From a virus: a DNA stretch of 30,162 bases. Made by a program: the position numbers and the translations under genes. The stretch covers positions 1 through 30,162 of the IMG/VR virus record IMGVR_UViG_3300042474_001562. One strand, 5' to 3'. This document shows positions 1-30,162 of this stretch, in pieces (position 1 is the first letter of the stretch; each line of letters starts with the position of its first letter). The notes under the pieces were generated by a model. The model saw nothing but the letters and a program-made list of their open reading frames with translations, made no database searches and had not been told where the DNA came from.

Positions 1-632
1 AACTCTTCCATAAACCAGAATGTGTGACCCCATTCATTTAAACCAACATTTGGTAAGATCATGAAAGGACCAATTACAGCAATAAGATACATTAAATGTA
101 AACCTTGTTGATAAGTAGGCAATCTTGTTTTTGCATACATAAAACTAGCTGTACCAGTGATGATATAGATTGGGTAACTCAAATAGAATTCAATAATATG
201 ACTTGGAGTAAAGTCAGTATCACGAACAATAGTTTGGTGCCATGTACCGTCTTGCTCTGTGAAGTAACTAGCACCCCAGTAGATAGCCCAGCCGTAGCAA
301 ACCAACCATGTCCAATGAGTAAAATGTCTACGCAACTCTTCACGCGGAATAATTGACATCATTTTACGATCACGAGTTTTCCAAATATAACCATTAATAC
401 CCGCGAACAATAACACTTCTGCAACAATTTCAATATACAACATGTTCATCCAGTATGTTTCGAATTCTGGAGCGAATGAGTCGAGACCAGCTGACCAACC
501 ATAAACCCCTTCGTACCAACGAATAAATGAATAAAATGTTAAATATAACAACATACCTAATGTTAAATTTCTTTTATTTAACAATGGTGTTTCTGTAACA
601 GTTTCTTTAATAGTATTAGATGTAGCAGCCAT
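1..632 (-). CDS. pmoC: Particulate methane monooxygenase subunit C (PmoC), 3' end outside window
   Basis: This encodes the first 210 residues of PmoC, an integral membrane subunit of the copper enzyme that oxidises methane to methanol (AmoC is the ammonia-oxidising relative). The motifs WYEGVYGWSAGLDSFAPEFE, QDGTWHQTIVRDTDFTPSH and GPFMILPNVGLNEWGHTFWF are diagnostic. The CuC ligand pattern D-x3-H-x12-H is present as D128, H132 and H145. The first two CuD-site residues, N199 and H203, are also present; the third, expected near residue 217, lies beyond the window. Several hydrophobic segments match membrane helices. The family is about 260-290 residues long, so roughly 50 C-terminal residues are missing only because of the window edge. 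The ATG follows AGGAGT. PmoA and PmoB are not visible. The wording is closer to methanotroph PmoC than to nitrifier AmoC. I infer a host-derived auxiliary gene supporting methane oxidation during infection. Confidence 0.95.
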   Translation of the reverse strand, partial: MAATSNTIKETVTETPLLNKRNLTLGMLLYLTFYSFIRWYEGVYGWSAGLDSFAPEFETYWMNMLYIEIVAEVLLFAGINGYIWKTRDRKMMSIIPREELRRHFTHWTWLVCYGWAIYWGASYFTEQDGTWHQTIVRDTDFTPSHIIEFYLSYPIYIITGTASFMYAKTRLPTYQQGLHLMYLIAVIGPFMILPNVGLNEWGHTFWFMEE

Positions 633-717
633 GTAAGACTCCTTTGTTTCAGATTAAAGTTTGATGCACATGCATCGGTTTTACCTAGAACCGTCTAGGC
701 AGCGGGGAGATTCTGTA
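633..717 (-). promoter_or_regulatory. pmoC leader with two perfect hairpins
   Basis: The 85-base gap before pmoC holds two perfect inverted repeats. GATGCA/TGCATC lies at 663-676 with a 2-base spacer, and CCTAGA/TCTAGG at 684-699 with a 4-base loop. The AGGAGT ribosome site lies a few bases before the ATG. I see no clear -35/-10 pair or TATAAATA here, so pmoC may be read through from the gene ending at 718. The hairpins could be processing, stability or attenuation elements; neither is followed by a T run on the pmoC-sense strand. Confidence 0.4.
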
Positions 718-1179
718 TTAATCTAGTTTTGATACGGGAGTATTACTCCAATATTTACAACTCCAATAATTAGCTTTCCATTTTGGACCTGGATCGGAAC
801 AATGATGTCTAGCTCTATAACTTTTTCTACGCTCAGGACTATCTCGTTTAATTTCCATATTTGGATCACCAAAATTTACTTTAACGACATTACCTGAGCC
901 ATTTTTTACATACACTGAACGTTTCTTTGGACCACCTGGAGTTAAAAATGGTTTATTTAATTTAACTCGTTTACCATTTTTTTCAGCTTCTTCGTCAAGT
1001 TCTTGCCAATCTTCATACAATTCAGTGCCAGTAACTTCAAAAATTTCTTCAACTTCTTCAGGTATGCAATTAGGAACCATTTTTGACCCTTTTTTCTTCA
1101 TACCTAACATTTTATAATTTTTCCAGCATGGTGATTTATCTTCAACAATATCATCCATAAATTGTTTAAACGATTTCAT
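718..1179 (-). CDS. Candidate internal head protein, DPGPKWKANYWSC-type
   Basis: A 153-residue protein. The N-terminus MKSFKQFMDDIVEDK resembles the capsid-targeting sequence of T4 internal head proteins (MKTYQEFIAEA in IPIII), which directs proteins into the prohead and is cut by the gp21 protease. A second motif follows at about residues 17-40 (SPCWKNYKMLGMKKKGSKMV then PNCIPEE). The C-terminal part (VNFGDPNMEIKRDSPERR and ARHHCSDPGPKWKANYWSC) is a Cys/His-containing block that I recall as conserved in many T4-like phages without an assigned function. It lies directly upstream of pmoC on the same strand. Two other genes here (5601-6227, 8041-8658) share the MKS(F/Y)xxF start. Packaging and injection are inferred from the N-terminus only. 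Confidence 0.6.
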   Translation of the reverse strand: MKSFKQFMDDIVEDKSPCWKNYKMLGMKKKGSKMVPNCIPEEVEEIFEVTGTELYEDWQELDEEAEKNGKRVKLNKPFLTPGGPKKRSVYVKNGSGNVVKVNFGDPNMEIKRDSPERRKSYRARHHCSDPGPKWKANYWSCKYWSNTPVSKLD

Positions 1180-1188
1180 TAATACTCC

Positions 1189-1404
1189 TTAACTAAACCA
1201 ATTATAGATACCAACTGCATCTATAATACAAAAGAAAATATATCGCACTTTTAACGAATATATATTTTTATTAAACGCATTTAATAGACAAGAACCATGC
1301 CCCAACATAAAAAATATAAATGCATATTTACTATAAGGTTCAACATTTGTTGCAATCAAAGTTCCTGCAACCAAAAAATTAACAGTTCCGATCCAATTTA
1401 ACAT
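1189..1404 (-). CDS. Small membrane protein, about three helices
   Basis: A 71-residue hydrophobic protein with likely membrane segments at about 3-20 (WIGTVNFLVAGTLIA), 27-44 (YAFIFFMLGHGSCLL) and 53-70 (VRYIFFCIIDAVGIYNWF). It starts where the preceding gene stops (TAATG overlap at 1404), so the two are probably translationally coupled. Short three-helix proteins of this look recur in T4-like phages. I do not recognise a specific function, and a transporter-like half-unit is only a guess. Confidence 0.6.
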   Translation of the reverse strand: MLNWIGTVNFLVAGTLIATNVEPYSKYAFIFFMLGHGSCLLNAFNKNIYSLKVRYIFFCIIDAVGIYNWFS

Positions 1405-1631
1405 TACTTATTTAACACCCAATCTTCAGCTACTTTTTTTGCTGATTCTAAATTATCATATCTAGTTCTAGCTTCAATACCACGTTGACTAAATAAATCA
1501 ACGATATAAATTCCGTTTTTTTCTCTAACCATAGAATGGTTAGATCCTTGCTTAAACTCATGAACGAGTTTCACTTCATTGGTATTAAACACTGCAACCC
1601 CTTCATGGTAATCTTCAACTGATTGTATCAT
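1404..1631 (-). CDS. Small hypothetical protein, first gene of the pmoC-side unit
   Basis: A 75-residue soluble protein (MIQSVEDYHEGVAVFNTNEV at the start). The ATG at 1631 is preferred over a TTG four codons upstream because GAGG lies six bases before it. It contains alternating beta-type segments and a C-terminal helix (NLESAKKVAEDWVL). I do not recognise the family. It is the first gene behind a consensus sigma70 promoter at 1664-1692, so it and the coupled membrane gene are probably early-expressed. Confidence 0.6.
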   Translation of the reverse strand: MIQSVEDYHEGVAVFNTNEVKLVHEFKQGSNHSMVREKNGIYIVDLFSQRGIEARTRYDNLESAKKVAEDWVLNK

Positions 1632-1663
1632 ATTATGCCTCAAATTTTAGTTTCCTCTTATTT

Positions 1664-1692
1664 ATTATACCGTATAAGTTCGATGTAGTCAA
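1664..1692 (-). promoter_or_regulatory. Early sigma70 promoter, consensus quality
   Basis: On the minus strand TTGACT (1692-1687), 17 bases, then TATAAT (1669-1664). This is the best-matching member of the repeated early promoter family in this window. It fires into the 1404-1631 gene and onwards towards pmoC. Confidence 0.85.
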
Positions 1693-1702
1693 GCTATTTT
1701 TA

Positions 1703-1709
1703 CTAAATA
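1703..1709 (+). promoter_or_regulatory. Possible late promoter -10 (CTAAATA)
   Basis: CTAAATA lies about 23 bases before the 1732 ATG and is followed by AGGAG. It is a variant of the T4 late element TATAAATA. The same ACTAAATAC string occurs on the minus strand ahead of gp4 at 24019-24025. It may drive the plus-strand cassette 1732-2458. Confidence 0.35.
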
Positions 1710-1731
1710 CAAATAAAAATAGGAGATTTTT

Positions 1732-1941
1732 ATGGGGAACATAATAGGAAAATTGTTATATGTATTTAAAAGGTTAAGAGAACCAAGTACACATGCATCT
1801 CTAGCTGCATTATTTGCTTTAGCAGGTCAACAAATCCCTGATGAACAATGGAATACAGCAATGAACGGTGCTGCTGTTGTATTCGGTATCCTTGGAGTAT
1901 TTTTTAAAGAAACTGCACCAGAAACTGATATTAAATTTTAA
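1732..1941 (+). CDS. Small membrane protein, holin-like candidate
   Basis: A 69-residue protein with an amphipathic basic N-terminus (GKLLYVFKRLREPSTHASLA), one short hydrophobic stretch (LAALFALAGQ) and one longer segment at about 45-60 (NGAAVVFGILGVFF), ending in an acidic tail. The REPSTHASLAAL...AAVVFGILGVFF arrangement resembles small phage holins, which form lesions in the inner membrane to release the endolysin. AGGAG precedes the ATG. It is the first of three plus-strand genes between two minus-strand operons. Holin function is inferred from size, topology and wording; it is far from the endolysin at 16250. Confidence 0.5.
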   Translation: MGNIIGKLLYVFKRLREPSTHASLAALFALAGQQIPDEQWNTAMNGAAVVFGILGVFFKETAPETDIKF

Positions 1942-1961
1942 ATAACCAAAAGGAGTATGAA

Positions 1962-2258
1962 ATGAATTTTTTAACAAATATTTTATCAAAAATTAAAATG
2001 GGATTTGTTGGACTCGGTAAATTTGCGCCATTTTTAACAAAAGCCGCAACAACTGTAGAAATTATAACAGGAAATGAAGAATTAGTTCCTTTAACTGAAA
2101 AAGCTGGAGCTGCAGCGGCTAAAATAGGACAAGAATTAGCTGACACAGATAATGTTGTTGGAGTTGTAGCTGAAGCATTAGGTGAAGTAGCAGAATCTGA
2201 AGGATCCACATCAGTTGCAAAAGTTGCTAAAAACGTTGCAAAAGCTGCGAAAAAATAA
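1962..2258 (+). CDS. Ala-rich helical protein, unknown
   Basis: A 98-residue protein with a strong ribosome site (AAAGGAG) ahead of the ATG. The N-terminus is amphipathic (MNFLTNILSKIKMGFVGLGK). The rest is rich in Ala, Glu and Lys (AGAAAAKIGQELADT, KVAKNVAKAAKK) and should form long helices. It overlaps the next gene by TAATG at 2258. I do not recognise it. Its place after a holin-like gene could mean a role at the membrane, but nothing in the sequence proves this. Confidence 0.55.
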   Translation: MNFLTNILSKIKMGFVGLGKFAPFLTKAATTVEIITGNEELVPLTEKAGAAAAKIGQELADTDNVVGVVAEALGEVAESEGSTSVAKVAKNVAKAAKK

Positions 2259-2458
2259 TGAGTAATTTTGGGAAAAAATACAGAAAAAATCCTACAAAGA
2301 AATTTTATCGAGATCGATATTCTGCATTTAACCCAAGAAAACAAAGAACAAAATCGAGCACAACTCGATCAACAAGAAAAGAGAAGCCAGTAGAAATAAC
2401 TGTAAATCAGTTTCTTTTCTGGCTTCTTATATTAGGATTAGGATATATCTTTAATTAA
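2258..2458 (+). CDS. Basic protein with C-terminal membrane anchor
   Basis: A 66-residue protein. Residues 1-43 are highly basic (KKYRKNPTKKFYRDR, RKQRTKSSTTRSTRKEK) and residues about 47-65 form one hydrophobic helix (VNQFLFWLLILGLGYIF), giving an inner-membrane tail anchor with a positively charged cytoplasmic part. It is coupled to the preceding gene (TAATG). The function is unknown. The 3' part of the gene overlaps two perfect inverted repeats (2353-2427). Confidence 0.55.
   Translation: MSNFGKKYRKNPTKKFYRDRYSAFNPRKQRTKSSTTRSTRKEKPVEITVNQFLFWLLILGLGYIFN
2353..2427. terminator. Coding-embedded hairpins between converging operons
   Basis: ATCGAG/CTCGAT (2353-2369, 5-base loop) and AGAAGCCAG/CTGGCTTCT (2382-2390 with 2419-2427, plus an inner AGAAA/TTTCT pair). 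They lie inside the end of a plus-strand gene, just before the minus-strand operon ends at 2459. On the minus strand the long stem is followed by a pyrimidine-rich tail (CTTTTCTTG), so it may stop the incoming minus-strand transcripts. There is no clean T run. Confidence 0.35.
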
Positions 2459-2608
2459 TTATTTGTGTTTAGTTCCACAAACAGTACAAGAATAACCTTT
2501 TTTAGCGTCTTGATTCATTACTCTCATACCTTTTCCATACTGTTTATCCTGGAATTCAGCAGCAGGAGTTCCTGAACAACTACATTTTTTAACTTCAACA
2601 CCACTCAT
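2459..2608 (-). CDS. Small zinc-ribbon-like protein
   Basis: A 49-residue protein with a CSC pair at residues 9-11 and CTVC at 41-44, a likely single zinc site. The middle (GTPAAEFQDKQYGKGMRVMN) is a motif I recall as widespread in phage genomes. The start overlaps the stop of the preceding gene (TAATG) behind GAGGTG. The ORF is short but supported by the ribosome site, the coupling and the metal-binding pattern. The function is unknown; nucleic-acid or protein binding is plausible. It is the last gene of the operon running from 3422. Confidence 0.7.
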   Translation of the reverse strand: MSGVEVKKCSCSGTPAAEFQDKQYGKGMRVMNQDAKKGYSCTVCGTKHK

Positions 2609-2790
2609 TATACACCTCTTTTAACATTGTATTTAATACGATTTTCAATTTTATGTTTTTGCTTTTTTGAACTAGCTTTTTCAGCCATTTCACGCAATGT
2701 TGCAGTAGAATAATTACCTAATCTTGGTCGCTCATTCTTGGTTTTCATTGGATTTGCTTTTCTACTTGCTTTTGAAATTGTTGCCATCAT
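2608..2790 (-). CDS. Small basic conserved phage protein
   Basis: A 60-residue, strongly basic protein (ISKASRKANPMKTKNERPRL, SSKKQKHKIENRIKYNVKRG), helical in its second half, that may bind nucleic acid. The RPRLGNYSTATLREM wording recurs in T4-like phages as an uncharacterised protein. It ends in a TAATG overlap with the zinc-ribbon gene. The N-terminus has two Met in a row, so the start is uncertain by one codon. Confidence 0.6.
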   Translation of the reverse strand: MMATISKASRKANPMKTKNERPRLGNYSTATLREMAEKASSKKQKHKIENRIKYNVKRGV

Positions 2791-2793
2791 TCC

Positions 2794-3057
2794 TCACTTT
2801 TTATATTTCCATGGTTTAATAACTACCCTAAAATAATTTTTAGGGTGCCATATGTCAACGATAAACCTAAATCTCCTATGCGTAGCAAATCTAGTTAATT
2901 TATCTTCAATTTTATATATTTGTTGCTCAAATAATGCTAAATCGAATCCAAAGGGTTCAAATTCAACATCAGGAAATGGATATTCCTGGATAACTTTATG
3001 TGAATTTAAAGTACCATATTCCCGTTCTAATACTTCTACCCAATAAATCGGTTTCAT
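2794..3057 (-). CDS. Hypothetical protein
   Basis: An 87-residue protein with aromatic-rich beta-type segments (MKPIYWVEVLEREYGTLNSH, RRFRFIVDIWHPKNYFRVVI). No membrane segment or known motif is visible. The start overlaps the end of the 3054-3422 gene by four bases, so the two are co-translated members of the early operon behind the promoter at 3454-3482. The family is not recognised. Confidence 0.55.
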   Translation of the reverse strand: MKPIYWVEVLEREYGTLNSHKVIQEYPFPDVEFEPFGFDLALFEQQIYKIEDKLTRFATHRRFRFIVDIWHPKNYFRVVIKPWKYKK

Positions 3058-3422
3058 AATTTATTAACAATAAATGCTTTATTTTGCGGATAATATTCTA
3101 GAGTTCTTGGATTCATAATAATACGTTTTACTTCATAATTATCATGCAAAAATTCTTTTAATTTACCAAAAATAGTTTTTTTGGAACCGCAATCACCAAC
3201 ATTTGTTTGGATAGCTTTACAAAAACGTTTTACATCATCTCGACATAAAATAATTGATTGGTTATCTGTTACAACCGTATTAATTACAAATTTAAAATTT
3301 AAAAATGCTTCATCAACATCTTTATAATTAGTAATAACCATCCAATTATCCAGATATTTCATACCAATTGCGCGACCATCTTCCATAATTTGCGATACTT
3401 CTACAAATTTAATTTTACACAT
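3054..3422 (-). CDS. Hypothetical protein, first gene of an early unit
   Basis: A 122-residue protein of mixed alpha/beta character (MCKIKFVEVSQIMEDGRAIG, WMVITNYKDVDEAFLNFKFV). Four scattered Cys are present but form no clear metal motif. AAGGTG lies ahead of the ATG. A sigma70-type promoter sits 32-60 bases upstream. The family is not recognised. Promoter and position point to early expression. Confidence 0.6.
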   Translation of the reverse strand: MCKIKFVEVSQIMEDGRAIGMKYLDNWMVITNYKDVDEAFLNFKFVINTVVTDNQSIILCRDDVKRFCKAIQTNVGDCGSKKTIFGKLKEFLHDNYEVKRIIMNPRTLEYYPQNKAFIVNKL

Positions 3423-3453
3423 CAGTTTTCACCTTTTTTATTAACATAACAAT

Positions 3454-3482
3454 AGTTTAACCTAATTCGTACTATTCGTCAA
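3454..3482 (-). promoter_or_regulatory. Early sigma70 promoter
   Basis: TTGACG (3482-3477), 17 bases, TAAACT (3459-3454) on the minus strand, with the family's preceding GC. The -35 overlaps the last codons of the upstream gene (3472-3714), so it is an internal operon promoter re-firing into 3422 and onwards. Confidence 0.75.
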
Positions 3483-3714
3483 GCATTTTTTTAATAATTT
3501 CTACACAATGATCAGCGCCTTCGCTTGTACCTAACACCCAAGGATCATCACGTACAGTTTGACTCGTACTGGATTTATATTTTCTATACTGACTCTCAGC
3601 ATACCGTTCCATTTCTTTTGTTAACCCAGCAGCAAATGCTCGAATTAAACTTTCCGCTTTAATTTTATCTGATGGAATATATTCTTCTATTAACTTATCA
3701 ATTTGTTTGTTCAT
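3472..3714 (-). CDS. Small helical hypothetical protein
   Basis: An 80-residue protein, largely helical (MNKQIDKLIEEYIPSDKIKA, AFAAGLTKEMERYAESQYRK). The ATG at 3714 is chosen because AGGAAATCG precedes it; an in-frame ATG five codons upstream has no ribosome site. It overlaps the end of the 3698-4075 gene by 17 bases. The family is not recognised. The end of the gene doubles as the -35 box of the next promoter. Confidence 0.55.
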   Translation of the reverse strand: MNKQIDKLIEEYIPSDKIKAESLIRAFAAGLTKEMERYAESQYRKYKSSTSQTVRDDPWVLGTSEGADHCVEIIKKMLDE

Positions 3715-4075
3715 CGATTTCCTGATCATGTACAGTTTTAACTAAATCTTGAAACATAGCATTTACAGTTTGAAATGATGTTGCAGTCTTTTTACATATA
3801 GTACCAAAAAAACCCATTTTAATTAAATTAGATGAATAATGCCAAGGATTACCTAAAATAGCTTCAAACATATCAGGTTCAACAATATCACCATCAACAG
3901 TTTCTCTATATGTTATAATATGATACTTATAACCAAGAGATTCATGCATCTCAACTGGAGGAGAAGGATCTTTATAGGTAAAGGCAGAAATATCTAACAT
4001 TTCGTCATTATCCAATAAAAAAATAAATCCATCATGCTCTTCTTCTTTATAAATGTCTTTTAAATAATTTATCAA
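3698..4075 (-). CDS. Hypothetical protein, TTG start
   Basis: A 125-residue acidic protein (YKEEEHDGFIFLLDNDEMLD near the start). The likely start is TTG at 4075, since AGGA lies about seven bases upstream and the next Met is some 25 codons in, which would remove much of the first domain. It contains a Pro-rich turn (KDPSPPVEM) and a C-terminal helix. The family is not recognised. It is part of the minus-strand early operon. Confidence 0.55.
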   Translation of the reverse strand: MINYLKDIYKEEEHDGFIFLLDNDEMLDISAFTYKDPSPPVEMHESLGYKYHIITYRETVDGDIVEPDMFEAILGNPWHYSSNLIKMGFFGTICKKTATSFQTVNAMFQDLVKTVHDQEIDEQTN

Positions 4076-4084
4076 TTCTTTTCC

Positions 4085-4273
4085 TTATCGAGCTGTATTC
4101 AATTTACAAAAATATTTAGTATTAACATCTTTGTCATAATATTTTAGCCCTGCAATAGTTTCTTCTGCTATTGCCTGACAAACGTGTTCAGTTTCAATCT
4201 TATCTTGAATTTTAACATCTAATGCATGATTAAATTGCGATTTAAGGGATATAATTAATACTAATATGTACAT
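4085..4273 (-). CDS. Small membrane-anchored protein
   Basis: A 62-residue protein: an N-terminal hydrophobic helix (MYILVLIISL) followed by a polar region (VKIQDKIETEHVCQAIAEET) with two Cys. An upstream in-frame Met at 4330 would add 19 residues, including WWFYSTIHILFFMYILV, but would run 45 bases antisense into the plus-strand HNH gene. The inner start at 4273 avoids this. Neither start has a strong ribosome site. It is probably a signal-anchored inner-membrane or periplasmic protein; the function is unknown. Confidence 0.5.
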   Translation of the reverse strand: MYILVLIISLKSQFNHALDVKIQDKIETEHVCQAIAEETIAGLKYYDKDVNTKYFCKLNTAR

Positions 4274-4285
4274 AAAAAATAATAT

Positions 4286-4609
4286 ATGAATTGTAGAATA
4301 AAACCACCAGAAACTCGGGAAATTTATCAACGACTTAAACAGTCAGCTAAACGTAGAAAAATAGAATTTACGTTAACAATTCCAGAGTTAAATAATTTAA
4401 GTTTTCCTATAACATGTCCTGTGTTGGGAATACCTTTAAAATGGCATCGTGGAGCAGCACAAGACGATAGTTATAGTTTCGATAGAATAGATAGCTCGAA
4501 AGGATATGAAATAGATAACATAGAAATTATTTCAGTCAAAGCCAATCGAGCTAAAAATGATCTCACAGATAAAGAGATACAATTATTTTGTAATTATTAT
4601 AAAAATTAA
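4286..4609 (+). CDS. HNH-type endonuclease-like protein, opposite strand to operon
   Basis: A 107-residue protein. The first part is basic and helical (REIYQRLKQSAKRRKIEFTL). The second part (ITCPVLGIPLKW ... DSYSFDRIDSSKGYEIDNIE, ISVKANRAKNDLT) matches the compact HNH-like nuclease pattern in which an S(F/L)DRID block is followed by Y..(G/D)N and NR.K. Such genes behave as homing or intron-type endonucleases. It is the only plus-strand gene inside a long minus-strand operon and overlaps the small 4606-4758 gene by four bases, which fits a mobile insertion. No ribosome site is evident. The classical HNH histidines are not all present, so activity is uncertain. Confidence 0.6.
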   Translation: MNCRIKPPETREIYQRLKQSAKRRKIEFTLTIPELNNLSFPITCPVLGIPLKWHRGAAQDDSYSFDRIDSSKGYEIDNIEIISVKANRAKNDLTDKEIQLFCNYYKN

Positions 4610-4758
4610 TAATAATCGCGATCAAAATCGGACGCAAATTCAAGAGCAATATCGCGCAGTTTTTCCACTAAAGAATCATCTACAGTACCAAATATATCAG
4701 CAACATTATCTATAATATCACCAATTGTTTCTTCTAATTCAATGTCATTAAAATTCAT
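4606..4758 (-). CDS. Small acidic protein downstream of RNase H
   Basis: A 50-residue acidic protein (MNFNDIELEETIGDIIDNVA, with a FDRDYY end). It begins inside the end of RNase H (start at 4758, RNase H stop at 4748-4750), which suggests translational coupling. The composition is clearly protein-like, dominated by Asp and Glu and helical. Its last bases overlap the end of the opposite-strand HNH gene. The function is unknown. Confidence 0.55.
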   Translation of the reverse strand: MNFNDIELEETIGDIIDNVADIFGTVDDSLVEKLRDIALEFASDFDRDYY

Positions 4759-5599
4759 CAATACACTCCAATAATCTATTTAACCTTTTTTCAATAAAAT
4801 ACTTCATTACCAATTGTTTAGAACCAGTTTGGTCAGATTCCAATTCCTCAACAATTTTATCTTTAATATCCTGTGGGGTCATAGTCAAATCAATTAACAA
4901 TTTATTGCGTTGAATGTTTCTATAAAACTCAATATCAGGATTATTAAAATCTTGCGATAACAATTCAGCTTTTTTCTTAGCCGTTAATGGCTTTTGCCTG
5001 ATACCTTCCACCAAAACATTATCATTAGACAAACAAGAAGGGATACCATCTCCACTATCACCTGTTAAGATTTTTTCTTTTAATTCTAATTCTGGATTAG
5101 GCGAAGTAACATATATTCCCAACATAGGATTATACTGTTTAACATTACCATATTTGTGTAATTGCTTAAAGTCTCCATCAGAACTAGCAATCAAAACATT
5201 ACCGTGAGCAGATAATCTAGGAACAAGAGTACCAATAATATCGTCAGCCTCAGCTCTATCAACTAAAATAACTTTATATGGAAAAATATTAATTAAATCA
5301 GTACGAACTTCATCCAAAACTTCAAAAATTAAAGTCCAATCTAGTGTTGATTTTTCGCGAGCTTTTTTTCTACCTGCTTTGTAGAAAGGAAATACTTCTT
5401 TTCTCCAATATTTTCTAGAATCTGCTGCGATAATTACGTTAGGATAATCTCGTTTAAATTTGTAGACAATAGCTCTAATTGAATTAAGAACTAAATGTCT
5501 ACATAAATCTTTATTCAAAACATTTATTTTGTTAGATTTAACTTGAGATTGTAATCCACTAATCACAACCTGATTTAAATCTATAATTAAATAATTCAT
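4748..5599 (-). CDS. rnh: Ribonuclease H, FEN1-type 5'-3' exonuclease
   Basis: A 283-residue homologue of T4 RNase H (305 residues), which removes RNA primers from lagging-strand fragments during phage DNA replication. The FEN1/PIN-fold metal ligands are visible: D7 (IIDLNQ), D60 (AADSRKYWR), E117/D119/D120 (RAEADDIIG), D141/D143 (SSDGDFKQL) and D181/D184 (TGDSGDGIP). Y73 and K74 (YKAGRKK) match the helical arch. The ATG at 5599 is chosen because AAGGA precedes it and IIDLNQ needs it near the N-terminus; a longer frame reaches 5641 but overlaps the previous gene. In T4, rnh lies near 33-59-32; here it is more than 11 kb away, within the topoisomerase operon. Confidence 0.9.
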   Translation of the reverse strand: MNYLIIDLNQVVISGLQSQVKSNKINVLNKDLCRHLVLNSIRAIVYKFKRDYPNVIIAADSRKYWRKEVFPFYKAGRKKAREKSTLDWTLIFEVLDEVRTDLINIFPYKVILVDRAEADDIIGTLVPRLSAHGNVLIASSDGDFKQLHKYGNVKQYNPMLGIYVTSPNPELELKEKILTGDSGDGIPSCLSNDNVLVEGIRQKPLTAKKKAELLSQDFNNPDIEFYRNIQRNKLLIDLTMTPQDIKDKIVEELESDQTGSKQLVMKYFIEKRLNRLLECIDEF

Positions 5600-5600
5600 T

Positions 5601-6227
5601 CTATAATTCCTTTTTTGATAAAATAATATGTCGTTGTTCATAATCTGGAGGTAATGCGTTACCTCTAATTCTAGTTTCTACACCAAAAGAAGAATCTAAA
5701 TGTTTATCAACATTCATTTTATTAGATTTATGTAATTGCGATCCGTCGTGATAATAAACACGATAACCATCATCTAAAGCTTTATGAGCTAATTTTCTCC
5801 ACATATTATGCCCAGTTCTATATTGTGTATCAGAACTTCTTAAAGGTAAATTACTTGATTTAAAATGGTTATAGATAAAATTTGTAGCATATTCTTTCGG
5901 TAATCTATTATCTTTTATTCGTTCAACCATTGTTTGTTCTTGATGTTTAAACGGTAATTTAGCTGTAGGTTTATGCGTTTCAATATTTGAATAATGTATA
6001 ATTTCTTTTGATGAATTATCATTGGTTGAATAATAAATAGTACCATTATTATCAATATGTTTAGTCACATTAACATTTTGATCGCCTGTATCATATTGAT
6101 AAATAGGATAACTTGAATTAGTTTTATACTTCTCAAACCGAAATTCTCTATCATTATTTAATCTCGAATAAGGGTGATTTCCTATATTTCGAGCCATTTC
6201 TTCAATAAAATCCCAATAAGATTTCAT
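5601..6227 (-). CDS. Candidate internal head protein, HVYYHDG family, copy 2
   Basis: A 208-residue protein, clearly paralogous to 8041-8658: both share FKHQEQT.VERI, a LPK.YA block, GHNMW.KL.HKAL, VYYHDGS.LHK and a C-terminal HII.SK..L. The N-terminus MKSYWDFIEEMARNIG resembles the capsid-targeting and cleavage region of T4 internal proteins (cleavage expected after the Glu). I recall this conserved VYYHDG domain in other T4-like phages with no function assigned. GGAG with the same spacing precedes both copies. It lies between a small gene and RNase H. An injected effector acting on the host is possible but not shown; the conserved His/Asp set hints at an enzyme. Confidence 0.6.
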   Translation of the reverse strand: MKSYWDFIEEMARNIGNHPYSRLNNDREFRFEKYKTNSSYPIYQYDTGDQNVNVTKHIDNNGTIYYSTNDNSSKEIIHYSNIETHKPTAKLPFKHQEQTMVERIKDNRLPKEYATNFIYNHFKSSNLPLRSSDTQYRTGHNMWRKLAHKALDDGYRVYYHDGSQLHKSNKMNVDKHLDSSFGVETRIRGNALPPDYEQRHIILSKKEL

Positions 6228-6550
6228 TTTAACTCCAATAAAAGATATTTTTGGTTATCTATAATATTATAGATTTTTATATTAGTCATTTTTTTAGATT
6301 TACTATCCCATTCTAATCTTCTACCATTATTACATATCCAACCAGATATTTGAGATTTTATCCACATTCTATGCTGAAATAAATCCCATAAATAATAACC
6401 TAAATTGTCATCTAAATCTAAAGAAATATCTTCAAATACACAATTTTGCATAAATTCAATAAATTCATCAGTTAGGATATCATACCAAGGAATTAAACTT
6501 GCTGCTTGATATGTATCCATCCCTGTAGATACTGTATATTGTTGTTGCAT
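6224..6550 (-). CDS. Small hypothetical protein of the gp52-flanking module
   Basis: A 108-residue protein. The start at 6550 lies right after the stop of the preceding gene, with GGAT upstream; a longer frame to 6595 would overlap that gene. The N-terminal motif SLIPWYDILTDEFIEFM resembles LIPFLWMFDETFIRSM in the 8939-9223 protein. The C-terminus (KIYNIIDNQKYLLLELK) resembles the end of the 8655-8942 protein. It overlaps the start of the candidate head protein by four bases. The function is unknown. Confidence 0.55.
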   Translation of the reverse strand: MQQQYTVSTGMDTYQAASLIPWYDILTDEFIEFMQNCVFEDISLDLDDNLGYYLWDLFQHRMWIKSQISGWICNNGRRLEWDSKSKKMTNIKIYNIIDNQKYLLLELK

Positions 6551-6551
6551 T

Positions 6552-6740
6552 TTATCCGCACAAAAAGTTAGATACAGATTTAACTTGTAATACACCTTCC
6601 ATTGTAACTACACCTTTGACAATTCTACCAGATGATAATGTATGAACAATAACTTCATTTTCTACACTTTCATTAACAACGATGCTATTAAATCTAGATT
6701 TCAATTCTTGTAATTCTTGAGCTGTAAATTCTGGGATCAT
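6552..6740 (-). CDS. Small hypothetical protein downstream of gp52
   Basis: A 62-residue protein (MIPEFTAQELQELKSRFNSI, then beta-type VIVHTLSSGRIVKGVVTMEG). The ATG overlaps the gp52 stop (ATGA) and has a GGAGG-like ribosome site within the end of gp52, so translation is coupled. The second half resembles a small beta barrel with VKGVVTMEGVLQVKSV. The family is not recognised. Confidence 0.55.
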   Translation of the reverse strand: MIPEFTAQELQELKSRFNSIVVNESVENEVIVHTLSSGRIVKGVVTMEGVLQVKSVSNFLCG

Positions 6741-8044
6741 AATTCCTCCAATTCTTTTGAATATAATTGTATATTAGTTGTTTTTTCTAATTGTTTTTTC
6801 TTAGTATTTAATTCTTTAACCTGAGTTTCCAATTCTTTTATTCTAGAACCAGTTAAATTCCAAATTTTCATATCTAATAATTTATCAGTAAAGTCATTTT
6901 CATCTAAAATTGAAATTAACTCAAGTTTTGATGCATTTTTAAATAAATTAACATTATCTAAATAAAAATAAATAAATCTAATTCGCTCATTAGAAATTTT
7001 AATATCATCGTTTAAAATATCAATTAACTTAATGATACGTTCAGTATATTTACACAAACGCCAATCAACAAAGTAATCAATAATATCATTAACAGAACTG
7101 AATTTTCTTAACTTACCAGTGGGCAACCAGCACGTTAAATTTTCAGTAACCGTTGTAGTCAATTTTAACCTATCAAGTAGGGTTTCGTCAAGTAAATTAT
7201 TTAAAATTCCTCTTTGATAGTACACATCAATATCAAAACTTTCTTCGGTCGAATTATCCTCATAATCTTTGATGGAATCATTTTCTATTAATTTATTTAA
7301 TTGTTTTTTAATGTCATCAAGATACATACCAACAGGCAATTCAGTAATTTTAATTTGAGTAGCACTAACTCGCTCAATACAACCACTAATTTTATATTTA
7401 TTTTCCTCTACACGTTCAACTGTACCTTTGAATCCGTCAAAATACGGCAGTAAATCATAATATCGAATACCACCTGACATCTTGTTCTTAATGTAGGACG
7501 AGAGCTCTCGAGGATCACGAGAGAGGATCGTAGAAGCAAAACCAGTACCAATACCCTGGGTACTGTTTAAAAGCACTCCTGGCAAGAGTGGCACAAAGAA
7601 ATTTGGCTCAATCTTATATTCGTCTTCATATAAATGCTCTAGGATAATATCATCTTCTTTACGGAAATATTGTCTAAAGTTTTTTGATAATTTTGTAAAA
7701 ATATAACGATGAGCTGCTGGAATTGGGCTTAATCTAGAACCAAACTGACCAATAGGATCCAACCAATTTAAATTATTAGAGCCTACAAAATCCTGCGCAA
7801 GGTTACAAATTACGCCACCAATACCTGCTTCACCGTGGTGATACTGGGTTTCGTATGCCACGGAAGACGCTAATTGAGCGACTTTCATTTCACTTGTTGT
7901 ATTTTTCAATAAACAAGTATATAAAACTTTACGCTGAGTAATTTTCAAACCATCAATTAAATTTGGTAATGAACGCTCATTATCGTAGTTGGCGTACGGA
8001 CGATATTGTTCCTGAAATAATCTATCGATTGTAATTTGTTTCAT
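6737..8044 (-). CDS. 52: DNA topoisomerase II medium subunit (gp52)
   Basis: A 435-residue homologue of T4 gp52 (442 residues), the DNA breakage-reunion subunit of phage type II topoisomerase (GyrA/ParC-like). The N-terminal winged-helix core shows EQYRPYANYDNERSLPNLID and GLKITQRKVLY. The catalytic tyrosine is Y114 in PIPAAHRYIFTKL, preceded by GEAGIGG. The GIGTGFAST motif and a C-terminal coiled coil (KELETQVKELNTKKKQLEK) follow. It acts with the ATPase subunit encoded at 9226-11094. In this window the two subunits are separated by three small genes. It overlaps both neighbours by four bases, so it belongs to a tightly coupled operon. Confidence 0.95.
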   Translation of the reverse strand: MKQITIDRLFQEQYRPYANYDNERSLPNLIDGLKITQRKVLYTCLLKNTTSEMKVAQLASSVAYETQYHHGEAGIGGVICNLAQDFVGSNNLNWLDPIGQFGSRLSPIPAAHRYIFTKLSKNFRQYFRKEDDIILEHLYEDEYKIEPNFFVPLLPGVLLNSTQGIGTGFASTILSRDPRELSSYIKNKMSGGIRYYDLLPYFDGFKGTVERVEENKYKISGCIERVSATQIKITELPVGMYLDDIKKQLNKLIENDSIKDYEDNSTEESFDIDVYYQRGILNNLLDETLLDRLKLTTTVTENLTCWLPTGKLRKFSSVNDIIDYFVDWRLCKYTERIIKLIDILNDDIKISNERIRFIYFYLDNVNLFKNASKLELISILDENDFTDKLLDMKIWNLTGSRIKELETQVKELNTKKKQLEKTTNIQLYSKELEEL

Positions 8045-8658
8045 AGTTTATGTTTAGATATAATTATATGTTTATGTTCGAAATCTAATGGATCAATCAA
8101 ATTACCAGAAGAATCAAAATTAGTTCCTGGGTCAAAATATGAATGTAGATGATTTTCTATATTCTCAGATGTAGTTTTATGTAACTTAGATCCATCGTGA
8201 TAATAAACATGATGACCAGTTTCCAATGCTTTATGAGATAATTTCTTCCACATATTATGACCTGATGGGGTTTGGTAAGTTGAAGAAATTAAAGGTAAAT
8301 TAGAATTATGTAGATGATTTAATGTTTCATGCAATGCATAATTTTTCGGTAATAATTTTGTAGATATTCTTTCAACAGATGTCTGTTCTTGATGTTTGAA
8401 TGGAATAAATTTTGTGGGATTATGTTCATGAAATTCGCTTTTATATAAAGTTTTTCCTGAATCATGATCATTAGTATAATATTTTGTTATATTTTTATTT
8501 TTAAAAACATGTTTTTTAACATTATTATTTAAATTATCCATAATAGGATAATTTCGACTTTTTTTAAAATGAATTTGTTGATCATGTTTTGTGGCTAAAT
8601 CCATTTTAACATCACCAACATTTATAGACATTTCATGAAATAATTTAAAAGATTTCAT
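8041..8658 (-). CDS. Candidate internal head protein, HVYYHDG family, copy 1
   Basis: A 205-residue paralogue of the 5601-6227 protein. It begins MKSFKLFHEMSINVGD, similar to the capsid-targeting peptide of T4 internal head proteins with a likely cleavage after FHE. It then has FIPFKHQEQTSVERI, GHNMWKKLSHKALETG, HHVYYHDGSKLHKTTSENIE and a C-terminal KHIIISKHKL. GGAG precedes the ATG. The protein is rich in His. The pair brackets gp52 and each is preceded by similar small genes, which points to duplication of a whole module. The molecular function is unknown. Confidence 0.6.
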   Translation of the reverse strand: MKSFKLFHEMSINVGDVKMDLATKHDQQIHFKKSRNYPIMDNLNNNVKKHVFKNKNITKYYTNDHDSGKTLYKSEFHEHNPTKFIPFKHQEQTSVERISTKLLPKNYALHETLNHLHNSNLPLISSTYQTPSGHNMWKKLSHKALETGHHVYYHDGSKLHKTTSENIENHLHSYFDPGTNFDSSGNLIDPLDFEHKHIIISKHKL

Positions 8659-8942
8659 TTTATCTCCAATAAAATTTTATTTGTTTGTATATCCATAATT
8701 TTTAAATATGTTAATTCGGTATCAGAAAATTCTAAAATAATAGATCTATTATTTAAACATTTATTAAATGATAATACACCATATGATATAAATGGTTTAG
8801 AATAAAATTTAAGTTTAAATTTACATTTAAATTCTGTTAAATTTAAGATTGAAGAATTTATTTGATCAAATACTGATTCTTGTAAATATTCAAATCTGAA
8901 TAATAAATTAATTATATCATTTTCAGTTAATTTTATATTCAT
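8655..8942 (-). CDS. Small hypothetical protein
   Basis: A 95-residue protein (MNIKLTENDIINLLFRFEYL at the start) with a beta-rich second half and the ending KIMDIQTNKILLEIK, which resembles the ending of the 6224-6550 protein. Four-base overlaps on both sides indicate coupled translation. It is very AT-rich. The family is not recognised. Confidence 0.5.
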   Translation of the reverse strand: MNIKLTENDIINLLFRFEYLQESVFDQINSSILNLTEFKCKFKLKFYSKPFISYGVLSFNKCLNNRSIILEFSDTELTYLKIMDIQTNKILLEIK

Positions 8943-9223
8943 AAGTCAAATAAAATTTCAGTATCAATAGAAAATCTAATTGTTCTAGTATTTTCAGAAA
9001 AATTATAATTGTATTGGATTTTACCTACATACCCAGAAAATACAACTCCATCTAATTTCTCTAATAAAACATCAGAAATATAATTTTTTTGATATAATAA
9101 ATCTTTATTAAGATTTTTAAATCGTTTACCCATACTTCTAATAAAAGTTTCATCAAACATCCACAAAAACGGAATCAATTCTAATCCATCTAAGGTAGAA
9201 AATGGAAAACAATATTTTATCAT
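8939..9223 (-). CDS. Small hypothetical protein of the gp52-flanking module
   Basis: A 94-residue protein. LELIPFLWMFDETFIRSMGK near the N-terminus resembles SLIPWYDILTDEFIEFM in the 6224-6550 protein, so the two are probably distant paralogues. The C-terminal half is beta-type (GKIQYNYNFSENTRTIRFSI). It follows the topoisomerase large subunit by two bases. The function is unknown. Confidence 0.5.
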   Translation of the reverse strand: MIKYCFPFSTLDGLELIPFLWMFDETFIRSMGKRFKNLNKDLLYQKNYISDVLLEKLDGVVFSGYVGKIQYNYNFSENTRTIRFSIDTEILFDL

Positions 9224-9225
9224 AT

Positions 9226-11094
9226 TTACCCTTCAATACCCAACCAAACTTTTCTCTTATCAGTACTACCAGTTTCTTTAGAAAAATGTAAATCAAAAAG
9301 TGCAGTCTCGTCTTTTAATGAAATTAATTGTTCTAAATTATTAGCCAATTCGGACAAATAAATTTTCCATTCTTTACTAGAACTGGTTCCTAGACCTTTA
9401 TAATATTTGGATTCATATTTTTCTCCAATATGATCTTTTTTCCAATCATTAAATTGATCTAAAGTGTAAAAACTTAATATTTCTTTTTTATACTTAACTT
9501 TTACAATTGGTGTATTTAAAATATAAATAACACCTAAAGAAAATAATTCTGGCCAAAATTTATAAAACGCATTTAATAATAATGCTCTTATGTGAAATCC
9601 ATCTAAATCCGAATCTGTAGACAGGACAATTTTACCAAACCGAATATCTTCGATAGAATTAACAGGAACACCAAATTGAAGCCCAGTAATTGTCATGATG
9701 CTTTTAAATTCTTTATTATCAAGAATATCTTTTAATTCCATAGGTCGTACATTAACAGGTTTACCTCGTAACGGAAATGCTGCCATTGTTTTTGGATCTC
9801 TACCAGATAACAATGCTGAAAGTGCAGAATCTCCTTCTGCTAAAAATAACATTGCTTCATTACGTTGTTTGGTAGATGCATCATGGAACTTTTCAACTCT
9901 ACGTGGATCTGCTTTATCTAAATTTTTATTAGCTTTACGCAATTCAGCAGCTTCAGCAGCACGTTCTTTAGCCTGAACCCAATCCAAAATAGATTGAATA
10001 ATCTCGGATTTAAGAATGTTTTTAATAAATTTATCGCTAACGCTCCAGGAAGTTTTCCATTCGGTTGGCAAACTAATCATATTTTCTTTTGTTTGACTAG
10101 AAAATCTTGGTCGATTTACTGTACCAGCAATATAAACTCTAAAATGATTTTTAATATCACTAGGTTTTACATCCACTTTATGTTTTTTCTTAAAGTGCTC
10201 ACGAAGTTTAGTTGTGATTTGATCAACAACATAATTGACATGAGTTCCACCTTGATAAGTTTCTACCGAATTGATAAAAGAAATTTGCTCAAATCCATCC
10301 GAAGAACTGATACCAACTTTCCAATCATCAGTATTATCTGTGTAATACTCAGTAGAATATAACGAAATATAATCATCAAAAGATTTAAATTTAATTAATT
10401 CACCATTAAAATAAAATTTAATATTTAAATTATTTGCAGCAGCATCAATTACTTTCTTTTGAATTTTACAAATATGGTCTGCATCTAAACCTGTTAACTT
10501 AAAAAATTCATAATCTGGCGTGAATGTAATTTTAGTTCCATTTTTAGAATATTCTTTAATTTTAGGTTCTGAACGCTCTCGCATCCCATTCCAGAAATCT
10601 TGAGTTAATTTTTTCTTACCGTCGCAAGATTCAATTTTAAAATTTGTAGAAAGAACATTAGTTAATGTTGAACCAACACCATTAGTACCGATTAATGATT
10701 GATCTTCATCATCATTAAAATTGGAACCTGCGCGCAAATTAGAAAAAACTGTTTCTGCAATATATGTTCCAGTTTGATCATGAATTTCTACGGGAATACC
10801 TCGACCATTATCCTGAATAGAAATTTCATCAAATGTAATATCCACTTTAATTTGATTTAATACATCAGGCGCTCTTTTTCCTTCGTCAATAGAATTATCA
10901 AGAATTTCAGAAAAGATTTTAATAAAAGCGGGGATATATGAAATATCTCGCTTTTCCATATTTTTAGATTGAGTATTATAAACCCATTCTTGGCTTGTTT
11001 GGATTGAAGTAGAACCAGCATACATGCCAGTTCTTTTTCTAATATGTTCAATCTCATCAAGAACTTGATAAGTTTGTTGAATATGTTTTGTCAT
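9226..11094 (-). CDS. 39: DNA topoisomerase II large subunit (gp39 with gp60 part)
   Basis: A 622-residue ATPase subunit of phage type II topoisomerase (GyrB/ParE-like), which relaxes DNA ahead of replication forks. The GHKL ATPase site shows E63 and N67 (SEILDNSIDEG), D95-G99 (DNGRGIP) and the ATP lid (GTNGVGSTLTN, about 136-146). The transducer domain spans about 220-380. The TOPRIM domain has E420 (LAEGDS) and D494/D496/D498 (STDSDLDGFH). In T4 this is split into gp39 and gp60; here it is one chain, as in most relatives, without a visible intron or hop. The gene follows the 85-residue gene by two bases. Confidence 0.95.
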   Translation of the reverse strand: MTKHIQQTYQVLDEIEHIRKRTGMYAGSTSIQTSQEWVYNTQSKNMEKRDISYIPAFIKIFSEILDNSIDEGKRAPDVLNQIKVDITFDEISIQDNGRGIPVEIHDQTGTYIAETVFSNLRAGSNFNDDEDQSLIGTNGVGSTLTNVLSTNFKIESCDGKKKLTQDFWNGMRERSEPKIKEYSKNGTKITFTPDYEFFKLTGLDADHICKIQKKVIDAAANNLNIKFYFNGELIKFKSFDDYISLYSTEYYTDNTDDWKVGISSSDGFEQISFINSVETYQGGTHVNYVVDQITTKLREHFKKKHKVDVKPSDIKNHFRVYIAGTVNRPRFSSQTKENMISLPTEWKTSWSVSDKFIKNILKSEIIQSILDWVQAKERAAEAAELRKANKNLDKADPRRVEKFHDASTKQRNEAMLFLAEGDSALSALLSGRDPKTMAAFPLRGKPVNVRPMELKDILDNKEFKSIMTITGLQFGVPVNSIEDIRFGKIVLSTDSDLDGFHIRALLLNAFYKFWPELFSLGVIYILNTPIVKVKYKKEILSFYTLDQFNDWKKDHIGEKYESKYYKGLGTSSSKEWKIYLSELANNLEQLISLKDETALFDLHFSKETGSTDKRKVWLGIEG

Positions 11095-11095
11095 T

Positions 11096-11353
11096 TTAAA
11101 TATTAATATTTAATGAAAGTACAGAATCAATTTTGAAAGAACGCCAACCATTATTATCTAAATCCCAAACAGATAACACATTAGGATTTTCGGTTTTAAT
11201 TACTTTACCCTCAACAATTTCAGTAATAGGTAACACATGAGATTGTAAAGTGCATTTCATAACTCGTTCTGTACCATCAGTTTTAGTGAAAGTTACAGTA
11301 CCAACATTATTTTGCAATAATTGTTTAATATCTTCTTTAGTGTAAATACTCAT
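11096..11353 (-). CDS. WYL_2/SH3-like small domain protein (DUF2693-like)
   Basis: An 85-residue protein with TVTFTKTDGTERVMKCTLQS and NVLSVWDLDNNGWRSFKIDS, the two blocks of the small SH3-like phage family formerly called DUF2693 (WYL_2). The protein is a compact beta barrel, probably nucleic-acid binding or regulatory; the exact role is unknown. It is the first gene behind the promoter at 11386-11414 and directly precedes the topoisomerase large subunit. Confidence 0.7.
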   Translation of the reverse strand: MSIYTKEDIKQLLQNNVGTVTFTKTDGTERVMKCTLQSHVLPITEIVEGKVIKTENPNVLSVWDLDNNGWRSFKIDSVLSLNINI

Positions 11354-11385
11354 AATAAAATCCTTACAGGTTAATTGGAAACTTT

Positions 11386-11414
11386 ATCTTAACCTAAAGT
11401 CATCAAAAAGTCAA
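11386..11414 (-). promoter_or_regulatory. Early sigma70 promoter ahead of the topoisomerase operon
   Basis: TTGACT (11414-11409), 17 bases, TAAGAT (11391-11386) on the minus strand. The spacer ends in TTTAGGT, as in the promoter at 16067-16095. It fires into 11353 and through the topoisomerase genes. Confidence 0.8.
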
Positions 11415-11417
11415 GCA

Positions 11418-11630
11418 CTAAAATAAAACCAACAGCAACAAAACAAAAGCAAATGCTGCTAGATAAGAAGAATAAGGAATTGATTCCTGGGCTGCAGGAA
11501 ATTGTGGTATTGGGTTAACTTGTGATCCTTTACCTGTAGCAACAGAAATAAAATCCTCAAATTGAGATTCCTGTTTATATTTCAATTCAGTCAGGTAATG
11601 TCTGCGTAAAGTAGAATCTTCTGGTATCAT
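11418..11630 (-). CDS. Small protein with C-terminal membrane helix
   Basis: A 70-residue protein. The N-terminus MIPEDSTLRRHYLTELKYKQ is a motif I recall in other phage genomes. Residues 53-70 (SYLAAFAFVLLLLVLF) form a single terminal membrane anchor, so the polar part faces the cytoplasm. The function is unknown. The gene lies just upstream of the topoisomerase promoter, whose -35 is four bases past its stop. Confidence 0.6.
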   Translation of the reverse strand: MIPEDSTLRRHYLTELKYKQESQFEDFISVATGKGSQVNPIPQFPAAQESIPYSSYLAAFAFVLLLLVLF

Positions 11631-11639
11631 ATTAATCTC

Positions 11640-11792
11640 TTATTTTATTTTTGGAGCAATTTGAGGTTTTTTATTTAAATCGCTAACAACTTTATCCAAC
11701 AATTCTTGATTAGCTGGAATTACTGGGCTTTTTGCAGGTTCAGGTTTAGAAATATTGTTGTATATATCTCTAGTATTTTTTATAATCGACAT
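11640..11792 (-). CDS. Small hypothetical protein
   Basis: A 50-residue protein (MSIIKNTRDIYNNISKPEPA, then KSPVIPANQELLDKVVSDLN), Pro- and Lys-rich with one predicted helix. The start at 11792 is chosen over an in-frame ATG at 11828 because the longer form would overlap the 55-residue frame 11770-11937 more heavily. No strong ribosome site is present. The family is not recognised. Confidence 0.45.
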   Translation of the reverse strand: MSIIKNTRDIYNNISKPEPAKSPVIPANQELLDKVVSDLNKKPQIAPKIK

Positions 11793-11937
11793 TTTTGTAT
11801 TTTTTGTTTGAAGAAAAATTATCGTCATAATCCAATTCAGAAAATGAGACTCGTTTGGTTTTCAAATTTTTAGTTGATTTTCGTTTTTTTGTTTGAAACT
11901 CACCGAAATCATCAAAAATATTAATATTTTGTTTCAT
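11770..11937 (-). CDS. Small charged hypothetical protein
   Basis: A 55-residue protein: an acidic start (MKQNINIFDDFGEF), a basic centre (KKRKSTKNLKTKR) and an acidic patch (SELDYDDNFSS). It overlaps the next gene by 23 bases and has no clear ribosome site. The charge pattern suggests a disordered protein. Its coding status is probable, not certain: the alternative is that the region is untranslated leader. Confidence 0.4.
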   Translation of the reverse strand: MKQNINIFDDFGEFQTKKRKSTKNLKTKRVSFSELDYDDNFSSNKKYKNVDYKKY

Positions 11938-11953
11938 ATAAAATTTAAAAGTG

Positions 11954-12376
11954 TTAAAATAATTCTGGAAAAACTTCTTTGACTAAAGATTCTGTTAATC
12001 CTGGGATTTGAAGGTCTTTTTTCATCATGTTGACGAAAACAACTGCTTCTTCAGGTTCAAATGATTCTAAAAGTTGTAATAGAAGAACATTACGTTTTTG
12101 TTCTGTTAATGTATCCGCTGTTGGATCACCTTTTAAGAAAAGATAAACTCTACGAAGTTCTGACTCAAGACCAGCTAATCGAATTCCAGGAAAAGTATCG
12201 GGTTTGATATATTCTGTTGGAAATTCTTTAATGTAGAATTGATAATTTGGATTAAATGTATATTGTAATACTTGTTTAAAGTAATAGATATTATTTTGTT
12301 CAAGAATTTGTTTTCGTTGTTGATCGGTTTTAGCACCTTCAAATTCTTTTAAAATTTCATAAACGTTCTTGATCAT
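11954..12376 (-). CDS. Conserved T4-like protein (DUF6433-like)
   Basis: A 140-residue, mostly helical protein (MIKNVYEILKEFEGAKTDQQ, LQYTFNPNYQFYI, RNVLLLQLLESFEPEEAVVF). The YTFNPNYQFYI...F and LL..LE....EA..... pattern matches an uncharacterised family common in T4-like phages; I recall it as DUF6433 but cannot confirm the number. It follows the 52-residue gene by one base. The role is unknown, and its position in the early operon suggests takeover or DNA metabolism. Confidence 0.6.
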   Translation of the reverse strand: MIKNVYEILKEFEGAKTDQQRKQILEQNNIYYFKQVLQYTFNPNYQFYIKEFPTEYIKPDTFPGIRLAGLESELRRVYLFLKGDPTADTLTEQKRNVLLLQLLESFEPEEAVVFVNMMKKDLQIPGLTESLVKEVFPELF

Positions 12377-12377
12377 A

Positions 12378-12536
12378 TTATTTTTTATTTAAGATTTCTG
12401 TTGATATTAAATCAATCACTAATTCAATTGATTCTCCTATTAATGTTGCGTTGGGCATCACTTTTAGCTGCCCTCTTCTCCATCTATTATAATCCCTTAA
12501 AGTTTCTAAGGCAACAATAATTTTTTGTCTATCCAT
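12378..12536 (-). CDS. Small conserved phage protein, first gene of the operon
   Basis: A 52-residue protein (MDRQKIIVALETLRDYNRWR, then RGQLKVMPNATLIGESIELV). The pattern ALE.LR.YN.WRRG....MP.AT.IG..I is recognisable from many phages as an uncharacterised short protein. GGAT precedes the ATG by six bases. It is the first gene behind the promoter at 12562-12590. Confidence 0.65.
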   Translation of the reverse strand: MDRQKIIVALETLRDYNRWRRGQLKVMPNATLIGESIELVIDLISTEILNKK

Positions 12537-12561
12537 AATTAACATCCTTTTAATTTTATTT

Positions 12562-12590
12562 ATTGTATTATGAAATTCAATTTACGTCAA
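12562..12590 (-). promoter_or_regulatory. Early sigma70 promoter of the long minus operon
   Basis: TTGACG (12590-12585), 17 bases, TACAAT (12567-12562) on the minus strand, about 26 bases upstream of the 12536 start. A late-like AATAAATA overlaps the -10 on the same strand (12564-12557), so the operon may also be read late. Confidence 0.8.
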
Positions 12591-12597
12591 TAGATTT

Positions 12598-12667
12598 CCG
12601 CGAAGCGGGTTCCCGAAGGGAACTAATTTAATGCTTCGCTTCGCTCGCATCGCTTCCTTCGGAAGCG
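12598..12667. repeat. GC-rich cluster of triloop hairpins
   Basis: Three perfect stems with three-base loops lie within 70 bases: CCGC-GAA-GCGG (12598-12608), GTTCCC-GAA-GGGAAC (12609-12623, directly adjacent) and CGCTTCC-TTC-GGAAGCG (12651-12667). Between them lies a tract with tandem GCTTC repeats, ATGC/GCAT-flanked (12631-12650). The C-GAA-G core recurs on both strands. The composition is far richer in G and C than the surroundings. The last stem is followed on the plus strand by CATTTTTA, so it could act as a terminator in that direction. The form resembles double-hairpin repeat elements known from organelles. Confidence 0.75.
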
Positions 12668-12695
12668 CATTTTTATATTTATCTTTTTTAAGGTT

Positions 12696-12996
12696 GAATA
12701 AGGCTATCCGGAGCCCAAATTCATTTTTTTAGAATAAGACAGGTATTTTATCATTATCAACCCAAGATTGGTTCTGCTGCTTTCCACACCTGTAGCGATT
12801 TTAAAGATCCTGCGCCTAATTGGATCATCTCTTGTTTGGAGTGATTGATAATTTCATCTAGTTTCCTAGAAGTAACGAGGTGGTGTCTTTACCTCTTTTT
12901 TTCTTAGACAGAGCTATTCTACACACTTTTATGGTGAATAGGTTATCAATACGATATCAGTCGGCGTATCAACCTTTATACAGACACATTTTCTTT
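12696..12996 (-). ncRNA. Candidate structured non-coding RNA
   Basis: About 300 bases lack a convincing gene but hold a series of perfect stems. In plus coordinates these are ATACG/CGTAT with GGTT/AACC (12941-12974), GAGGT/ACCTC (12877-12895), TCTAG/CTAGA (12857-12870, loop GAAA on the minus strand, a GNRA tetraloop), GATCC/GGATC (12806-12826), ACAGGT/ACCTGT (12739-12793, enclosing a smaller stem) and GGCT/AGCC (12702-12715, flanked by GAAT/ATTC). A strong minus-strand promoter at 12997-13025 would start it near 12990. The GAAA tetraloop favours the minus strand. However, two of these stems are followed by seven T on the plus strand, so they could instead be plus-strand terminators. No known RNA family is recognised. 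Confidence 0.4.
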
Positions 12997-13025
12997 ACTA
13001 TATACTAAAAACAATTTTTAGTCAA
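12997..13025 (-). promoter_or_regulatory. Early sigma70 promoter into the structured region
   Basis: TTGACT (13025-13020), 17 bases, TATAGT (13002-12997) on the minus strand. It has the family's preceding GC. There is no long reading frame for at least 400 bases downstream, so its product should be an RNA or a long leader. Confidence 0.75.
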
Positions 13026-13039
13026 GCACTAAATTGTAC

Positions 13040-13068
13040 TTGACTATTTATATTCTATATAGTAAAAT
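13040..13068 (+). promoter_or_regulatory. Early sigma70 promoter of the plus operon
   Basis: TTGACT (13040-13045), 17 bases, TAAAAT (13063-13068). It is back to back with the minus-strand promoter at 12997-13025; the two -35 boxes are 14 bases apart. It fires into the 13087 gene. Confidence 0.8.
13045..13052 (-). promoter_or_regulatory. Possible late promoter, minus strand
   Basis: TATAAATA on the minus strand, a full match to the T4 late element, embedded in the spacer of the plus-strand early promoter and pointing into the structured region 12696-12996. A chance match is possible in AT-rich DNA. Confidence 0.35.
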
Positions 13069-13086
13069 AAAATATTACGAGGTATT

Positions 13087-13401
13087 ATGATAACAGTAAA
13101 ATCGAAAAATCACAACGGAGCAGAAGTTTTAATTAATGAAAACAATATCTTATATGCTGTTGCTTCCTATAATAATGAAACAATTGTTCATCTAAGTAAA
13201 GAATCGTTTTTAGTTTTAGCTGAATCATTTGAAAGTTTTAAACAAAAATTTGAACCGCAAGTACAGCCAACAGTTTCTCACTATATTGCAGCAACTTCTA
13301 AACCAGATACAAGCGATTATCCAGAAGATCTACCTAGATTACCGAATGGGAATATTGATAAACGAACAACAGCTTATAAAGAGTATGTTGCGAATTTATA
13401 A
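13087..13401 (+). CDS. Hypothetical protein
   Basis: A 104-residue protein. Residues 1-45 form a small beta-type domain (MITVKSKNHNGAEVLINENN, LYAVASYNNETIVHLSKESF). The rest is Pro-rich and probably flexible (EPQVQPTVSHYI, PEDLPRLPNGNID). GAGGT precedes the ATG. It is the first gene of the rightward unit behind the early promoter at 13040. The family is not recognised. Confidence 0.6.
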   Translation: MITVKSKNHNGAEVLINENNILYAVASYNNETIVHLSKESFLVLAESFESFKQKFEPQVQPTVSHYIAATSKPDTSDYPEDLPRLPNGNIDKRTTAYKEYVANL

Positions 13402-13405
13402 AATT

Positions 13406-13413
13406 GATAAATA
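13406..13413 (+). promoter_or_regulatory. Late promoter (GATAAATA)
   Basis: GATAAATA lies 28 bases before the 13441 ATG, in a 39-base gap. The same octamer precedes gp6. It matches the T4-type late element except in the first base. Confidence 0.5.
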
Positions 13414-13440
13414 ATTCTATTACAATTTAAAAATACATTT

Positions 13441-13704
13441 ATGCCAATTTATTCACTAAGAAATAAAGAAACTGGTGAGATTTTCGAAAAAATAATGAAA
13501 ATTGCTGAATATCAAGAATATTTAAAAGAAAACTCTAATATTGAACGATATTTTGATTCGGTTCCAATTTTCGGGGATCCAGTAAGGTTAGGGGTAATGA
13601 AACCTCCTGCTGATTTTCAAAAACATATTATAGGAAGGATTAAAGATTCTGTTCCAGGAAATACTCTTGGTGACAGAAAATTTCAAATACCAAGAGAATT
13701 TTGA
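13441..13704 (+). CDS. Conserved T4-like protein, FmdB-like N-terminus
   Basis: An 87-residue protein. The start MPIYSLRNKETGEIFEKIMK resembles the FmdB-type zinc-ribbon family of T4-like phages (MPTYxFRNKDTGExFE), but no Cys is present, so no metal site remains. KPPADFQKHIIGRIKDSVPG near the C-terminus is a conserved tail I recall from relatives. A late promoter lies upstream and a terminator downstream (13733-13767), so it may be a single late gene. The function is unknown. Confidence 0.65.
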   Translation: MPIYSLRNKETGEIFEKIMKIAEYQEYLKENSNIERYFDSVPIFGDPVRLGVMKPPADFQKHIIGRIKDSVPGNTLGDRKFQIPREF

Positions 13705-13732
13705 GTTGTACACTTTAGAATAAAATCACTAG

Positions 13733-13767
13733 ACCCGCTAACCAAAAAATTGGTAATGCGGGTTTTT
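13733..13767 (+). terminator. Rho-independent terminator
   Basis: ACCCGC (13733-13738) pairs with GCGGGT (13758-13763), with an inner AACCA/TTGGT pair, and is followed by a run of T. It closes the 13087-13704 unit ahead of phoH. Confidence 0.85.
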
Positions 13768-13796
13768 CATTTTTAATAGAGCTATAAAGGGAATTT

Positions 13797-14498
13797 ATGT
13801 TAAGACCTAAAAAATCAAAAAAATCAACAAATAAAGTTACCTGTTTAAATTTTGAGTTAAGAACAATAACTCCAAAAACAGATAATCAAGAGAAAGTATT
13901 TGATTGCTATAATGAAGGTAAAAATTTAGTTTTATATGGTAGTGCAGGTTCAGGTAAAAGTTTTTTAAGTTTATATCTTGGTCTAAAAGAAATGTTAGAT
14001 GAAGGTACTTTTAACAAAATTATTATCCTACGCTCAGCAGTTGCTTCTAGAGATTTAGGGTTTTTACCTGGATCAGAAAAAGAAAAAATTTCTGTATATG
14101 AAGCTCCCTATAGATCTATAATAAATGATTTATTTGGTAGAGATGATGCTTATGAAATCTTAAAACAAAAAGATATTATTGAATTTGAATCAACATCATT
14201 CCTACGTGGTTTAACATATTCTAATTGTTTAATCTTTGTTGATGAAATGGAAAATATGGCTTTTCATGAATTAAATACAATTTTTACTCGGATTGGTGAA
14301 GGTACTAAAATAATCTTTGCAGGAGATATCAAACAGTGCGATTTAAATGAACGTAAAGAAACAAGTGGTATGAAAGATTTCTTGAACATCATGAAAAAGC
14401 TTGACGAATTTGGTTTAGTAGAGTTTACTATGGATGACTGTGTTAGGTCTTCTATGGTAAAACATTATCTTCAAATAAAAGAACAATTGGGGTTATAA
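13797..14498 (+). CDS. phoH: PhoH-like P-loop ATPase
   Basis: A 233-residue PhoH-family ATPase, common in phages; its cellular role is unsettled (RNA metabolism or phosphate stress). Walker A is GSAGSGKS (48-55) and Walker B is CLIFVDEMEN with D149/E150. IIILRSAVASRDLGFLPGSE and a sensor block IIFAGDIKQCDL are typical. The length is close to the domain alone. AAGGGAA precedes the ATG. No promoter is obvious after the upstream terminator. It is followed on the opposite strand by a homing endonuclease. Confidence 0.92.
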   Translation: MLRPKKSKKSTNKVTCLNFELRTITPKTDNQEKVFDCYNEGKNLVLYGSAGSGKSFLSLYLGLKEMLDEGTFNKIIILRSAVASRDLGFLPGSEKEKISVYEAPYRSIINDLFGRDDAYEILKQKDIIEFESTSFLRGLTYSNCLIFVDEMENMAFHELNTIFTRIGEGTKIIFAGDIKQCDLNERKETSGMKDFLNIMKKLDEFGLVEFTMDDCVRSSMVKHYLQIKEQLGL

Positions 14499-14509
14499 TA
14501 GTTTTAATA

Positions 14510-15325
14510 TTACGGGTGAGATGCTTTAATCCACCCTTTATAATTATTTTGTTCTCCTCTGTTAACTTTTAGCATAGAATTATATTGTAAATTATTTTCT
14601 TTGCAATATAATTTTAAATCTTTTATTTCTACGATTTCGTTAAATGGAGATAAAAAATAAAATGTTTTTAACCTAGTTGATCTACATTTATTTTTGTGTT
14701 CTTGGGTTTGCGGAGGTTTTTTTGCGTTTCTCATTTTTTCTAAAGATTCTTGTGTATGATTTTTTCCAAAAAATGGATTATTTTCTCCAGATGTTGCAAT
14801 AGATATTTTTCGTTTACTGCATTCAGTGTGATGTTTTCCTTTCATGGGGTTTTTATCTCCTTTCATTAGAGTCGATAAAATTTTCCTTCTTTCTTTCGAT
14901 TTATTTGGGTTTTTATCTCCTTTAATGTTATCTGATCGAATTTTTGATAAATTTAATTTTAAATCGGTATATACATAAGAATTTATTTTAAAATTTCTTT
15001 GTGGATTTCTTTTTATATTTGATCCATTAACCATGCACCATAATGCACTATACATTTTTGTTTTATACGAAGATTTAGAAAATTTAATTAATAATAAATG
15101 GCATATATAATGTTCTCTTGCTGTTAAGATAACAATATTCGATTTATCAGTTTCTCCTCCCAGTTTAAATGATTTAGGTAATATATGATGTTTTTCTTTG
15201 TAATTAAAAACTATTTTTTCTTTTCTCGCAATGGCATTATTGATTATATTAATATACCACAAAAAATATTTATTATGTATTGAAATTTGTTTGAGGGTTT
15301 CGATATAAATATCTGTGCTGGACAT
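14510..15325 (-). CDS. HNH homing endonuclease with NUMOD3 motifs
   Basis: A 271-residue intergenic homing endonuclease. The nuclease domain is at about 40-80 (EKHHILPKSFKLGGETDKSN, IVILTAREHYICHLLL), with the His pair and the following N and H of the HNH fold. Three NUMOD3-type DNA-binding motifs follow at about 134-197 (KGDKNPNKSKERRKIL, KGDKNPMKGKHHTECSKRKI, SGENNPFFGKNHTQESLEKM). A C-terminal IENR1/helix-turn-helix-like segment (EIKDLKLYCKENNLQYNSML) ends it. AGGAGA precedes the ATG. It lies opposite to its neighbours, between phoH and the exonuclease, as expected of a free-standing mobile gene. It appears intact. Confidence 0.9.
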   Translation of the reverse strand: MSSTDIYIETLKQISIHNKYFLWYINIINNAIARKEKIVFNYKEKHHILPKSFKLGGETDKSNIVILTAREHYICHLLLIKFSKSSYKTKMYSALWCMVNGSNIKRNPQRNFKINSYVYTDLKLNLSKIRSDNIKGDKNPNKSKERRKILSTLMKGDKNPMKGKHHTECSKRKISIATSGENNPFFGKNHTQESLEKMRNAKKPPQTQEHKNKCRSTRLKTFYFLSPFNEIVEIKDLKLYCKENNLQYNSMLKVNRGEQNNYKGWIKASHP

Positions 15326-15419
15326 TACAGTCTCCTGATTGTGTGAAAAATGTTTAGAGTAGATGGGTATGGGGATACCGCGATCTATTTTATTTATAAT
15401 ATTGTTTAGGATTATAAAA

Positions 15420-16058
15420 ATGAATTTTTGTCATGTACCAGTTGAAATAACATCTTATCCACGTGTAAACATAGATGGACGACGCCATTATCAAATAGGT
15501 CATCGGTGTTATCCATCTATTACCACTGTACTTGGTTCTACATCAGATAAATCTTATCTAAAAGAATGGCGTGACAGAATAGGTTATGATGCTGCAGATA
15601 AGATCACTAACAATTCTGCTAAACGCGGAACTAACTTACATCAAATGTGCGAAGACTATCTCAACAATAAACAGTTATCATGCCGAATGCCAGATGCCCT
15701 CGAGATGTTTTATTCTCTAAAACCTATTTTACATAGAATTAATAATATCCATGCTCAAGAAGCTTGTCTATACAGCGATAAATTAAAAATTGCTGGTAGT
15801 GTTGATTGTATTGCTGAATTTGATGGTATTTTATCTGTAATAGATTTTAAAAATGCTAGAAGATTAAAAACTGAAGAAAATATACATGATTATTTTCTCC
15901 AAGAAACATTTTATGCACTAGCTTATATGGAAATGACAGGAACTGTGATTAAACAAATTGTAACAATTATAGCGGTCGAAAACGACAAATCGCAAGTTTT
16001 TGTTAAACAAATTAGACCATATATCAAAGACTTGGTAGATCGTAGAAAACAGTTTTAA
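15420..16058 (+). CDS. PD-(D/E)XK exonuclease, MGME1/RecB-like
   Basis: A 212-residue single-domain nuclease of the PD-(D/E)XK superfamily, common in marine T4-like phages and related to the mitochondrial exonuclease MGME1. The active site is D129 (AGSVDCIAEF), D142 and K144 (VIDFKNARR), followed by a Q-x(3)-Y-type motif (FLQETFYALAY). RGTNLHQMCEDY supplies the early helix. The ATG at 15420 has AGGA upstream; an in-frame ATG at 15363 would add a hydrophobic run unlike the family. It probably processes DNA ends in recombination-dependent replication or degrades host DNA. Confidence 0.85.
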   Translation: MNFCHVPVEITSYPRVNIDGRRHYQIGHRCYPSITTVLGSTSDKSYLKEWRDRIGYDAADKITNNSAKRGTNLHQMCEDYLNNKQLSCRMPDALEMFYSLKPILHRINNIHAQEACLYSDKLKIAGSVDCIAEFDGILSVIDFKNARRLKTEENIHDYFLQETFYALAYMEMTGTVIKQIVTIIAVENDKSQVFVKQIRPYIKDLVDRRKQF

Positions 16059-16066
16059 AAAAATGC

Positions 16067-16095
16067 TTGACTTTTTAAGAGTTTTAGGTTAGACT
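16067..16095 (+). promoter_or_regulatory. Early sigma70 promoter ahead of the endolysin
   Basis: TTGACT (16067-16072), 17 bases, TAGACT (16090-16095). From the -35 the spacer reads almost like that of the gp59 promoter at 16957 (TTTTTAA.AGTTTTA.GTTA), so the two promoters look like duplicates. Confidence 0.75.
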
Positions 16096-16103
16096 ATATA
16101 CTG

Positions 16104-16130
16104 CATGGTATAAATACTTTTTATACCATG
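16104..16130 (+). promoter_or_regulatory. Late promoter TATAAATA inside an 11-bp perfect hairpin
   Basis: TATAAATA occupies 16109-16116. It sits in an inverted repeat whose arms CATGGTATAAA and TTTATACCATG (16104-16114 and 16120-16130) pair perfectly around TACTT. The early start site predicted from the preceding promoter falls just before the hairpin, so early RNA would begin with this stem. Late RNA starting near 16122 would lack its 5' arm. Confidence 0.65.
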
Positions 16131-16199
16131 ATTTTTGTGAGTTAATTTAAACCAACTATTAGTAGCTTTTCAGGAAAAGAAAAAGTCCTAATCATAATT

Positions 16200-16234
16200 A
16201 GAAATATTCTGCAACAGTTTATTTGAATATTTCT
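16200..16234 (+). promoter_or_regulatory. 10-bp perfect hairpin just before the endolysin ribosome site
   Basis: AGAAATATTC (16200-16209) and GAATATTTCT (16225-16234) form a perfect stem with a 15-base loop. AAGGAG begins two bases after it, and the ATG is at 16250. It could control access to the ribosome site or protect the message. The leader between the two hairpins (16131-16199) holds nothing else I recognise. Confidence 0.55.
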
Positions 16235-16249
16235 CAAGGAGAAACAAAG

Positions 16250-16744
16250 ATGTATTCAATTACGAAAAAGGCGATCATTCTTGCTATTATAATTTTAATA
16301 ATACCTACAGCGAGTTTCGCAAAACAAGTAAATACAGAATCAGAAAAAATATGCTTGGCTAAAGTCATTTATCATGAAGCAAAAGGTGAACCAATTGCTG
16401 GTAAAAAGGGTGTGGCCAAAGTAGTCTTAAATCGAACTAATCATAAAAAATTTCCAAAAACAATTTGTGGTGTCGTCAATCAAATAAATTATGATGACGG
16501 TAAAAAATTGTGTCAATTTTCTTGGGTTTGCTCGCGCAAAACTAAAATAAAATATGGCAGCGATTCCTGGGAAAAGAGTTTAGATTTATCTGATGATATT
16601 TTAAATAAACGTGTTTCTTTACCTAATTTTGGTCCAGATGTATTATTTTTTAAAAGTATTCATTCTAGATATAAATGGAGTAGAGAATATAAATTAGCTG
16701 CAAAGCTAGGTCAATCTAATTTTTATTCAAAAAAGAGTGCTTAA
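16250..16744 (+). CDS. Secreted SleB-type cell wall hydrolase (endolysin)
   Basis: A 164-residue peptidoglycan hydrolase of the SleB/CwlJ (Hydrolase_2) family. Residues 1-24 form a signal sequence (MYSITKKAIILAIIILIIPT then ASFA, with cleavage expected before KQVN), so it can reach the periplasm by Sec without a holin pore; a signal-anchor release mode is also possible. The catalytic domain has YHEAKGEP with E43, KGVAKVVLNR and CQFSWVC. The ATG at 16250 has AAGGAG; an upstream TTG frame is rejected. Early and late promoters and two hairpins precede it. It overlaps gp33 by TAATG at 16744. Family usage suggests lytic transglycosylase or amidase activity. Confidence 0.85.
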   Translation: MYSITKKAIILAIIILIIPTASFAKQVNTESEKICLAKVIYHEAKGEPIAGKKGVAKVVLNRTNHKKFPKTICGVVNQINYDDGKKLCQFSWVCSRKTKIKYGSDSWEKSLDLSDDILNKRVSLPNFGPDVLFFKSIHSRYKWSREYKLAAKLGQSNFYSKKSA

Positions 16745-16968
16745 TGGAAAATTTTGATAAAATGCATGAATTCTCTAATATAATTTTTACTAAAGTGAAT
16801 GTACATAAACTTGAATATGTTGATGCTATAGTTAGTTATTGTGAAGAAAAAGAACTGGAAGTTGATTCAATTATATCTTTAATTTCCCCTGCCTTAAAAA
16901 GTAAGATGGAAGAAGAAGCTATCGCATTACGTTTAATAAAAAGTTCATCTGTTCGCTTGACTTTTTAA
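16744..16968 (+). CDS. 33: Late transcription co-activator (gp33)
   Basis: A 74-residue homologue of T4 gp33 (112 residues), which bridges host RNA polymerase to the sliding clamp and lets gp55-containing polymerase use TATAAATA promoters. The pattern YVDAIVSYCEEKELEVDSII, then LKSKMEEEAIALRLIKSS, is the gp33 signature. Its place immediately before gp59 and gp32 is the T4 order (33-59-32). It is coupled to the endolysin (TAATG), so the co-activator is made together with, or by read-through from, the lysis gene. Its end contains the next early promoter. Confidence 0.85.
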   Translation: MENFDKMHEFSNIIFTKVNVHKLEYVDAIVSYCEEKELEVDSIISLISPALKSKMEEEAIALRLIKSSSVRLTF

Positions 16969-16985
16969 CAGTTTTAAGTTACAAT
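16957..16985 (+). promoter_or_regulatory. Early sigma70 promoter of gp59-gp32
   Basis: TTGACT (16957-16962), 17 bases, TACAAT (16980-16985). The -35 lies inside the last codons of gp33. It serves gp59 and gp32. Confidence 0.85.
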
Positions 16986-17010
16986 ATGATTTTTAGGTTT
17001 GGTGATAAAA

Positions 17011-17604
17011 ATGTCTGCGTATCTATGTTGCTGTCTTTACAGAGCATTAAAATTACACTTTACAACAGATTATGACTTTAATAAGTATCATGGTAGAGTA
17101 AAATATTCTGTTGATCAATTCCATAAAAATAAACATAAATATGTTTATGAGAAATTGAGTAAAAAATTTTCTGATGAAGATTTAAAAAGATTCTTTATTG
17201 CTAATTTTTTACAAAATGAAACCGTATGGGTTCAAGATTTGTTGTCTCATGAAGCACACGAAAATTTCGTAAATTTTAATAAAAAACAACAATCTTTATC
17301 CTATATTTTTGAAAATGATTTAATAAATATATTTGGTGAAGAAAATCACAAAAAATTATTTAAAAGTGATTCAAATGATTTTCCTTTGCTCTTAACTAAA
17401 ATGTTAAGAGATGAAGTTTCTCCGGAAACTGTTATTATTATGAATGAGTTTATGGAATTTGTTCCTAAATGGGACAAAAATATCAAGGATGATTATATTT
17501 GGCCTCGTGTTAAAACAAAAATGTTGAAATACAAGCCATTCTTAGAGTATGACAAAAGCAAATTCAAAAAAACTTTAATTGAAACTGTAAAGGAATTTGC
17601 GTAA
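17011..17604 (+). CDS. 59: Replicative helicase loader (gp59)
   Basis: A 197-residue homologue of T4 gp59 (217 residues), which binds fork DNA and gp32 and loads the gp41 helicase. MSAYLCCCLYRALKLHFTTD and YDFNKYHGRVKYS at the N-terminus are diagnostic, and the rest is helical with a basic C-terminus (KSKFKKTLIETVKEF). The ATG at 17011 is chosen over TTG at 16999 because GGTGA lies upstream and the family starts near this point. The gene sits between gp33 and gp32 as in T4. Confidence 0.93.
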   Translation: MSAYLCCCLYRALKLHFTTDYDFNKYHGRVKYSVDQFHKNKHKYVYEKLSKKFSDEDLKRFFIANFLQNETVWVQDLLSHEAHENFVNFNKKQQSLSYIFENDLINIFGEENHKKLFKSDSNDFPLLLTKMLRDEVSPETVIIMNEFMEFVPKWDKNIKDDYIWPRVKTKMLKYKPFLEYDKSKFKKTLIETVKEFA

Positions 17605-17609
17605 AATAC

Positions 17610-17642
17610 GTTGTATATATGTTGTCTATACGTTGTTTAAAT
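17610..17642 (+). repeat. Three tandem 11-bp repeats in the gp32 leader
   Basis: GTTGTATATAT, GTTGTCTATAC and GTTGTTTAAAT follow one another without gaps, so GTTGT recurs every 11 bases between gp59 and gp32. T4 gp32 represses its own translation by binding its leader RNA; these repeats are candidates for such a site, or for a DNA operator with one helical turn spacing. The gp32 ATG is 24 bases further on, behind AAAGGTG. Confidence 0.65.
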
Positions 17643-17665
17643 CAAATGTTAATAAAGGTGTTTAT

Positions 17666-18607
17666 ATGGATTTTAGTAAATTAAAAAAACAATCAGGTTC
17701 AAATTTAGATAAATTAGCGAAAGCTGTTGAATCAATGTCTTCTAATAATCAAAATGATGATTCTAATGAATATTGGAAATGTGAACTTGATAAATCAGGT
17801 AACGGTTACGCTGTAATTCGTTTTCTTCCTACTCCTCCACAAGATGTTGAATCGGATGGTTTACCATGGGTTAAATATTACGATCATGGTTTCCAAGGTC
17901 CAGGTGGTTGGTATATCGAAAAATCATTAACTTCAATTGGTCTAGATGACCCTCTAGGTAAATACAATTCAGAATTATGGGAAACTGGTATTGAATCTAA
18001 TAAAGAACAAGCCAGAAAACAAAAACGTAGATTACATTATGTTTCTAACATTTATGTAATCAAAGATACTAAACACCCAGAAAATGAAGGTAAAACATTT
18101 AAATATGTGTTTGGTAAAAAAATCTTTGAGAAAATTACTCAAGCGATGAACCCACAATTTGAAGATGATAAACCTATTGATCCATTTGATTTATGGGAAG
18201 GTGCGAATTTTAAATTAAAAATTCGTAAAGTAGATGGTTACCAAAATTATGATTTAGCTGAATTTGATAGCCCATCAGCGTTATTTGATGACGATGATAA
18301 ACTAGAAAAAGTTTGGAAGAGTGAATTTTCTTTAAAAGAAATTCTTGAACCTAAAAACTTTAAAGACTATGCAACATTAGAAGCTCGTCTAAAAAGAGTT
18401 CTAGGGCAATCAAATCAAAACGCTAAGTATAAAACTGCTGAAGATTATACAGCAAAATCTCTTGATGAAGTTGAAGATGAACAATTTATCCAAAGCACAG
18501 TTGCTGAAAAGAAAACAACTGCTTCTTTTGCTGCTTCTACTGCAGTAATTGACGATGAAGAAGATGATGATATGTCTTACTTCAGTAAATTGGTTGGTGA
18601 TGATTAA
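17666..18607 (+). CDS. 32: Single-stranded DNA-binding protein (gp32)
   Basis: A 313-residue homologue of T4 gp32 (301 residues), which coats single-stranded DNA in replication, recombination and repair. The N-terminal domain holds the cooperativity region (SKLKKQSGSNLDKLAKAVES). The core OB-fold shows RFLPTP, YYDHGFQGPGGWYIEKSLTS, HPENEGKTFKYVFGKKIFEK and DLWEGANFKLKIRKVDGYQN. The C-terminus is acidic (VIDDEEDDDMSYFSKLVGDD), as needed to recruit gp59 and other partners. The zinc-binding Cys of T4 gp32 are replaced here (TSIGLDDPLGKYN where T4 has two CPxC cysteines). The ATG at 17666 has AAAGGTG; an upstream frame is ignored. A terminator follows. Confidence 0.95.
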   Translation: MDFSKLKKQSGSNLDKLAKAVESMSSNNQNDDSNEYWKCELDKSGNGYAVIRFLPTPPQDVESDGLPWVKYYDHGFQGPGGWYIEKSLTSIGLDDPLGKYNSELWETGIESNKEQARKQKRRLHYVSNIYVIKDTKHPENEGKTFKYVFGKKIFEKITQAMNPQFEDDKPIDPFDLWEGANFKLKIRKVDGYQNYDLAEFDSPSALFDDDDKLEKVWKSEFSLKEILEPKNFKDYATLEARLKRVLGQSNQNAKYKTAEDYTAKSLDEVEDEQFIQSTVAEKKTTASFAASTAVIDDEEDDDMSYFSKLVGDD

Positions 18608-18616
18608 TCAATAGTA

Positions 18617-18643
18617 GAAAGGGGCTGAAACGCCCCTTTTTTT
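18617..18643. terminator. Bidirectional terminator between gp32 and the tail operon
   Basis: AGGGGC (18619-18624) and GCCCCT (18631-18636) form a stem with a 6-base loop, followed by T on the plus strand and flanked by AAA on the other side. It separates the converging gp32 and tape-measure transcripts and lies 10 bases after the gp32 stop. Confidence 0.92.
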
Positions 18644-21203
18644 ATGCCGTTTTTACATTTCCATATGTAAGTGTTAACAACACTGGATCATCATTTCTAA
18701 CTGCCATCATACTACCACCAGTTCCTGCTTGAGGTCTAGGGGCAGACGCTACTTGTTGAGGTGCCTTTTGTGGCACTTGTGATCCCATAACACTTTGAGA
18801 TAATTTAGACATACCGCTCATCATACCTTGCATCATAACAACATTTTCTGATTGCGGTTTTTCTGGAATTACTGTTGATGCTTCCATAGCTGCGAGTTTT
18901 AATTCTTGCTGCGGTCCATTTTTGTCCATTAGAGGAGTTGCTGTAGCATTTTCGGTTTTAGATGCTGCGAGTTTTAATTCTTGCTGCGGTCCATTTTTGT
19001 ACATTAGAGAAGTTGCTGTAGCATTTTCGGTTTTAGATGCTGCTACTTGCAATAAATCAGCTTTTTCTTTACTTGCTCTGCTTAACGTTCCTGCCTTTAC
19101 ATCACCGCTAGAACTTTTAAATAATTTATCATTATTTGCAATTTTATAGTCTTGTATTGCTGATACAATATCCGCATCTGACATTTTTGATGCATCTTTT
19201 CCTTCAAGAGCTTTTTCTATTAATCCAGTACTTCCTCCAAATTGAACTGAAGTACTCCAAACTGCTTCTTGTACAGCTCTGCCTGATTTAGATAAATCTA
19301 TACCAGATTTTTGTAATTTTTCCATTTGCGGATCAAAATGGGACTGTTTTATAAATTCGTGTTGAGCGTCACCAAATTTTTCGTCTTTTGACGCAACTTC
19401 TTTCCATTTTTCATTAAATTCTTTTGAACCAGCAGTTAATCCTTGGAATTCTTTTGCGTATCCAGATGAATTTAAAAATTTATTTAATGTACTTTTTTCT
19501 CCGCCAGAAGAAGCTAATTGATATGTTCCGTATGACGCGCCACCGAAATCTCCTTTTCCAGTTGAAACAGTTCCTGCTCCACTTTTACCAGATTCATATT
19601 TTTGGGATACTGCTCCTACTGCTTTGTCTATAATAGATGGTGTATATTTTCCTTTTTTATATCCACCCATCATCATATCTTGCTCTTCGCCTTTAGACGT
19701 TCCTGGGAATAATGCTTTATGTGCTTTTTCTCCCTCATCTAATGAACCTAATGATTTTCCTCCACCGAATCCCAATAATTCTGTACCTTTATCCCAAACT
19801 GATCCTACTGCTGACGCAGTTTTTTTGTACGCATCAGTCCCTTGTATCCAGTTAACTTTTTCTTCTGCTGCTTTATAAGTATCAGTCCCCTTTGCCCAAG
19901 TCAGACCTTGATCTGCGAGAGATTCGCCTTCACCAGTACCTAAAATAGCTGCAGCAGCTAATCCCCCAAAACCTCCTGCTGCATTAAAAGTTTTACTTGC
20001 TATAGACGGAATAAACCCACCAGAACCACCACCAGAACCACCACCAGAACCACCATGACTACCTTTGTGTCCAGCTCTTGCATTTTTATTTTCTGCTGTA
20101 ATATCAGCATCAATGTCTTTTCTTGCAGCTTCGCGAGACATCGAAGATATACCAACAGACATTCTATCAGCAGTTGAGTTTAATTTCGTTAATGCTTCAT
20201 AAATTTTATTTAAAATTTCAATAGCATTTGAACTGGCTAGACCACCATCCCCTGCAGTATTTCCAGCAAGTTCCCCTGAATCTCCACCTGAAGAATGTTC
20301 GATTATTTCTTCAGGAACAGCAGGTTCATCTGGTACTAATTCTCCCTGATGTTCTCCTGTTTGATGTTGGGTTGTATCTTGATGTTCTTTATCTTTTTTG
20401 CCGAATAACGATCCAACTAAATTGGAACCTAATCTTCCTATAGCTCCTGTAGCATTACCCAGAAATTCTCCACCTTTTTTAACTAAATTAGAACCAACTT
20501 CTACTGCCTTTTTACCACCTTCTTTTAATTTACTTGTAACATTACCAGCAAATTCTTTTGATGATTCCAATGCACTAGAAGCTTTTTCTTTAATTGCTTC
20601 AATACCCTTTTCAATTTTGGGTTTAAATATTTCTTTGGCATCAGAAACTTTACCTGCAACATTTTCAGCTAATTCGCTGCCTTTTGCTTTAATGGTTTCC
20701 ATACCAGATTTAAAAGTGTTAGTTGCTTTATCTGCTAATCCTTCAGTTTTTGATAATATTTTTTCTTGAATACCACCTTTAGCAGCTTTTAAGGTATCAA
20801 ACATTCCTGTAGCGATACCACCAGCTTTATCTGCTACTTTACCTGCAACTTTACCTATGGTTTCTGCTTTTGGTAAAATTTTTGATGCAGTTGATATTGC
20901 AGTTTTTCCTGCAGCAGTGGCAACTCTAGCACCAGCGGCAATTTCTCCTGTTCCTATCATTAACGAACCTGCTGTTCCTCCAGCGAATCCTGTGCTGTAT
21001 GCAACAGGATTTCGTTGTAGAGCCTCTTCGTTTGCGTTTTCTTCAGATTTTAATTCATCAGCATATTTCGTTCCTTTGACTACGCTTTTGACACCAGCAG
21101 AGATATTTTCCCCGAACCCCATAGTTGCACCTTGCCAAGCACCTCGAGCGGTATCTCCAGCAGTTTGCACCCAGTTATTTTCTTTATCTGAATTATTTGC
21201 CAT
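18642..21203 (-). CDS. Tape-measure-like tail protein with muramidase-type domain
   Basis: An 853-residue protein in the position of T4 gp29 (590 residues, tail length). Residues 1-280 are Ala/Gly/Lys-rich helices with repeated KASEL-like heptads. A low-complexity hinge follows at about 380-397 (GGSGGGSGGGSGG). Residues 530-720 form a lysozyme-like domain of the VgrG3 C-terminal type: KYESGKSGAGTVSTGKGDFG with E537, GGASYGTYQLAS, and FGDAQHEFIKQSHFDPQ. Two 25-residue repeats lie at about 724-773, and a flexible tail ends the chain. It would sit inside the tail tube and open the cell wall during DNA entry. The gp29 identity is inferred from position and composition; the muramidase domain is better supported. 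Confidence 0.75.
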   Translation of the reverse strand: MANNSDKENNWVQTAGDTARGAWQGATMGFGENISAGVKSVVKGTKYADELKSEENANEEALQRNPVAYSTGFAGGTAGSLMIGTGEIAAGARVATAAGKTAISTASKILPKAETIGKVAGKVADKAGGIATGMFDTLKAAKGGIQEKILSKTEGLADKATNTFKSGMETIKAKGSELAENVAGKVSDAKEIFKPKIEKGIEAIKEKASSALESSKEFAGNVTSKLKEGGKKAVEVGSNLVKKGGEFLGNATGAIGRLGSNLVGSLFGKKDKEHQDTTQHQTGEHQGELVPDEPAVPEEIIEHSSGGDSGELAGNTAGDGGLASSNAIEILNKIYEALTKLNSTADRMSVGISSMSREAARKDIDADITAENKNARAGHKGSHGGSGGGSGGGSGGFIPSIASKTFNAAGGFGGLAAAAILGTGEGESLADQGLTWAKGTDTYKAAEEKVNWIQGTDAYKKTASAVGSVWDKGTELLGFGGGKSLGSLDEGEKAHKALFPGTSKGEEQDMMMGGYKKGKYTPSIIDKAVGAVSQKYESGKSGAGTVSTGKGDFGGASYGTYQLASSGGEKSTLNKFLNSSGYAKEFQGLTAGSKEFNEKWKEVASKDEKFGDAQHEFIKQSHFDPQMEKLQKSGIDLSKSGRAVQEAVWSTSVQFGGSTGLIEKALEGKDASKMSDADIVSAIQDYKIANNDKLFKSSSGDVKAGTLSRASKEKADLLQVAASKTENATATSLMYKNGPQQELKLAASKTENATATPLMDKNGPQQELKLAAMEASTVIPEKPQSENVVMMQGMMSGMSKLSQSVMGSQVPQKAPQQVASAPRPQAGTGGSMMAVRNDDPVLLTLTYGNVKTA
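18889..19038 (-). repeat. Two tandem 75-bp in-frame repeats in the tape-measure gene
   Basis: Units 18889-18963 and 18964-19038 are nearly identical and encode 25 residues each (KTENATATxLMxKNGPQQEL). They lie after the muramidase domain. The high nucleotide identity indicates a recent duplication by slippage or unequal recombination. Confidence 0.9.
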
Positions 21204-21205
21204 TT

Positions 21206-21406
21206 TTAATGTTGATTCCTAATAGCTTCTTGCTGTTTACGTTTTTCTTCTTTTTCTCTAATATGTTGAACCAATAAACCTATATAAATTTCCCTTTCCC
21301 AAGGGATCATCGCTTCCAGTTCAGTTAAACTATAACCATGATGTTGCATCATAGCAAAATTAGTTTTATAATAAACTGAAAGTTTATCATTACCAAGAAT
21401 TAAGTA
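21206..21406 (-). CDS. gp51-position protein, probably read by -1 frameshift from gp26
   Basis: An open frame of 66 codons lies in the -1 frame relative to gp26 and runs from the slippery site to a TAA at 21206. Its core, MMQHHGYSLTELEAMIPWER then EIYIGLLVQHIREKEEKRKQ, matches a small conserved protein found after gp26 in T4-like phages, where gp51 (baseplate hub assembly) is usually annotated. It also recalls the C-terminal extension of tail assembly chaperones. The only internal ATGs (21352, 21349) have no ribosome site and would give 47-48 residues. Reading through the frameshift would give a 304-residue gp26 fusion. Confidence 0.7.
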   Translation of the reverse strand, partial: YLILGNDKLSVYYKTNFAMMQHHGYSLTELEAMIPWEREIYIGLLVQHIREKEEKRKQQEAIRNQH

Positions 21407-22119
21407 AAAAAATCGAAAATATCCTCAACTAAAATGTTGTGATTCATACCACATTTATTACAAGTTATATTTAATTTTTTTATAATTTTTGGTTCGTTTA
21501 AGAAGAATTGTTCTATTTTTTCGTACTTTTCTGTTGGTAAATTACCAATCCACTCAACAATCTTTTGTTGAGGAATATCTTTAGCATTATATGAAGAATT
21601 TTCATCATAGATAAAATCTACATTATTTGCAATAATCTCAAACAATTCTTTTGGTGTTGGTAATGTATCCTCTAAACCGTCAAGTTCAAATCTTTGGTGT
21701 TTTAATTTAATGCCAACATTTTCAGTAATTTCAATTATTGGAGAAACACCATTATCTAAAATTTCTAAATCGGTTAATAAATTTAATGTGTGATCCATAG
21801 TGTTGCCACATATAGTATCTTCAATTTTATTTTCGCATCTATATTTTAAATTTACAAGTTCAGATTCAGATCTGGCTCTAAGTTGATAAAATAAATATTC
21901 AACATCAGTAATTGGTAATTCTTCTTGTATATTAATATCTGTTATAATACAATTATTAATAATTTGTAATATTGCATTAATTACTGAATTTTTTTCTCCA
22001 GATTCTTTAGCCATTGTTAAAATTTTCTGTTCTTTAACTAAATATGGTCTAAATTGTATATTTTTTTTAGAAATTGGTAATTCAACAGAAAATGTTGGCA
22101 CATCAATTGTCGGTAGCAT
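21400..22119 (-). CDS. 26: Baseplate hub/assembly protein (gp26)
   Basis: A 239-residue member of the T4 baseplate gp26 family (T4 gp26 is 208 residues), needed for hub assembly. DVPTFSVELPISKKNIQFRP, then YLVKEQKILTMA, is the family N-terminus. Four Cys, C95/C104 (RCENKIEDTICG) and C220/C223 (TCNKCG), probably bind zinc. The last codons contain the T TTT TTT frameshift site, so a shorter gp26 and a longer gp26-gp51 form are expected. The gene follows gp54 by two bases within the leftward tail operon. Confidence 0.85.
   Translation of the reverse strand: MLPTIDVPTFSVELPISKKNIQFRPYLVKEQKILTMAKESGEKNSVINAILQIINNCIITDINIQEELPITDVEYLFYQLRARSESELVNLKYRCENKIEDTICGNTMDHTLNLLTDLEILDNGVSPIIEITENVGIKLKHQRFELDGLEDTLPTPKELFEIIANNVDFIYDENSSYNAKDIPQQKIVEWIGNLPTEKYEKIEQFFLNEPKIIKKLNITCNKCGMNHNILVEDIFDFFT
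21406..21412 (-). other. Programmed -1 frameshift site T TTT TTT
   Basis: In the gp26 frame the end reads GAT TTT TTT ACT TAA, a perfect X XXY YYZ heptamer two codons before the stop. GAGGA, a Shine-Dalgarno-like stimulator, ends nine bases upstream (21426-21422), close to the spacing used by dnaX. A weak 6-bp hairpin (ATAAAC/GTTTAT, 21371-21387) follows 18 bases downstream. The -1 frame is open for 66 codons. Confidence 0.75.
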
Positions 22120-22121
22120 AC

Positions 22122-22922
22122 TTATAATCCTATTCTTGTTAATCCTGATGATAATGTAAAATTAGACAACCCCAAACCTGGTAGGGTTGATCCTATTGCT
22201 AAAGGGTTTCCACTTTCTATGGCACCATTTATGGTATTTATAGTGGAGGCAGTCTTAATAGCTGTCCCTAATAATTCACCTAATGGACCTCTTGTATAGG
22301 CGCCATTACTTTCCACATGTTTAAAATCATATGTGTATTCTGTATAAGCGAATGCAACATTTAATGATTGGGCTTCGTTTTGAGCTGCCCATGAAAGGGG
22401 AATTTGATTTATTGAAATTGGAAATGCATCAATTAATGTTACTTCAACTAACGGCATTCCTGTTATCGCATAATGTGTTATTTTTATTCTTGATGCGTAT
22501 TCACTTTTATATCTAACATTATAAGTTGTTTCTATGCCAGAATTTTTTATAGTTTCTTCTCTTCCTGTGATATATGCTATCCAATTTTGAAAAAATTTTC
22601 TGGTTTTTTCATATTGTGAACCTCTGGTATAAAATGATAAATCTATATCCTTATATCCAGTCATAACTGAATGTTGTTCAGTTACCCCATATATTTTTTG
22701 GTGTACTGTAGCTGTTGATTCACCTGGAAGTTCTGCTGAATGACAAACATATCTTAAGGTATCATTATCAGCAAATTTATTAAAGTAGAACTCAACATCA
22801 AAGTATGCTGTTCTACCTATATCGTATGCTAATAACTCGCTCTTTGCTTCGCGATATTTTGAGTCATCAGTTTTCGGACCATTTCCACTCATTAACTCTT
22901 TTACTGTATCTAAAAATGACAT
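22122..22922 (-). CDS. 54: Baseplate tail tube initiator (gp54)
   Basis: A 266-residue homologue of T4 gp54 (320 residues), which sits on the baseplate hub and starts tail tube polymerisation; it shares the tube fold with gp19. The central part (YVCHSAELPGESTATVHQKI, SVMTGYKDIDLSFYTRGSQY) is typical of tube-fold proteins. The C-terminal part (VEVTLIDAFPISINQIPLSW then NVAFAYTEYTYDF) matches the gp54 end that contacts the tube. It ends in a Gly/Ser-rich helical tail. In T4, gp54 is next to gp48; here they are on opposite strands about 1.1 kb apart. Confidence 0.8.
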   Translation of the reverse strand: MSFLDTVKELMSGNGPKTDDSKYREAKSELLAYDIGRTAYFDVEFYFNKFADNDTLRYVCHSAELPGESTATVHQKIYGVTEQHSVMTGYKDIDLSFYTRGSQYEKTRKFFQNWIAYITGREETIKNSGIETTYNVRYKSEYASRIKITHYAITGMPLVEVTLIDAFPISINQIPLSWAAQNEAQSLNVAFAYTEYTYDFKHVESNGAYTRGPLGELLGTAIKTASTINTINGAIESGNPLAIGSTLPGLGLSNFTLSSGLTRIGL

Positions 22923-22934
22923 TATAGTATCCTT

Positions 22935-23540
22935 TTAAAGTGTCATATCTTGTGTTGCCATAGATTCTTTCCAAACATATTGTTTCGTTTTTTTCTTAAA
23001 TGCTTCAATAGGCAATGAAGCAGCAAACCCCCAATCTTCAGGTGGAATCAATTTTATTTCGGAACGAACGTTACTGGTTAAATATTGTTTAAAACAGGGT
23101 TCAAAAAACGAAAATTGTTGCACACCCTGTAAATTTTCGTATTTAATATTTAATCGTTCTAGTTCTCCATCTTTATACACACCTTTTGTTAATAAATTAC
23201 TTAATAAAATCATTCTTGGTTCAACAGGAAGATAATGTAAATTTAATCCTGTGAATCGATCACGTTTAATACTGGTTAATAAAATTAATGGAAATGTATC
23301 ATAATATTCTAAATTTTCTCTACCTTTTGGATTATAATGGAAAAGGTACATTTTACCAACTTCAAATTTATTTGTTGTATTTGTACCTTTTTTTAATAAT
23401 TCTTGCTGTTTTATTTTATTATTTTTTATCTCATCAGCAGTGGGTTTCTTTAAATGCTTTACTTGTTCTTTAAACCATTTTATGGCTTCAGTAACATTTT
23501 TTAAACTAAATTTGTAATCAAAATTAAGATTTAATCCCAT
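22935..23540 (-). CDS. 2: DNA end protector protein (gp2-like)
   Basis: A 201-residue protein. KFEVGKMYLFHYNPKGRENL, YYDTFPLILLTSIKRDRFTG and LNLHYLPVEPRMILLSNLL form the conserved beta-rich core that I recall in the gp2 family of T4-like phages. Gp2 binds packaged DNA ends and shields them from host RecBCD on entry. T4 gp2 is 274 residues, so this is a shorter version. The neighbouring gp4 supports the call (2-4 order in T4). The basic N-terminus (KEQVKHLKKPTADEIKNNKI) suits DNA contact. Confidence 0.7.
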   Translation of the reverse strand: MGLNLNFDYKFSLKNVTEAIKWFKEQVKHLKKPTADEIKNNKIKQQELLKKGTNTTNKFEVGKMYLFHYNPKGRENLEYYDTFPLILLTSIKRDRFTGLNLHYLPVEPRMILLSNLLTKGVYKDGELERLNIKYENLQGVQQFSFFEPCFKQYLTSNVRSEIKLIPPEDWGFAASLPIEAFKKKTKQYVWKESMATQDMTL

Positions 23541-23984
23541 TTATAATCCTAAGTCTTTTTCTGTTAAAACTTTAAATTCCCATTTACGGTCTAAACAATA
23601 TTCTCTAGCAGCTTTCCATTTTGCTTGATTTATTGCATATGTACAAACTTCAGTTATATACTGTTTTGTTATTTTCTTTTTTACTGCTGGTTCAATTGAT
23701 TGGTTATAAGGTTTAATTTCAATTAAATAAGTTTTAGTTCTACCATCAACCCCTAATATCCTTGCCCAAATATCTGGAAAATATCTATGAAATTTATTAT
23801 CGACAGGAGATTTATATGGAATAACACACTCTTCTGATGCCCATTCTAATATATTAGGGTTATCATCCATCCATTTAAATACTCTCAATTCCCAGGAACT
23901 GCGATAAACAATATTTGCAGCATTACCCCTATATTTACTCGGGTTTTTTATATTATAAATTCCTTGTTTATAATTTTTTGCCAT
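23541..23984 (-). CDS. 4: Head completion protein (gp4)
   Basis: A 147-residue homologue of T4 gp4 (150 residues), a head completion protein with an endonuclease-like fold. YRSSWELRVFKWMDDNPNIL, then EWASEECVIPYKSPVD, RYFPDIWARI and YLIEIKPYNQS show the PD-(D/E)XK-like D...E-x-K arrangement of the TnsA-type fold. The gene is the first of the leftward tail/head unit, diverging from gp48, with a late-type element at 24019-24025. Confidence 0.92.
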   Translation of the reverse strand: MAKNYKQGIYNIKNPSKYRGNAANIVYRSSWELRVFKWMDDNPNILEWASEECVIPYKSPVDNKFHRYFPDIWARILGVDGRTKTYLIEIKPYNQSIEPAVKKKITKQYITEVCTYAINQAKWKAAREYCLDRKWEFKVLTEKDLGL

Positions 23985-24009
23985 AATTTAATTTTTTACA
24001 AATTATTGA

Positions 24010-24017
24010 TATAAATA
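24010..24017 (+). promoter_or_regulatory. Late promoter TATAAATA for the gp48-gp25 operon
   Basis: A full match to the T4 late element, 37 bases before the gp48 ATG, in the gap between divergent structural operons. Confidence 0.8.
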
Positions 24018-24018
24018 G

Positions 24019-24025
24019 TATTTAG
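24019..24025 (-). promoter_or_regulatory. Possible divergent late promoter (CTAAATA) for gp4
   Basis: CTAAATA on the minus strand, 35 bases before the gp4 ATG, in the same ACTAAATAC context as at 1702. It lies directly against the plus-strand late element, so the two start sites would overlap. Confidence 0.4.
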
Positions 24026-24054
24026 TTAAAATTAAAAAATAGTTGATAAAATTT

Positions 24055-25434
24055 ATGCCAAGCCCATTACAAGATTTATATAAATCGGTAAACGATTTAC
24101 CTATATTGACATATCCTGATGATCTAGGTTCTTCTAGAAAGGGTCATTACATTTCATTTACCGTTATGGTTCCGCAAAAATCAAATTATATCGCAAATCC
24201 ATCTTCCCCAGTTTCAATTACACCACCTTCTAGTATTTCCGATTCAATTGCTTCTACAATGAATTCAATAGGAAATGCAGCAACTCAAGCTGCTTCAGCG
24301 GCTAGTTCAATCTCTAGTGTTGCAAGTGCTGTAACCGATACAATTGGGTCAGTTGCAAGTGTTGCTAATCAAGCAGTAAGCGCAGTAAATTCAGTTGTTG
24401 GTACTGCGTCTAGTGTTGTAGGATCAGTTGCTGGAATTGCGGGTGTCGCAGCAACAGCTGGTGGATCAGTTATTGGTGGTGTCACAGCAGCTACTGTTGG
24501 GATCTCTGCTGCAACAAATATTGCTTCTGGTATAGGTGATACATTAGATAGCGTTGGCCAATTTATTTCAGACCCAACAAAAGCAATTTCTGGTGTTTAT
24601 GATTCTGTAAAAAATTATCTAAATGGTGTAGATAATGCACTATCATCAGCCGAGGCTGCTATTGAAGGGTTTATGGACAATAGCGCAGAAACTTTGTATT
24701 CTCCCGCTACATCAAAAATACAAGGATTTATAAATCTTTACATGCCAGACACAGTTAATATAAATCAACAAGCTAATTATGCTGATATAGACGTAACTGA
24801 GGCGACAGGTCAACTTGGTATGGGTCAAGAAGTTATATCTCAAGGTAAAAATTACAGTTCTTTATTAGATGCAGCCGAAAAAGCAAGTAAGGAAAGTTCA
24901 GGTTTAAGCCAAACTATCAGAAATGTTGGTGCAGCGGCTCCACCTGTTGCAACAGAAATTTTGGGTAATGTTTCATCAGGGCTTGGTGTGACAGGCGGAG
25001 GTTTTACTCAATATATGTTGGGGCAAAAAAATACAGCAATAAACCCACAGATGGAAGTATTATTTACTTCTATGAATTTTAGAACATTTCAATTTGATTT
25101 TACATTTACACCAAAAAGCCCAGAAGAAGCAGCTACTGTGAGAGAGATTATTAAAATGTTTAGATATCATTCTGCTCCTGAAATTGACAATTCCGGTACA
25201 GGGAGATATTTTATTGTCCCATCTGTATTCAATATTGAATACAGATATTTAGAGCAAAGAAATGAAAATTTACATAAATTCGCACCCTGTGCATTAACTT
25301 CTGTAATGGTTGATTATGCACCGGAAGTTGGTTGGGTTGCGCATAATGATGGCATGCCAGTTAAAACACGTGTGACGTTGCAATTCAAAGAAATGGAAAT
25401 TTTAACAAAAGAACGAATTTCAGAAGGTTATTAA
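24055..25434 (+). CDS. 48: Baseplate tail tube cap (gp48)
   Basis: A 459-residue homologue of T4 gp48 (364 residues), the baseplate-tail tube junction protein. The N-terminus (DLPILTYPDDLGSSRKGHYI) and C-terminal half (SMNFRTFQFDFTFTPKSPEE, YFIVPSVFNIEYRYLEQRNE, CALTSVMVDYAPEVGW) are conserved. In between, about residues 45-210, is a long Ala/Ser/Val-rich segment (SSISSVASAVTDTIGSVASV) that accounts for the extra length. The ATG at 24055 is used; an in-frame TTG at 24043 adds four residues. No clear ribosome site is seen for either. It is the first gene of the rightward baseplate operon. Confidence 0.88.
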   Translation: MPSPLQDLYKSVNDLPILTYPDDLGSSRKGHYISFTVMVPQKSNYIANPSSPVSITPPSSISDSIASTMNSIGNAATQAASAASSISSVASAVTDTIGSVASVANQAVSAVNSVVGTASSVVGSVAGIAGVAATAGGSVIGGVTAATVGISAATNIASGIGDTLDSVGQFISDPTKAISGVYDSVKNYLNGVDNALSSAEAAIEGFMDNSAETLYSPATSKIQGFINLYMPDTVNINQQANYADIDVTEATGQLGMGQEVISQGKNYSSLLDAAEKASKESSGLSQTIRNVGAAAPPVATEILGNVSSGLGVTGGGFTQYMLGQKNTAINPQMEVLFTSMNFRTFQFDFTFTPKSPEEAATVREIIKMFRYHSAPEIDNSGTGRYFIVPSVFNIEYRYLEQRNENLHKFAPCALTSVMVDYAPEVGWVAHNDGMPVKTRVTLQFKEMEILTKERISEGY

Positions 25435-25436
25435 TT

Positions 25437-26096
25437 ATGGCAAATTTTTTCTCAAAATACCCAAAATTATTAATAAACAATCGTTTAGTTACTGATCTAA
25501 TAGCTAGAACAGCCATTAGAGATAAATATTCAGATAGATTATCTATATTTTACCCATACCAATTACAAGAAGGAGATACTCCCGAATTAATTGCATTTAA
25601 ATATTATGGTGACGCAGAAAAACATTGGATAGTGTTATTAGCAAATGATATTATCAACCCATTTTTTGATTTTCCTTTATCTTATATTGAATTCAATAAA
25701 ATGCTTGATCAAAAATATGCAGAACAAGGAGCAGCATTAAATATTACTGGTTCTGAATATGCTAGTGCGACAATCAATATAAATCCTCTTGGTTATAGAT
25801 CTCATATAACAACAACAGATAATATAAGTGGCGTTTCAACAACAGAAACAATTTATATCGATCAAAAAGCATATAATGGCGGTGTTAATGGTTACGATGA
25901 TGATACATTTAATTTTGCAGACTCAACAGCACAAGCAGATAATATTACTGTAACGATAACTAAAGAACAAATATCAATTTACGATTATGAATCGGAATTA
26001 AATGAAGCTAAACGAGAAATTAAATTGATTAGAAAAGAATATGCCAATCAACTTGAAACAGAATTAAAAGTTTTGATGAGGGAACAATATGTCTGA
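25437..26096 (+). CDS. 53: Baseplate wedge protein (gp53)
   Basis: A 219-residue homologue of T4 gp53 (196 residues), which clamps neighbouring wedges together around the hub and contains a LysM-like fold. FYPYQLQEGDTPELIAFKYY, GDAEKHWIVLLANDIINPFF and DFPLSYIEFNKML are highly typical. A C-terminal coiled coil (YDYESELNEAKREIKLIRKE) follows. It starts two bases after gp48 and overlaps the next gene by eight bases. Confidence 0.92.
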   Translation: MANFFSKYPKLLINNRLVTDLIARTAIRDKYSDRLSIFYPYQLQEGDTPELIAFKYYGDAEKHWIVLLANDIINPFFDFPLSYIEFNKMLDQKYAEQGAALNITGSEYASATININPLGYRSHITTTDNISGVSTTETIYIDQKAYNGGVNGYDDDTFNFADSTAQADNITVTITKEQISIYDYESELNEAKREIKLIRKEYANQLETELKVLMREQYV

Positions 26097-27441
26097 TGGC
26101 GTTTTACATGCTCAAGATGTCGGGTTACGCTCTTGTAAAATAGTTGGAGCAGGTGGGCAACCGATTGAATTTAAAAATATTATTGTTGAATTTAATTATT
26201 TTGAAGATATATTTAATAATGGAATTAGCGGTGCATTAATTGTTAATGATTCTATGAATTATATTCAAATATTGCAATTACAAGGTCAAGAAATTTTAAT
26301 ATTATCATTAGATAAACCTGGTCTTGATAATCCTATTGAAAAAAACTTTAGGATTTATAAAATCAGCAATAGAACTCAAACAAAAAATACAAACGAAAAT
26401 TATATTATTCATTTTTGTTCTGAAGAATTTATGTTAAATGAACAATATAAATTATCAAAATCTTATACAAATATTAAAATTTCTGATATAGTAAAAGATA
26501 TTGCGTTTAATTCGCTAAAAATTGAACAAAAAGATTTTACAAATATCGACGAAACTTCTGGATTAAGATCTCTTGTTGTTCCTAATTTTAAACCAATACA
26601 AGCTATTAATTGGTTGTGTACTTTTGCACTAGCTAATGATAATAAAAATGTTGGATCACCTTATTTGTTTTATGAAAATAGAGATGGGTTTAATTTTAAA
26701 TCAATTTTAAATTTATTTAAACAACCAATATTTAAAAAATATCAATACGACGAGAAAAATTTAAAATCTAAGCAAAATGAAATGGTGTCTGATATTAATA
26801 AAGAATTTGTTAATGTGATTTCGTTTGAATTGGTTAATTCGTTTGATTCTATATCGGCAGTTAGAACTGGTGCGTTGTCAAATAAAACTCATACTGTAGA
26901 CCCACTTAGATTAAAATTTGGTGAATCTAATTTTGATTACAAAGAATATAAAAAAAATTCTGCATCATTAGATGCATCTGGGGTTCCATATTCAGCAACG
27001 AATAGATTCGGAGATAAAATAGATGAAACTCCAGGAGTAATTAAATTTTGCGTGACTTCTACTGGTCAAAGTGAAAATTTATATTTTAAAAATAAAGAAA
27101 TAACTGTTAATGAGAATAGAGTAGAAGAAACCGTTTCACACAGAACAGCGCAATTAGCATTATTATTTACAAATAGATTAAAAATTTTAGTTCCTGGTGA
27201 TGTTGAATTAAGTGTCGGAAAAGTAATACAGTTTGATTTGCCTGAGATTGTTTCAAATTCTACAACAGGTCAAAAACAAACTGATAAATTTTATTCTGGT
27301 AAATATCTTGTTACAGCAGTAAGACATTTAATAAATCAAGAAAATCATTTTTTTACATGTTTAGAAATTTGTAAAGAATCGTTTCCTAATGATTTTGGCT
27401 CATATGATAATAATAATCCTGCGTGGAAAGGTGTAAGATGA
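26089..27441 (+). CDS. 27: Baseplate hub protein (gp27-like)
   Basis: A 450-residue protein between gp53 and gp5, matching the hub component of T4-like phages (T4 gp27 is 391 residues), which forms the trimeric ring holding gp5. IEFKNIIVEFNYFEDIFNNG, SGALIVNDSMNYIQILQLQG and NFRIYKISNRTQTKNTNENY, then HFCSEEF, fit the first tube-like domain. The C-terminal half (LALLFTNRLKILVPGDVELS, GKYLVTAVRHLINQENHFFT) fits the second. The 5' ATG overlaps gp53 and the 3' end overlaps gp5 (ATGA). The assignment rests on position and domain pattern. Confidence 0.75.
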   Translation: MSDGVLHAQDVGLRSCKIVGAGGQPIEFKNIIVEFNYFEDIFNNGISGALIVNDSMNYIQILQLQGQEILILSLDKPGLDNPIEKNFRIYKISNRTQTKNTNENYIIHFCSEEFMLNEQYKLSKSYTNIKISDIVKDIAFNSLKIEQKDFTNIDETSGLRSLVVPNFKPIQAINWLCTFALANDNKNVGSPYLFYENRDGFNFKSILNLFKQPIFKKYQYDEKNLKSKQNEMVSDINKEFVNVISFELVNSFDSISAVRTGALSNKTHTVDPLRLKFGESNFDYKEYKKNSASLDASGVPYSATNRFGDKIDETPGVIKFCVTSTGQSENLYFKNKEITVNENRVEETVSHRTAQLALLFTNRLKILVPGDVELSVGKVIQFDLPEIVSNSTTGQKQTDKFYSGKYLVTAVRHLINQENHFFTCLEICKESFPNDFGSYDNNNPAWKGVR

Positions 27442-28460
27442 CAACTGAATTTAATAATTCAAGAAGATCTAATTTTTTGGGTCATGATGGATTTGTTTGG
27501 TGGCTAGGTACTATTGAAAGTAGAATGGATCCATTGAATGTTGGTCGATGTCAAGTCAGAATAAAAGGTTTACACGATAACACTAAAACAAAAGTTTCAA
27601 CTGAATCCTTACCATGGGCTCAACCGTTATATCCAACTAATAATTCATATTCAACTCCATCAACATTAAGAGAAGGTGATATGGTTATGGGATTTTTTAT
27701 GGATGGAGATGGCGCACAATTTCCTATTATAATGGGGGCTTTTCATGGTATACCGGAAGATACACCAGACAGAGAAACTGGGTTTAATGATCCACGAACA
27801 GATGCAGAATTACAATCAGCACCAAGAAAAGTTAAATCTATAACATATAAATCTGATGGAACTGGAGTTGTAATTGAAGAAACACCGCAAGCTAATAATT
27901 TCCCGTTTAGATTAAACGAACCAACAACAAGCCGTCTATCAAGAAATGAAGGTATATCTGAAACAATAGTTAAAACTAAATTGGATTCTGTTGTTACTGT
28001 TCCTGACGGTACAAATAATAATTGGGTTGAACCAAAAACACCATATAATTCAAAATATCCATATAATCAGGTAATTAGTACTGAATCTGGTCATTATTTT
28101 GAATTGGATGATACTCCTGGATCAGAAAGAACTCATTTGTACCATAGATCTGGAACATTTTCTGAAATACACCCAACAGGTACTCAAGTAGATAAAGTTG
28201 TTAAAGATAAATATACTATTGTAATGAAAGATGATAATGTTTATATTATGGGTAAATGTAATATAACAGTTCAAGGAGACGCAAAAGTTTATGTTAAACA
28301 AAATTGTACATTAACTGTTGATGGAGATTATATTGCTAATATTAAAGGGGATTATAAACTTACTGTAGGTAAAAGTATGTCAACAACAGTAACAAATACT
28401 CTCAATCAGATAAGTTCTGGTGCTACTACAATTAAAGGTTCAACTATAAATTTAAACTAA
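27438..28460 (+). CDS. 5: Baseplate hub spike (gp5) without lysozyme domain
   Basis: A 340-residue central spike protein. Residues about 12-115 form the OB-fold (DGFVWWLGTIESRMDPLNVG, RCQVRIKGLH, LPWAQPLYP, LREGDMVMGFFMDGDGAQFP). After a linker, residues about 240-340 form the triple-stranded beta-helix needle with short V/I-x-G-type repeats (NVYIMGKCNITVQGDAKVYV, TVDGDYIANIKGDYKLTVGK). T4 gp5 (575 residues) has a lysozyme domain between these parts; it is absent here, as I recall for marine relatives. The ATG at 27438 overlaps the gp27-like stop and has AAAGGTG; a GTG five codons upstream is less likely. Confidence 0.88.
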   Translation: MTTEFNNSRRSNFLGHDGFVWWLGTIESRMDPLNVGRCQVRIKGLHDNTKTKVSTESLPWAQPLYPTNNSYSTPSTLREGDMVMGFFMDGDGAQFPIIMGAFHGIPEDTPDRETGFNDPRTDAELQSAPRKVKSITYKSDGTGVVIEETPQANNFPFRLNEPTTSRLSRNEGISETIVKTKLDSVVTVPDGTNNNWVEPKTPYNSKYPYNQVISTESGHYFELDDTPGSERTHLYHRSGTFSEIHPTGTQVDKVVKDKYTIVMKDDNVYIMGKCNITVQGDAKVYVKQNCTLTVDGDYIANIKGDYKLTVGKSMSTTVTNTLNQISSGATTIKGSTINLN

Positions 28461-28461
28461 T

Positions 28462-28860
28462 ATGAGCACAATAAAAAATTACAGCGGTTATTCGGATTTA
28501 GATTTAACATTTAATCCGCATCCAGCAAAACAAGATTTAATGATAACAACAGGAGAATTTGCTGTTGTCAGAGCTCTAAAAAATCTTTTATTAACAAATC
28601 ATAATGAAAAACCATTTAATCCTGATTATGGATCAAATATTAGAAGATTATTGTTTGAACCGTTGTCTCCTATGACAGCATCTGCTTTAACCAAAGAAGT
28701 AGAATTTGTCATAAAAAATTATGAACCGCGTGTTTCTTTGGAAAAAGTTAATGTAATAGGATTACCAGATTACAATTCATATCAAGTTACTATTACATTT
28801 TATATAGAAAATTTAGTACAACCATTTACAGCAGATTTTATTTTATCTAGATTAAGATAA
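28462..28860 (+). CDS. 25: Baseplate wedge protein (gp25)
   Basis: A 132-residue homologue of T4 gp25 (132 residues), the gpW/gp25-family wedge protein that links wedge and sheath in all contractile systems. FNPHPAKQDLMITTGEFAVV, RALKNLLLTNHNEKPFNPDY and GSNIRRLLFEPLSPMTAS are the conserved blocks. It follows gp5 by one base. Confidence 0.95.
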   Translation: MSTIKNYSGYSDLDLTFNPHPAKQDLMITTGEFAVVRALKNLLLTNHNEKPFNPDYGSNIRRLLFEPLSPMTASALTKEVEFVIKNYEPRVSLEKVNVIGLPDYNSYQVTITFYIENLVQPFTADFILSRLR

Positions 28861-28863
28861 ATA
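28856..28863 (+). promoter_or_regulatory. Late promoter (GATAAATA) for gp6
   Basis: GATAAATA overlaps the gp25 stop and lies 32 bases before the gp6 ATG, the same octamer as at 13406. It would give gp6 its own late transcript within the operon. Confidence 0.55.
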
Positions 28864-28895
28864 ATAACTAATAAGAAAAAGAATTAGGGGAAAAC

Positions 28896-30162
28896 ATGGC
28901 CACAGCCAACTCATCACTAAATATAGCAGAATTAGATTTTGATCAAATCAAATATAATTTTAAACAATATTTAAAAGGTCAAGACAAATTCAACGATTAT
29001 GATTTTGAAGGGTCTGTTATTTCTCAAGTATTAGATATTTTAGCGTATAATACACATTATAATGCTTATTATTTAAATATGGTTGCCAATGAAATGTTTT
29101 TAGATACTTCTGTAAAACGAGGTTCTGTAATTTCTCATGCAAAATTATTAAATTATACCCCTTCTTCTCCCAGAGCAGCTACTGCTGTTATCAATGTAAA
29201 ATTTAATGGGACCACTTCTCCGAATTTTACAATCCCAAAATATACTAAATTTTACTCTCATGCTATTGACAACGTTAATTATCCATTTGTTACATTAGAA
29301 GAAGTAACTGTTACAACTGTTAATAATTCTGCTCAATTTAATGGCGTAAAAATATATCAAGGCCAACCTGTAAGATACACCTATCAGGTAAATACCATAC
29401 AAAACCCTTCATTAACATTTACATTACCTGATTCTGACGTTGATACAACAACTTTATCTGTTTTAGTGTATGATAGTAGTCAATCAACAACATTTAATAA
29501 ATTTGAATTATCTACATCTCATTTATTGTTAGATAACACCACACAAGTTTACTTTTTACAAGAATCATTAGATGGAAAATATCAAATTTATTTCGGTGAT
29601 GGTATTCTTGGAAAAACATTAACTACAGGTAATGTTATCACAGTTGAATATCTAACTACAAAAGGTAGCGCACCTAATGGTGCTTATAAATTTACTTTGA
29701 TGGATAAAATCGGAACATATTCCGGCACGATTATTGAAGCTACTCAAGTTGCTACAGGTGGATTAGAAAAAGAATCTATATCCTCCATCAAATATGCTGC
29801 ACCTAAAGCATACGCTTCTCAGAATAGGGCTGTAACAAAAAGCGACTATTTAGAATTATTAAAAAGAGATAACCAAATTGTACCTATTCAAGCAGTAAAT
29901 GTTTGGGGAGGGGAAGAAATGGATCACCCCCAATATGGGAAAATGTTTATATGCATAAAACCTGTTGGTGGTTATAGTATAACAGCTTCCCAAAAATATA
30001 GGTTAATTAACGAATATATTAAACCTTTCGGGGTTATTACTGTCACACCAGAAATAGTAGATATTGATTATACATTTATTAAAATCGCGTCAAATATTTT
30101 GTTCAATAAAAATCAATCAATATTTGATTCAGTAGCATTAAAAAATTTATTAAAACTTTCTA
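28896..30162 (+). CDS. 6: Baseplate wedge protein (gp6), 3' end outside window
   Basis: The first 422 residues of gp6 (T4 gp6 is 660 residues), the wedge protein that forms the dodecameric iris of the baseplate. The N-terminal part (ELDFDQIKYNFKQYLKGQDK, SVISQVLDILAYNTHYNAYY) and the baseplate-J-like core (YFGDGILGKTLTTGNVITVE, YASQNRAVTKSDYLELLKRD, WGGEEMDHPQYGKMFICIKP) are diagnostic. AGGGGA precedes the ATG, with a late promoter upstream. The frame is open to the window end, so the missing part is due to the window edge. Confidence 0.95.
   Translation, partial: MATANSSLNIAELDFDQIKYNFKQYLKGQDKFNDYDFEGSVISQVLDILAYNTHYNAYYLNMVANEMFLDTSVKRGSVISHAKLLNYTPSSPRAATAVINVKFNGTTSPNFTIPKYTKFYSHAIDNVNYPFVTLEEVTVTTVNNSAQFNGVKIYQGQPVRYTYQVNTIQNPSLTFTLPDSDVDTTTLSVLVYDSSQSTTFNKFELSTSHLLLDNTTQVYFLQESLDGKYQIYFGDGILGKTLTTGNVITVEYLTTKGSAPNGAYKFTLMDKIGTYSGTIIEATQVATGGLEKESISSIKYAAPKAYASQNRAVTKSDYLELLKRDNQIVPIQAVNVWGGEEMDHPQYGKMFICIKPVGGYSITASQKYRLINEYIKPFGVITVTPEIVDIDYTFIKIASNILFNKNQSIFDSVALKNLLKLS

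Follow-up and report, generated by a model that had tools for sequence, protein, structure and literature searches.

The virus record examined here (IMG/VR record IMGVR_UViG_3300042474_001562) is a stretch of 30,162 nucleotides, hereafter called the window. Its gp26 gene ends on a run of seven T's, from which the -1 frame stays open and encodes a gp51-like sequence. This locus raises the question of whether a fraction of the ribosomes reads the two frames as one protein, and of what the short and the long products would then do. We consider it very probable that gp26 and gp51 represent a tail assembly chaperone pair (TAC-N and TAC-NC, respectively) made via -1 ribosomal frameshifting, with the slippage event, its frequency and the interaction partners being inferred. 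This reading is the best explanation because of the anatomy of the junction, its conservation, selection at the nucleotide level, the gene order and the equivalence to T4 gp26 and gp51.

Anatomy of the gp26-gp51 junction

The gp26 homologue, the putative short chaperone form (TAC-N), is an ORF of 239 residues on the minus strand (22119..21400). It matches Pfam PF12322 (T4_baseplate, 6e-47) and PHROG 150 (6.1e-50), and its AF2 model has a pLDDT of 91.5. The 3' end of the gene reads GAT TTT TTT ACT TAA, in which the slippery heptamer T TTT TTT (21412..21406, minus) is in the X XXY YYZ phase, i.e. GA-T TTT TTT-ACT-TAA. The gp26 stop codon TAA (21402..21400, minus) is found one sense codon past the slip site, and a GAGGA motif that could act as a Shine-Dalgarno (SD)-like stimulator is located at 21426..21422 (minus), 9 nt before the heptamer.

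The -1 frame (21406..21206, minus) comprises 66 codons (21406..21209) followed by TAA (21208..21206), and the predicted gp26-gp51 fusion is 304 residues long. The original prediction had described the in-phase heptamer at the end of gp26, the GAGGA ending nine bases upstream, the 66 open codons from the slip onward and the length of the fusion, all of which are present in the sequence exactly as described. The probability of an open run of 66 codons is ~0.002 at the local composition (28% GC), and thus openness alone is already unlikely to arise by chance. Residues 2-62 of the 66 encoded in the -1 frame match PHROG 634 (3.6e-27), which corresponds to gp51, 'baseplate hub assembly catalyst'. 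This gp51-like C-terminal domain (TAC-C) aligns right from the slip with its counterparts in the 37 other sequence clusters described below, and its AF2 model is all-helical, with a pLDDT of 80.6. On PHROG 150, which has 282 positions, gp26 covers positions 7-233 and the -1 frame covers the C-terminal positions 235-278, indicating that the two jointly rebuild a family with some in-frame fused members. Judging from the sequence, the fusion would be produced as a frameshift product.

Conservation of the slip site among relatives

A scan of viral contigs with peptide patterns that included gp51 residues yielded 80 related loci. Adding nine named phages and the window gives a set of 90 loci, which fall into 38 clusters at 80% nucleotide identity. 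Because the contig loci were found via gp51 residues, part of the gp51 conservation among them stems from this selection, and the named phages are less affected. All 80 contig loci place gp51 in the -1 frame relative to gp26, following T TTT TTY or T TTT TTA. The original prediction had proposed to look for a conserved slippery site and an overlapping -1 frame across T4-like phages, and the alignment revealed T TTT TTN with gp51 in the -1 frame in 90 of the 90 loci that harbour gp26-gp51 in this arrangement (38 clusters). The -1 frame is alignable across clusters from the slip onward. Exactly one sense codon separates the heptamer from the gp26 stop in 89 of the 90 loci, and none does so in Methylophilales phage Melnitz-3. 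Elsewhere in these ORFs, in-frame T TTT TTN occurs at 12 of 9097 codon positions.

The codon ahead of the two codons of the heptamer always ends in T, with N, S, D, G, R or A as the encoded amino acid (log10P about -9.9). The first Phe is encoded by TTT in 37 of the 38 clusters (log10P about -7.5), the exception being Melnitz-3, which has the same heptamer moved by one codon; the share of TTC among the Phe codons of these genes is 37%. The fixed T-ending codon and the use of TTT for the first Phe point to selection on the nucleotides and not merely to a conserved Phe-Phe pair. At the level of sequence comparison, this conservation marks the junction as functional.

A different junction was observed in four Ackermannviridae phages (L088:2050-2130, L178:1150-1230, L179:1150-1230 and L180:1150-1230), in which the gp51 frame is also -1 relative to gp26. 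The junction reads GAG/GAA ATT TTC ATT TAA, without T TTT TTN; it is conserved in all four, with one codon from TTC to the stop, which suggests a candidate non-canonical slip site. Vibrio phage D528 (L181:1085-1143) harbours a similar non-canonical junction, TCA CTT TTC AAG TAA, with an open, gp51-like -1 frame.

Stimulators and alternative readings of the overlap

We analysed the surroundings of the slip site in the 38 clusters. The predicted pairing with the 16S anti-Shine-Dalgarno sequence peaks sharply for windows whose first base is 13-18 nt upstream of the heptamer, with a mean of about -6 kcal/mol at the peak versus a background of -0.1. The residues encoded at this peak are often Glu-Gly, and the signal could therefore reflect a protein constraint. 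Resampling of synonymous codons gave a null value of -4.65 (sd 0.25) versus the observed -6.10, which was reached in 0 of 1000 trials, indicating that the signal is partly driven by the amino acids and partly by selection on the SD itself. Glu is encoded by GAG in 16 of 25 cases at the SD site versus 23% elsewhere. With a slip site that is invariant over 38 divergent clusters and an upstream SD under selection at the nucleotide level, the -1 frameshift reading of the original prediction is well founded. Downstream of the slip, the RNA displays slight extra stability in some windows, but our search for a downstream stimulator brought out neither a consensus fold nor any consistent feature shortly after the slip, and we therefore do not claim a structural stimulator. 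A near-invariant peptide, MMQHH, is encoded at 21338-21352 (minus) of the window and in related loci, about 60-75 nt past the slip. In the window its codons, ATG ATG CAA CAT CAT, could form a small hairpin, too distant from the slip for an ordinary stimulator.

Could gp51 instead be a separate protein that starts from an ATG of its own (about 21352 or 21349), or is made by ribosomes that reinitiate once they have terminated gp26, with no fusion being made? Many records annotate gp51 as a small gene of its own, some relatives (e.g. L032, L089 and L087) have a start codon with an SD, and codons 20-21 of the window frame, with the count starting at the heptamer, are ATG ATG (about 21352..21347). 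However, these ATG codons have no SD and lie inside the conserved domain, whose homology starts 18 residues earlier, at the slip. The original claim that the frame has 'no usable start' was thus a fair reading, even though it passed over ATG codons that do exist. In 14 of the 38 clusters, no start codon is present until past codon 15. On these grounds, we rejected a separate gp51 start. The invariant in-phase heptamer and the T4-type in-frame fusions would also be left unexplained, and we hold separate synthesis of gp51 to be very improbable.

Slippage of RNA polymerase on T runs such as that of the window is a known phenomenon, and a frame shifted in this manner in a fraction of the mRNAs would be read by unshifted ribosomes. 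Transcriptional slippage is covered by a review (PMC5009743). The seven T's of the window would suit such a mechanism, but in most clusters (24 of 38) the T run at the slip site is only six long and is followed by C. Moreover, the preserved reading phase and the selected SD at a ribosomal distance fit slipping by the ribosome and would not be needed by the polymerase, making this explanation very unlikely. Lastly, a single contig could carry an indel, but the same register recurs in 90 records, the reference phages KVP40, P-SSM2 and Cr30 among them. Sequencing error is thereby excluded, and the probability is negligible that the overlap arose by chance or from the decay of an in-frame fusion.

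Ribosomal frameshifting would then proceed as follows. Most ribosomes would stop at the gp26 TAA, generating the short form (TAC-N). Pairing of the SD-like GAGGA, ~9 nt upstream, with the 16S rRNA would hold the ribosome with TTT TTT in its P and A sites, and a minority of ribosomes would slip back by one base on T TTT TTT, bypass the stop one codon further and enter the gp51 frame, yielding the 304-residue long form (TAC-NC). A probable role of the short form is to coat the tape measure protein, the product of the next gene downstream, and that of the gp51 domain is to recruit tail tube subunits, the product of the adjacent upstream gene.

Gene context, the two-gene version and known systems

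In the window, the gp26-gp51 pair directly follows the tail tube protein gene (22122..22922, minus; PF23849 Phage_TTP_2, 1.3e-8; PHROG 45 tail tube, 1.3e-22) and precedes a gene for an 853-residue protein (18642..21203, minus), and this order is shared by relatives. The upstream genes of the relatives strongly match tail tube PHROGs, and two of the downstream proteins, encoded at the same place, match tape-measure PHROGs. The 853-residue protein, whose C-terminal part matches PF21277 (VgrG3-like C-terminal, 3.9e-68), is a probable tape measure protein, based on its position, its size and its relatives. The location of the pair between tube and tape-measure-like genes and the in-frame fusion found in T4 gp51 (see below) support the equivalence to the lambda G/GT pair put forward in the original prediction.

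Tail assembly chaperones commonly lack detectable sequence homology to one another. A Foldseek search of the PDB with the AF2 model of gp26 gave no significant matches; the HK97 tail assembly chaperone 2ob9 was among the highest-probability matches listed, with weak values of 0.51 (E 0.88) and 0.23. The same search with the model of the gp51 domain gave no match. The profile comparison of the gp51 frame with tail chaperones, which the original prediction had put forward as a check, did not bring out a relationship: by hhalign, neither the gp26 nor the gp51 domain scored above shuffled sequences against P2 E and E' or lambda G and T, a weak test with single-sequence targets. The P2 homologues among the viral contigs were too alike for a useful profile.

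The organization of the locus is similar to that of known systems. Phage P2 E / E+E' also has a -1 slip, at T TTT TTG, close to where the short ORF ends, with the tape measure gene directly downstream, but P2 E is much smaller (91 residues), the shift is further from the stop, and no sequence homology is detectable. Phage lambda G/GT shares the order tail tube, short/long chaperone and tape measure and a -1 frameshift shortly before the short ORF ends; its slip site, G GGA AAG, is different, and sequence homology is likewise not detectable. In Escherichia coli dnaX, an SD-like stimulator is present about 10 nt upstream of the -1 slip heptamer A AAA AAG, in addition to a downstream hairpin. The upstream stimulator at a similar distance is what the two systems have in common, whereas dnaX is an unrelated gene and has the hairpin.

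Phage T4 harbours a two-gene version of this system. T4 gp51 (249 residues) is an in-frame fusion of the N- and C-terminal parts, aligning as a single protein with the gp26 and -1 frames of the window, and T4 gp26 (208 residues) terminates at the junction in the alignment with the window. Both T4 proteins match PF12322, and on PHROG 150 gp26 stops at position 235 and gp51 reaches position 280. Similarity between gp26 and gp51 is detectable in single comparisons, with E values of about 1e-5 for the T4 pair and about 1e-6 for T4/JS10 cross pairs. In T4, JS10 and Thanatos-1, the two genes lie side by side and are divergently oriented. T4 gp26 and gp51 are thus homologous to the short and the long form, respectively, with the difference that T4 encodes them in two paralogous genes that are transcribed divergently and need no frameshift.

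We counted PF12322 copies in whole genomes and found two copies in 4 of 4 phages with an in-frame long form (T4, JS10, Thanatos-1 and SRILMA) and one copy in 16 of 16 out-of-frame phages. The contig of the window has one copy, with T TTT TTT; as it is a fragment of a genome, another copy could lie outside it. The heptamer is missing from the short paralogues of T4, JS10, Thanatos and SRILMA; the gp26 proteins of the first three have no need to slip. This split in copy number and the loss of the heptamer indicate that both the short and the long forms are kept, either by frameshifting within one gene or by means of two genes. In Vibrio phage VB_VaC_SRILMA (L185:20-1362), the PF12322 paralogues are in tandem on one strand, the short one of 216 residues and the in-frame long one of 229 residues. 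Unlike the divergent T4 pair, this tandem pair possibly represents an independent switch from frameshifting to duplication. As a tentative scenario, to which we give somewhat less than even chances, a frameshifted gp26-gp51 would be ancestral across T4-like and related myophages, with at least two independent conversions to duplicated genes (divergent in T4, JS10 and Thanatos, tandem in SRILMA), and would have relaxed in Ackermannviridae to GAR ATT TTC, with the stop still one codon later.

The abstract of Vladimirov, Gautam and Davidson reportedly names T4 genes 26 and 51 and describes frameshifting as kept in several T4-like groups. A 2016 review considered the G-T frameshift to be conserved among long-tailed phages except T4 (PMC5009743). 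The tail assembly chaperone genes of T4-like phages were identified by Vladimirov, Gautam and Davidson in 2022 (Virology 566:9-15), as cited in PMC10274946 and PMC12846349. According to these citing papers, some T4-like phages dispense with frameshifting and have a short gene alongside a longer fusion gene (PMC10274946), and polyT slip signals are found in TAC-N genes of T4-like phages (PMC12846349). The doubt voiced in the original prediction that a gp26 frameshift had been described is thus contradicted, since the chaperone genes, the frameshifting groups and the two-gene version were all reported in 2022, as relayed in these two papers. The window fits the frameshifting type, and nothing essential differs from the 2022 report as they relay it; it is a good new example and not a discovery. 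Details that may be new are the selection on the SD stimulator at the synonymous level, the clean split in copy number and the unusual, conserved Ackermannviridae site.

Hundreds of phage records label gp26 as 'baseplate hub' and gp51 as 'hub assembly catalyst', and these proteins very probably correspond to the short and long chaperone forms. Where marine T4-like phages have been annotated with a small gp51 gene, it should be merged with gp26 as the product of a frameshift. These phages offer a natural comparison of two ways to fix the ratio of a short to a long protein, ribosomal slipping or gene duplication.

Other features of the window were also noted. Two orphan proteins, encoded at 5601-6227 and 8041-8658 (both minus), are related (45% identity over 213 columns, E 2e-51) and have no Pfam match; this duplicated gene flanks a topoisomerase subunit gene (6737-8044). 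The ORF at 14510-15325 (minus), which adjoins the phoH gene (13797-14498), contains NUMOD3 motifs and probably codes for a homing-type endonuclease.
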